From Tilletiopsis washingtonensis (lineage: Eukaryota; Basidiomycota; Exobasidiomycetes; Entylomatales): 64,000 nucleotides of DNA. Location: assembly GCF_003144115.1 (NCBI RefSeq), contig NW_020311999.1, positions 328,239 to 392,238 of the forward strand, in the 5' to 3' direction. Under the pieces are notes generated by a model, which was given only the letters and a program-made list of their open reading frames with translations, did no database searches and was not told where the DNA came from. Positions 1 to 64,000 of the stretch are shown piece by piece. Both the position numbers and the translations under genes were made by a program. Every line of letters begins with the position of its first letter. Position 1 is the first letter of the stretch.

Positions 1-3000
1 GCGCGGCAGGTGCGCCGGCGCATACAGCTGGTCGCCGATGTTGACCAGCTCGTAGGTGTGCCAGCCGGCCGAGGTTGTCGAGAGCGGCAGCGTCGCCTCA
101 CCCTGCGCAGAAGAGATTGTGCTCTGCGAGCTGCGGCCGTCGAGGGACAGCGCATACGAGAGCGACAGGGGCGAGTGGCCCCTGAGGCGCACATCGACGG
201 AGTCGGGCCGGCCCACGCAGACTGCAGCTCGCAGCAGCGAGGAGTTGGCAGCGAGATGGCCGGCGCTGTCGTCGAAGCGGGCGCTCGGCCGCGAGATGAG
301 CGTGACGTCGAACTCGTCTTGACCCGGCACGACGCTGCCGGGGCAGGTGCTGTCCTTGACGGAAAGAAGCGTGTAGCGCCCGGCCTTGCGTGCAAGGATG
401 TGGGCGTCTGCGCTGCGGAGCGTCTCGGTGATCGGCGGTCCGTCGTCGCCTTGCCGTTGGACCTCGACCTGCCAGGGACCCTCGCCCGTGAGGCGCACGG
501 GTAGTCTGGCATCCTGGCCCTCGAGCACGTTGATCTGGCCGCGCGGCTGGCCCGAAGGCACGTCGAAGCCGGCGCTCGGCTTCGTCCGGCGCACTTCAAT
601 GACGACGTCTGCCTCTGCCAGAGGCCTCTCGCAGCCGCGCGAGTCGCGAATGCTGACCAGACTGAGCGTCATAAGACCGCCCTGCGTGCTCAGCCGCTCG
701 GGTAGGTCGAGGTCGAGCGTGTGGCTCTTTCCTGTTAGGCCTTCGAGTACCTTCTGCTCGGGCGCCGCATCGTCGGCGACGCGCGTAGCGTACGTCAGTG
801 CGAAGGGCCCAACGCCCGAGAACTCGACGTCCACAGCCGCACGATTGCCGTCGCAGCTGCGCAGCACGATGGTCCGCGCCGGCTGCCGGCCTGCGACGCC
901 GCCGGGCCGCCGGTGTGGCTGGCCCGGCACACGTGAAGGAGCGGAGGTGGAGCCCGCGAAGCGCGCCGTGGCCAGCGGGTGCACGCTCTGCGTGAACTCC
1001 GGGCCATCGAGCGCGAGCTGCTTGTAGTTGGCGTCGGAGAGGCGCTTGAAGCGATACGTGATGTCGCCGTCGCTGTTCGGCCGCAGCTCGATCTCGTCTC
1101 GCGTGCCCTGCACGACGCGCTCGCGCGCATACTCGGGCTGGCCCTTGCGCTGCTCGCTGTACTCGAGCTTGAAGGGCGGAGTGCCGGAGAGGACGGCAAG
1201 CGCACGCGCGCCGACGGGACCGGCGCACTGGTCTTGAATGGCGTGGAAGGTGATGTTCGCTCGCGGCTGAGGCACGTCGATGACTCTGCAGACGCGCGGC
1301 GTCGAAACTTCGCCGGCGCAGTAGGCGCCCTGCACAGCTTCGATGATGTACTCGCCGGGCCCCTCGATGGGCACCTTGGCTACGCCACCTGTTCCCATCG
1401 AGATGTTCTGTGCTGCCCGCGTGACGGGCTTTTCGCTGCCCACCCACGTCGGCTCGAAGCGCACAAGGGCAGACCAGCCATCATCTGTGGCGCCCTCGCC
1501 ATCGGCCCGCAGCGTCATCTCACCGTTTGCCTGTCCGCGCAGCAGCTTCTTCGGCTGCTCGCTGGAGCAGCCTAGGAAGGCAATGCGTGCGCGCGCGTGC
1601 ACCACCACCTCGTGCTTCGGCACGGGCGCCGGCTGGCCCTTGACCGCCTGCGCCAGCGCTGCAGCATCGACCTGATTGCCGCATGCATCCACGACGCTCT
1701 GCAGCTCGTACGAGTACGTGCCGGCGCGCCGTGTCTCGAGCGTGAGCGGAATGTCGATGTCGCGAGCCTCGGCCCACGAGTGGTCGCCAATCTTCGACGC
1801 GCGGCTGAGCGCAGCCGAGAGACGCTCCGCAGTGGGAACGCCGGCCGAGCTCGAGTCGAGCGGGCTCGTGGCGTGCGGGCTGTTGATGCGCGCGATGCGC
1901 TGCACCTCAGGAACGCCGCCCTTGAGGGGCGACGCAGACTTTGCACCGCTTCCTCGCACGACACGACGCTCGTCTGAGGCCGTGCCAGTCGACGGCGTCC
2001 AAACGCGCGCATAGGCGAGCTCGAGCGGGGCCAGGCCGTGCACGCGTACATGCAGCTCGGCCTGCTCGTCTGGACAGAGATGCTCTGTCTCTGCCTTGCG
2101 GGCCTTGCTGTCGGCGCTTCTGATGAGCGCACCGGCGCGCTTCGAGGCAACAGCCTCCGAGGCCATTGCAGAGCGCGACCGCGGGATGAAAGTGCTCGAC
2201 GGGCACTCCACGACGATGACCTCGCCTCTGTCAAGCCGCGCATCATGGTTCTTCGCATCGAGCACACGCTCCAGGCGCACGCGACCGACGTGGTCGACGG
2301 GCAGCTGGAAGAGATGCTGCTTGCCGCCGGCTGCGGGCAAGTTCAACCGCTTGGCGGGCTGGCCCGGCGCCTCGGCCGAGCGCACGAGCGCGCTCGGCAC
2401 ATCGTCGAGCACTAGGTCCAGCTCCTTTCGCCCTTCCTGCGGCTGTTGCGCCTCGCCAATGCGCGTCAGCGCCGAGCGCGGTATTGAGACGTTGAAGAGC
2501 TGCACGTCGTCGCCGCTGAATGACGTGACGCTGTACTGCAGCAGCGCAGGCTCGGTGTTGTTGAAGAGCACCGGGATGCTCACGCGCGGCGCCCGCGGGC
2601 TGATGCAGTGGCACGCCGGGCGCGAGCGGTCGTGCGTCAGGGTGGCCGTGCTGTACGGCAGGATGTGGATGGTGTACTGGCCCAAGATGCGCTCGTGCGG
2701 TGCCACGAGCTTGCGCACCTGCACACGCGGCCCGCCCAGCGTGAGCTCGCCGGCCCATGGGTTCAGCGCACCTGGAGGAGTGATGAGCTTCGCTAAGTCC
2801 CGCAGCTTGCACAGCAGCACTCACCACCAATGTTGCCAACCTGAGCGCCGAGCGGCCCGATGACCGGCGCGCTGGCAAGCAGGCTCGGCAGGCTCCGCCA
2901 GCCGCCGCAGAGCAGCCAGTCGCTGGCCGCAAAGAGCAGAAAGAGGAGCTGCCAGCGCGTGCGCGCATAGTCGAGGCGCGGGATGCGCAGGCGCGCCAGC

Positions 3001-3197
3001 GCAAAGAGAAAGCCGAGCGAGAGGAGCAGCGACGTGACGAGCGGCGCCGTGGGCTGCGCAACGAGCAGGTACACCTTGAGCGCCTGCAGCGCGACGAGGG
3101 CCGAGGCGGCGTAGAGGCGCTGCGTCGGCGCATCGAGGCGCGTGAGGGGGATGAGCGCGGGCGACGGCGGCGGCCGCACGGGCACAGGCGCAGACAT
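1..3197 (-). CDS. POM152: Nucleoporin POM152, 3' end beyond the window
   Basis: Transmembrane ring nucleoporin that anchors the nuclear pore complex in the pore membrane through lumenal Ig-like repeats. Exon 1 is 3197-2825 and exon 2 runs from 2771 to the window edge; the 53-nt intron has a GTGAGT donor. About 1,048 residues are present; budding yeast Pom152 has 1,337, so the C-terminal tail lies outside. Residues about 20-115 hold two or three hydrophobic segments (for example LVTSLLLSLGFLFALARL). Just after the intron is the family-typical block ILGQYTIHILPYSTATL. Near position 20-80 the sequence WHTYELVNIGDQLYAP resembles a late Ig-like repeat. The ATG at 3197 is the first in frame before the membrane segments. 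It is divergent from COG3, with 303 bp between the two starts. Identity is confident from the conserved blocks; the number of Ig repeats was not counted. Confidence 0.9.
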
Positions 3198-3500
3198 GCT
3201 GGCGCTGCGAGGCTCGTGCGGTCTGGCAGGCCTGCCGGTCGAGGAGCGAAGAAAGGGAGAGAGAGGCGGGATGTGGAGGAGAGGCAAGACTGGAAGGAGC
3301 AGGTGCGCGACGCGAGAACGAAGCGAAGGATCCGCTTTTGGCCTGGCGGCGCGCGAAGCTCTCTCGTGCGGCAGGCGGCGGCGCGCGCGCGCGGACCATG
3401 TGCGGCGACCTGCCCTTGCATCCTTGCCTCTCCACCACATCCACCTCGCCTCAAAGTCACCCGCTCTCCGCATCTGCTGCTGGATCAACACGCTGCGGCC
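3198..3500. promoter_or_regulatory. Divergent POM152/COG3 promoter region
   Basis: A 303-bp stretch separates the start codons of two oppositely transcribed genes, so it must hold both promoters and 5' leaders. It is rich in GA on the plus strand (3247-3300). I see no clear TATA box and no further gene. Confidence 0.55.
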
Positions 3501-6500
3501 ATGTCGCGCTCGATGAGCCACGCTCCGGCGCCGACGCCCGGCGTGCAGCTCGACAAGTGGGCCGCCGTGCAGGCGCCCCTCTCCGACGCCGAGCGCGCCA
3601 GCGTCAGCCGCCTCGCCGACTGGATCGCCGGTGGGCCGAGCGCAGCGTCGGGGCCAAGCGTGCAGCGCCGGCGCAGCTCTGTCGCTGCGGCATCAGCGCT
3701 GCGCTCCAATGGCGTCGACGCCAACGCAGCCTCCTCGTCGCGTCTGCCGGAGCAGGCTGAGCCGGAGGAGACGCCCGCTGCAGCGCCGAGTCGGGCAGTT
3801 AAGGCTTCCGCGCAGCCTTCGCTGCCGACAGCGCCAATCCATGACGCGCCTGCCTTTCTCGCCTGGTTCGCTAGCCAGCAGGCCTACATCTCCTCGTCGA
3901 CCGAGTCGGCGCACACGCAGGCGCTGGCGGGCATCACTGCCGCCTGCGACGAGGCGGACGCGCTGCTGCAGGAGATTGAGGCGGCGCGTGTGCACATTGC
4001 TGAGCTGCGTGCTGGTGCCCGATACGTCGAGGAGGGAAGTGAAGGGCTGCGAGAAGAGGCGGAGAGCATGGTCGAGAAGATGGTGCGTCAACAAGCCTCG
4101 ATGCCTTGCCCCGCATTGCTAAACCTGCCACGCAGGACCATCTCTCGACGCTGTCCGAAGCCCTGTCGCTGCGGCTCTCCTACTTCTCGATCCTGCCTAC
4201 CTCAACATCCTTCCTCAACTCGCCGTCCGTCACGCTCGTGCTCTCGCCAGACTTCCTGCACACGCTCGACCGTCTCGACGTGGGCCTCGAGTTTGTGCAG
4301 GCGCATCCGCAGTACAAGGACGCCGCGCTGTACCGCATGCGCTTCGAGCACTGCGTTGTGCGCGCTGGCCAGCTCATCCGGCTGTATCTGGTGCAGCGCA
4401 TGCAGCAGCTCGTGCAGGAGACTGGCGACGGGCTGAAGAAGTGGGAGAAGGAGCGGTACGGCAAGGGCGCGGCGGAGAAGAGCCAGGGCAGCGCGGACTC
4501 GAAGCTTCAGGTGAGCGCCAGAGAGAGGCTGTGCCGCGTACTACATGCTCACCTTGTCGCAGGACCTCGCGGATCCGGACCTGCACGGCCTCATGTACGA
4601 CAAGTTCAGCACAGAGTCGATGCAGATGCGGCCGCTGCTGGCCGAGCTCGAGAAGCGCGCCGCTCCGTCGGCGCCTGCCGCCGCCTCGATGCAGCTTTCC
4701 ATCGAGGAGTCCGACAAGGTGCCTCCGATGAATGAAGACGCACTGCTCGCGGACTACTCGATGACGCAGGAGAGCGACGATGGCCGCACAGGGCGGACAA
4801 AGGCATTCGTGTTCTCGTCGCCCGAGTTCGCGGCCATGCTCAGCGAGTGCCGCGCCGCATACTTCGACGCGCGCCGGGCGCTGCTTCTCGGGCTCATTGG
4901 CAGCTGTTTGGCTCGCATCGAAGCGGCCGTCCACGCCGAAGACTCGTCAGCGAGCAGCTCGTCTGCAGACTCGTTCGTTGTACGTCTGGCGCGGCGTGGC
5001 CTCGACTTCTTGCGTGCGCTGTGCGAGTCCGAGTACAAGCTCTGCGACCACTTCTTCGTCGTCGACGATGACGAGCAGCGCGGTGCGACTGGCCAGTCAA
5101 GCGCCGCTGAGCTGCAAGCATACCTCGAGACGATCTGCGCGGCATTGCACGACCGCGTGCGGCCACGCATCCAGAAGGAGACCAGCCCTGCGGTCCTCTC
5201 GCGCATCTGCGCTGCGCTGCTCGAAGTGCCTGCCGCCGAGGAGCCGGATGATGCACCGTCCCGCTCTGCCGAACTTCTGCTGCAGCCTCTGCTGCGACCT
5301 TTGCTCGATGCCGCGCAAGCTCAACTCGTGCTCAAGGCCCGAGAGGACTTTGGCAAGATCGCCGCGCACACGCCAACAGCGGACGACGTCGACTATCCAG
5401 CCAAACTTGGTGGCGCTGCCGGTGCCGCAGCCGCTGCTCATCGACGAGCCAAGAGCAGCATCGGCGGTGCGGGTCTCTTTCAAGCGGCCGAGGCGGCAAG
5501 TGCAATGGCGGCGTCGGCGCAGCGCGCAGAGAACGAGGGCAAGATCCGTCTCTTCACTGCGCCGCCTGCGTCTGTCACGCGCACGTGGTACACGCCCTTG
5601 ACACGCACACTGCAAGGCCTCTCGCTCGTCTACGAGCGCGTGCCCACGAGTGTGTTCTACGACGTAGGCATGAGCGCGGTCGAGGCATGCCGAGCGTCAC
5701 TCGTCACCGGCGCCGAAGCACTGCGTACCGGCGGCGGCGGGCTCGGTACTGGTCGCATCGGGCTTAGCGGCCGTCTCGACGGGCCACTGTTTTGGCTGCG
5801 GCATCTGCTTCTCCTGCGCGAGATCGCTCTTTCGGTGCAGCTGAGCGCAGACACCGGCGGCCACGGCCCAGCGGATCGCATCGCTGCCCTTACAGGCCAC
5901 GCGCGCGGCGCTCCTGCCGCGTCTGCCGGCATGGCACTGGACTTTGCCACGGTCGCGTCCGTCGTCAACGCTCTGTGGGCCGGCACAAGCGCACTGCTTG
6001 CTCCGCGGTCGCTGTACCAGCTCGCAAGAGGCGCAGGTGCGGCAGTCGCGGCGCCAGAATCACCGATGCCGCCCAGCTCGCCTAGAGAGACCTCGCACGC
6101 CGCGATGCAGCAGCTCGAGGAGGACATCCAGCGCGCGTCGACGCAGCTGGTCGCCATCATCGCGGAGAGCACGGCGCTGCCGCTGCGCGTCTACATCTCG
6201 CAGATCAGCCGCACGCCGCTGCCCGCCGCGACCGAGCCGCGCTCGCCGGACGCGCAGTCGCCAGAGGCCGGCGTGACCTCGCCCACCTCGCCGCTTGCGA
6301 AGCGGCGGGCTTCGGAGGTCGGAGCAGTGGGCAAGGCGCGCGGCGCGTACGATGCCTTCTGCAAGTGCACAGAGGTCAATCTAAAGGAGGCACGCAGCGC
6401 CATCCGCGCGTATCTCGAGGACGAGCGGGCGATGGGCAGCCTCGTCGAGCCCGTGCTGGTGAGTCGGCGGTGCACACCTCCGGCCGAACTACCCACTGAC

Positions 6501-6646
6501 GCGCTGCGCATCTGCAGAGCCAAGTCATCGAGAGCTACGAAGCGTTCACAGCAGTCGTTCGCGAGCGGCATCCGGCCGTGGCAGAGTCGGAGCTGCCGGG
6601 CGCTGACGAGATCCGCGGGCGTCTCACGGCGATGCTCACTGGCTGA
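3501..6646 (+). CDS. COG3: Conserved oligomeric Golgi complex subunit 3
   Basis: Sec34-type subunit of the COG tether, which captures retrograde vesicles at the Golgi. Four exons: 3501-4082, 4136-4510, 4563-6458 and 6518-6646; the introns are 53, 52 and 59 nt, and all fall between codons. The product is 993 aa, longer than yeast Cog3 (801 aa), with extra low-complexity sequence in the N-terminal 85 residues. Conserved Sec34 features include the N-terminal helical part (FLAWFASQQAYISSSTESAH), the block LSEALSLRLSYFSILPTSTS at the start of exon 2 and RMRFEHCVVRAGQLIRLYLV. Exon 3 carries the long helical-rod region, and the last exon ends ...GRLTAMLTG. The gene is convergent with the fusion gene downstream, with only 47 bp between stop codons. 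Confidence 0.93.
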
Positions 6647-6693
6647 GCAATGCACACGCGTCACCATCATGAGCTTGTACCGCTGCATTGTGT

Positions 6694-9600
6694 CTAGGCG
6701 AGGCCCATGGCAGCGACCAGATCGCACTGCATGTCGTCTTTGAAGCGTCCGGGATGATCGGGCGGCGCGTCTGCCGGCAGGAAGAGCTCGCTCCACACCT
6801 GACGCAGCTGCACCAGGTCCGAGATGACGACGTCCTGCCGCGCAGCGTTCGTGCCCCGCAGCATCTCGTCGTCGGCGCCTTCGTCCGTGTCGATCCAGCC
6901 GCGGCTGTGCTCGTCGCCGACGAAGCCAATCGAGTAGACCAGGCCGGATGACGTGCCGACGACGAGCGTGTCGGCATCGTGCACGATGCACAGAGGGTTG
7001 TTTGCAGGCTGCGCCAGCGTCTCTGCCTCTGCCTGCCAGGCGCCTCCGACGGGCACCGTGCTGCGCCTTGCGGTCGCGTCAGGCCCGTCAGTCTGCAGCG
7101 TCGAGACATAGAGACGCCGATCGGCGCCCGCACGGCTGCTGAAGCGACTGGCGCTGACGAGGCGCCGCTTGCCCGGGTCCACGCAGCCAGTCGCCGCGTC
7201 CGGGATGCCACGAATGATGTCCACCAGCTGTGGCGGCGCGCCCAGATTGGCCTCGATGCGCGTTGCTCGTGGCTCGTCCGATGCGGCGGACTGCACGCCT
7301 GCCTGCCATGATGCAAGCGACGAGAGAGACGGGCTGCTCGGGCTCGGACTCGGGAAGGAGAGCGAGGCCGACGAGGAGAGGCGGGGCGACGTGGTGAGCG
7401 AAAGGCGCGGCGAGTTGCGAGGCGCGGGCCACGGCGGCGGTGCTGGGCTGCCGCTCGCTCTAGCGGCGCGTCTTTGGTCCGCGACGGCTGCCGGCTGCGG
7501 CCTGGATGGCGTGGCGAGAGATGTCGAGCGCGTGAGCGCATGCATCGGAGCGGCGCTGCGACTTCCTGATGGCGGCGAACGAGCAGACGTTGGCGCGCCG
7601 CCGAGCGAACGCCTTGAAGTGGCGCTCGTCATCGCGGTCGCGTTGCTGGCAACAGACGCGTTGCTCTCGATCGAATCCCGTCGAGCACGTCCAGCCAAGC
7701 TTGGCGAGCTTGCAGCGGCGCTCATGCTGCCCTGTGAAGACTCGCGCCGCGAGCGCAGAGGCGACTCGGCGGCGTCCTTACGCGAGCGCAGTGCGGACGC
7801 ACCGGGCGCGCCTCGCATCGGCGTGCCAGCGCGCGATGCGGTCGGAGAAGGCTCGTCCTCGATGGGCACGACATGCTCTTGCCACTCGAGGTGGATGATG
7901 GCGTCCTTGCTCGCCACGGTCAGCGTGCGCCTTTGCGCCGCAAACCAGCTGTAGTGTGAGATCCTTGGTCAGCTTTGATCGAGCAGTCTCATGCGAGGCG
8001 CAGACCCACAGCATCATGTTCGCATCGCCTCCGAGTCCAGCAAGCTCGCGTGCCTTGGCGCCGCCGCCGGCTAGCTTGCTAATGTGGTACTCTCCGATCA
8101 TCTCCTTGCGTCTAATCGAGAACGTCTGCGCAGCGACGTCCATCAGCAGTATCGCGGCAGCGAGCAGGAGTCGACTCACGCGGATGACAGCGTCGACGGT
8201 GACCGCAACGACCTGGTCGTCATTCACGATGGCCACGCCCAGCGATACGTTGCTCTGCTGGCCCCAGCGGCAGCGTTTCTCGCCGGTACGCCAGTCCCAG
8301 ACTGCACGACAGGTGTCAGCCGCTGCGTGGTCCAGCCCTGCAGCGCGACTCACCGTTAATGGCCTTGTCCTGGCCCACCGACACGAGCACGCCCTTTGGA
8401 CTGAGTGCCAGCGAGCGGATGCCCTTGTTGTGGCCCGTGAAGGTGTGCAGCAGCTCGTAGGTCTTCAGGCTCCAGATCCTGCGTCGGTCTCGCGTCAGCA
8501 GGGCGAATTTTTGGCGAAGCGCGCTGCTCACATGACTCGACCGGTGTCGTACAGACCCGCAGCCAACACGCCCTGCTTCGGCAGAAAGTCCAGGCAGGCA
8601 ATGGCCTTCGCCTTGATGACCTTTGTGCAGCGCACCGTCGGCAGGTCCCATATCCGGATGCTCTCGTCGTAGCTGCCCGTGATGAGCGTGCGGCCCTTGA
8701 GCTTCATGGCCGTGACGAAGCCGGTGTGCCCCGGCATCTGCACGATGCGCTGCGAGACGCCGCGTGCCCAGTTGCGCTCGCGGAAGTAGAGGCCGCGCAC
8801 GAGCGGCTCCCAGCCCTCGGGCGTAGTAGGGGCAACGAGGGGCGACGGGTCGCTCTCCGTCAGCGCTAGGGCATGAGAGCGCCACAGCTCCGGCTCGGCA
8901 GCGAGCTCACGCCACTTCTTCGACACTTGCCGGCAGCGCAGCAACTCGCTGACGGAGAGGCGCGAGAAGATGGCCAGCGTGATGCTGCTGCCGATCGCAG
9001 AGACAAAGTCGTGGCGCAGCCGCATATGCCGCTCGACCGCACGCGCCATGACGCTCAGCTCTGACGGCGACGAGGCGCTGTCGAGCAGGAGACTCAGGAG
9101 GCGCACCCGTGCAGCGGGTGCCAGGGCGCGCAGCTGCTGGCTGACGCCTTCTGCATCGTGCTCGGCGTTGCCATTCGACAGAGCCAGGCTCTCGAGCTTC
9201 GCTGGCGCATTGAAGGCACGCAGCTCGCGCGGCACGAACTCGCCGTTGGTTGGCGGCGCATTGACGGCATCGACTGCCTCCTCCTCGCGGTAGAGCACCG
9301 AGTTGGCCCAGCCGAGGCGCTTGGCGCTCTGAATGTTGAGCGCCGAGTCGTCGACGAACCAGCAGCGCTCGGGCGACGTGCCCACGTAGGAGCAGGCGGC
9401 GTGGTAGAAGCGCGGCTCGGGCTTGCAGGCAAAGTCGGCGTTGCTGTAGTCGCAGAAGACGAGGCCCTCGAACATCGGCAGGATGTTGAGCAGCGTGAGC
9501 ACGCGCAGCGCATGCGTCTTATAGGCGTTCGTCAGCGCCCACACGCGGTACTTGGAGCGGTCGATGTCGCGCAGTAATGCAATAGTCTCGCTGTCGGGCC

Positions 9601-10235
9601 GCAGCACCTGGTCGAGCGGCAAAGAGGCATCACACCGCCGGTCGTAGTCGAGCGGGTCGATGCGGTGGTGCTTGACGAGGCCGCGGATCGCGAGGCCGTA
9701 CGACTTGTAGTAGTGCTGGTGCAGCTTCTCCGCCTCGGCCTCGTCGAGCCCGAGCGTCAGGAAGTAGGCACGGATGCGCGTGGCCATCATCGAGGCGATC
9801 TGCGTCGAGGCCGGGTAGAGCGTATTGTCTGCGCCCCGTCGCCGCGTCTCAGCTCCACGCGAGGCAAGGAGGGATGCAGCTCGGCTCACCGATGTCGAAC
9901 CACACGACGCCCTTCTCCTTGTCCTCCGCCGACGGGCTCAGCGCACCCGGACGCAGCTCCATGGCGCCGACGACCTTGCGCTGCTCCTCGTCCATCAGCT
10001 CGAAGGTGGCCGGAGCAGAGGCAGCTTCCGGTGCGGCTGCGGCAGCGGGCTTGCCTGCGTCCGCCGCTGCGTCTGGCGGCCGTGGCTGGGCATGCTCAGC
10101 CTTGGCAGCCGAGCGCCGCGGGGCTGCTGCGCTGCGACTTGTGCCGTTGAGCTGCTGTGCCCCGGCCGCACCCTGAGCGCTGGCCGTGCCGCCTCGCACG
10201 CCCTCGCTCAGGCGGCCCGTCGTGCTGCGGCGCAT
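6694..10235 (-). CDS. Pyrimidine 5'-nucleotidase (HAD)-F-box-WD40 fusion protein
   Basis: Six exons: 10235-9890, 9828-8532, 8478-8354, 8301-8180, 8125-8010 and 7948-6694, giving 1,086 aa. Residues about 114-300 are an Sdt1/Phm8-type HAD phosphatase with all catalytic motifs: WFDIDNTLYP (D114, D116; split by intron 1), VWALTNAYKT, the KPEP lysine and CWFVDDSALN. The same exon 2 then runs without a stop into a helical segment like the dimerisation D-domain of Met30/Cdc4 F-box proteins (about 345-395). Next come an F-box (about 395-440, FSRLSVSELLRCRQVSKKW) and WD40 repeats from about 485 (GHTGFVTAMKLKGRTLITGS; GHNKGIRSLALSPKG). The C-terminal 300 residues are mostly Ser/Pro-rich. By family, the first half should remove phosphate from pyrimidine nucleotides and the second should be an SCF ubiquitin-ligase substrate adaptor. 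That one polypeptide does both is inferred from the continuous exon. Confidence 0.85.
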
Positions 10236-10527
10236 GGCCGCGGACGCTCAGCACGCGTGCCGCAGCAGCGAGCAGCCAAACGGACACAGGCCGGCGCAAG
10301 GAGAGGCCGGAGTGAGCGGACGGCGCAGAGAGAGGCAGTGACGTGGGCGAGGAGCGTCGGAGCGAGTGGAAGTGGAGTGGAGGAGAGAAAGGAGGCGCGA
10401 CGTGCACGGACCGCGCCAGGAGCTGCAGGCGCCGGCCGAGGAGGAGAGATGCATCGGGCGATCTTCCAGCCCGGAGCGCGCGCGCGTCTGCTCCTCTCCC
10501 TCCGTCCCTCATCACCCTTCAACGTCC

Positions 10528-12348
10528 ATGGCGGCCGCTGCGTCTGCAGCCGACGCTGCATCGGCCCTGCCGCCGCTGCCGTCGCTGCTCGCCGCGCTGG
10601 CGCTGGCGTGGTACGCGGCCATCTGGTGCATCTCGCTGCTCGGCCTGCACACGGCGCGCCGCCTCTACAGCCCGCCGATTCCTGCCTCGCCGCTCTCGTC
10701 GCTGGCAGACGACGTGCAGCGCGCTGCAGCGAACGGCACTCCAGCGCAGACTTGCGGCGCATCGGCCAGCCCCAGCGCGCCCGGCGTCTCGATTCTGCGC
10801 CCGCTCGCCGGCCTCGACCACAACCTGCTCGGCAACCTGTGCGCCGCCTTCGAGCAGCGCTACCCGCGCGACTCGTTCGAGATCATCCTCAGCGTGCGCG
10901 ACGAGCACGACCAGGCGCTCGCGGTGGCGCGTGATGTGGCGGCGCGCTATCCGGAGGTGAAGAGCAGGATCGTCGTCGGTGAGTCGTGATGCCAAGAGCC
11001 TGCTTGATGAGGGTGGAAAAGGCATGCAGCTCTATTCTTCCGCTGGGCGTATGGAGAAACGCCGAGGGTCATGTCTCTGCCACTGCCGCTGTCTCGGCTT
11101 TCGCCTCAGTGAGTCGTTGCTCACGCTGCTCGATGCAGGCGACGAAACCGCGGGCGTGAACCCCAAGATCAACAACCTCGTTGTGCCCTACTCGCTGGCC
11201 GCCTTCGACATCCTCTGGGTCCTCGACGCGCAGTGTTCGCTCTCGCCGACGGCGCTGGGCCGTGCTGTCGATGCACTCGTGCGCTCTCCGCCAGCCGTGC
11301 CGAGTCCGCGCTTCCTGCGTCGCCTTCCGCTCTTCGGCGGTGCGACCTACGCACGCGGCAGCACCGCGCGTGTCGGGCTGGTGCACCATGTGCCGCTTGC
11401 TGTCTCGCCATCAGCCAATCTCGGCTCGCAGGTGGAGCGGGCCTTCCTCAGCACCAACCACGCCAAGATGTACCTGGCGATCAACACGCTGAGCGTCGAC
11501 TCGTGCGTGATGGGCAAGTCGAACCTGTTTTGCAAGTCGGATCTGGCGCGCGTGCCCGACGCCTTCTTTGGCGTCGACGAGCAGGGCACGAGCGGCGAGG
11601 CGGGCGCCATTGGCAGCAGTGCCTTTGCCGCGACCGCCTCGACGGAGGGCGTGGCGAGCGGCGCCGCACGGCCACTGGCGCGCTTCTCCATCTACCTGGC
11701 AGAGGACAACATGCTGGCGCTCTCGCTCATGCGGCCACCGCTCGGCCTGCATCACGCGCTGGCGCCCGGCGATGCAGTGCACACGTCGGTCGGCGGCATC
11801 TCGTCGCTGCGCGCCTACGCCTCGCGGCGCATGCGCTGGATCCGCGTGCGCAAGCGCATGGTCCTTGCCGCCACACTGCTGGAGCCCATCACCGAGAGCA
11901 TCGTCGCCGGCCTGCTCGCCGCTTGGGGCCTGCGGCGGCTTGTGCTGGCGCCGCGCGAGCTCGGCGGCACCGCGGAGGCGTGCGCTCTGGCCGCCTTTCT
12001 TGCAGCGCACCACGTGCTCTGGTACAACGTCGACTACGGCGTCATGCTTGCGCTGCGAGCCGGCACGCCGTTACCGCCCAGCGAGCGCGGCGTGTTCCGC
12101 ATTGCGTACGCCGTGCGCGAGCTGCTGGCGCTGCCGATCTGGGTCGGCGCGATGTGCGGCAACACAGGTGCGTCGCTTGCCTTCGCCTCCATGTGCCGCT
12201 TCTCACCCTCTAGTTCGCAGTCACCTGGCGCGAGCAGCGCTTCCGCATCCTGCCGTCCGGTCGAGCAGCGCATGCCGAGCCAGCAGCGCGGTGGCGGCGC
12301 GGCGGCTATGAGCGGATACGAGGCGAGGAAGATGAGCGAGCTGCATGA
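10528..12348 (+). CDS. GCS1: Ceramide glucosyltransferase (glucosylceramide synthase)
   Basis: Transfers glucose from UDP-glucose to ceramide, giving fungal glucosylceramide; a membrane enzyme of the GT21 family. Exons are 10528-10978, 11139-12167 and 12221-12348 (535 aa); the introns are 160 and 53 nt. The N-terminus has a membrane anchor (LAALALAWYAAIWCISLLGL). Then come the family's conserved aspartates: SVRDEHD (D1), the strongly conserved VNPKINNL block, LDAQ (D2) and AEDN (D3, about residue 340). The product-binding (Q/R)xxRW motif is present as RRMRW near 380. The C-terminal half has further hydrophobic segments. The last acceptor was placed at 12220 because it restores the conserved NTVTWREQRFRI. 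The gene is divergent from the fusion gene (292 bp) and convergent with MRP10. Confidence 0.93.
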
Positions 12349-12615
12349 GCCCAATGCATACATTATACCGCTCTGCTTGCGTGGCGGCATCGTGTGACAG
12401 CATGATCCCATTCGCTGCGAGTGTGCACGTATGTGCAGCTGTCGCATCCCTCCTCGTGACTCCCTCTCTGGCCCTCGATGCCATCTCCCGTCAACCTGGT
12501 CGAAGCTGCGCTGGCAGCTGCCTGACCATCCTCCCATCGACCCCAACCGCTCCTTCCATCCCCCTCTCGATCATGCCCCCACTTGCGAAAGCGCCGCTGT
12601 CGGTGCGAGCGCCCC

Positions 12616-12982
12616 TCATAGCCGCTTGCTGAGGCGTGCGAGGTGGTAGTTGATCGTCGGCTTGGCCGATGCGCCGCGAGCGCCCTGGCGATGTGGGGCG
12701 TCAGAGCCCGCTGCGCTGCCCCTGACGGCCAGTGGTGGTTCGAGCGAGCGACAGTGCCCATTTCCAGAGCGATCCTCTGCTGCTTGGTCCCCCCTCCCCC
12801 AGCCCGCAACTCACCTTGCTCTTCATGCACTCGCCGAGGCGCGCCGCGCTCTCCTGGCACACGCCCGTGTTGCCCACGTCCGACGAGCTGGCCCAGCAGG
12901 CGAGCATGGCGGCAAACTCGGCGGCGCAGGGCCCGGCCTGGGCGACCTTGCGCGGGCGCACCTTGAGCTGGTGCAGCTTCAT
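12616..12982 (-). CDS. MRP10: Mitochondrial small-subunit ribosomal protein Mrp10
   Basis: A 78-aa twin CX9C (CHCH) protein of the mitochondrial 37S ribosomal subunit, imported through the Mia40 disulfide relay. Exon 1 is 12982-12815 and exon 2 is 12684-12616; the intron is 130 nt. The two CX9C motifs are visible: PC(9)C in GPCAAEFAAMLACW, and VC(9)C in VCQESAARLGEC. Exon 2 encodes the Mrp10 signature TINYHLARL; the yeast counterpart reads NINYHAARL. The acceptor at 12685 is the one that keeps this tail in frame. The start ATG directly precedes the basic KLHQLKVRPRK segment. The gene is divergent from U1-70K with 208 bp between starts. Confidence 0.9.
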
Positions 12983-13190
12983 CGTGTGTGGTGGAGGAGG
13001 GGGAGAGGAAGGAAGGCCAGCGGCGCGGTGCGGCCTGTGAAGCGAAGCAGCGTCGCCGGTCACGTGCCGCGCCGGCGCGCCGCCGCTCATCCACCGCTGC
13101 TGCCGCCGCCGCCGCCGCTACGCTCGACCGCGCGCGCGCGCGCCGCGCCTCAGCCAGCCTCCGCTCCGCGACCCCCCGCTCCCAGCCAGC

Positions 13191-14675
13191 ATGACGCACC
13201 AGCTGCCGCCGAACCTGCTGCGCCTCTTTGCGCCGCGGCCGCCGCTCGATGCCGCCGAGCCGCTGCCGCTCGACCGCGACCCCGCCGCGCCGCCGCGCCG
13301 CTCGCGCCGCGTGCCGCCGCTGCAGGGCGTCGCCGCCTTCCTCGAGCGCGCCAAGCAGGAGGCCGCCGACAAGGGCGAGGTCACCGAGCAGGACGGCGAG
13401 TTCACACACGCCGAGCAGACGAAGCGCGAGATGCGCCGCGAGGAGCGCCGCAAGAAGCACGAGGAGGCACGCAAGCGCGGCGAGGCCGAGTGTGAGTCGT
13501 GCCGCGAGAGCGCAGGCGCCGCGTAGAGCCTGGAAGTGGGGGCCAGAGGCGATGAGTGCAGCGTGTGCAGCACGGCACTGTCACCTTGCCGGCTGCCATT
13601 GCGCTCTGCGCTGACACCTGCGACAGTCAACCCGGCCAAGGACCCAGAAGCCATCGGCGACCCCTTCACCACGCTCTTCCTCTCTCGGCTCGTAAGTACA
13701 GCGCAGCGCGGGCGCGCCTACTCCGTGCTCACCCTCTGCGCAGCCCTATGACCTGTCGGAGAAGGAGCTCACGCGCGAGTTCGAGGTGTACGGGCCGATC
13801 GAGCGGCTGCGGATTGTGCGCGACAAGGAGGGCAAGTCGCGCGGCTATGCCTTTGTCGTGTACGAGCGGGAGCGTGACATGCGGAGTAAGTGCCAGCCTG
13901 CGCTGCGACTGAGCGCCCTTCTGACGGTGCATGCAGCTGCATACAAGGAGGCGGAGGGCATCAAGATTGGCGGGCGCCGCATCATGGTCGACGTGGAGCG
14001 GGGCCGGACAGTCAAGGACTGGAAGCCGATGCGGTTGGGCGGCGGCCTCGGCGGCGCCACGCGCAAGAAGAAGGAGGTGGCGCCGCCGCCGGACATGATG
14101 TGTGAGTCGTGCCTGCTGTCTGGCGTCTGGCCTGTGCTCACCCTCTCACAGTCGGCGGTGGCTTCCGCGGCGGCTTCCGCGGTGGATTCCGGGGTGGCTT
14201 CGGCGGACGGGGCGGCGGCTTTGCTCCGCGCGGCGGCTTCGCGCCACGAGGCGGCTTTGGAGGCCCACCGGGCGGTGGCTACGGCGGTCCGCCGGGCGGC
14301 GGCTTCGGCGGTCCGCCAGGTGGCTTCGCACCACGAGGAGGCTACGGCGGCGCACCGCCGGGGCGAGGCGGCTTTGCGCCAAGGGGAGGCTATGGAGGCC
14401 CGCCGGGGTGAGTGCGGCCGGCGTCTCTGAGAGGCTCACTACTGATGCGTCCTATCTACAGCCCTGGCGGCGACGGCGGCGGGTACGGAGGGCCACCGCA
14501 GGGCGGACCGCCGGCAGCTGGGTGAGTACGCTCCGTGCCCCGCGCTCATTGCCAAGCCTGACAAACACCCCTCAGCTACGGTGGAGGGTACGGCGGCCCG
14601 CCGGCCGGAGGACCGCCCAACGGCGGCGGCTACGGGCACAGCGACGGCCCGCCGGCCAAGCGCGGGCGCTACTAA
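13191..14675 (+). CDS. SNP1: U1 snRNP 70 kDa protein
   Basis: U1 snRNP protein that binds U1 stem-loop I through an RRM and helps select 5' splice sites. Seven exons: 13191-13491, 13627-13691, 13744-13885, 13937-14101, 14152-14407, 14462-14521 and 14576-14675 (362 aa). The family's N-terminal segment contains [12 protein letters not shown]. The RRM spans exons 2-4 with RNP1 RGYAFVVY, followed by the diagnostic [18 protein letters not shown] and RLGGGLGG. Exons 5-7 encode a Gly-Phe/Tyr/Pro-rich tail built of repeats such as [15 protein letters not shown], ending KRGRY. Intron 1 is 135 nt; the others are 50-54 nt. All junction phases agree across the seven exons. It is convergent with the AsnRS gene (168 bp between stops). 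Confidence 0.95.
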
Positions 14676-14843
14676 AACGTCTGCAGGCGGCGTCGTGCTG
14701 GATCTGGAAGCGCCATCGCCCGGCAGATGGACACGTCACACACACACTCAGAGGCACGCGGCGATCATGCAGGCCGCGTGCGCGGTAATGCTCATGCCTA
14801 TTCCAGCCGCGGCGTGGTGCGTGTGTGGGCGAGCGCGCAGCTC

Positions 14844-16581
14844 TCAGAAGCGCACCGGCCCTTTTGTGCGCGGGAAGGTGACGCAGTCGCGCAGGTTCTC
14901 CGTCTCGGTGACCCAGCTGAGCAGGCGCTCGACACCGAGGCCGAAGCCGCCGTGCGGCGCACAGCCGAAGCGGCGCAGGTCGTGCACGTACCAGCGCAGC
15001 GGGCCCTCTGCGACGCCGAGCTCGCGCATGCGCGCCTGCAGCACGTCGGCGCGCTCCTCGCGCAGACTGCCGCCGACGAGCTCACCGATGCGCGGCACGA
15101 GGAGGTCGAAGCACGCCACCGTCTGGCGCGCCGTGCCCTGCTCCGCCTCATTGACGCGCATGTAGAACGGCTTGCCCGTCGCCGGATAGTCGGTGACGAA
15201 GAGCGGCCCGCCGACGGCGAGCCAGCGCTCGTGCTCCGACGCCAGCTGGTCGCCCCAGCACGGCGGCACCGCGAACGCCGCCGTCATGTGCCGCGTCATG
15301 AGGCGCCGCATCGCCTCGTCGTACGTGATGCGCTCCCACGGCTCGGCGCTCGAGGCGATCTCGCGCAGAACGGCGAGCATGTCCTCGTCGCCGACGAGGA
15401 AGCGCGCGTCGGCCTGGGCGCGCTCGGTGCGCGGCGACGGCGCGCCTTCGCCCAGCACGTTGCGCATCGCCGCGCGGATGCTGCCCTCGGCGGCCGTCAT
15501 GACCTCGTCGAGGGCGCCGGCGCCGCCCGACGTGCCCATCTCGGCCTCGCACATCCAGAACTCGGCGAGATGCCGGTTCGTTGCGCTGCCCTCGGCGCGG
15601 AACGACGGGCCCGTCGTCCACACGCGCGCCAGGCCGTGTGCGAGCGCCTCGAGGTGCAGCTGTGCCGAGACGGTTAGGTACGCCGGCAGGCCGGACCAGA
15701 AGCCTGGCTTTGCGTGAGGTGCGGCGGATGCTGCATCGGCCGATGCAGTTGATGCGTCGCGCTGAGGCTCAGCATCGGCTGCGTCGGCGTCGGCAACGAT
15801 GCGGAACACTTCTCCTGCGCCCTCGCAGTCGGACGACGTGATGATCGGCGCAGTCACGCGCACAAAGTCCTCGTCCTGCACAGGCCCGTCAGCACCGGCG
15901 CACGCAGCTTCGCGCTCGTGGCCCTCACGTAGAAGTACGACGCCAGGCCGCGCTCGAGCGCATCGCGCGCCCGCACTACTGCGGCATGCCGTGCGTCTCG
16001 CGAGCGCAGATGTGCGTTGCGCCGCAGCAGGTCGGCCGGCGCCGTCGAGGCAGTGAGCGGTATTGGGTACTCCTGCGGCCCTCGTCAGCCAGAACCTCGG
16101 CTCTCCCCCACACGGGACGCCTCACCATCGCATTCGTCGCGCCCTCGACGTGCGCCTCTTCGACCTGCAGCTCCAGCGCCTGTCCCTGGCCCTTGCTCTC
16201 CACGAGGCGCCCGCTGAGGCGCAGCGCCGCGCCCGGCGCCAGGGCCGTGCCGAGGCGGTCGCGCAGCGGGCCGCGCACGACGGCCTGCAGCGTCGCGGCG
16301 CCGGGCAGCGAGCCGTCGCTGAGCTCGACAAAGGCCATGTTGCGGTGGTTGCGCACGGCGCGCGCCCACGCATGCACCTCGACAGCGGCGGCAGGGCGCT
16401 GCTCGGCGGCGAGGAGCGTGTGCAGCGTCGGCGGCAGGCGCGACGACGAGGCGCGGGCGTTGCTCGCCGAGCTGAAGGCGCGCGGCAGCGGTGCGGCCAG
16501 CGGCCGAGGGGCACGCAGCGCCTCGCCGGGCGCTGCGCCCAGCCGGCGGCATGCAGCGGCCAGTGCGCGATGTGTGCGCAT
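14844..16581 (-). CDS. SLM5: Asparaginyl-tRNA synthetase, mitochondrial
   Basis: Class II aminoacyl-tRNA synthetase charging mitochondrial tRNA-Asn. Exons are 16581-16126, 16072-15929 and 15875-14844 (543 aa), with two 53-nt introns between codons. The N-terminus is Arg/Ala-rich without acidic residues (MRTHRALAAACRRL...), as expected of a matrix-targeting signal; this favours the ATG at 16581. An OB-fold anticodon-binding domain follows (HAWARAVRNHRNMAFVELSD). The catalytic domain has TAPIITSSDCEGAGEVF, motif 2 GPSFRAEGSATNRHLAEFWM and motif 3 GFGLGVERLLSWVT. A low-complexity Ala/Asp insertion (about 230-250) sits between the first catalytic block and the GFWSGLPAYLTVS region. Length fits the bacterial-type organellar AsnRS family. 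Confidence 0.92.
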
Positions 16582-18518
16582 CGCTCGAGTCGGGAGGCGT
16601 GGTGGTGAGGTGGAGGAGCAGACGCTGCGGGCGCCAGGAAGACGGCGCCGCTGACTCGGCCGTGCCGAGCGCCCCGGTGACCGGCGCTGCGCGTCTGCGC
16701 CGCGCGCCGCTGCGCAGACCTCTCTCACAAAGACACACCACCACGTCCAAGAGTCAACGACGGATCATCGCAGCAAGGAGAGCATGGCCTCGCACACCTC
16801 TGCCCAAGAGATGTCTTGAGCGCAACGGCGTCGGCTCTGGCTGCAGCGAGGCGCCCCTAGGCATGCCTGTGCCGCGGGGCAAAGCCGCGGAGCTGGCAGC
16901 GCACCCCGCACCGCCGGCTCGGGGCCTGCGCCGCTCTCATAGAGCCGTCGCACTTGCTTGGCCTTTGCTGCGCTCTCGCTCAGCTTGTGCACGCTTCCGT
17001 CCCACTGAGCGGAGAGCTCGCCGCCGAGCCGGCATCGCGGCCCGCGGCGGAAGGCTCGTTCCTGCGTCGAGCCTCTCGACGCCCCTGGTACCTGCGCCGA
17101 GCCTCTTGGCCGCACGTCTCGAAGCACAGCACGTTCTAAGACCCGCGCTCGCTGCTGTTCCATCGGACGCCGAGAGATGCGTCGGCTCCGAGCTGGGTGT
17201 CGGCGATGCCCGCGGTCGCCCTATCCGGCTCCGCAGCTCGGCCCCTATGTGCAGCTCCGCCTCGCCGAGGCCGCATCAGGCTCCTCGCCGAGGCCGTCTG
17301 GCCTGATACGGCTGCGTCGTGCTCGGTGCTGCTGCGGCGCGGTACGCCAAGCCGTGGTGTGGTGCCCGCGTGGGCGACGACGCGGAACAGGTCATCATGG
17401 CCTCGAGGGACGCATTGGGACCGTCAATTCCGCGCACCCCCTGTTCCCCGACCGAATCCAGACCGAAGAGGAGTTGCCAAGCGGCATCTTGCTTCCGGAA
17501 TGCTCCTCTTGTCTTTTTTTTCTGCAGGGCGCAGCAAACAGGATGCCGTGGCGAGTCGCCGAGCCAGCCCTTTGGCGACTGAGCACGCAGATGACGAGCT
17601 CTAACGCCACAACAGACGCCGAGCAGGGGCACCACGTACGATTGGACGCTCTGGTGACGGCCAGCTGTGCTGCAGCCGGCCGTTCTTCTCGAGAGATGTT
17701 GCACACGTGTTTTGTGCCACGGCAGCGAAGAGCGCTCACAGTCTCAGCTCGCCGGCCTAGGCTATCGATGTCGTCACACTGAGGAGAAGTCAGGGGACGG
17801 CTGGCCCATACGCCTCCTCAAGACACGTATGCCTCCTCTCGTGTGCACGCCACGTGCGACGGATGAGTGCAGCCGAGGGGCTGCCGGGGCACTTGATCCG
17901 CTGAGTGTACCTCATTCGTCCCCCTGGGTTCGCCGCAAGACGCCTGAATGAGCGCCACAATCATGACCGCATGGAGGACAATGTGCCTGGACTTCTACAT
18001 TCAGGCACGGAAGTTGCAGTCTGGCCCCCAGGTGCCGCGCGGCTCCGTCCGTCGCAGCCCCTATCCTCCTCCTGCGTCCTTGTGCTCGGCTCCGAGACAC
18101 CGCTGCGCTGGGTCGCAGGCTCGCAGGCTTAAGCATCGCTCTGCCTCTTCGCTCTGTCCCAAAGCGGACGGCTTTCCCGCGGTACGGCGCTCGGCGCACA
18201 GCCTCGCCACTCCGCGAGGAGGTAGAGCGCCGGGCCAAGGCCGACGAGGCTCCTCAGATGGGCCGATTGTCGTGCTCACACGAAGCAGCGTCGGCGTGCG
18301 GACTCCCAGGGACGGCAAGCCCCGCACCGCGAGCGCAGAGCGAGCAGACGGGCGCGCGAAGATGAGGTGATCGTCGGTAGCTTCTGTCCGAGGACGCTCG
18401 AGACGGTCAAAAGGCAGCAGATTTTGCTCTCCTGCTCTCGAAATCTCATCCTTTGCCCTCCACCTCCCTCCATCCCCAGTCACACGACACCTCCGCCCTC
18501 ATACCCGTCCTTATCATA
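16582..18518. other. 1.9-kb stretch with no recognised gene
   Basis: Lies between the divergent AsnRS and carbonic anhydrase genes. Reading frames here are short or lack family resemblance and splice signals. Composition is less extreme than in the flanking genes. A near-perfect inverted repeat at 17270-17312 is the only structure I noticed. It must contain the two promoters; the rest is unexplained. Confidence 0.5.
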
Positions 18519-19341
18519 ATGCGCTTCCTCCTCTCCGCCCCTCTGCTTGCCGCTGCGGCGCTCGCCCTGCCCTTTTCGGCTCCACGCGCCCTTGTGCCGC
18601 GCGAGCACCCTTCGCTCGAGGGCACGCACACGCTGCCCTTCGTCACGCCCAACACCGAAGCTGTGAGTACGAGAAGCGAGCCCGCCGGCCTCCTGTTGCT
18701 CACCTTGGGTGCTTGTGACAGGCGCACACCTTCGCGCCGATGGACCACGAGCCGACTGCCATCCTCGTGACGTGCGTGTTGCGCGCCGCTTCAGAGCGTG
18801 GCTTGGGCTGACCTGACCCGTCTGCACAGCTGCATGGACGGCCGCATCCTGCCCGAGGAGGCGTTCGGCATCAAGGCCGGCACGGTCAACGTGCTGCGCA
18901 ACGCCGGCGGCCGCGTGGCCGGCGCCATTCCCAGCATCCTCGTCTCGCAGGTGGCCCTCGGCTCGCACGAGATCATCGTCGGTGAGTCTTTGCCAGCTAC
19001 CCAGCCCTAACAATTGCTGAATGTCCCTAGTGCACCACACCGACTGCGGCATGCACAAGTACACCGACGCGGGCATCCACGAGGCGCTCGAGTCGCACTA
19101 CGGCAACGACACCGCGCGTCCCTACAGTACGTCTTGACGCGCACTGCTCGCTTGCAGCCTGACGCTGACGTCCACACCGCTGGGCGTAGCGGACAGCATC
19201 GCGTTCAACACCTTCACCAGCCTCAACCACTCGCTGCACGACGACATCCGCCTGCTGCGCGACCACCCGCTCATCAACAGCACGCAGGTCAGCGGCTGGG
19301 CGTACAACGTCACCGACGGCCTGCTGCAGCGCTACGTGTAA
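18519..19341 (+). CDS. Beta-carbonic anhydrase with a predicted secretion signal
   Basis: Zinc enzyme interconverting CO2 and bicarbonate. Five exons: 18519-18662, 18722-18771, 18830-18981, 19031-19126 and 19190-19341 (197 aa); the introns are 49-63 nt. Zinc ligands of the beta family are visible: Cys66 in TCMDGR (with the catalytic Asp68-Arg70 pair), and His118 and Cys121 in VHHTDCGM. AFGIKAGTVNVLRNAGGR is the family's conserved core. The first exon encodes a typical signal peptide (MRFLLSAPLLAAAALALP) and then a short linker, so the enzyme is probably secreted or wall-located; fungal beta-enzymes are more often cytosolic or mitochondrial. Three asparagines in NxS/T sequons (N-D-T, N-H-S, N-V-T) fit passage through the secretory pathway. 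Belongs to the short beta-CA clade. Confidence 0.9.
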
Positions 19342-20847
19342 GGCTCCGGCCGCGGCCGGAAGTGTGCAAGGGCCAGCGCTTGCACGGCGATGTGTATCGT
19401 TATGTACGACCAGCGACGAGAGACGAGAGACGACTAAATTAAGAGCCACGATTGCACGATCCCTGCCGCATGCGTCTGAACCGCACACGGGACGAGACTG
19501 AGGGCGGCCAGGCTCGCTGCGTACCAGAGCGTATCTTCGTCTGTACCGGAGCGACTTCTTGTCGCCGCAACGCTGGCGAGTGGGGCGCCAAGAGGCCGGC
19601 CACGCCGGACATGGCGCGCCCCGAGAAAGCAGCCCATGGAGCACGCGTGAGAACTGCGGGCTCGGGCTGTGTGCGGCCTCGGGGCCGGCAGAACTGCCTC
19701 TGCTGCGCTTGTGAGTGTGCTCGTCCACTGCTGCCAGCAGAAGCGTTTGGGGCAGCGCACCCTCAGCGTACATGCCAGACAGGCGTGTGGCGCACCAAGC
19801 GCAGCGCCGTCGAGCACCAGCGCTCCAACGGGGGCAAGCTCGCACAGTCGCTTCACCTTCCTCGGAGGCGGGAGCGGAGCGGGTAATTCTGGACGTGCCG
19901 CTCGCTCTTGCGGCTCCTCGTCGCAGCGAGGCGCACATGCCTCGCAACTGCAAATGGCGCGGCCCTTTGCGCTTTCCTGGGCGAGCTCGGCGCCGAGCAG
20001 GACCGCGGCGGAGAGGCGGAGCCTGCCCCTGCGATGCTGGGCGCTACTAGACTGCTGCACTGCTGATGCAGCGCAGCGCCAGCGGCTCAGACGCTGCAGA
20101 GGCAGAAAGGGAGGCATGCTCGCGCAAGCCACACGGCGCCGCCTCTCCGCGGGAATCTTCCGGCAGGTCGTCCTCCCCTGCCTCTGAGGCAGCCCCCGTC
20201 GAGGCACAGCGAGGCACATGGGGCCGAGGAGGGCGGAGGGCAAACAAGTGGCCGCACCGCGCTGGCGCCCTTCGCACGGCCAAGCCAGCCCAGCCGCCAG
20301 CAGCCTCCGCTTCCGCAGCCCAACTCCGGCCTGCTGTGCATCCACAGCACCCGCCACGCACGCCAGCATGCATCTCGAGCGCCGGCGAGGCTATGTTCGT
20401 CGCCAGACGCAGAGCACGTCCGTCTCTTTCGGCAGCGATACTTGCTGCGGCAGAGGAGATGACGCGCAGGTGCGAGGAGACCACCCACGCTTGCTCCATG
20501 CCGCACGCCCCGCCTTGCCATGCTTCTGCGGTCTGCACCTGGAAGCGGCCCCGCGAGCAGCAGCACGAGCCGTGCGACGCTGCGCCTCGCACCTGGCAGA
20601 CGCAGATATCCGACCAGGCCTGACGTTTTTGCGGCTGCGCGCTGCGGTGATCTCTTCTGGGCGCTCGGAAGGAGCAGCCGCGGCTCGTGCCTCCGAGCAA
20701 GGTGAAGGGCTCGCCCGCATCGAGGCACGCCGCACGGATGCGCCGCGCCGGCGGTGCGCCACCACGGCTGGGCCTCCGCGGCACCTGGCTGCGGCCTCGC
20801 TCGACATCGGCTGCAGCTGCTGTGGGCGAAGGTGGCCGCAGAGGCTA

Positions 20848-20903
<56 letters not shown>

Positions 20904-22615
20904 GTACCGTAGGCAACTTGCCGCTGCACCTCTCGTCGCAAAGAGTGAGCAAGGCAGCGCGCAACGATGGGAGCCGCACGGCGGGAGCATCGGCACGCCT
21001 CGGCCGCACGCGCCGTGCCGGCCGAGCCCTGGGCTGGCCTGCGCATATTTGCCTGAGGCGTGCCGCATGGGATGGAAGCATTGTGCATCGGGATGGAGGG
21101 GCATGTCGACGCACCACCAGGCAGAGCAAAGAAGGCAGGGGCGAGGCGGGAGCGGGAGCAGCCGCCAGAGGGCAGCGTCTAGGGCCCTCGTGAGGGCGTC
21201 CCGCCGCGCGCCTGCCCTTTCCTTTGGTGCCGAGGCGGCAGTAAGAGTCAGAGTCCGCAGCGTCTGGGCTGCCCGCTGCGGCTGCGGCTGCTTCTCGCGT
21301 GCCGCTCCGCCAGCGCTCGGCGGGGCTACAGGGCCATCGGCTGCCGCAGCAGCTGCGAGAGCGCGCCGGAGCGGCACAACGCGCTGCCTCTGGAGCGGGT
21401 GCAGAACAGCCCAGCATGCAGCCGCTCACAGGGAGGCAGCAGCAGCGCAGGTGGTGCTGGTGCCGCAGCGGAGCGCAGAGCCTGCACGCTGCATGCTGCC
21501 TCGTGCTGTGCACTCTCTGGTGCTGCAGCTGGCTGCAGGGCCCAGCTCTGGCTGCAGCGCTGCAGCGAGGTGCAGAGAACGCTCGAGCGCTGCGGCTGGC
21601 TGCGTCTCGCTCTTGTGCGGCGAGTCTTCCTGGTCTCTCATGCGCATGGCGCGGCACGCAGATGCAGGTGCAGGATGGCCAGCCGCAGGGCAGTCGGTCG
21701 ATATGGGCAGCATCCTCGGCCTGCGGGCGAGGGCGTTGTCGCTGTGTGAGCCGCTGCGACGCGCGCCCACGAGCCTTGACTCCAGGCCTCGAAAAGGTGC
21801 GCGAGCGACACGCGCGACGTGCTGGTGCTGATGAGGGAGGTGGCGCGAGGTCTGGCTCTTGCGGGACAACCTCTGCAGATGCGCAGCCGCTCACAGCAGC
21901 ACCAGACGAGAGATGCAGCCGCGCGCGCCCGGGTGGACGAACACGGCTGCATCGTGGCGCAACCTCTGGCCGCCGGCTCGAGGCTGCTGCTGCTGCTGCC
22001 TCTGCGGCGGCGGCGCCTGCGGGCCGAGGCACGCGCTCGCGCTGCACTCCTACTGCGTTCTGGGCGTGGTGCTCGCCCTGTCAGCCGCGCTGCCGTGCGG
22101 GATGACTCTGAGTCGAGTGTGCGGCTGCGAGTCTGCTGCTCCCGGCTGGAGCAAGAGGTCGGAGTGCGTCGTCGGGCGGCGCCTGCAGGAGAGGGCTGCT
22201 CTGAAGTCGAGTAAGAGTCCGCGTAGGCTGGTCGAGGGGCCGTGGCGCGCCGCGCGCGCACGGCGGCGGCGGCTGCTCGTTCTGCGCCGCCTGCCGCGCG
22301 TGCTTCGCTCCGCTCCCTGATCCGCACCCGCACATCACCGCGAGCTCTTCCTCTCCCACCTCCTCCGCTCCGCCGTGCTCGCCGTCTCCTTCGCACTTCT
22401 CTGCGCTCCACCTCTTCTTCGTCCAGCACTCACCGCGCGAGTGCGCCCACGCCCTTCTGCGCTGCGCAGCCGTCCGACGCGTGCCGCCTGCGTCTGTGCT
22501 GCGCGCCTCGCCCATCTTTCAGCGCCTGCGCCGCACGCCGCTCGACAGCGCGGAGCGCCTGGGCGCCTGGCACTGCACTCTCATCCTCGCTGCTGCTCTC
22601 CGTGCTGCGCGCAGC
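19342..22615. other. 3.3-kb stretch with no recognised gene
   Basis: Separates the carbonic anhydrase stop from the kinase start on the same strand. Long open frames exist on both strands, as expected at this GC content, but none shows a domain, a conserved block or convincing splice sites. It contains a (GCT)18 tract at 20848-20903 and many CTGCAG/GCAGC-rich segments. It could hold the kinase leader, a non-coding transcript or decayed sequence. Confidence 0.5.
20848..20903. repeat. (GCT)18 triplet microsatellite
   Basis: Fifty-six uninterrupted bases of GCT repeats, equal to CAG on the minus strand. It lies in a gene-empty stretch rather than in a recognised coding exon, unlike the polyglutamine CAG tracts of the ARID gene at the right end. 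Confidence 0.95.
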
Positions 22616-25600
22616 ATGGACTGCCTCACGGCGAGCAGCGACTCGACGGGCGCCAGCCGCAGCCGCACCAGCGGCAGCTGCCACGATGGCGCCAGTCTCG
22701 AGCGCCTGCGTGCGCAGATCGGCGCGCCCTCGCACCCGCCGCCCTCCTGCGGCCCGGCGCTCTACGCCACCTCTCATGCGCGCTCCGGCGACACGGTGAC
22801 GCACGACAGCTCGAGCACGGCGCCGTCGACGGTTGACGCAGCGGGCAGCGGCGGCGGCGGCGGCGGCGGCGGCGCGGCGGCGCCTGGCCGTGCGCGCAGC
22901 ACCGCGCGCGGCAGCTGCCGCTTCGTGCTCGGTGCGCCGCCCAAGCCCAACCCGCACGATGCCGACGAGTGGGCCCGCTTCCTTGTCGCGTACCAGGCGG
23001 GCGTCTGGCGGGACTGGGTGGCCTACGCGGCGTCGGGCCGCTATGCCGGCGACGAGGCCGAGTTTGCGGGAAGCAGCGCAGGCAACGCAAAGTCGTCGCG
23101 CGAAATGAGAAGGGTCACCTCTCGTCGTAGGCGGGCGACGCAGTCGGCCTGCCAGTACGTCTGCTCCGACGGCGTGCCCGTCGACAACCGCTCGTACTTC
23201 CTCGAGCATGGCATCTTTCCGCCGCCCTCCATGCCAGAGGGCCGTCGCAAGCAGCGCGAGGCCGCATTGCTGCGACATCGCTTCCAGCAGGTGGGCTACC
23301 GAGAGTCGGCGGCGCGGTACGCCCGCCATGCACGCGATGTGTTCCGCGTCGCCTCGGCGACTGTGACAGTGGCGTGCGCTTCCAGGTGAGCCCGGCCGCA
23401 GGCATGCGTGGTGTGCGCGTTTGTCTGATGCTTCTTGCCAGGAACGCCGTGCTCTTCCTGGGCCAGAGCGGCTTCAACCCGGTCAAAGAGAGCACGCCGG
23501 TGCAGGCGCTCTGCAGCCACGCCATGCTGTGAGTCTCGGCGCCTGTGCGCGCGGCGACTTGGCCTGACACCGCTGTCTCGCCTTGCGCAGCGTGGAGAAC
23601 ACCGTCGTGTGCATTCCAGACCTCAAGGAGGACTGGCGCTTCGCCAACTATCCCGTCACGGACGCCCAAGGCGCTCGCGTCCGCTTCTATGCATCGGCAC
23701 CTCTGGTGCGTGCCATGCGCCATGCTGCCCCCACACCACGCTTACTTGGCCCCTTGGCAGCTTCTGTCACGCCCAGGCGTGGGCTCCGGTCTTCGCGAGG
23801 GCGACGGCAGCGGGCCCACCTGCGAGCGAATCGAGGTCGGTCGCCTGACGCTGCTCGATACGGAACTGCGACCGCACTTCGGCGAGCCCGATGCGCTGCT
23901 GCTGCAGGAGATTGCAGACATGTGCGCCGAGGCGCTCGAGAACGAGCACCACATTGCCAACGCGCAGCGCACGCATCGCATGCAGCGCAGCGTCACGCGT
24001 CTTGCTGCCGCCCTGGACCCGCCGCAGAACGAGGGACTACTCGGCGACGCCGACGTTCAGCCGCAGCACTACTCGTCCGTCTCGCTGGAGAACAAGACGC
24101 CGCTCTGTCCCGATCGTGTGCAGGTCGTCATTGACACCATGCGCGAGTCGCTCGAGGCGACCGCCGTGTACGGCATCGACGTGTCTTCCTTCCGCATGTC
24201 GTCCAGTCGCGGTGTCATGTCGAGGCAGCCGTCCGCCTCGCCGCGCAACGGCGGCGGCTATCCCAGCACGCCGTGGCTCAGCGCCTCCAGCAGCCTGCCC
24301 GTCGCGACGCCGCCCATCGCCGACAGCGACGCCGGGCCCCAGCTTGCCGCGTTCCCGGCAACGCCCGAGGAGGGCCACGAGGACATGGAGCAGGCCACTC
24401 CGCCGGCCAAGCCGCGCGCGTCGCGATCGCGGCCCACCAGCAGTGCGGGCTCGCGCGCCGCGCCGAACAGCGCGCATGTTCCCTCGTCACCAAACTTCCG
24501 GCGCCCGTCGCAGCACTTCAGCCGCAGCAGCATCTCTTCGTCGTCCATCGGCAGTTCGGCCTCGAGCAGCGGCACGCCTGCGGCGGTGGAGGAGCAAGTC
24601 TGCAGCTTTCCTGATGGCGACGAGCAGGCCGTGGCCGTCGTCGCCACGGCCAACGGGCGCGCCGAGGACCTTTGCCTCTCCACCTCCGAGGCACGCTCCT
24701 CGATCTGCACGTTCTTCGCCCGCCGGCCACGCTCGTCTGACATGTACGTCTTCCGCGCCGACCTGAGCAGCGATGCCGACAGCGACAGTCAGTCGTCCGT
24801 CGAGGAGACGGAGCTGGAGATCTTCCGAGACGGCCTCGAGGTGCCCACGTACCTCGCCGTGCCCGTCTTCGACCACGAGCGCCAGCCGCTGTACCTGCTT
24901 GTGGTGACGTATGCTACGGCACGGGCCATGGAGGAGGCCGACCTGCACTTCTCGCGCGCGTGTGGCACGCTGCTTCTCAGCTCTGTGCTGCGCCACCGCG
25001 CCCGCCTTGTCGACCAGGCGCAGCTCTCCTTCGTGCGCCGCGTGCAGCACGAGCTGCGCACGCCGCTGCATGCCATCCTGGGCATCACGGACTTCCTGCG
25101 CGGCGCCGCGGCCGACGGCGAGGGCGCCAAGAATCTGCTCGAAGACAACCTGCTGCCCGAGCTGCTGCAGTCAATCCGTCTCGCCGGCAGCAACCTGAGT
25201 GCGACGCTCGACGACGTGCTGGACCTCGGCACCGCAAGCGGCCTGCGATCTGAGAGCGATGCGGCAAGCCACCGTGTGGAGGATGTGCTTCTGGCTGCAG
25301 AGATCGAGGATGCCGTCGAGAGCGAGCTCGAGCAGGCCGAGATGGCCGCGCGGCAGGACCGTTTCGTCGACGCGCAACAGGTCGTCGACGCGCACTTGCG
25401 CCCCGAGTCTGTGCCGACGGTCGTCATCTCCGTCGATCCGACCATGCGTCAGCGCTGGCGCATCGACCGCACGCGCACGAAGAAGGTGCTCTGCAAGCTG
25501 CTCAACAATGCGCTGCGCTACAACATCGCAAAGGGCGGCCTCGTCGAGGTCAAGGTGCGCATGCACCCCGGCTCGGAGTCGCAGGTCGACATCACCATCG

Positions 25601-27260
25601 CCGACACGGGCATCGGCATGAGCAAGTCGTTTGTCAACAACGATTTGTCCAAGGTGAGTGGCAGCAGCGGCATGAGCTCGCGGCAAGCGCTCATCCAGAC
25701 TCGGCAGCCTTTTGTCAAGGGTGGCGACGGCTTCAGCCAGGGCATCGGCCTCGGCTTCACGATCGCCTCGTCGCTGGTGGCGCAGATGAGCGGCCGGCTG
25801 CATGTGCACAGCACACCGGGCATTGGCACGCGCGTGCTTGTTACACTGCCCCTCTCTCTGCCGCTCTCCTCGGCGGCAGTCGAGCCGCCGCCGCGCCGCA
25901 GGGACTACTGCGTGCAGAAGTGAGTCGGGTGTGTATTGCGGCGCCTGCCTCCCTGTTGACGGCGACTCTGTCCCTCAGTGTCCACTTTGCAGGCTTCGAG
26001 GGCCGCGCGATGGAGCGCGTGCGCGAGCAGATCATGGAGCGCCTGGACGAGAATGGCGTGCGCCTCACGTCGTCGCCGGCCGCGTGCGACCTCCTGGTGG
26101 TTGCCGAGCACACGCTGGGACAGACGCCCATGAGCGAGTCTGACGCCCCCGCGAAGACGGCATCGCTGCCAGTGCTGCCTCCGCGCGGGGCGAATGCGCG
26201 CATCCTCGTCGTCGCATCGTCGACCATCGGCCGTCACCGCACGCTGCACCATCTCTCCGAGCATCCAGTGCAGCTGTTCAAGCCGCCCTTCGGCCCGACG
26301 GCACTCGAGACAATGGACGCGTTCCTCTCGGACAAGACGCCGCTGCAGCTGAGGCTGCCTTCGCTCGGACAGCGCACCGTCTCGAGCGACAGGCCGCTGC
26401 CCACACGTCAGAACTCGTACCGGCAAGCAGCGCCAGTGCCCATTGCACCGCTGGCGCCCGAGATCAAGCCGCCGGTGCCATCGCCAAGCTCGTTTGCGGA
26501 CATCAAGGTGGTGCCGCCGCAGCAGCTCTACGATGGATCTGCCACAAAGTCGCCAGTCTCGGCGCCGTTGAACGACTCCGTCGCACCTCACAACGTCGTC
26601 GCGCAGGCGGACACGACAGTCTTTTTGCCGGAGCAAGACGTGTCCGCGCTTGCCGCCGAGGAATTCCGCGTGCTCATCGTCGAGGACAACCCGCTGAATC
26701 TGCGTCTTCTCTCGACGGTGGTCAAGCGCCTTGGCTTCCCGTACGACGAGGCGCGCGACGGACAGGAGGCGGTGGACAAGTTCCTCACCTTCCGCCCGGC
26801 GTGTGTGCTGCTCGACATGTCGATGCCCGTCATGGTGCGTCTATTCGCGAACGCTGGACGTGTGCATCCTGCTGACTCGTCCTCACAGGATGGCTTCGCC
26901 GCTTGCGCCCTCATGCGTCGCCACCAAGAGTCGCTCGGCATCTCGCCGCGCATCATCGCCATCACGGCACTGTGCGTCTGACTGCCTCGCCGCCTCGCTC
27001 GCTGCCGGCACTTACTCTCTGCCCTTCTCAGCTCCTCACAGGCCGACAAGGACCGCGGCTACGAGGCCGGCTGCGACGACTGGCGCACCAAGCCGCTGGC
27101 CGTGCGCAACCTCAAGGCCGACCTGCTCGTGTGGAAGGAGGAGTTTGACAATGCGCCGCGATGGGAGGACGGCGCGGGCTTCGACGCCGAGGCCCACGAG
27201 CACGGCCCTGCCACGCAGCCGGCCCCTCCTGCCGTCGGCGGCGCCGACCTGGCAGTCTGA
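22616..27260 (+). CDS. Hybrid histidine kinase (GAF-HisKA-HATPase-REC)
   Basis: Sensor kinase of the fungal multistep phosphorelay; target probably Ypd1-type phosphotransfer. Exons: 22616-23385, 23442-23528, 23591-23705, 23761-25653, 25708-25919, 25979-26834, 26889-26971 and 27032-27260 (1,414 aa). A GAF-like region spans about 220-390 (VENTVVCIPDLKEDWRFANY, RFYASAPL). The phospho-accepting His is about residue 754 (RVQHELRTPLHAILG). The ATPase N-box is NNALRYN (about 906), with DTGIGMS and GIGLGFTIASSL. The receiver has VLIVEDNPLNLRLL, Asp about 1305 in LLDMSMPV, and TKPL. Ser/Pro-rich sequence separates GAF from HisKA, and about 200 residues separate kinase from receiver. A poly-Gly run lies near residue 80. 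The 54-nt intron 25654-25707 is 3n without stops, so it was placed by its GTGAGT/CAG ends and by ATPase-domain continuity. No in-frame ATG lies upstream in exon 1. Confidence 0.9.
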
Positions 27261-27752
27261 CAGGCCGCCCTCCTCCGAAACCGAAAGCGACCGGGCTGCC
27301 AATCTCTGCCTCATTCCTCCTCGAGCGACACTCCACTTCAAGCTCTTCTCCGCAAGCATTATTCCTCGCCGTCTCGACCTCTGTCACTTCACCTTTCCTG
27401 CCTCACCCGCGTCCCCTCCTCTTCCTGTAGCAGCGCCTCTCCGCATCTCTCCCGCGTCACACACACACACACGGCACCCTTGCGTCACATACACGGTCGC
27501 TCTCCCTGCCTCTGCGTCCCTCTTCCTTCCCGCATGTCACCCTGGTCACGCACCCCCGCCAGTCACTCCCAAATCAGCACGTCCTTTCTGCCACTGCCGT
27601 CTGTCGCCTCGCCCGCACGCTCACCGCCACGCATGGGCAGATCAGCCAAATCAACAGAGTTCGGTCTAGCGGGCCATGTGAGGTACAGTGAGATCAGGCG
27701 GTATGTAAGAAGGAGAGAGAGAGAGAGAGGCAGGAGCGGAGACTGCGCCGCT
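27261..27752. other. Convergent 3' intergenic region, kinase/transketolase
   Basis: Nearly 500 bp between two convergent stop codons. It is pyrimidine-rich on the plus strand, with a short CA dinucleotide run (about 27461-27473) and a GA run (about 27715-27730). No coding signal or RNA gene was recognised; presumably the two 3' UTRs. Confidence 0.5.
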
Positions 27753-30550
27753 TCAGGCCTCGCCCGAGAAGGCAGCCTCGAGCTCGATGGGCGACACGGC
27801 GGCCACGTTCGACTTCTTGTAGTGCGCAACGACCTTGGACGCCTTCTCGGCAATCGGCTGCGGCTCGAGGAGGAACTTCTTGTACAGCGCCGGCGCCGGG
27901 GCCGAGGCGCCGAAGCCCTTCATGCCGTGGAAGACGTGGCAGTACTGCGCCCAGCCGTGCTTGCCGTACGCCTCGACACCGAGGATCGGGTGGCCCGACG
28001 GCAGCACCGAGAGGCGGTAGTCGATGGGCTGCTTGTCGAACACGCTCATGCACGGCAGCGACACGATGCGCGCCTTGAGGCCCTGCTTCTCGAGCTCCTT
28101 GGCGGCATCGACGCAGATGGCCACCTCGGAGCCCGTGGCGGCGAGGGTGATGTCGGCGTTCTCGACCTCCTTGAGCACGTAGCCGCCCTTGGCGGCCTTC
28201 TCGATCGAGCTGCCCTCGAGCTGCGGCAGGTTCTGGCGCGTGAGGGCGAGCACCGAGGGGTTGTGGCGCGCCTCGATGGCGACCTTGTACGCGGCGCTCG
28301 TCTCGTTGCCGTCGGCCGGGCGCCAGAAGTCGAGGTTGGGGATGGCGCGCAGGGCCGAGGCCGTCTCGACGGGCTGGTGCGTCGGGCCGTCCTCGCCGAG
28401 GCCGATCGAGTCGTGCGTGGCGACCCAGATGACCTGGTGCTTGCTCAGCGCGCTGAGGCGCACGGCGCCGATGGCGTACGAGACGAAGTTGAGGAACGTG
28501 CCGGCCGTGGGGATGAAGAGGCCGTAGGCGTTGAGGCCGTTCATGATGGCACCCATGGCGTGCTCACGCACACCGTAGCGGATGTAGCGGCCGCTGTAGT
28601 CGCCGAGGCGCGTGCTCGGGTGCTGGAAGTCGACGGCGTCGCCCCAGCGCGTCAGGTTCGAGCCCGTCAGGTCGGCCGAGCCGCCGAGCAGCTCCGGGAT
28701 GGCCACGGCGAGCTTGGCAAGCACCGTCTCGGAGAGCTTGCGCGACGCCACGGCGCTGTCCGACGGCGAGTAGGTGGGCAGCGCGCTCTCCCAGCCCTGC
28801 GGCAGCTCGCCGGCGATGCGGCGCGACAGCTCCTTGTGCTCGGCGCTGAACTTCGACTTGAACTCGTCGAACTGCTTGTGCCACTTGCTCGCGGCGTCGG
28901 CACCCTTCTGCTGGATCTCCTTGTACGCCGCGTACACCTCGTCGGGCACGACGAACTTCTCCTCAGGGTTGAAGCCGAACTTCTCCTTGAGCTGCACAAT
29001 GTCGTCGGCCTTGAGCGGCGCGCCGTGCGTGCCGGCACCGCCCTGGATCTTCGAGCCGAAGCCGATCGTCGTCTTGAGGCGGATCAGCGTGGGCTTGTCG
29101 GTGACCTTGTGGGCCTCCTCGATGGCGGCGTACATGCCAGCCAGGTCCTTGTCGCCGTCGTTGACTGGAGCGCGCGTGTGTGTCAGCGCGCGTGGGCGTA
29201 CGGACTTCGCGCGCGCGATCACTCACCAGCGAGCACGTGCCAGTCGTAGGCGAGGAAGCGCTGCTCAACATCCTCGGTGAAGGAGCAGGCCGTGTCGCCG
29301 TCGATGGAGATGTGGTTGTCGTCGTAGATGCAGATCAGGTTGCCGAGCTTGAGGTGGCCGGCAAGCGAGGCCGCCTCGGAGGCGACACCCTCTTGCAGGC
29401 AGCCGTCGCCGAGGAACGTGTACGTCTTGTTGTTGAACAGCTCAAAGCCGTCCTTGTTGAACGTGGCGGCGGCGTTGGCCTGCGCGATGGCGAGACCGAC
29501 GGAGTTCGAGAAGCCTGGAGCGCGCGCGTGAGCAGGCACACGAGACGTGCGCGCACGCACGCCACTCACCCTGGCCGAGCGGGCCCGTGGTGACCTCGAT
29601 GCCGTCGACGCCGTGGTTCGTCTCCGGGTGGCCGGGGCACTTGGAGTCGAGCTGGCTGCGGAGCGGAGCGGCGCGTAAGCTGCACGCTCGCAGTGGCCGC
29701 CGCATCTGCACGCCACTCACCGGAAGCTCTTCAGGTCGTCCATGCTCAGGTTGTAGCCGAGCAGGTGCAGCATGATGTACTGCAGCGCACAGCCGTGGCC
29801 GTTGGACAGCACGAAGCGGTCGCGGTTGATCTGTGCGCGCGCGGATCAGCATGTGCGCGCGCGAGAGAGCTGCGCGTGCCGGGCGTACGCACCCACTTGG
29901 CATCCTTGCCGCTGCCGGTGTAGAAGCTGTACAGGCGAGTGTGTGAGTGGCGCTACTCTGTGCGTAGGTGAAGGTGCAGGATTTGCGCGCGGAGCGCTCG
30001 GCGGACCAGGCTCGTGCACAGGAAGAAGCATCACCTGCGCGCGCGTGGCGCCCGGCGCGAGCGGCGCTTCTCTCGGCAATCTCGCCCAGATGCTCCGGCC
30101 GCTCACCCGAGCACCTGCGCCGCCAGAGCGTCGCAAATCCTGCCGCTGCGGCAGGAAACACTCACCGGGAGAAGAGCAGGTGGGCAATCGGGGCCATGCC
30201 CTGGAGAAGAGAAGAGAAAAGGGTGAGTTTTTGCTGTATCAGTGCGCGCATACACGGCGCGCGCGCCAGGGCGGCGCAGGGCCACACACCATGGGCATGC
30301 CCGGGTGGCCGGAGTTGCTCTGCGGAGGCGTGTGAGCGAGTGTGGCAAGGACATGCGGCGCCGTGCGACACACCTTTGCGACAATGTCGGCCGCGAGCGT
30401 GCCTGGCAGGCGCGGGCAGGGTCAGCGACACATGCGGGAGTGGAGGTGGGCAGCCAGGGTGCAGCACGGCGCAGCACCGCACGGCCGCCGGCGCCACTCA
30501 CGGATCGTGGCGATGGCCTTCTCGTCGGTGGGCGAGGGCGTGAAGGGCAT
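27753..30550 (-). CDS. TKL1: Transketolase
   Basis: Thiamine-diphosphate enzyme of the non-oxidative pentose phosphate pathway, moving two-carbon units from xylulose-5-P to ribose-5-P or erythrose-4-P. Nine exons: 30550-30502, 30402-30374, 30319-30290, 30200-30166, 29926-29893, 29830-29721, 29655-29570, 29514-29227 and 29164-27753 (690 aa, the family's usual length). Exons 1-4 join to [21 protein letters not shown], the conserved N-terminal signature. Exon 6 gives [12 protein letters not shown]. Exon 8 holds the ThDP site (GDGCLQEG ... [10 protein letters not shown]). Exon 9 has the pyrimidine-domain block [15 protein letters not shown] and [18 protein letters not shown]. Five of the first exons are only 29-49 nt. 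Introns 1, 3 and 4 are 99, 89 and 239 nt; the rest are 54-65 nt. Confidence 0.96.
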
Positions 30551-32395
30551 GATGGGCGGTGTGTGTGGGTGGGGTGGGGTGGTGGTGGTGGGAGGGCAGG
30601 AGGGAGCCACGCAGCGCGCGGCCAAGACAGCACGCGGCCAGCGCGACAGGGACAGCACCAGGCGCCGCTGGACGAACTCCTGCCGGCGCTGGCAGGGCAA
30701 GACAGGCAGGCGCCCAGCCAGCTGCTGCTGCCTGCTGATGCACCCTCGCAGCAGCAGCAGCGTCCGTGCCCCCTGCCGAGCGCAACGGTCGAGCGCCGCT
30801 CGCCTGCCTCTCAGTCTGCTGCTGCCTCGCTGCGCGCGAAGGAAGCGCTGCGAACGCGCGAAGCCGGCAGCGCTGTGCTGCAGGCACGCCGCCTGTCTCG
30901 CGGCGTGGCAGGCACGGCACTGCCGCCCGGCGCGACTCTCCTCTGACGCACGCGGCGCTGAGTGCGCGCTATCGTGCATCCTCCGCCGGACCCCTCGCCC
31001 GCTCCTGCGCGCCCTCTGACCCCAAAGAAGCATCGAGCAGCGCCAATGCTCGCCCTTTGGCCTTTGCTGTGCTCCAGCTGCTGCTGTGCTGCGAGTCTGT
31101 GCTCAGCCGAGGCAGCCGGGCCGAGCTCGAGGCACCGAGGCAGGGTGCCGTGATCGGCGCCGCGCAGTGAACTTCTTCCCGCGTGCGCACGCCGGGCCGC
31201 CGCCGCCTGTGCCTCGGTGCGGCCGCGCCGCAGAAAAGTCAGGGCAGCGCAGATCCGAGAAGACGGTGCATCTCAGCAGCACCTCGGCGCTGTCGTGTGC
31301 TGCCGAGCCTCGGAGCGTGGCAAGAGAGTCGAGTCGAGAGGGGGCGGCTGGGCTGCCAGCTGCCATCGCGACGCACGGACGTACCCAACGCGTGCGCACA
31401 CACCTAGCCTGCTCCCGTGCCGCCGCCGCCGCCACGCCGATCGCCAGGGCATGCTCGGTGACGCCCGCCTGCCGCGTTGCAGCGCCTTGGCCGGGCGCCT
31501 GCCTTGCGCGCGCGAGTTTGCCGCGACGGCGCTCTCACCGCCCGCTCAAGGCCGCTGCGGCCGGCTGCCCATCTCAAGGGTCCAGCGCCGCGCTCGTGGT
31601 GCGCACACACGTGCAACGCCGCATCTCACCGTCGCTCGGTGCACGAGAGGAAGAGAGATGCGCCGGCGGCGCTCCGTGATGGCAGAAGGCAGATCTCAGG
31701 CACAGGCAGGGCAGGGCAAGCCCAGAGAGGGGCCGGCGGCGGCGGCGCTGCCACGGCGAGCGCGAGAGCAAGCTTCTGCCCCCTTGGGGCGCCCCAGACC
31801 CGCCGTTCTGAAGGAAGCCGAGCTGCCATCGGGCGCTGACAGACCTCGCAGAGCGCTCGTGGTTGCAGCAGGGACCAGCGCAGGTCTGCTCTGCGGATTG
31901 TAGGGCCTACTTTGCGCCGTTTTGAGCTATGAGGGAGGCTTGCTGGCTTGTCCACTTGCGACGGCATCGAGCTGCGCAGACCGATGCCAGACGGCTGAGA
32001 CGAGCAATTCACTGGAACCGCCATGACGCTCTCCGATGCGCTGTCTGGACTGTAGCAGCGCCGTGCAGCTGACCTGGTCGTCGAGAAGGCGAGGTGATGC
32101 TTGACAGGAGGTGCGTGAGGCAGGCCCACGTGACCTGGCAACGCAAGCGCGCCAAACTCACGAGTTGGGCGAAGCGCGCCGGCATGCGCGCCGTCGCTCG
32201 CGGCGGCGACGGCCGAAGAAGCCGACGTGGCCTTGGGTGAGCGGGGGCGGTGAGAGAGAGGCTGCTCCTCCGCCAGAGGCGCTGGCCGGTCGCACGGAGC
32301 CGCGCCGTTGCATCTGCAGCTCGCTCGGTCCCCATCGCACCTGACTCTGCTCCCACCCTCATCCTCACCTTTCCCCACTCCTCCACACTCACACC
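30551..32395. other. 1.8-kb divergent intergenic region, no recognised gene
   Basis: Separates the starts of transketolase and NAC-beta, both normally highly expressed. Contains short CAG-rich segments (30723-30765) and CT-rich sequence just before the NAC-beta ATG. Several open frames of 100-230 codons show no family resemblance and are judged to be chance frames at high GC. Both promoters must lie here. Confidence 0.5.
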
Positions 32396-33300
32396 ATGGT
32401 GCTTGACCAGGAGAAGCTCGCCAAGCTGCAGGCTGCCAGCCGCATCGGTGCGTGTCGCCGCCGCGCAGCTCGAGGGATTGGGCAGCAGATGCAGCAGAGA
32501 TGCAAGGAGCAGCGCCGGCGAGAGAGAGAGAGAGGAGGCAGACGCCGCATGCCGGGCGGCAGGCACGCTGGCTGGCTGGCATGTACAGAGCATTGCGCAC
32601 CGGCAGCGCTGCCGCATGTCTCCCTCCGTGCTCCACTGCACACTTACTAACGCCGGGCGCACGCTGCAGGCGGCAAGGGCACGCCGCGGCGCAAGGTCGT
32701 CAAGCGGGCCAAGGGCCCCGGCGGCGTCGACGGCGACAAGAAGCTCAGCGCCGCGCTCAAGAAGCTCGACGTGCAGCCGCTGAGCGGCATCGAGGAGGTC
32801 AACATGTTCAAGGAGGACGGCAACGTGCTGCACTTCCAGGCGCCCAAGGGTGAGAGCGAGCGTGCAGTGGTGCGGCGATGCAGCGTGCTCATGCGCTTGC
32901 ACAGTCCACTCGGCCGGCCCGGCAAACACGTACAGCATCATGGGCGCAGGGCAGGACAAGGAGCTGACGGACCTCGTGCCCGGCATTCTCAACCAGCTCG
33001 GCCCCGACTCGCTCAACAGCCTGCGCAAGCTCGCCGAGAGCTACCAGGCCATGAACGCGGCGCAGCAGCAGAACGCCCTCGCCGGCGCCGGCGGTGCGGC
33101 GCAGGGTGCGGAGGACGACGAGGTGCCGGACGTGGTGAGTTGCGGCGGCGCGGCTCGAAGAGGGGATGCGGCGTGGAGAGGCATGGCCGTAGCGCGATGA
33201 AGCACGCTGCGCAAGGCTGACGCGCGCGCGCACACAGGTCGAGAACTTCGACGACGTCGTGGAGAAGAAGGACGAGCCGGAGGTCGAGAAGCTCGACTAA
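32396..33300 (+). CDS. EGD1: Nascent polypeptide-associated complex subunit beta
   Basis: BTF3-type subunit of the ribosome-bound NAC dimer that shields nascent chains at the exit tunnel. Exons are 32396-32447, 32670-32849, 32905-33134 and 33238-33300 (174 aa). The basic ribosome-binding motif is at the exon 1-2 junction and beyond ([13 protein letters not shown]). The NAC domain follows ([30 protein letters not shown]-like [13 protein letters not shown]). The acidic tail [16 protein letters not shown] is typical. Intron 1 is 222 nt and contains a textbook branch-point sequence, TACTAAC (about 32645-32651), close to its 3' end. Confidence 0.96.
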
Positions 33301-34054
33301 AGTGCTGCTGCCGCCGGGGCGTGCGGGGTGGAGGAGGCGGAGTGTGCGAGGCGTGCGGGGGTCGGCATGCCTGCCCTGGCCCGCCGAAGGGCGGGCAACG
33401 TGCACGAAAGGGCAGGAGCAGAGCTGCGCAGCCGCATCTCTGCTTCGCCTCCTGGTCTCGTGGACTGCGCACGGACGGGAATTGCGGTGCCGTTCGTTCG
33501 CAACTGCACCCTTTCCCGCCCATCTCGCCCACCTCGTCTCTCCTCTCTCCCACGCCGTTCGACATTGCCTCATCCCTGCATGCGTGACCCCACCCCCTCG
33601 CTCCATCATTCATCACACCCACACCACCCAAAATCTGATCCAGATGTGGCCACTGCGCAAGCTGCACTGCTCGCTGAGGGCCGCCCGGCTGCCCGAGTTG
33701 CAGCAGCTCGCTTCCGGGCGCGTTTCTAGCGTGAGCCATGGCCGCCCGCACCCTGCCACTACGCGCTCTTCTGGCGAAGATGCACACTGCTACAACCCGC
33801 ATGTGCTCTGCAGAACGGCTCTGGCGTCGTTCGTGAAGCTGAGGTGTGACCGGCGGCGGTGTCTCCATCAGCAGGTGGCTGGGCGCATGCGCGCGCGCAG
33901 CGGCGGGCGTCGCGCGTCTGGCTGGCGTGCGGTGGCCGGCGGGGGCGGCGGCGGCGGCGGCGGCGGCGGCGGCTGGCGCTGCCATCGCACGGCGCGCGGC
34001 TCCACACCTTGGCTCGTCTCCTCATCGTCCCGTCTCCACACACCTCGGTCCACC
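33301..34054. other. Intergenic region with GGC repeat before NDUFB10
   Basis: About 750 bp between NAC-beta and the next gene on the same strand. It carries an imperfect (GGC)n tract at about 33941-33973. No coding exon recognised; it should hold the NAC-beta 3' UTR and the NDUFB10 promoter. Confidence 0.45.
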
Positions 34055-34805
34055 ATGTCCGCCCTTCCCTCCACCGACTCGATGCAGGGTGCGCCTTCCC
34101 GCACACCACCTCACCTCGCCTCCCACTGACCCGCCGCTTCTGTGCGCCCCCCGCAGCGACGCTCGATGCGCGCGACGCCAAGGTGCGCGAGAACTGGGTG
34201 CGCACCATGCAGGCGCGCATCGTGCGCGAGGAGCTGCAGAAGTGCCAGAAGGCAGAGGGCATCAACCACTACCAGGTCTGCCACGGCCTTGCCGAGAAGT
34301 ACCTCGAGCTGCTCAAGGATGCCAAGGTGAGCTGCGCAGAGAGAGGGCGACTGGTGTGTGGGCACTGCGCCGGGGCGAGCGGGCTGAGGCGGACTGAGCG
34401 CTTGCAACGGAGGTGCCAGGAGCAGAGAGTGGCGCTTGGACGCAGAGCCGTAACACAGCGTATTCGTGCTCGTGGCCGCGACGCCAGCATGCCGCCCATT
34501 GGCAGCGAGGAGCAGCGCACAGCGGCGCTCTGTGCTGGGACCTGCGAGGGCGAGCAGGGCAGGGCACGCATTCTGCAGTCGCCAGCCATCGTCTACCAAG
34601 CGATGCGTCCGCTGGGGCCGTGCCGCTTCGTCGCAGCTCTTTCACTTCGCGGTCGCGCTGGCGCGCCGCCGTGGGCAGCTGCGACAAGCAGGCAGGCCGG
34701 ACGCGCTGTGCCCTCGCATCGCTCCCTGCCGGGCCCCGCGCCGAACCGCAGCTGACCGCTCTTCTCCCACAACAGGTCCAGGGCTACCGGGTGATCGACG
34801 TCTAG
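34055..34805 (+). CDS. Complex I NDUFB10-type subunit (fungal 12 kDa)
   Basis: Small accessory subunit of mitochondrial NADH:ubiquinone oxidoreductase, facing the intermembrane space. Exons are 34055-34088, 34157-34326 and 34776-34805 (77 aa). The core VRENWVRTMQARIVREELQKC matches the pattern of the Neurospora 12-kDa subunit from memory, REQWVRVM-GRLVREEL-KC. The paired cysteines in KCQKAEGINHYQVC (CX11C) suit a Mia40-type import substrate. The last exon supplies the conserved VQGYRVIDV end. Exon 1 is only 34 nt, and intron 2 is 449 nt, far longer than the local norm. It is shorter than most family members because the N-terminus is brief. Convergent with fimbrin (233 bp between stops). Confidence 0.85.
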
Positions 34806-35038
34806 GCTGCGTGAGGAAGGGAGGAAAGAGAGCGCGGCAATACACACTCGCAAAACCAGAGCGCACAGCGATCGGGCGAGCACAGCTGCGGTTTTTTCAG
34901 AGGAGCGGGCGAAGGAGAGCATAGGATATGTACAGCAAAGGGCGGCAGCGCAGCGTACGCTCCGAGAGCAAGGGAAGAAGGCCAGTGACGGGCGGTGCAG
35001 TGCGCGTGCAGCAGAAAGGCTGGAGCTCGCAGGTGCGA

Positions 35039-37486
35039 TCATGCCTGCAGTGCCACTAAAGAGTTGCGCTGTCAGCTTCGGCAGCACACGCAGCGCCGCA
35101 CCGCACTCACTCAGCGAGCCGACAAACGTGAGGATGAGGCGCTGGCGCAGCTCGACGATGTCTTCCGGCACGAGGAAGATGAGGGCGCCGAGCTTGCGTG
35201 CAATCGAGATGGCGAGCTTGGCGTTCATGCGCTGCTCCTCCTCCGTCCTGCCGGGCGTGACGAGCGAGTAGTCGACGATGCCCTTGCGCATGCCCTCGAG
35301 CAGGTCGAGGAAGAAGTGGGCCGTCTTGAGGCTGGGGTCCTTGAAGCTGCGCATGCTGCTGCTCTTGCCCGCGCCCTGCACGACGCCGTTGGCCCAGCGC
35401 ACCATGTCCTGGTCCGACACGCCCTTGCCGCCCTTGCCGAGCGAGTCGAGCGTCTTGGAGATGTTGAGGCGCATCAGCTGCCACACAAGGCCGAGCGTGA
35501 GTGTCTTGCTGCCGTCGACAATGTCCGCGCCTTGGATGCCGACGATGTGCATCTGGTTGCCCTTGGCCAGGTCCACGGCGTAGTTGGTGTTCTCCACCGC
35601 CTTGAAGCGCGACAGCTCCTGCCCCTCCTTGGCCTTCGACACGCGCCGCCACGTCACCGAGCCCGGCACGACCTTGTCGAACGCCTGCAGGATCACCGTG
35701 CCGTCCTTGAGGTCCTCGAACAGGTTGTACACGCCCGGGTCAACGTCGAGCGAGTTGAGCCAGAGCGTAAAGACGCGCGCCTCGCGCTCGCCCTCGGCGT
35801 CAAAGTCCTCAATCTCCATCGGCGGCGGCTCCTCGAGCGCCTCGAGGCACGGGTGCGTGTTGAAGAGGTGCGCCACAAAGGCCAAGTTCAGCTTGGGGTT
35901 GCCCGCCACCATCGAGCCGGGCGTCAGGTACTTGCGGCAGCCGATGGCGTCGGCGCGCTGCAGCACCATTTCGGCACGCTGCAGCAGGTCCTTCTGCTGC
36001 AGCGGCGCGCGGTCGCAGCTCTCCGGCTTGAGCTGCGACAGCAGCACCGTGTAGTTCTCGCCGTCCGAGACGTCCTTGCTGAAGTTATTCACCCTGCAGC
36101 GATGCGAGCATGAGCGCCGACACCCCTCATGGCAGCAAACGCCACTCACCGCCGTGCCCAGCCAGCAGCCTTGAGATGGTAGTTGACCCAGCGCAGCAGG
36201 ATCTGGTCCGGCGGCAGCCGCAGGAACTCGTCCAGCGTCTCGTCCTCATCCAGCAGGCGGTACAGCTCCGGGTGATTCTTCAGGTCGATCTTGCTCAGCA
36301 GGCCGCGGCGGATGATCTGCCAGATGAGGCCGAGAATGAGGTGCTCGCGGCCGTCGATCAGGTCCTGTGCGCCGACGTTGACGACGCTGCAGCCGATGGC
36401 CTTGGCCGAGGTGATGACGATGTTCTGGTTCTCCGTCATCTGGAACGCGTTCGGCGCCTTGCCGCCCTTGCCGACGTTCAGCACACGCTCGTCGATGGTC
36501 TCGGGCACCGCATCGTTGATCAGCTTGCACAGAATGAGACCGTCTGTGGCGCTGTGTCAGAGAAGCCGGGCATGGTGCACAGAGGCGTCACTCACCCTTG
36601 CACTCGTCGAACAGCTGGAACGTGTCGGTGGGCACGGGCAGGCGCGAGCCGATGTGCACGTCGCCGGCCAGCGACTGCAGCAGCAAAGGCATTCAGAGCC
36701 TGACACCAGCACACGCCCGCGCTCAGCCAGACTCACCTGGTTGATGTGCCGCGTAAACTCGGTGCGCTCGTCCTCGTTGATGGTGTGCTGCACGTTGGCA
36801 TTCGAGCCCTTCACCGTCACCTTGCCCTTGGCATTGGCCTCGCCAGCGCCGGCGTTGCGTCCAGCACGCAGCTTGGCAAGCAGCTGGAAAGCAACGATGC
36901 GGGCGTCAGCCAGAGCCTCGCGCTAGGTCAAGCGTGCGCGCGACGGTAGTCCGAGCAGGACATGCGCGCAGAGGAAGTGCGCAGGTACTTCGATGCCATC
37001 CCCATCCCCTAGCTGGTCCCGCAGCCTCTCTGGCTACCCAGCCGCTTGACCAATGGCACACCAGCCATTCGCCTGCTTGCACTACGCCTCGCCCATACCG
37101 CCCTGCCATGGCTGGCCCCTGACCCTCGCCTCCGCACTCACGTCCACATAGTCGGCGAGCTCGACGCGGCCCGCCGAGTCGACGTCGACCTCCTTGAGCG
37201 TCTCGCGCGCCTCGTCGTACGTGGCGTCGCCGGCGTCGGTGATGGCCTTGATGACGTCCTGCTTGCCGACGCTGCCCTTGTCCTCGACGTCGATCTGGTG
37301 GAAGCGCTGGATGAGCGCCATCATCTCCTGCTGCGAGCTGTGCGAGGGCGTCAGTGGGTGATGAGCTGTGCGGCAGGGCGTGTGCGCACAATTGCGGGTA
37401 TCTGCAGAGGTGCGAGCGTCAGTCAGAGTGCGGGCTGGATGCAGCGCAGCGGCGACGCACTTGCGCTGTAGCTTGATGGCCTCCAT
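35039..37486 (-). CDS. SAC6: Fimbrin (plastin), actin-bundling protein
   Basis: Cross-links actin filaments in patches and cables. Eight exons: 37486-37461, 37401-37390, 37337-37142, 36883-36737, 36674-36596, 36543-36150, 36093-35111 and 35055-35039 (617 aa; other fungal fimbrins 614-642). The N-terminus MEAIKLQRKYPQF is assembled across two introns and includes a 12-nt micro-exon. A degenerate EF-hand pair follows (FHQIDVEDKGSVGKQDVI; LKEVDVDSAGRVELADYVD). Four calponin-homology domains in tandem fill the rest (INEDERTEFTRHINQ, WVNYHLKAAGW, FTLWLNSLDVDPGVYNLFEDL, MVRWANGVVQGAG). The last exon encodes only the final M-ALQA after TFVGSL; acceptor 35056 was chosen because it restores the family's ...SLMA ending. 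Intron 3 is 258 nt; the others are 52-62 nt. Confidence 0.95.
37390..37401 (-). other. SAC6: 12-nt micro-exon of fimbrin
   Basis: Encodes the last base of a Lys codon, Tyr-Pro-Gln and two bases of Phe. Both flanking introns (52 and 59 nt) have GTGCGY donors and CAG acceptors. Including it restores the conserved KLQxKYP motif of fimbrins and the frame between exons 1 and 3. Confidence 0.8.
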
Positions 37487-37843
37487 GCTGGGCGAGAGGT
37501 GGAGGGGGTGGAGGCGGCGGGACGGGAGAGAGGCAGACGGCGCGGCTGCGGCGTCGGGTGCGGCGTGGATGCTCAGGCGGCGTGTGTGACGGTGCGCAGG
37601 CTCGGGTGAGCAGATGGATGCGAGGGATGCGACGATGTGGAGCGGAAGGACGAGCTCGAGGCTTCGCGATCTGGCGCTCAGCCACACTCCACGCAGGCGG
37701 GCAGCGCGCACGGGTCCGTGCCTGGCCGCACGCATCGGCACTCGGCCCGCCGCCGCGCCACTTCCAGGCGCGCAACAGGCACCGCCACGCCGTCGCCATC
37801 ACGTGCGCCGTCCTTCTCACCACCACCCTCCCCCTCGCCCTCC
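37487..37843. promoter_or_regulatory. Divergent fimbrin/RPB4 promoter region
   Basis: A 357-bp stretch between two oppositely oriented starts. CT-rich on the plus strand immediately before the RPB4 ATG (37816-37843). No gene or clear TATA box seen. Confidence 0.5.
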
Positions 37844-38150
37844 ATGTTCGGCGCCGTGCGTCCCAACTCGCTGGCCGCGCGCCGCCAGCTCGCGAGCCGC
37901 GAAGAGGCCGAGGACGCGGCGCTCGGCAAGTTCGGCCTCGAGTTCAACGAGACCGAGGCCAACCGCGCCGCCGGCGGTGCGCTGACGATCGCCGAGGCGC
38001 GCCTGCTGCTCGAGCGCGAGCGCGCCGAGGAGAAGCGCGACGAGGAGCCGGGCGGGCGCGACCCGATGACGATGCCGTGAGTGAGAGAATGCTGCAGGGG
38101 CAGTGGGTGCGTGTCGGGCGGTGCATCAGCTGCCAGGGCTGACTGCGTGT

Positions 38151-38184
<34 letters not shown>

Positions 38185-38995
38185 CGTGTGAGGGAAGAGT
38201 GTGAATCGTGGCTGGCAGCGCGTCTCCCAACGCGCGACATCGCTCTCTCGCCGACGGCCATTCCTGCTGCCACGCTGCTTTGCGAACCTCCCGCACATAC
38301 GTACCGTCAGCTCGTCGCGCACGTCTCACATGCTCCTCTGCAGCGTCTTCCAGAAGTGCCACGAGTACGTGACGCTCTTCTCGCGCTTCCGCGACGAGGA
38401 CACGGTGCGCCGCGTGCGCCAGGACCTCATCGAGCACGACTACCGCACCGCGCAGTGGGACGACGACGGCCGCCCGCGCATCGAGACGGCCGAGGAGGAG
38501 GAGGACGAGAAGGACCGGCTGCGGCTGACGCGCTTTGAGAGTGAGTCGGCGGGCGGGAGAGGTGCTGCCCCCGCGGAGGAGTTGCGATGTTGCAGCGAGA
38601 TCGGGGATGACTACGCTAGAGGGCTCGCTCGCGGTCGTCTGCGGTGCTCGTGGTGCAGTGATGATAGCTGTGAAGCTGTCGATGCCATGTGTGCTACACC
38701 TCGCGCCCTCCGGCCAGCGACATGCACCTTGAGGCGCCTGCTTGCAGCGACTGCAAGCATCAACACACATCTCCCTCGCTCATGACGCTGACACGCTCTG
38801 CAGTGGCACAGCTCGCGAATTTGTCCATCGAGGATGTCGAGGAGGCCGTCACGCTGATTCCTACGTGCGTTTCGCCTTCTGCCACCGCGCCGCGGTCCAC
38901 AGCTGACTCCACGTTTCAGGCTCGCGCCCAAGGACCATGCGCAGCTCGAGGATCTCCTCTCCACGCTGTCTGCCAAGCGGCGCTTCCAGAACTGA
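37844..38995 (+). CDS. RPB4: RNA polymerase II subunit RPB4
   Basis: Forms the Rpb4/Rpb7 stalk of RNA polymerase II, acting in initiation and mRNA fate. Exons are 37844-38076, 38344-38540, 38804-38864 and 38920-38995 (188 aa). Family markers: a conserved N-terminal stretch (LGLEFN-type FGLEFNETEAN, LTIAEARLLL), VFQKCHEYVTLFSRFRD, and the HRDC-like C-terminus FEMAQLANLSIEDVEEAVTLIP ending LSAKRRFQN. Introns 1 and 2 are 267 and 263 nt, long for this region; intron 1 contains a 34-base G homopolymer. Intron 3 is 55 nt. Divergent from fimbrin, convergent with eL31. Confidence 0.94.
38151..38184 (+). repeat. 34-base poly-G run within RPB4 intron 1
   Basis: An uninterrupted G homopolymer inside the transcribed strand of intron 1. 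Such a run can form G-quadruplexes in DNA or pre-mRNA and is prone to slippage, so the true length may differ from the assembly. Confidence 0.95.
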
Positions 38996-39275
38996 GCGCG
39001 GCGCTCGCTCCACTTCGCCCCTCGCACGTCTCCTGCTCCGCTCAACCACTTGTACTTCTAGCAATGCCATCACCTCTGCCCTTCGTCCAAGCCTTGCACA
39101 GCGTGGCAGCAGTGGTCAAGGCGCGCCCAGCGCCCATCGATTTTTCGGTGAGAGTACAGTGTGCGTGGGGTAGGCGTGGATGAGTGTGGAGTGTGCGTGA
39201 AAATGGGTGAGACCAGGCAGAAAGGAGGCGATGCAAGAGAGGCAGTGCGAGATCAAAGTAAAAGCGAGGTGGCAT

Positions 39276-40583
39276 TTACTCCTGGTCGACAACCGTCGTC
39301 TCGAGGCCGTGGAACTGCGTGATGCCCATGACCGGGCTGGGGAGCGCCGGCGTCAGTGCCTGGCGCTGCAAGAGGCGCACAGCGCAGCTACTCACGTCAC
39401 GTAGGTGTACAGGCGCTCCTTGGCCGAGTCGTCGTCATTGCGCTTGCCTGCAGAGCGAAAGCAGGGTCAGCGCCTGTTCTGACAAGAGCGCTTCGCAATG
39501 CGGCTGTAGCGGGTAGGCCAGCGGTCGCGTCCCGGCGAGATGCTCATCTCCAGCTCTCGCGGTTGCCAGCATCCGGCCGGTGGGGCAGCGCTTCGAGCTG
39601 TCGTCTGTCTTCTCGCCTGTCCGCTGCTATGCTCTGCCTCTCTCACCCACACCGGCCCTGCACCGTCGGTCCCACATGCTATCCGCTCCTGTCGCTCTGC
39701 CTGCTTCGGCTACTCACGCTCAAGACGGAAACGCAGGCGGCGCGGCACATCCTTGACACCGAGGCCCCAGATGACCTGGTTGGCCTTGGGGTCCAGGCGC
39801 ACATCCTTCGTGCCCATCAGGTCCGCAGCCCACTTCTGCACAGCCTTGACACCCTTGGGTGCGCGGTGCTTGAAGCCGACCGAGTGCACTGAGAGGAGCG
39901 TGCATGTCAGCATGGCGCTCGAGGTACATACGTGGTCGAGCGCATCACACGGCATCCCACCCAAGACCATGCAGCGCCGCAGAGTAGGCAGACATCTGCC
40001 CGCAGCACGCATGAAGCCTGCGTGCCGCTTGCTGCAGCGTACTGCAACGCCTTGCAAGCAGCCCGCCCGAGCTGCCAATGCCGTCAAAGCTGTCTCTGCG
40101 CAGACGTCGCCAGGTCCGGCATCTGCGGCGGGCACCATCGGCCTGCGCCTGACGACGCCCGGCGGAGGGCTCGGGTGCGAGCTCGGAGGAGCGCTCCGCT
40201 GTCTGCTGCCGCCAGACTTGCAATAGCAGCGGCGCAGCGGCGCGCCGAGTGGCCTGGCAGCAGTCTGGCGCGCACCATCTGCCTGCTGCCAGAGGATGCG
40301 GCTCCTCCCCTGCTGGCTGCTGTTCCCCTCTCCTCCGTCTCCAAGACCTCCAGCCCTCCTAGATACGTCCAGCACCCGGCTGCCGCGTACGCACCACGCT
40401 TGTGCAGGTGGATCGTGGCCTCGATCGTGCGAACGTCGTTCAGCGCCTGTGAAGCAGGACACCTGCGTCAGTCGCGGCTCGCCTGTAAAGCGTGCGGCAG
40501 CCCCACGCAGGACTGCGTGCACATGGGTGGCGACTCACGGAGCGCTGCTTGCGCTGCTTCTGCTCCTTGGGTGCCGGTGCCAT
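39276..40583 (-). CDS. RPL31: 60S ribosomal protein eL31
   Basis: Large-subunit protein beside the peptide exit tunnel. Exons are 40583-40539, 40446-40395, 39888-39718, 39447-39396 and 39336-39276 (126 aa, the normal eL31 length). Conserved blocks: RTIEATIHLHKR, FKHRAPKGVKAVQKWA, MGTKDVRLDPKANQVIW, the RLRFRLERKRNDDDSAKERLYTYV region, and the C-terminal GLETTVVDQE. Intron 2 is 506 nt and intron 3 is 270 nt; the others are 92 and 59 nt. Long introns near the 5' end are common in fungal ribosomal protein genes. I looked for a hosted snoRNA in the 506-nt intron and found none convincing. Confidence 0.96.
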
Positions 40584-41199
40584 CTTGAGGAGAGTGAGGT
40601 GCAGGTGAGGGAGGGAGGGAGGACGGGTCGCAGGGCGCGGCGGTGCGGCGGGCGATGCGGCGCCGCGCCGCTGGAAGGCTAGGCAGCGCCGGTGAAAAGC
40701 CACGTGGTCGCGCTCCGCAGCCGCAGCGCGCGCCAGCACCGGACAAGGGATCCGCCGCTCGCGCCTGGGCGCGACTCCCTTCACTCGCGCGCGTCTCCCA
40801 ACTCGTGCGCTCAGAAATTCGTGCGCTTGTTCCCACGCGCATCATGCCGCATGGTCTGTCAGCTCACCGCTCGGCATGCCCTCGGCACGGCCATGTGGTC
40901 CACCTTCTGCGCTGAGATGACAGCCATGCCGCTGGTCGAGCTAGACGCTGCTCAGCTCTGCGTCTCGCTCTTGCAGCCACGGCGCGGCGCTGACGACGCG
41001 GAGCCGGCGGCTTGTGCTGGCACCTCTGCGCCGCCCGGCCGGAGCTAATCTCCGGTGCCTCGGCGATAAAGTCGTGCGGGGGACGGCGCTGTCAACCCGC
41101 GAACTTGGCTGGACTGCCCCGCCTGCGCGGTCTGGCATCGGGGTGCGGACAGCGGCATTCGCGACTCGGCGACAGAAAGTACGAAGATCACACCCGGAG

Positions 41200-41289
41200 G
41201 AGCCGATCCGGCCACTAAACGCCGCGCTGAGCGTTCCTTACGACGAGCCGATCCGGCCACTAAACGCCGCGCTGAGCGTTCCTTACGAC
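41200..41289. repeat. Two exact 45-bp tandem copies
   Basis: The unit begins gagccgatccggccactaaa and ends gcgttccttacgac. The second copy starts at 41245, and I saw no mismatch between copies. It lies 199-288 bp upstream of the dehydrogenase ATG, a typical place for upstream activating sites. Confidence 0.95.
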
Positions 41290-41372
41290 CGCACCCAGAG
41301 AAAGCGACGCGCGTCCACCTCGTGCCGGTGAGCACTCGACTGCCACACCCCGGAGTGCCTCCTCCTCGCGAA

Positions 41373-41380
41373 CATAAAAG
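41373..41380 (+). promoter_or_regulatory. TATA-like element of the SDR gene
   Basis: Sequence cataaaag stands out as an A/T island in GC-rich sequence, 108 bp before the ATG. Core promoter TATA elements of fungi are usually found 40-120 bp upstream of transcription start, so the spacing is plausible. Confidence 0.45.
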
Positions 41381-41487
41381 GGGACCGAAGCCGCTCGGAC
41401 CAGTGCCCGCCCATCATCCTCAACGCTCCGACCGCACCCGCCGCTTCTCTCGCGCAACACACCAGCCCTACCTCACATCCGCTCATC

Positions 41488-42330
41488 ATGTTCACCGTCC
41501 TCATCACCGGAGCAAACGCGGGCATAGGCCTCGCCGTCGCCGCACAGCTCGTGGCGCGCGACGACACGCACGTCATCGTCGCGGCGCGCTCGAGCGAAAA
41601 GGCCCAGGGCGCCGTCAAGGAGCTCAGCGCCAAGGCGGCGTCTTCCTCCAAGCTCACGCCCGTCGTGCTCGACCTCGACGACGAGGCGAGCGGCGCGGCG
41701 CTGCGCAAGGAGCTCGAGCAGCAGGGCATCAAGCTCAACGTGCTCGTCAACAACGCCGCCATTGCGTTCGACGACGACGAGGTGGACAAGCGCGGCCTGC
41801 GCGCCGTGATGCGCGACACGTTCGAGACGAACGTGTTCGGCACGGCCCACCTCACCGAGACGCTCGAGCCGCTGCTGGAGCGCGGCAGCGTGCGCCCGGC
41901 CATCGTCAACGTCTCGAGCGAGCTGGGCAGCTTTGCCCTCACACCCACATTTCCGCCCGAGCTGCACACGGTGAGTGCCCGCATGGCAGCCCGCTGCCGC
42001 GTGCCGCCGACTGACACGGCGCGCAGATGTGGCTGTCGTACAAGATGAGCAAGACGGCGCTCAACGTCCTCACAACGCACTACACGGCGCTGTACAAGGA
42101 CGTGCGCGTCGTCGCCGCCACGCCTGGTGCGTCTCTCGGACGCTTGCGGGCACTCCACCGGCCGGTGCTGACCTCGTTCATGCTTTCCAGGCTACTGCGC
42201 CACGAAGCTGAACAACTTCAGCGGCACCAACACGCCCGAGTCGGGCGCCGAGATCATCGTGCGCGCCATTGTCGACACCGACGGCAAGACGGGCATCTTC
42301 ACCGGCGGACCCGGCGAGTACCCTTGGTGA
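41488..42330 (+). CDS. Short-chain dehydrogenase/reductase
   Basis: NAD(P)-dependent oxidoreductase of the classical SDR superfamily, carbonyl reductase-like; substrate unknown. Exons are 41488-41970, 42027-42126 and 42191-42330 (240 aa, typical). The Rossmann motif TGANAGIG is at residues 7-14, then NNAAI, the catalytic Ser in NVSSELG, and YKMSK (the YxxxK pair) at the start of exon 2. The C-terminal GTNTPESGAEIIVRAI is the usual SDR substrate-loop end. The N-terminus starts directly at the first beta strand (MFTVLITGA), supporting this ATG. The gene has a TATA-like box and duplicated upstream block, unlike its housekeeping neighbours, which suggests regulated expression (inference). Confidence 0.92.
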
Positions 42331-42475
42331 AGTGCCCGGGCACTGGCCGGCGCCTTCTGACCGGGCTCTGGCACTGGCCCGTCTTCTTCGTCGTGACCAA
42401 CCTCTCACCTAGCGCTAATTGATCGATAAAGTCGTATGTGGGAATGAGACGGCGCTGGCTGGGGTATGGGAAGCA

Positions 42476-43192
42476 TCAGAGGCGGCTCAGCTTGGTCACC
42501 TCGCGGAGCAGCAGGTTTTGGCTGTGAGGGCAAGTCAGTCGAGGCGCGGGCAGCGCAGCGTGGACAGCACCGCACCATCGACTGCGGCGGAGCGTCAGCA
42601 GCCATCGAGATGCAGACCACCACGCTACTCACAGGCCGAGCATGATGTTGCCCTTGACCTTGAGCTTGCCCTGCAGGAAGGCCTTCTGCGGGTTCATCTC
42701 GCCCGTGCTGAGGCGCACCATGTCGCGGTCCGAGACGCGGATCGTCACGTCGGGCTTGGGCTTGGCGGGGCGCGTCGTGGAGAAGGAGCCCGTCTTGCGC
42801 ATGTCGACGAAGAACTCCTGCTCCCTGCCTTCGGCGTTCTTGACGATGAAGAGAAAGGCGCCGTTGATCTGCTTGACCGTGTCCTGCCGCGACATCATGT
42901 CGAAGCCGTCCATGAGCCCGCCCTCGCGCCCGGCCTGCTGCAGCGCAAACTCGATGATGGTGAAGAGCTTCGAGATCCTGCCGCGGGGTCAGCAGAGCGT
43001 CCAGCATTCGCTTGCCTGCCGTCGCACGCACTCGAAGCCCTCGACGAGCAGGCGGCGCGGGTCCTGCGCCGCACGCTCCTCCTCGGCCTGGTCGGGGTCG
43101 GTGAGGTCGAGGTCCTGCACCTGCGCCAGCATCATCTTGAGCAGGTTGCCGTCGTCGGCGTCCTGCTGCGGCTGCTGTGCCGGCTTGGCCAT
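42476..43192 (-). CDS. SCP2 sterol-carrier domain protein
   Basis: Lipid-binding protein of the SCP-2 family; such proteins are often peroxisomal and carry sterols or acyl-CoA. Exons are 43192-43032, 42977-42633 and 42521-42476 (183 aa). The N-terminal 60 residues are charged and have no clear match. The SCP2 fold occupies about 60-183: INGAFLFIVKNAEGREQEFF, DVTIRVSDRDMVRLSTGEMN and QKAFLQGKLKVKGNIMLGL are all family-typical. The product ends ...KLSRL; this resembles a C-terminal PTS1 peroxisome signal only loosely (SRL at the end fits the S/A-K/R-L consensus), so peroxisomal location is likely. Convergent with the SDR gene (145 bp between stops). Confidence 0.9.
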
Positions 43193-43814
43193 GGCTGCGT
43201 GCTTGGAGGTGACGGTCGCAAGGCAAGCTCAGAGCCGAGCAAGCGAGCGAAATGCGGGGAAGCGGCAGCGGGGCCAGCGGCAGGTGCCGAGCGAGCTGCT
43301 CTCACGCGCCACGCGCGCGGCATGAGAGCAGCGCCGGACGAGGCTAAGATCGCCGTCCCCGCACGCCGCGAGCCGCACCGTGCAGCGGGCCGGCTCGTCG
43401 GCCAGCACAAGCGAGCGACAGCAGCGCATTGGAGCACAGCGACAGTCTAGAGTGCAGACAGGCCCGTGCACCGTTGCTGCACCTCGCCGTCCCGCGTCGA
43501 GATGGAGTGGACTTCAGACTTGACTGGCTGACGTTGAGCTGCAAGGCCGTGCGCCGCCAGCGGGCGCGGCATGCGGCTACCTGTAGCGGCGGCAGAGCTC
43601 GATGCGGCGCCGCGCGCTGCGCCCTCGACGCGCCGAGCTGCATCCTGCGCCCGAGGCGCGCCATCTCAGGCGCTTCCTTCTTGACACCGCTCACCATCCT
43701 CACACACCTCGCCGCGGCTCTGCCACACACACAGCGTGCACCGCCTTCCTCATCCTCTCTGCCTCAGCTGCCGTCTCCTGCTGCGCCCGTCGTCGCACTA
43801 GCTGCCCGCGCGCG
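43193..43814. promoter_or_regulatory. Divergent SCP2/SEC2 intergenic region
   Basis: Just over 600 bp between two start codons. CT-rich before the SEC2 ATG (43720-43800). No coding exon or RNA gene recognised. Confidence 0.45.
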
Positions 43815-46686
43815 ATGGCTCCTCGCGCCGACGGCACGGCACACGAGCACGACGACGACGAGCAGGCCGTCGCCACGCCAGACCTCACGCGCCTCGACCC
43901 CGACGCCATCCTCGCCGACGATGCCGACCCCGAGGCGCTGCTCGGCGCCGAGAGCGACTCGGAAGCCGGCGGCCTCGAGTCGCGCCGCGCCAGCCGCGTG
44001 AGCGCCGCGCAGGCAGAGGGCGCTGCGGGCGAGCAGGATGGCGACGCCGTTGCGGCGGCGGCTCGGGCGCTCCAGTCGCAGAGCGCACAGCCAGCGACGC
44101 CCGAGGCGGCCGGACGCAGCGGCGCAGCGGCACGCCTGGCGTCGCCGATGTCCGAGACGCCGACGCAGCACAGCTTCCGCATCCCCGACGCCTCGCCGCC
44201 GCAGACGCCCGACGCCGAGCTGGCGGCGCTGCGCCTGCAGGTCTCGGACCTCTCGGGGCAGGTGATGAGCCTCAACAGCAAGCTCGTCTCGTCGTACGAC
44301 AAGCGCTCGGATCTCGAAGACGAGGTGAGCGAGGCACACTCGCGCATCATGGCCCACACGACGCGCATCGCCGAGCTGGAGAAGGAGCGGCAGGAGCACC
44401 TGGCCGCCCTCAACACGGGCCTGCTCGTCGAGAAGGCGCACGTGAGCAGCGAGATGCAGAAGATGATGGAGCGTGTCATCGAGGAGACGGCGCAGCGTGG
44501 CCGCGCCGTGAGCGACAAGGAGAAGATCGAGAGCGAGCTCGACGAGCTGAGTGCCAGTCTCTTCAGCGAGGCCAACGCTATGGTTGCCAACGAGCGCCTG
44601 GCGCGGGCGCGCGCCGAGGAGAAGAGCCAGCAGATGGAGGAGCGCCTGAAGGACACGGAGGGCATCATGCTCGAGCAGCAGAAGATCCTCGGCAATCTGC
44701 AGCGCGAGGTGGAGCAGCTGCGCCTCACCTCGTCGCACGACGAGCAGCAGGAAGAGGACGACGGCAAGCTGCACGTCTCTGCCCTCGTGCGCACGCCGTC
44801 GCAGCGCGCTCCCTCCAGCGGCTACTGGGAGCGGCGCGTCTCGGTCTCGCCGGGTCAGGACGAGTGGCAGCTCAACATCGTGCCGTACCAAGAGCTGCGC
44901 TCCTTTCTCGAGCACCTGCGGCGTTTGCGCAAGGGCTTGGCGCCCTTCTACAACTACCCGCTGCACGATCCGCCATCGCTCGCGTCGCCGCGGAACGTCA
45001 GCGGCATGCCCGCCAGCCCCGGTGCCCCTGTCGCACGCACATCTTCGCCCGCGCCGCATCTGCCCTCGCTGCCGCTGAGTTTTGGCGGTCTGGGCAGCGG
45101 CTCCGCGTCCTACAATGCCTCGTCATCCACCTCGCCGTTCGTCGCCGCGGGCGTCACGCGGCATCGCGACTATCCCATGCTTCCGTCGAACGCCGAGCAG
45201 CTGGTCCACATCCCCGGCCAGTCCTCGCTGCCGTTCATCAAGCGCGCGCAGGAAGAAGACAGCGACCCGACACTGCGCTTCGACTTTGCGCCCGGCCTCA
45301 ACTGGCTCTCGCGCCGGCAAGCCAACACGGCAGTGCTCGAGGGCTCGCTCGTGATCGAGCCAGTCTTCCCTGGCGGCTCATGTCCTGACGAAGAGGCGGT
45401 GCGGCGAGCCAATGCGCATCTCCCGCCAGCGGCGTGCTCCATGTGCGGCATCCCTGTCGTCAACGTGCCGCTGCCAGGCGGCGGGCACGCAGAATCCAAC
45501 ACAGCCGCGGCGACGGCCGCGGGCTGGATCAGCGCCGCCGGCACAGCCGCCCAGCAGCTGGGCGTCGCAGCGAAGAGCGAGAGCAGCAACAAGGACGGCA
45601 CGTCGACGCCGAAGACGCGCACTGGCCTTTTCAGCACTCTGCGCAGCATGGGCAGCAGCAGTCCTCGCCCAAGCGTGTCCAGCGCCACGAGCAGCACTGG
45701 CGCCGTGGGTGACTCTCCAGGAGGCCCGCAGTCCGAGGCAGATGGCGAGACGCCAAGTGGCCAGCTGATTCACGTGAGTCTTGCTGTCGTGCGTAGAGCT
45801 TCGTGTCGCTCACTCTTCATTACAGGTGGACGGGCCGAGCGCGCCACTTGCTGTGCCCACGCACATCTTCCGCATCAGCGAGACATCGACGGCACGCTAC
45901 CTGCTGTGCCCGCACCACTGTCTCGCCCGCCTGCGCGCGGCGTGCGCATTCTGGGGCTACCTGCGCTCCATCGAGCGCGCCGTCGTGCTCGAAGGCAAGC
46001 TGGCTTGGGACGACCCGCCGCAGGTGGCAGCTGCACTGCCGCCACCGCCGCCGCCACGCTCGCCAAAGCCCGTGGAGGCACCGGCCGAGGAGACGGCTGC
46101 GAAGTCGGACTCGGCGTCCGCAGATGCTGCGACTCTCAAGGAGCCTGAGAGCGCCGGCGACGCTGAGACCCCTCAAGCGAACACCGAGGGCGCAGAGGAA
46201 GCGGCAGAGTCACCAGAGCGCGCGTCGGGCACCGCCACGCCGAGCGGCACCAACGACGGCGACAGTTTCGTCGACGCCGACGATGCGCCTGCGGAAGCGG
46301 CGCCCGACTCCGACGCCGCGGCGCCCTCCAACAGCACCGAAGAGGCTGCTGCCGGAAGTGGTGCACTGGAGGCTCCGTCGCAGCTCACTGCCTCTTCCTC
46401 GTCCGATGCCGGCGGCTCGTCGCCCAAGCCTCCCGCACCGCCGCTGCCGAAGCGCAGCAACGCACGGCGCCCGGTGCCGCCGCCGCCCGCAGCGCGCAAG
46501 GACGAGGCAGGCCTCTCCGCTGCCGCTGCTCCCGCTACGCCTGGCAGTGCCACCGTGGCGCCGCGCCGCGTCACGCTGCCCGTCGCCGGCGGCGCCGATC
46601 TGGTGTGGGAGGAGCGTGTGTGGCAGGAGGTGATGCGCCTCAAGACGGAGATGTGGCGCGCTCGCTCGGGCCTGAGCAGCGCATGA
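43815..46686 (+). CDS. SEC2: Sec2-type Rab GTPase exchange factor
   Basis: Activates the Sec4/Rab8 GTPase on secretory vesicles for exocytosis. Two exons: 43815-45773 and 45826-46686 (939 aa), with a 52-nt intron. The Sec2/Rabin coiled-coil GEF domain is at about 140-310. Its core contains the signature ELDELSASLFSEANAMVANE, which forms the Rab-contact region in Sec2 structures. A C-terminal block across the intron (RYLLCPHHCLARLRAACAFWGYLRSI) resembles the conserved C-terminal segment of Rabin8/Sec2 proteins. A CSMC pair with IPVVNVPLPGGGH lies upstream of it. The rest is Ser/Pro/Ala/Glu-rich and probably disordered. N-terminal 130 residues are acidic and low complexity. Confidence 0.92.
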
Positions 46687-47660
46687 GGCCGCGACGGACG
46701 GCCAATCGACACGGCACCTAGATAAGTAGAGAGGGGCGACTTGCTGCCTGCTCTTCTGCGCTCAATACCAATTCTGCTCGGCAAATAGAGTGGGACTCTC
46801 TCTCGATGTGCGCGTGGCGTGGGGCAGAGTGAGCAGCAGGCTGGTGTTGCGCAACTCATCGAGGAGGCTCTGTCACGTGATCGCGGATGGGGGGCGCGTT
46901 GGCGTGGGAACAGCTGCACGCGTGCGGGGCACGTTTGCTTTCGCGCCTGCGCACGTTGCGCGCCTTGGGTGAGTGCCGCCGCGGCGCCGTCCCCGCAAGC
47001 CCATTGACGGCGTGCGTGCGCCCACGCGGCATATGCACACGCACGTCGCAATGAGCTCAACGTGCCTCGGCACTGTCCCCGTGCCCTCGGGCATTGCAGC
47101 GCAACGGCCCCTGTGGCAGCGGCGGGGCTCACGCTGACCGCCTGCCGGTTCTCTGGGGCGCCAACGGAGGCGGGCGAAGCACCAAGGGGTCCAGGAGCGG
47201 GCGCTTCGGCACGCCCTCGCCGCTCCTGCCATGCATCGTCCGAGGAGCAGATGCATGCAGATCTGCTGCACGAACAAGCAAGCCGCCGGCACCGTCCTGC
47301 TTTCGCCGCTGGGGTGGACGAGGAGTGTGTGCGAGAGGGAAGGACAGCAGAGGCGGCGTGTACCGCGCCACAACACACTGCCCAGGAGGCACGGAGCGCT
47401 TCCAGGCAGGCACGCCGGTGTGCGCATCTTCCGTCTTGTCGGGGCGCGCCGGCTGCCCGGCTGCCTGCAGCGCTGCATGCCCGGGCTAGCGTCAGCGTCC
47501 GTGGCCTGCTTGGCGGCGCTGATGGAGACGCGAGAGGAGTTCGCCGACGCCCGCGCCTCTCGCACGCCCGACACACGCGTCTGTTCCTTAAGCGCGTCGC
47601 CTTCACCTGTGCTTGTCTCCTCGCCACCACCACCACACAGCAGCCCGGACCCGTCAAGCC
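46687..47660. other. Intergenic region before the GT4 gene
   Basis: Nearly 1 kb between SEC2 and the glycosyltransferase, both on the plus strand. No coding exon or RNA gene recognised. A CT/CA-rich tract (47600-47650) just precedes the next start codon and probably marks its promoter or leader. Confidence 0.45.
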
Positions 47661-49937
47661 ATGTCGGTCGCTCTGTCAAGTGCCACGGCCGCGCCCGCGA
47701 GCGCCACGCCGCGCGTCACGTACCCTGTCGACGAGAAGCGCCGGAAGCTGCGCATCGCCATCGTGACGGGTGAGTGGCAGACACGCGTGATGCTGGCGGC
47801 GGCAGCGTGCTGATGCCGAGCGATTGTATCCAGAGAACTTCCTGCCAAAGGTTGATGGCGTGACACGTACGCTTGCACGCCTGCTGGAGCATCTCAATGC
47901 GGAGGGACACGAGGCCATCGTCTGCGGGCCCGAGACGGGCATGGTGAGTGGGCTGGTCGTGTGAGCTCGACAAGAGATGCTCACGGCCTCTGCAGACCAG
48001 CTACGCCGGCCACCCGGTCGTCGGCACGTTTGGCCTGCCGCTCGTCGTGTACCCGGGCCTCAAGCTTAACTTCCTGCGGCCACGCTTCATTCGCCGCCTG
48101 CAGCAGTTCAAGCCAGACGTGAGCTGCGTCAGAAGCGCTCGTGTGACGAGCTCACTGACAACCCGATTCAGGTCGTCCACTTCGTCGACCCAATCTTCCT
48201 CGGCGCGCAGATGCTGCCGATGGTGCAGAAGTGGCTGCCGCTGGTGCCGTGCGTCAGCAGCTACCACACGAACCTGCCGACGTACGCGACGCTCTTCGGC
48301 ATGCCGTGGCTCGAGGCGACGATGTGGCGCCTCACGCGCAGCCTGCACGACCGCTGCGAGATGGTCTTCTGCCCGTCGGAGAGCACGCGGAGGATGCTGC
48401 GCTCCAAGGGCTTCAGCAATGTGGAGATCTGGTCGCGCGGCGTTGACACGGAGATCTTCACGGTGAGTGTAGGTGCTGCAGAGAAGCCTGCACATGTGCT
48501 GATTTGCGCTCCTCGCAGCCTGCGGCACGAGATGACAACCTGCGTGCCAGCTGGGGCTGCACGCCCAAGCCAGCGAGTCTCACGGCACCTCTCACGCCCT
48601 CTGTCAGCGGCAGTGCCATCGCAGGCAGCTCCGCCGACGAGGCCGCATTCTTCCAGCTGGCCAGCAAGCTGGGCCTGAACCTGCGCGGTTCGCCGAAGCG
48701 CCGCACCTCGGCCGGCAGTCCTTACGACGACAGCTTCATCCGCACGCCGCCGAGCGGCCCAAGCCTCACTGGCTCGCCCGAGATGAGCCCGCCGCCGAGC
48801 TACGACAGCCTGTCGAGCATTCCGGACCTCGATGGGGCAGCATTCGCGCTGCCGCCGCCGGCCATGCCGACCAACACCTTCCACGCGCTGCACGCCAGCA
48901 GCTCGTCGGAGGCAGCTCCGGCGCCGCCGGCGCCGGAGAGCAAGACCGTCATCCTCTACGTCGGCCGCATCTCGTGGGAGAAGAACCTGCGCCTGCTCAT
49001 CGAGGCCTTCCGCATGCTGCCTGCCGCCGTGCGCGAGAACGCCAAGCTGGTCTTCGTCGGCGATGGCCCGGCACGTGGCGACCTCACGCGCCTGTGTGCG
49101 CGGCACAAGCTCGACGCCACCTTCATGGGCCACCAGAAGGGCAAGCGTCTCGCCGCCATGTATGCCAGCAGCAGCATCTTCGCCTTCCCGAGCTTCACCG
49201 AGACGTTCGGCCAGGTCGTCCTCGAGGCGCTTGCTAGCGGCCTGCCCGTCGTCGGCCTGCACGCCGAGGGCACTTCGGACCTCGTGTCGCACGGCCGCAC
49301 TGGCCTCTTGCTCGACGTCAATGCAGCCGCCAAGTCTGTGGCAGCGCCGCCCTCGAGCAAGGCCGAGGTCGAGGCTAGCGGCAGCCGTGCGCCGCTCTCG
49401 CCGCGTCTCGTGGCGCTGCGCAACTCCGAGTCGAGCTCGCCAAAATCGGCGGCCGACTTCGCCAGTGCGGCCTCGCAGGCCGCTGCCAAGCTGCGGCCGG
49501 CGTACGAGCGCAGTCCGTCGTCGTCGGCCTCGCGCAGCAACGCACCGACATCGGGCCTGCCGACGCCGATCCCGAGCGTCGGCGACTTTGCTGCTGCCAT
49601 GACGCCCTCCTCGGCGGCGTTCGGCGCCTGTGCTCGCAGCTACTCGATGCTGCTCGAGCGCCTGGTGCGCGACCGTGCTCTGCGTGCCGCCATGGGCCAG
49701 CGCGCCCAGGTCGGAGCCTCGCGCCGAACCTGGTGGGACGCCATGGACGCCGTGGTGCGCGGCTACGAGGAGGTCGTCGAGAAGGCAGGCATCCACAACC
49801 TCTCCGACGACGAGCTCGAGGCGCTGCGGGCGCGCCAGCGCAAGAAGGCGCCGCTCACGGGCCCCATCGTCAAGGCGCTCATCGTCCTCTATCTCGCCCT
49901 CTTCTGCATGCTGTGGTCGCGCTTCCTCTCCTCCTAG
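47661..49937 (+). CDS. GT4 glycosyltransferase, SQD2-like, tail-anchored
   Basis: Five exons: 47661-47769, 47834-47943, 47996-48118, 48172-48462 and 48519-49937 (683 aa). N-terminal GT-B half: IVTENFLPKVDGVTRTLARL, FVDPIFLGAQ, SSYHTNLPTYA and WSRGVDTEIF. C-terminal half: ILYVGRISWEKNLRLLIEAF, LVFVGDGPARGDL and FPSFTETFGQVVLEALASGLPVVG, the nucleotide-sugar site with the E-x7-E motif. This pattern is that of plant and bacterial SQD2-type sulfoquinovosyl- and related lipid glycosyltransferases; donor and acceptor here are unknown. Two Ser/Pro-rich insertions (about 225-365 and about 520-625) interrupt the enzyme. The last 25 residues (ALIVLYLALFCMLW) form a single tail-anchor helix, so the catalytic part faces the cytosol (inference). 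Confidence 0.9.
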
Positions 49938-50225
49938 ATTATCTCTTCACGACCCGTCACGATCTCTCTTCCTCTCGGCTTTGCTCCATCTCTTCGCAAT
50001 CTCACACGTCATCCGCTCCCGACGTATCTCAGCTGCATGTATTTCTGCCAGAGGGGGACGTGCGACCCGGCTCGTAAAGGGTCTGAGGCGCGTGACGGGA
50101 TGCGTGGTCGGAGAGGGTTGATGAATGAGTGCGCGAATGGACCAGGAGGGAGAGATTTACATAGAGTGACAGGCGTGGAGACGTGGATAAGGTAGCCGTG
50201 CGAGAAGGAGGGAGAGTAGGGGCGA

Positions 50226-53200
50226 TCAGCGCTTCATGCTCGTGAGGAACGTCTTGATGCGGCGAGTGCGCGACTTGGTGCTCGACACGCTTTCGGCATA
50301 GTCGCGGCCGCCCGAGCTGCCGCCGCTGGGCGACAGCGACTGGTTCGAGGCGTACGGGTCAAAGTCCGGCGGACGCGCAAAGAAGGTGTTGAGGTCGGTG
50401 CTGGAGAGGTTGCTGGGAGCTGCCGAGGCAGAGGCGAGGCTCGACTGCGAGGCGTTCTGCGGCAAGCCACGCGCACCTGCTCGACCGACGCTACCGCCGG
50501 CTGCCCAGCCCTGCGACGAAGTCGACGGCGAGATGTGCGCCGAGCCGAGCTGAGGCGACGCCGAAGCGCTGGGCGGCGCAGGCGAGGGACTGCGTTGGCG
50601 GCGCTGCATGCCAAGACCGACAAGCTCGGCGTCTCGAGTCGCGGCCGTGCTCTGGTGGTGCTGTGGCATCAGGCGAGCGTCGGACGAGACCGCGCCGGAC
50701 GACATGAGGCCGCCGATGCTGCCAGCACGGCCGTACATGCCGGACAGCTCGGTAGGCAGCGACGGGCTGTGCCTGTGCGGCGGGTGGCTGTACTGCAGGG
50801 GCATGCCTGATGCGTCGGTCTGTCCGTGCACACCTCCGGCGCCAGGACGCCCACTGCCGTCGCCCGTCGGAGTGCGGCTCATCGCCGTGCGCGACGGGCG
50901 AAGCATGTCCTCGCTTGCGCGACCGATGATGGCTGCGCGCGGCAGGCTCGGCATGCGAGGAACGTCGCCGCCGGAGCGCGTTCCCTGCTGCGCCAGCGCG
51001 CTGTCCGAAGAGAGCGCCTTGCTGCCTTGGCCTGCGCAGAGGGTCAGTCATATTGCAAGAGAGACTGTGTGGTGTGTCCACTTACCCAAGAACAGCGCGC
51101 CGAGGTCACCTTTGCCCGCGGCGACCCTCGCGCCGCGTCCAGCGAATGTCTGCGCACGATTCACGTCCGGCGCGAACGGCTTGCTGAAGTCGCGTCCGCT
51201 GCTCTCTTCGTTGCTGGCAGCCCGCGAGCGGTTCGCACTGGCCGGAGACAGCGACGCCGTGAGCTGCGTCGCAGAGTCCGACTTGGAGCGGGCGCCGAAG
51301 CCAGGCGAAGATGGCGGCGTGTTGCTTGCCGGCGGGCGCTTGGCGGCGATGGTGCTCAGCGCCGCAGGCGGAGGCGTCCTGATGGTGCTGCTGATGGACG
51401 GGTGCGGCTGCGCGAGATCCTCCGAGACGCTCGGCAGCTGCTGTCTGCCGTTGAGACTCGCGAGACTGCTCTGTCGGCGAACATTCTCGACAAGCATCTT
51501 CGGGCTTGCAGTCGCCGCGCTGCTCGACGCTTTGCGCTCCTGAGCCAGTGCCTCGCCGTACGCAGCCAGCATCGCGACTAAGCCGGCAGATGACGCATCG
51601 TCGCTTTCCGTCTCGACCTTGATGGAGCTGGCTTGGCGCAGGATCGCCTGAGCCTGCTCCGCGGCGCTCGCTGGCATGCCTAGCGAGCGCAGGGAGGAGG
51701 AGGACGGCCGAGACAGCATACTCTCTGTCGTCGAGCCCGAGCGCGAGCCGCGTGTGAGAGCCAGTACAGGCGCTGGTGACTCCTCTCCAGACGGGCGGCG
51801 ACGCGGCGACAGGCGTGGCACCACGTTGAGACTGGCCTGATCTCCTTCCGCGGGCCTGAGCCTCGCAGAAGCACTGTGCGACACCGAGCTCGAGCTCACG
51901 CCGGAGATCGAGCTCGAGGAGACCTTGTGGCCAAGGTCGGGCTGCGGCCGCGTCAAAGGGCTAGACGGGTCCGACGAACCTGCAAGTGCGCCAGAGCTCT
52001 CGGAGATCGTCCGGTTGGCAGTCGCCGGCGAGGGCTCTTCGCCGCTGGAGTACGATGCCGCGCCCAGAAGAGACGGACGCGTCGAGCCAGGGCTGCGCGA
52101 AGCGGTCGCGTTGCGCAGACGGTCAGGCAGCCGATGCCGATCGTGGTGCTCGCCGGCATCGTCTTCCGAAGCCGGCGCATCGCCGAGGAACTCCTGCGCA
52201 TCCTCGAACATCGACGCGATGTCAGTGCGAGACGAGCGGGCGCTGTCGGTCGGCACGGCGACGTCGAGGTAGGACTTGGGAGCCTGCCGCACGAAGGCCG
52301 GCGGATCTGCAGCGCCGCGGCCATTGGCAGTGCCGTCTGCCGAGCTCTGCGCTCTGCGTCGGCCCGGCTGTTCCGCCGCACGGCCGCTCTCCTCGTCGCC
52401 CAACTGCTTGTCCTCCGAGCGGCGCGTCGCTGCGGGCGACGTCGACGTCGAGAGGTTGGAGCTCTTGCGCGGCCGGTACCCGTGCGTGCTGCTTGACGTC
52501 GCACTGCTCTGCACGACGGAGGTGGCGCCGCTGCTGCCAGTCTTAGTGCCCGACGAGCTGTCGCTGAGCACGCCAGTCGGCGTGCTGCGGTCGCCGGAGC
52601 CGCGTCGTGCCGGTCCCTCAGGCACAAGCGTCGACAGTGACGGGCGCTGCGGGTTCTTGTTCGAGCTCGACCGCAGGCGGCCTGCCTGCTGCGCGGGCGA
52701 TGAGGACGCGGTGGCACGCAGCGGCGTTGGCGGCCACTGCTCGAGCGACGTGTCTCCTGGCCGGCCCGGCGAGCTGGAGAAGCTGGTCTGCGAGGGCGGA
52801 GCAGAGGCCAGACGGGACTGCTGCTCGAGCGACGGAAGACTCGGCAGGCTTGCCAGATGAGGCGACGAGTCTGCTGCAGAGGGCATGCCCATCGGACTCT
52901 CATCCGGACGACCCCACGAGCGCGTGGAGCTCTGCATGGTGGAGTAGGACGCGCCAGGCGGGAGCGGTGCGTCCGCAGACGTGCTGCCGCCCGTCGCTTT
53001 GCGCAGGATGTTCGACAGCGAGCGCTTGGTCGGGATGCGCTGGGCCAGGCGACCCGGGCTCGGCGGCACCATGTTGTGGCGCTCGCGCGACTCGGAGAGT
53101 TCCTCCATGGGATCAGAGCTGTTGTTCGACGAGACCCCGAGTGCGGCGCGGATCGACGCAGCCGGATGCGCGGCCTTCTCGAAGATGGATGGCAGCGACG

Positions 53201-54221
53201 GGCGACGCTTGTTCTCGCGCGAGAGGTACGGCGGCAGCGGCGAGGCGCTCGGCAGCGTCATCGAGCTCGCGAAGCCGAGCTCCTCGGCCTCGGCAGAGTT
53301 GACGGGCGAAGGACTGCGCGCCTTGGCCGTCTCGACGGACGGAGTAGACGGCCACTGCTGCAGCTGGTTGCGCTGCGAGAGGGTGGTCGGAAGAGAAGGA
53401 GGCGGCGTGCGATCGGGCGAGCCGACGGCCAGCTGCTTGAGGTTCGGGTTCGAGCTGACCTTGGCGATGGCCTGGTTGCGGCGCGAGATCAGGCTCGCCT
53501 TGACACCGGCAGCAGCCGACGAGAGCTGCTCGAGGGAGCGCTGTGGACGCAGACCGCCCGATGCTCCACCGCGCGTCGTCTGCGCGGAGCTGCTGCTGCC
53601 AGACGGCGAAGGTGCACCAGTTGAAGCAGCCTGCGCGGTGCCCGGGCCCGAGCTGCTGCCAGCGTGGCCGAGCCCATTCGGTCCGTACGACGCGGTCCAG
53701 GAGCGCAGCAGCGCCACGCAAGCGGCGTGCCCATTGGCGGCAGCTAGCGCCTCGGCGAGCAGGCCGTCCTTGTCCGCCGCACCCGGACGCGCGCCCTGCT
53801 CGAGCAGCACACGCACGATGGACAGGTGGCCATTGGCCGCAGCGAAGTGCAGCGGTGTCGAGCCCTCGGTGCCCGGCCCGACGTGCGAGCCCTTGCGGCG
53901 CAGGCGCGGCGCGTTTGCGTCGGCGCCGTGCTGCAGCAGCAGGCGCACGACGGCCTCGCTGCCGCCCGAGCAGGCGGCGTGCAGCGGCAGCACGCCGTTG
54001 AGCACGCTCGTGTGCGGCTGGCCGTTGTCGAGCGCGAACTTGACGAGGCCGACATCGCCAGTGGCGGCGGCGTTGTGCATGCCGAGGTTTGGATGCAGCA
54101 CGTCGCCGCCGGACGAGAGGCCGCCGGCGCCCGCCGCGTGGCCGGCACTGCCGCCGAGCGCGCCGCCTGCGCCGCCGCCGGCCCGCGCGCCCGAGGCCGT
54201 CGAGCGGGCAGAGCGCAGCAT
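50226..54221 (-). CDS. Ankyrin-repeat protein with long disordered tail
   Basis: Exon 1 is 54221-51086 and exon 2 is 51031-50226; the 54-nt intron has a GTAAGT donor. The product is 1,313 aa. About four ankyrin repeats occupy residues 44-185 (NAAATGDVGLVKFALDNG, LPLHAACSGGSEAVVRLLLQ, TPLHFAAANGHLSIVRVLLE, and a weaker fourth). The remaining 1,100 residues are Ser/Pro/Arg-rich, with many RRPS/RxxS and SP sites, and look like a phosphorylated scaffold. The ending is basic (SRTRRIKTFLTSMKR). No catalytic domain is visible. Several fungal Ank proteins with such tails are signalling or polarity factors, but I do not recognise a specific orthologue. Confidence 0.85.
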
Positions 54222-56039
54222 GGTGGCGGCTGGGCCGGGAGCGGGCGCGGCTTCGGTGAGACGCGGCGGTGCGCGTCTAGCAGCGCGTGTGCGAGCTCAT
54301 GCGGCAGGCGGCGTCGGGCGGTCGGCGGGCCGGGGTGGAGGTCGCGTGCTGCCGGAGTGGTGTTGCAGCTGGCGCGAGGCGTGTGGTGGTGGGCGGGGTG
54401 CAGCAGCCGCCGAGGCCTGGCGCTGCGTGGCGAGGCGCGGGCGCGTGCGCAGTCGCGAGCCGAGAGCTGCGCGGGAGTGTGGGCGTCGGGAGGGAGGAGG
54501 CGCGTGCACGCCGAGGCCGACGTGGTGCGCACTCGACTCGCGGCAGCGCGGACCCGTGAGCGTGTTGCTTTGCCGGGCGAGAAGTGCCGAGCGGTGCAGG
54601 CGCAAGAGGAGCGAGACGGCGGCAGTGTGGCGGGGTCTGTGTCGCCGAGATGGAGTGTGAGGTGAGAGAAGGCAAGCAAGAGCGGCCAGCGCGTGGCTAA
54701 AGAGAGAGAGAGAGAGAGGCGGCCAGAGCGTCCGATGCTCAGCTGCGGGCCCGCCAAGGCGAGGCGCACCCTGGGCCACGCCTGCGCGCGGCGCGCTGCT
54801 GCCGCTGCTCCCGTGCCGCACCTCCCTCCCTCTGTCCCCGTGCAGCGCACCGGCGCCTAGCGCGCCTCTCACGCCGACGCTCGCACACCGCTGCCGCCGG
54901 CCGGTGACGATGCTCTTGCTCCATCACATGCCGAGGCTCTGGCGGTCTGGCGGCTGTCTCGAGCCCTCAGCCGACCCGTGCTTTTCCGACGAACCGCAGA
55001 GCAGCGCAGCAGAACAGCAGCGTGAACGATCAGGCGAGCCGGCTCCACGCGTACGTCGTCTGTGCCTGATGATGCGTTGCTGTGCCAAAGTGTGCCCGTT
55101 TGCAGGCGCATGCCCTGAATCAAGAGGTTGTCCGCTGCTGCTCTGTCACGCCCTCGTCCGCAGCCGTGCCGCCAGCCACAGCAACGATGGCCCTCGATCC
55201 TCGCTGCGGAGCTCGCTGCGGCGGCTGGTGATGCTCTCGCTCTCGCTGCTCACGCTGCAGCTGCGATGGTCCGACGTCTGACGCAAGCTTATGCTGCGGC
55301 TGCACGCAGGAGTGCCGGAGAAACAGCGGCAGCAGCATCAGCATCGCATGCACGCCGTCACGACACGCAGCGGCGCGGTGCAGCAGCACGGCGCGGGAGC
55401 GAGGCGGGAGAGGAGGAGCGACGCGTGCGGCGCGCCGAAGCAGGCACAAGCCACACGCTTTTTTCGCCGCGGCGCGCCTCCTCGAGCGCTTCGTTTCGTT
55501 CTTCCTGCGCTGCTCCTCTGCCTCCGCCCCTCGGACTCGCTCGCGCGCCCGCCCCTTCGGCACGCTGCGGAGCCGCGTCGCAGCCGCCTCTGCCCGCGGG
55601 GGCAGCGCAGCGGAGTCGTCTTCGCAGCGCGATCCAGGCTCTGCGGAGCCGCGAGTGTCGTCGGCGTGGGCGCCGACAGGCGCTCCTTCTGTCACGCATC
55701 GCACAGCAATGTCTGCCCTGCCGCCCGTGCCGCCGGCGGCGGACCTCCCGAGGTGCAGCATGCAGACACCGACTCCACGCTCGCTCTCGACTCTTGGGAG
55801 CACCGCTGACGTCCAGACCGCAAGCTGTCGGCAGGATGCGGGACGGTGAGCTCGCTGCGATGGCTACGACGAGCCAATGAATGGCCTTGCGCATCGACCA
55901 GCACATACGCCGACGCAGGTCCGGCCGGAACGGCGAGGTCGCGTGCCAGGTCGCACTGCCGCAGCAGAGGTCACACGCTACGGACACTCGACGGAGCGAC
56001 ACTCAGCGCTGGGTGGCTCAGGCTCTCATTGGGATGCGC
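54222..56039. other. 1.8-kb stretch with no recognised gene
   Basis: Lies upstream of the ankyrin gene and downstream of the small hydrophilic gene, both on the minus strand. It includes a GA dinucleotide run (54700-54718), seen as CT on the ankyrin coding strand and so a likely promoter or leader element. Open frames up to 250 codons lack recognisable domains. Confidence 0.5.
54700..54718. repeat. GA/CT dinucleotide run
   Basis: About nine AG units, CT on the strand of the ankyrin gene and 480 bp before its start. Pyrimidine tracts are common in fungal promoters. Confidence 0.8.
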
Positions 56040-56568
56040 TCAAGCACCGTACGACGAGGCCGTGCCCTCCTGGTCCGCCTCGAGCGCCTGGTCCTCCGTG
56101 CGCGGCACGACGTCGTCCGACGACTTGCCCGCGCTGCCGGGCGCCTCGTACGAGCCGGTGTTGAAGGCGAGGTTCTGTTGTGCACGACGTCAGCGCCGGA
56201 GCATAGCCAGCGAGGCAAAGAGGCACACTCACGTCGACGCGCGACTCCTCGGGGCCGCCACGGCCCTCGAAGTTGTCGGCGTGCGTGCCCACGCGGCCGG
56301 CACGGTCGTCCCCGCCCTCCGACGGCGGGATGATGTCGCGGCCCTCGCCGCTGGTGGTGACCGAGGCGCCGGCGAAGCCCTCGATGCCGCGGTCGTTGAC
56401 GCCCGAGTCCTCGGAAAGCGACGACTGCGCGTACGGCGTCTTGTTGTTCAGCGCCGCGGCCTGGCGTGGGAGGTGTCAGCGGTGCGGCGGAGGGGCGGGG
56501 TGCCGCAGCAGGCTCACATTCTCCTGAATGATCTGCTCGTCGCTCTTTCCCTGGTACTCGGCGGACAT
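56040..56568 (-). CDS. Small acidic hydrophilic protein, function unknown
   Basis: I do not recognise this family. The model joins exons 56568-56518, 56460-56233 and 56174-56040 (137 aa); the introns are 57 and 58 nt with GTGAGC/GTGAGT donors, and all junctions lie between codons. The product starts MSAEYQGKSDEQIIQEN, is rich in Gly, Ser, Asp and Glu, has no cysteine or hydrophobic helix, and ends EADQEGTASSYGA. A GDDRAGRVGTHADNFEGRGG segment and regularly spaced small residues suggest an intrinsically disordered, possibly stress-related protein; that is inference only. Support for a real gene comes from two clean introns of local type and a sensible frame across three exons. Confidence 0.7.
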
Positions 56569-59238
56569 GATGGAAGTGGCTTGGTGGTGGGTGAAGGCGT
56601 GGATGTGCGTGGTGTGGTGGTGGAGAGACAAGCCGGCCGAGCGAGGACGTCTTCTTGAGGGCTCGCCATGGCACAGCGAGACGTCATCCAGCGGCGCCGC
56701 GCCTGTCCATGCGTAGCTCCAGCTTGTATTCTGCGCCTTAGTCTAGCGTTCCGAAGAGTAGCAAAATGCCTCCGAGGGCTTACTCGCTTTGGAGCTAGCG
56801 TCGTAGCCCCTCGCCGGAGGGTCGTTGCGGTTGATCGACGCCTCGCGCAGGTGGAGGTGCGCCGCGAGACCCTTCGCGCCTCGTGAAGTCGTGATGCACC
56901 CTCGCAAGCGTCCCGCGGCAGAACCAGGATGAGCCGAGCTTCGAGCGAGTCGGCGAGCACGTGCGGAAACCTCGTCTGCTCGCTCTTCTTGATCTCGGCG
57001 CAAGCGAGCATGGCGCTTGGCGTGTCTGGCGGCTGCTCAGCTGCGAGGCGGAAGAGAGTGCCGACGGCGGCACTGCGCGTCAGGGGGCTGCGCCGCTGCA
57101 CAGCGAGGCCGCACGTTGTGCTCTGTCGGTGGAATGCCCCTGGAGCGAGCTGCCGAGCGCTCGAAGAAATGGCGCTTGCAGCTCGACGACCTCTGGATGG
57201 CGACGACCCGGTCTTGCTCGATCAAACCTGCCGCTGCACCTGCGCCGTGGTCAGGACGTCGGGCGACGCGATTGGAGCGTCACCTCCGCTCGTGAGCAAC
57301 GCTTCCAGCGGCCAAGGCTGGGCTGCGACACCTCCACGAGCCAAGGCGAAGCAAAGAGCCTGTAACTGCGTGGATATCGAGCCCAAATTTGAGCCTCCGT
57401 GAGGCTTGCTGACCCTTGAGGAGCATCATCTCGACGCTGGACCTCGCCGCGCCTCGCATGCGGACGATCTCGCGCGGCGGGCGCAGCGCGGCTGCCAGGC
57501 ACGGCGCTACGCCGCACCGTGGGACGCGATGCGATGCGCCATCTCGCTCCTCGCGCCGCATCTGCGCTGCATCTCACGGCCTCATCTGCGAGAGCGACCG
57601 GCTTCCCCTGTGTGCAGCTCAAGATGCGGGATGGCCGGGTGCGGCATAGGCTGCGCAAGTCGTGGACGGAAGGCCGAGCTGGACCTGTCGCTGCGCTGGG
57701 CGCCCATCAGCTGACCCCAGGGCCGCGTCACGTGCAAGGCACACTCGGCCGCTTCTGGTGCTGCGCTTGGCGTGGTGCGCGGCGCATGCATCCATCAACA
57801 AAGCATCTCGAGATGAGATCCGAGAGGCGCACGCATCCGTGCCGCTGGCCGCGCTTGCTGCGCTTCGTCGCAAGAGGCCTTCGCTGCAAGTCACCGCCCA
57901 GCACCTTATGCATGCAGAGAGCAGCGCTTAGACGTGCGGACCTGGGTGCTGCGAAGGAGGCAAATGGCGAGGTGAGACCTCCGACCCGCATCACACGGCC
58001 CAGGCGCCCGCGATGGCGCGGTGCATCGCGCCGGCGCGCCGTGGGATGACGCCGGCGCAGGAGACCAGCGGGCGGCGCCAAACCCGAGGGCCAGCAGCCG
58101 CAGCGCACGAGTGCCCTGCGGCACGGGTCTGCCATGCTCGGCCCCCGGCCATGCTTCTGCGATGCAGCGAGATCCTGAACTGAGCGAGAGATGCAGGCGT
58201 GTGTCGCGAATGCGAGAACAGAGAGCGTCAGCCACAACGCGGCATCGGGAGGTGCGGGAGCGTGGCGCGCGCGGCGGCTCGGCGCTGCGGGGCGCGGCTG
58301 CAGCGCCGAGAGCGAGCGTGGGCGGTGGGAGCGCGACGGTGCCGCTCCTCGCGCCTCGGGCGCGCCGCGGCGCGAGATGCGGCAGGCGGCGAGCAGACGC
58401 CGCTGCGCCGCCGCGTTCCGCCTCGCGCGCCAGACGCGGCCACAGCACAGGCGCAGGGAGGCGGCCTGCCTGCCGCTGCCCGCGCCGCGCCGCGCCCGCC
58501 GCCGGGCAGCAGCGGCGGTTGTGTTCGCTGGCCCTCGTCGACGACGGCGACGCCATCTCCCGCTCCTCACCATCCCCTCTCCTCTCATCCGCCCCGTCTG
58601 CAGTGCCGCCGTGGCTGCCCGTGTCATCCGCGCCGCTCCCAGACCCTCCGCGCTCTTCTCGTGAAGACGCCGCGAGCCGCCGCGTGACCGCACGCCGCCG
58701 CGCCGCGCTCCCACACCTCTCTCCTCTCTCGGCCTCTACCTGCCGTGCCTCGCCGTACCTCGTCTCGTCGCATCGCCATCTACGCTGCATCTCGTATCTC
58801 CTAGCGCTTATACCTGCTCGTGCCAGCCGCTGCTCTGCGGCCCGCTTCCACCCGTCGCGCCCAGCCAGGCGCGTCGCACTCGCACTCGCGCCCGCCCGGC
58901 TGCGTCAGCTGCCTCGCCAGCCTGCGCACCGCAGCACCACCACCGCACTCTTGCACGAGCTGGCCATACCCTGGCGCATGCCGAGCGCCTGAGCTCCTCG
59001 TGCCCGTCTCGCTTCTCGAGACACGCGCATCGCATCCGCGCTCGCACCCCCCGCCTGCCGCACTCCAAAGACCCTGGCCTGCGTCTCACCGGTGAGTGTC
59101 TGCCATCGACGGACGCACGTCGCCTCTGCTTACTGCTCCACCCCTACACCAGCTCTCCTCGCCGCGCCTGCACTCAGCGGCTGCGTGCGCACGGTCAGCT
59201 AGCTCCGTCTAGGCGCTTCCGCCGCGCTCACGCCCGCG
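56569..59238. other. 2.7-kb divergent intergenic region, no recognised gene
   Basis: Separates the small hydrophilic protein from the ARID gene. Very GC- and CGC-rich from about 58250 to 58700. Frames of up to 330 codons occur on both strands and overlap each other without domains, so I treat them as chance. The last kilobase is C/T-rich on the plus strand and probably forms the long leader of the ARID gene. Confidence 0.5.
59092..59152 (+). other. Possible 5' UTR intron of the ARID gene
   Basis: A GTGAGT donor, a pyrimidine-rich body with a tgcttact branch-like site and a CAG acceptor give a 61-nt intron of exactly local type, 86 bp before the ATG. Without transcript data it remains a guess. 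Confidence 0.4.
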
Positions 59239-61110
59239 ATGGCCTTCAACGGGAACAATCCCAACCTCTACAATGTCTTCGCCCAGCAGCAACAGCAGCA
59301 GCAACAGCAGCAGCAGCAGCAGCAGCAGCGCCAGGCAGGCATGCAGGGACAGCCGCAGGCGCAGGCGCAGCAGTCCTACGGCAACCTGGCCGGCACCATG
59401 CCGGGCTTTGCGCAGGCGGGCGGCTTCTCCCAGCAGCAGGTGCGCCAGTTTCTGCAGCAGCAGCACGCCAATGCGCAGGGCGGCGTGCAGCAGCCGCAGC
59501 AGCAGCCGGGCATGCAGGGCATGAACCCCAACGTGCTCGGCCAGATGCCCGGCGGCCTGCCCATGCACATGCAGGCGCAGGCCATGCTGATGGGCGCCGG
59601 CGCGGGGCAGATGCCGATGCAGGCGTCGCCGCAGCAGCAGGCAGCCGCCGTCATGCCGCAGGCGCAGCAGTTCCAGCCGCAGCAGCAGGCGCAGGGCATG
59701 CAGCAGCACATGCAGCAGGGCCTCGGCGGCCCGGCAGGCCAGCAGGCCGGCATCGTCTCGGGTGCGCAGGCTGCCGCTGCCGCGTCGCAGGCTGCCGCGA
59801 TGAACCGGCAGCAGGGCTCTCCCGTGCAAGGCGCCGCCACTCCCGTCGCCGGACCGTCGGGCCAGCCAAGGCCGCCGCTCAACGTCAACTCGCTGCCGCC
59901 ACAGCTGCTGGCGGCCGTGCAGCGCGCACGTCAGGGCCAGCTCGACCAGGCGCAGGTTGACAAGCTCAAGTACGCCATCGGCCAGTACCAGCAGCAGCAA
60001 CAGCGCATGCTGCAGCAGCAACAGCAGGGCCAGACGGGCGAGCCGTCGGCGCAGCCTGGCGCCCAGATGGTCGGACAGCCGTCGCAGCCGCAGCCGCAGC
60101 CGTCGCAGCAGCAGCAGCAGCAGCAGCCGCAGCAGCAGCAGCCGCAGCAGCAGCAGGCGCCGCCACAGCGCTCGACGCCGCACATGCAGCAGGCCATGCC
60201 GCAGCCGCTCGCGCAGCAGCCCGGCCAGCCGGCGGGCCAGCAGCCGAACGCACTGGCACAGCAGCGCCTGGCGATGAACAACCCGCAGCAGATGATGCAG
60301 GTCGTGCGCGCCGCGGGCAACCGCGTGGCCGAGCTCGAGCAGAAGATGATCTCGGCCAGTCCGGCAGAGCGCGAGACGCTGCAGAAGGAGATCAACAACG
60401 CCAAGGCCATCCAGGGCCAGATGGCGCAGCGTCTCGCGCAGCTGCAGCGCCAGCAGCAGCAGGCCACCGCCATGCAGGCGCAGCAGCAGGCACAACAGCA
60501 GGCTCAGCAGCAGCAGGCCCAGCAGCAGCAGCAAGCACAGCAGACGCCTCGTCCGCCGAGCGCCAACCCGCAGCTGCAGTCGCCGGCGCTGCGGCCCGCC
60601 TCTGCGCAGGGCAGCGTCTCGGGCCCCAGCGGTCAGCCCGGCAAGCCGGCGCACCCGATGCAGCAGCAGGCACCACCGCAGCAGGCGGCGCAGATGCCCG
60701 TGCAGCCGTCGATACCGACGCTCAAGCCCGATCAGTTCCTGCGCGCCCTCTACGACCTGCACGTCAAGCAGGGCACGCCGAGCGCGGCGCAGGCCAGCGT
60801 GGCGAACCGGCCGCTCGACATGCACCGCTTCTACACGCTCGTGCAGTCGAGCGGCGGCAGCGAGGTCGTCAAGCGCAAGAATGCGTGGGGCGCCATCGCC
60901 GCCGGCCTCGAGCTGCCCACGCAGCTGGCGCCGCACGTCGCCGAGGCGTACCGCATCTCGCTTGCTCCGTTTGAGCAGGTGTGGGTGCGCGCCATTCAGA
61001 CGCAGTACCAGCAGGCGCAGGCCGCGCAGCAGAAGCAGCAGCAGCAACAGCAGCAACAGCAGCAGCAGGCGCTTCAACAGCAGCAGCAACAACAGCAGCA
61101 GCAGGCCGCT

Positions 61111-61152
<42 letters not shown>

Positions 61153-63778
61153 GCGGCACAGCAGCAACAGCAGCAGCTCAAGACGCCGCAGCAGGCCCAG
61201 GGCGTGATTCCCGGCCAGCAGCAGGCGCAGCAGCCTGGACGGCCGAACGGCAGCTTCAGCGGGCCGCCGACGAACATCCCGCAGCAGCTCACGCCCGCAC
61301 AGCTGCAGGCGCTCGGCCTGACGCAGGAGCAGTTCAACCTCATCGTGCAGAGCGGCCAGCTCGGCCAGCTGCGCGAGCGTCAGCAGCAGCGCCAGCAGCA
61401 GCTCGCCCAGCAGCAGCAACAACAGCAGCAGCAGCAACAGCAGCAGGCCCAGCAACAGCAGCAGCAAGGCGGCGCCGCGCCGCAGGGCCAGCAGCAGCCG
61501 GGAGGGTTCCAAGGCGCGGCTCAGCAGCCGTTCAACGCCGCCGCGAACCCAGCCGCACGCTTCCCCGCACCGGGCGCCGCCACGTCGCCGCAAATACCGC
61601 AGGCCTCTGTGCTCAGCCCGAGCAACACGGGCATGCAGCCGCAGCAGCAGCCGCAGCACGGCATGCCCGGCGCGCAGCCGTCGCCTGCCGGCACCGAGCT
61701 GCCGAAGCCGACGCCCGTCAGCAAGGAGCAGCTGGAGAAGGCCAAGGAGGCCATGGCGCGCGTGGACGCCGAGCTCAAGATCACGCGGCGTGAGCAGCTT
61801 TACTGACGAACATGCCTGCACCGTCCGCTGACACTGCCCTCCTGCAGCACGCCTCGAGGTCAAGGAGAACCTCTCGGAGCACGAGAAGGAGCAGATCCTC
61901 TCGCAGATGGGCCAGCTCACGACGATCCTCGACACGGTCAACGCGCTGCTGCCGGCGTTCTACGCGATCAACGGCAACTTCGAGGGCGCGCGGCGCCTCA
62001 AGATCATGGCGTACATGTTCAAGGACCAGCTCGACATGCTGCCGCAGCGCAAGTGCATCCTCGCGCTGAGCGACCTCGACAAGCTCAAGATGCAGATCCA
62101 CCGCTGCATCAACTTCGTCAAGACGCACAACCCGGACCTGACGAGCTACCTGCTGCAGGAGCTCGCCGCCGAGCGCCAGCGCACGCGTCAGCAGCAGCAG
62201 CAAGCTCAGCAGCAGCAAGCCCAGCAAGCTCAGCAAGCTCAGCAGCAGCACTTCCGTGCCATGCAGCAACAGCAGCAGCAGATGCAGCAACAGCAGCAGG
62301 CGCAGCAGATGCAGCAGCAGCAACAGCAGCAGCAGGCGATGCACGCTCAGCAGGCGCTTCTGCAGCAGCAACAGCAGCAGCAGCAATTCCAGGCGCAGCA
62401 GGCCGCGCATGCCCAGGCGCAGCAGGCACAGGCGCAAGCGCAGGCTCAGGCCCAAGCACAGGCTCAGGCACAGGCGCAGGCGGCGCAGGCAGCATCGCAG
62501 ACGCCAGCACAGCCGCAGGCGACGGCCACGCCAGACGAGTCCGAGGAGGCACTCGCTGCGCACGGCATCAAGCGCGGCCTGCGCGTCGAGGACCTCAAGC
62601 CGCCGCCCACGAAGCGTGGCAAGGGCGCCGTCGCGAGCGTGCAGCAGGCCGGTGCGTCGCCGCAGGCCAAGTCGCCGCAGCTGCAGGCCGAGTCGCCGCA
62701 GATCTCGGCCGCCTCGCCGCCCGCGGGCAAGGGCCGCAAGGCGCCCGTCAAGCCAAAAGCAAAGAAGGCAAAGACGGCCGACGAGCCAAAGTCGAAGGCC
62801 AAGACGAGCGCCGACATCATGGCCGAGGTCAAGCGCGAGATCGCTGAGGAAGAGGCGCGCCGCAAGGCCGCCGGCGGCTCGACACCCGCGGCTGCGGTCG
62901 CAAAAGCGTCGCCGTCATCGCTCGCGCAGGGCGGCGCCGAGACGGCGCAGTCGCCCAGCCAGGCGGCCGAGGCTGCGCTCAATGCGCGCCGGCAGCGCGA
63001 GGCCGAGCTGGCGCAGAGCGACCCGGCCGGCCTTGCCGAGTCGGCGTGGCAGGGCCTCTTCTCCAACAGCGCTGCCGATCCGTCGGGCATGGCCGCCATG
63101 ACGGCTTCGCACGCGTCCGCGTCGACGGCAGACGGCAAGACGCTCGACAACCTGCTGTCCATGCTCGGCCAGGGCTCGATCGTGGGCAACGGCGCCTCGG
63201 ACATGTCCAGCCAGCAGGGCGCACAAGCGCCGCAGGCCTCGCACGGCCAGGCGGCAGCTGCGCGCGGCAGCCCGTCGCGGCAGCAGACGCAGCTCGCCGA
63301 CGACCAGGCGGCGGCGGAGCGCGCACGTCTGCAGGCCGAGGCCGATGCCGCCGTCGAGGTCGACTTCTTCGACTTTGACTCGTACATCGAGGACCCGTCC
63401 GAGTTTGCCACGCTGCTCGGCGGCGGCGAGTCGGCCGCGCAGAGGCTCGTCTCGGGCGACGAGCCGCCGGCCGAGACGCCGGAGCTCGTGTCGGGCTCGA
63501 ACCAGTCGTCGACGGCGTCGTCGGCCACGAGCTCGATGATCCTGCAGAAGGCCGCCAGCCTGGGCGGCGTCGGCGGCCCGCTGTCGACGAGTCCGATGGA
63601 CAGCAGCGACGACAGCGAGCCGAGCCCCGACGACCTGCTCAGCTCCATCATGGCCGGCGGCGGCAGCGCTGCCGGCGACGGGCGCACGTCGCAGAAGCGC
63701 AAGAGCCAGGACGACCCCCTCGACTGGTGGGACGCCGACCATGCGCCGCAGCTGCAGCCGTGGGCGATCCTCTCATAG
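59239..63778 (+). CDS. Glutamine-rich ARID protein, probable SWI/SNF subunit
   Basis: Two exons, 59239-61789 and 61848-63778, with a 58-nt intron (1,493 aa). Residues about 495-590 form an ARID DNA-binding domain (FLRALYDLHVKQG, RPLDMHRFYTLVQSSGGSEVV, WGAIAAGLELP, FEQVWV). ARID plus long polyglutamine sequence is the pattern of Swi1/Sol1, the ARID subunit of fungal SWI/SNF remodellers. A second conserved-looking helical block follows the intron at about 851-955 (EKEQILSQMGQLTTILDTVN, FEGARRLKIMAYMFKDQLDM). At least five CAG-coded Q tracts occur (about 59284-59328, 60103-60153, 61033-61166, 61403-61472, 62188-62390). The C-terminus is Lys-rich, then acidic with FFDFDSYIEDP, an activation-domain-like stretch. 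Assignment to SWI/SNF is family inference. Confidence 0.82.
59284..62390 (+). repeat. CAG/CAA polyglutamine tracts in the ARID gene
   Basis: Several clusters of mixed CAG and CAA codons. The mixture of codons reduces slippage compared with the pure (GCT)18 tract at 20848, and implies selection for glutamine rather than simple microsatellite growth. Confidence 0.85.
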
Positions 63779-64000
63779 GCTGGCCAAAAGCGACCTGCTC
63801 GGCGCCGCGCCGCGCCCCTCACGCAATTCTCCTCGCCTCGTCTCCATCACGATGCCTGCACGATTCTCCGGCATCTTCTAGCCCCTCGCTCGCTCTCGCC
63901 TTGCTCACGCTTCCCCGCTTTCTCCTCGTCACCCCTGCCCCCTTGCTCTCGCCCAGTACAGCTCTTGTGCGTCCACCGTCCCCTTTCACTCTCCTCTGCC

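What the first reader, a model, noticed from the sequence alone, without database searches (positions are those of the whole stretch)
6694..10235. Pyrimidine nucleotidase fused to an SCF F-box/WD40 adaptor
Seen: one 1.3-kb exon (9828-8532) encodes the rest of a complete Sdt1-type HAD enzyme, then a Met30-like dimerisation helix region, an F-box and the first WD40 repeat with no stop or likely intron between them. Known: Sdt1/Phm8 are stand-alone nucleotidases, and Met30/Cdc4 proteins are stand-alone adaptors. Inference: the fusion could tie ubiquitin-ligase targeting to nucleotide state, or place a nucleotidase on an SCF complex. All HAD catalytic residues remain, so the enzyme half is probably active.
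Basis: partly seen in the sequence, partly recalled or inferred. Interest (0 to 1): 0.8.

Follow-up and report, generated by a model that had tools for sequence, protein, structure and literature searches.

The report
Nucleotidase fused to F-box/WD40 adaptor
In smut fungi and their relatives, the enzyme that strips phosphate from nucleotides is built into the same protein as a part that labels other proteins for destruction; the join is real and shared by many species, but no study of what it does was found.

Summary
The minus strand of 10235-6694 reads as one six-exon gene (introns 52-61 nt, GT-AG) for a 1,086-residue protein: disordered N-terminus, Sdt1-type HAD nucleotidase, loose linker, helical region, F-box, seven-bladed WD40 propeller with a long disordered insert. 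Exon 2 (9828-8532) runs from HAD into the propeller without a stop. It is not an assembly artefact: 31 of the 39 proteins found with the whole query carry both HAD and F-box models, in Ustilaginomycetes and Exobasidiomycetes, including Ustilago maydis UMAG_03518. Nucleophile, metal, phosphate and ribose residues are kept in 32 of 32 aligned proteins. No second Sdt1-like gene was found in this genome. Elsewhere the halves are separate: stand-alone nucleotidases in mushrooms, red yeasts and Malassezia; an F-box/WD40 half without HAD in Moniliophthora. Best reading: a bifunctional SCF-docked 5'-nucleotidase, both halves keeping their old jobs, with enzyme abundance tied to SCF turnover (inferred). 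Nucleotide-gated ubiquitination is possible, but the unconserved linker argues against tight coupling. 'Pyrimidine' specificity and 'Met30' identity are not established. The searches made found no paper describing it. New variant of a known kind.

The parts
6694..10235 (-). whole gene, six exons, 1,086-aa HAD - F-box - WD40 fusion protein
   Evidence: gene model; relatives with the same order
9915..10235 (-). N-terminal alanine-rich extension (residues 1-107)
   Evidence: median identity to 31 relatives 17%; low pLDDT at the N-terminus of the model of the Exobasidium relative P0012
9278..9914 (-). Sdt1-type HAD 5'-nucleotidase domain (residues 108-299), interrupted by intron 1 (9889-9829)
   Evidence: Pfam PF00702; PDB Sdt1/SSM1 3onn E 4.4e-43; fold match of the P0012 model to Sdt1-UMP 3opx, rmsd 1.4 over 195 alignment columns, 42% identity
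9829..9889 (-). intron 1 (61 nt), splits the DIDNT motif
8532..9828 (-). exon 2, 1,297 nt, uninterrupted from HAD through F-box into WD40 blade 2
9140..9277 (-). linker (residues 300-345), poorly conserved, predicted disordered
   Evidence: median identity 14%; pLDDT under 50 for 34 of residues 276-318 of P0012
9014..9139 (-). helical, possibly D-domain-like region (residues 346-387)
   Evidence: predicted helices 322-330, 334-347, 350-367 in P0012, pLDDT 59-72; median identity 32%
8855..9013 (-). F-box (residues 388-440)
   Evidence: Pfam PF12937 47.0 bits; third of 27 F-box-like matches listed for the genome
7879..8734 (-). WD40 blades 1-5 (residues 481-692), with introns 2-5
7255..7878 (-). 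long disordered Ser/Arg/Pro-rich insert between blades 5 and 6 (residues 693-900)
   Evidence: pLDDT about 30-40 in the equivalent stretch of P0012
6925..7254 (-). blades 6-7 (residues 901-1010), with the SSRAGADR block
   Evidence: kept in the HAD-free Moniliophthora relative, 33% identity over 206 alignment columns, E 1e-20

Best explanation
A bifunctional protein: an active Sdt1/Phm8/Ifn1-type 5'-nucleotidase carried on the substrate receptor of an SCF (Skp1-Cullin-F-box) ubiquitin ligase. Shown: one conserved reading frame, intact catalytic residues, an F-box above its cut-off and a complete predicted propeller, no second Sdt1-like gene found in this genome. Inferred: the F-box docks the protein on Skp1; the helices before it may let it dimerise as Cdc4/Fbw7-type receptors do; the propeller recruits its own, unknown, target proteins; the nucleotidase still removes 5'-phosphate from nucleoside (or nicotinamide) mononucleotides. 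The linker is loose, so the halves probably work as tethered modules. What the fusion adds is most likely stoichiometry and shared fate: nucleotidase level follows the receptor's own synthesis and SCF self-ubiquitination. That fits an enzyme family whose members are short-lived in budding yeast and whose excess activity is toxic in fission yeast. The confidence given is for this whole mechanism; that the fusion is a real, conserved single protein I put at about 0.97.
For: Gene model; domains; 31 of 39 whole-query hits carry both HAD and F-box Pfam models (P0001-P0031, precomputed column), and P0046, P0048 and P0056 do so; catalytic Asp114/Asp116, Thr215, Lys251, Asp275/276 and ribose Asp182 and stacking Tyr156 kept in 32 of 32; only one Sdt1-like match in the own genome at E <= 1; one Skp1 match in the genome; model of relative P0012 with HAD, F-box and blades 1-5 mostly near or above pLDDT 90; fold matches to Sdt1-UMP and to Fbw7/Cdc4/beta-TrCP and full propellers; linker median identity 14% against 59-61% in HAD, F-box and blades 1-5. 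Sdt1 half-life about 30 min and Phm8 (measured in low phosphate) about 10 min in S. cerevisiae (PMC13191266, section 7 read); overexpressed active Ifn1 is toxic in S. pombe, the D11A mutant is not (PMC13059787, passages).
Against: No transcript, proteomic, binding or enzyme data were available; neither Skp1 binding nor nucleotidase activity is shown. Self-ubiquitination is assumed from F-box proteins in general. The F-box is weakest and the region before it much altered in Tilletia, and one of the four Tilletia rows aligned (P0033) is predicted without an F-box model, so SCF docking may not be needed everywhere. The helical region is modelled with moderate confidence only. Malassezia keeps the nucleotidase free, so the tether is dispensable in at least one lineage of the subphylum.
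Confidence: 0.5

Rival explanations
1. Nucleotide-gated ligase: the HAD domain is an input sensor. Binding or turnover of a nucleotide (or NMN) changes dimerisation, Skp1 docking or substrate access, as a LOV domain does in plant ZTL/FKF1 or a hemerythrin domain in FBXL5.
For: Same layout (small-molecule domain, F-box, propeller) as LOV/F-box/Kelch proteins (PMC7968664, listing and start of abstract only); the fusion is kept across two classes; ligand pocket residues looked at are invariant.
Against: Linker is disordered and unconserved; catalytic, not only binding, residues are kept in 32 of 32, more than a pure sensor needs.
Confidence: 0.17
2. Passive fusion: two unrelated activities joined by chance, kept because each half is needed, with no functional coupling.
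For: Both halves occur separately in other basidiomycetes; Malassezia has the free enzyme; linker unconserved.
Against: Domain order and near-constant spacing (103-119 residues from motif IV to F-box in 26 of 32; exceptions P0025 70, P0018 135, four Tilletia 219-232) persist in Ustilaginomycetes and Exobasidiomycetes.
Confidence: 0.25
3. Two genes, or two transcripts, run together by annotation or assembly error.
For: No RNA evidence was available here; codon-position signal in the linker is weak.
Against: 31 listed relatives with both domain models, many from separately named species; exon 2 open in 0 of 5,000 shuffles; no Met in the query between residues 234 and 376; a 98-99%-identical exon-2 frame in an unnamed ENA record whose cluster stands for 14 member sequences (P0046; it may be the same species).
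Confidence: 0.03
4. Skp1-bound but not a ligase: the F-box serves a Skp1-only assembly, and the propeller is a scaffold that places the nucleotidase near its users.
For: Of two positions aligned with arginines of the Fbw7 phosphodegron pocket (residue roles recalled), one is Arg569 and the other Gln584, both invariant in 32 of 32, so the pocket differs from Fbw7.
Against: F-box above cut-off and complete propeller, helices before the F-box as in SCF receptors.
Confidence: 0.05

Closest known systems
Sdt1/SSM1, Phm8 (S. cerevisiae) and Ifn1 (S. pombe) 5'-nucleotidases
   Same: HAD fold, DxDxT/C, TNAY, KP and DD motifs; spacing of base, stacking, ribose and metal residues matches that given for Ifn1 (Arg50-Tyr54-Asp80-Asp174 maps to His152-Tyr156-Asp182-Asp276)
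   Different: fused to an F-box/WD40 adaptor; the base-contact residue is His in 32 of 32 fused proteins and in 110 of 119 stand-alone relatives scanned (3 Ala, 2 Arg, 4 unmatched by the pattern), not Arg (Ifn1) or Asn (Sdt1)
Cdc4/Fbw7, Met30 and beta-TrCP F-box/WD40 SCF receptors
   Same: helices, F-box, linking helix, WD40 propeller in that order; the F-box/WD receptors among the best solved relatives by sequence and fold are Fbw7, Cdc4 and beta-TrCP/FBXW11
   Different: N-terminal enzyme, a disordered insert of about 200 residues in the propeller, its own family signature (SSRAGADR block); another F-box/WD40 frame of this genome scores higher against Fbw7. Met30 itself was not compared
Moniliophthora roreri F-box protein P0050
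   Same: same F-box/WD40 half: 37% identity over 412 alignment columns plus the blade 6-7 block
   Different: no HAD domain; long unrelated N-terminus
ZTL/FKF1/LKP2 LOV-F-box-Kelch photoreceptors and FBXL5 (hemerythrin-F-box-LRR)
   Same: small-molecule domain in front of an F-box and a substrate-binding repeat domain (works-like comparison only; abstracts' starts or listings seen)
   Different: input domain and Kelch/LRR repeats are of other families (recalled); here the input domain is an enzyme

Membership tests
Sdt1/Phm8/Ifn1-type HAD 5'-nucleotidase | HAD catalytic motifs (nucleophile DxD, Thr, Lys, DD) intact | tested here: met
   query and 31 relatives, 32 of 32
Sdt1/Phm8/Ifn1-type HAD 5'-nucleotidase | significant similarity over the whole domain | tested here: met
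   3onn E 4.4e-43; 3opx rmsd 1.4 in the model of P0012
Sdt1/Phm8/Ifn1-type HAD 5'-nucleotidase | ribose-binding Asp and base-stacking Tyr | tested here: met
   Asp182 and Tyr156, 32 of 32; roles from PMC13059787 passages
Sdt1/Phm8/Ifn1-type HAD 5'-nucleotidase | pyrimidine (Sdt1) or GMP (Ifn1) preference | not testable with these tools
   base-contact position is His152, neither Asn nor Arg
Sdt1/Phm8/Ifn1-type HAD 5'-nucleotidase | stand-alone small protein (habit of the family, not a requirement for the enzyme) | tested here: not met
   1,086 aa fusion against 219-362 aa in the 119 stand-alone rows listed, some of them partial
F-box/WD40 (FBXW) SCF receptor | F-box above Pfam cut-off | tested here: met
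   47.0 bits against 24.3
F-box/WD40 (FBXW) SCF receptor | WD40 beta-propeller after the F-box | tested here: met
F-box/WD40 (FBXW) SCF receptor | Skp1/Cul1 binding, target ubiquitination | not testable with these tools
   one Skp1 match in the genome is only a precondition
Met30 / Cdc4 orthology | closest to Met30 or Cdc4 among F-box/WD40 genes of the genome | tested here: inconclusive
   no tree of F-box/WD40 families was made; the L001 frame scores 325 bits against Fbw7, this protein's half 143, queries of different length
Cdc4/Fbw7-type dimerisation (D) domain | helical segment before the F-box, homologous to the D domain | tested here: inconclusive
   helices predicted with pLDDT 59-72; sequence matches begin only at residues 380-385, the end of that segment
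Cdc4/Fbw7 phosphodegron receptor | pocket arginines | tested here: inconclusive
   two aligned positions looked at: Arg569 kept, Gln584 not Arg; roles recalled

The most novel reading that the evidence does not exclude
A metabolite-gated SCF ligase: mononucleotide (or NMN) occupancy or turnover in the HAD domain controls which proteins the attached F-box/WD40 receptor sends for degradation, so that a large group of fungi uses its Sdt1-type nucleotidase as the nucleotide sensor of a ubiquitin ligase.
Probability: 0.15. Interest if true: 0.85.

Novelty: new variant of a known kind. Interest (0 to 1): 0.55.

Why it matters
Sdt1-family enzymes release phosphate from nucleotides and, in budding yeast, make nicotinamide riboside; their level matters to the cell. 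Here that enzyme is fixed to a putative ubiquitin-ligase receptor, and this state has been kept across two classes of fungi, including the laboratory model Ustilago maydis. It gives a ready-made case for asking whether nucleotide salvage and protein degradation are coupled, with natural controls: free enzyme in Malassezia and mushrooms, and a free F-box half in Moniliophthora.

Tried and rejected
Assembly or annotation artefact: rejected by relatives under many species names and by the open frame. Second Sdt1-like gene in this genome: none at E <= 1 (six-frame search, one candidate scored). Isn1-type nucleotidase: no match, but nothing rang in the controls either, so this shows nothing. Dating the fusion with a HAD tree: 37 domains of 41 chosen (four dropped because my motif pattern failed: Tulasnella, Laccaria, Mixia, Pseudohyphozyma). 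The backbone is unresolved; against a single origin, the best tree splits the fused proteins (3 changes) and 0% of 200 bootstrap trees hold them as one side of a branch; one clade is not rejected (p-AU 0.344), nor is fused plus Malassezia (p-AU 0.243). So one origin is assumed, not shown. Stand-alone catalytic motifs: 89 of 119 stand-alone proteins passed a strict four-motif pattern; I did not look into the other 30. HAD-free relatives of the F-box/WD40 half: P0050 is the one with F-box and all blocks; P0040, P0041, P0042 and P0044 lack the HAD model but begin inside the HAD domain and are truncated fusions; P0034, P0043, P0045, P0047 and P0049 are pieces without the N-terminal motifs that I did not examine further; more distant F-box/WD40 rows such as P0067, P0074 and P0081 were not pursued. 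Searches scored only the 7,991 and 7,994 candidates sharing most words, so absence elsewhere is not shown. The VIA-align second look listed propellers only. Papers: UMAG_03518 and um03518, 0 papers each; term searches for F-box with HAD or nucleotidase (13 of 13 listed; 20 of 36; 20 of 188; 6 of 6) listed no paper on this protein by title or start of abstract; supplements were not searchable. PMC7991009 (passages) surveys fungal F-box proteins, U. maydis included, and its main text has no 'haloacid', 'hydrolase' or 'fused' as whole words.
Full report
The gene. On the minus strand, 10235-6694 reads as one gene of six exons with short GT-AG introns of 52-61 nt, 1,086 residues. Introns 1-4 were placed by eye at borders that keep the frame and restore motifs, without listing alternatives; the fifth (8009-7949) was chosen from many frame-keeping pairs because it matches the others in size, ends in CAG and rebuilds a WD40 blade. 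It holds the HAD domain from the last part of the DIDNT motif on, the linker, the helical region, the F-box and nearly two WD40 blades. Of 5,000 single-base shuffles of that exon none stayed open, and the other two frames carry 8 and 3 stops; the linker alone would stay open in 29% of shuffles and has a weaker codon-position signal than HAD. The query has no Met from residue 235 to 375, so exon 2 offers no in-frame start for a separate F-box protein that would keep the whole helical region; in 22 of 32 aligned proteins there is likewise no Met between HAD motif IV and that region, in 10 there is.

The fusion is shared. With the whole protein as query, 39 proteins were listed; P0001-P0031 all carry both the HAD model PF00702 and an F-box model in the precomputed column. 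Named sources include Sporisorium, Ustilago, Moesziomyces, Testicularia, Thecaphora, Pseudozyma, Tilletiaria, Exobasidium, Meira, Sympodiomycopsis, Parajaminaea and Tilletia, and Mycosarcoma (Ustilago) maydis UMAG_03518. I looked up three: Thecaphora is Ustilaginomycetes, Tilletiaria and Tilletia are Exobasidiomycetes; the rest are placed from memory. One row, labelled as the fern Adiantum nelumboides, is almost the Meira protein and is taken as fungal contamination. Three more rows with both models (P0046, P0048, P0056) came with the second half as query. I aligned 31 relatives with the query (P0001-P0033 without P0029, which is short, and P0032, which lacks the start of HAD; P0033 has no F-box model): median identity to the query is 61% in HAD, 59% in the F-box, 59% in blades 1-5, 32% in the helical region, 32% in the insert, 14% in the linker.

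The halves apart. With the HAD half as query, 269 proteins passed and 120 were listed; apart from P0046 these are small proteins of 219-362 aa, named pyrimidine 5-nucleotidase in many mushrooms, with red yeasts, Wallemia and five Malassezia among them. Malassezia belongs to the same subphylum, in a third class. A sixth Malassezia protein joins HAD to a mannosidase. With the F-box/WD40 half as query, the one HAD-free relative with F-box and all blocks is P0050 of Moniliophthora roreri, an agaricomycete, alike over the F-box and blades 1-5 (37% over 412 columns) and over the blade 6-7 block. So the parts also exist separately. A HAD tree could not say whether the fusion arose once, or whether Malassezia lost it or never had it: its best tree splits the fused set, 0% of bootstrap trees join it, and the AU test does not reject one clade.

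Is the enzyme intact? Asp114, Asp116, Thr215, Asn216, Lys251, Pro252, Asp275 and Asp276 are the same in 32 of 32; residue 118 is Thr in 31 and Cys in one, as in yeast Sdt1. The paper on the S. pombe homologue Ifn1 (PMC13059787; abstract and passages) names Asp11 as nucleophile, Asp80 for the ribose, Asp174 for the metal, Tyr54 stacking on the base, and Arg50, which sets base preference and is Asn in Sdt1. The spacings (Asp11 to Arg50 39, Arg50 to Tyr54 4, Arg50 to Asp80 30, Asp80 to Asp174 94) place these on Asp114, His152, Tyr156, Asp182 and Asp276 here, with one residue fewer before His152, as in the alignment with Sdt1. This mapping is mine, from spacing and the Sdt1 alignment; the Ifn1 sequence itself was not aligned. 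His152 is invariant in the fused set and is also His in 110 of 119 stand-alone proteins scanned. The basidiomycete enzymes therefore carry their own base-contact residue, and 'pyrimidine' should be dropped until assayed.

Which adaptor is it? The genome has 27 listed F-box-like matches and one Skp1 match. Two further frames with F-box and WD40 repeats (L001, L006) and one F-box frame that matches the Fbw7 F-box (L002) exist. L001 scores 325 bits against Fbw7, the fused half 143, with queries of different length. I therefore call the fused half a divergent F-box/WD40 family and do not name it Met30 or Cdc4. In the alignment with Fbw7, one arginine of the pocket region is kept (Arg569) and another position is Gln584 (roles recalled); both are invariant in the fused set, which suggests a conserved but different target.

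How it most likely works. Both halves are complete, the enzyme half is the only Sdt1-like protein found in the genome, and the join is loose. The simplest reading is a nucleotidase docked on an SCF complex, each half doing its ancestral job, with enzyme amount set together with the receptor, including by self-ubiquitination. In budding yeast Sdt1 has a half-life of about 30 min, lengthened to about 43 min without Pof1, and Phm8 about 10 min (PMC13191266, abstract and section 7); in fission yeast excess active Ifn1 is toxic. A covalent link to a ubiquitin-ligase receptor would be another way to keep such an enzyme low. This step is inference. Nucleotide gating of the ligase is the bolder reading; the LOV/F-box/Kelch proteins have that layout (listing and start of abstract only), and FBXL5 is a second parallel (recalled; listing only). 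The conserved catalysis and the unconserved linker make it less likely.

Novelty. No paper on the U. maydis member or on such a fusion turned up in the held library (listings only, two of them capped at 20; supplements not searchable). Database names such as 'related to pyrimidine 5-nucleotidase' and 'F-box domain-containing protein' each describe one half. It is a new variant of a known kind, an enzyme-bearing F-box/WD40 receptor, not a new kind of system.

Noticed in passing
P0025: A protein labelled Adiantum nelumboides (fern), on a 2.65-Mb contig, is nearly identical in the stretches compared to the Meira-type fungal fusions P0021/P0022: probable fungal contig in a fern assembly.
   Followed up: partly
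P0036, Malassezia cuniculi: The Sdt1-type HAD is joined to an alpha-1,2-mannosidase (GH47) in one predicted protein, while five other Malassezia have it alone: either neighbouring genes merged by annotation or another fusion of the same enzyme.
   Followed up: partly
Tilletia proteins P0027, P0030, P0031, P0033: About 13 extra residues before HAD motif IV and a much longer stretch between motif IV and F-box (219-232 residues against 103-119 in most others); F-box weakest here.
   Followed up: no
window 59284-62720: Dense CAG/GCA arrays with strong A-over-T skew (0.425 in 60001-62000), as might come from a glutamine-rich coding gene.
   Followed up: no
window 41200-41289: Perfect two-copy tandem repeat of 45 bases.
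   Followed up: no
window 38151-38184 and 20848-20903: Run of 34 G, and 18.7 perfect copies of GCT.
   Followed up: no
window 4515-6743 (+) and 10961-12397 (+): Neighbours: a frame with the COG3 C-terminal domain running towards the fused gene, and a glycosyltransferase family 21 frame (ceramide glucosyltransferase type, recalled) running away from it.
   Followed up: partly
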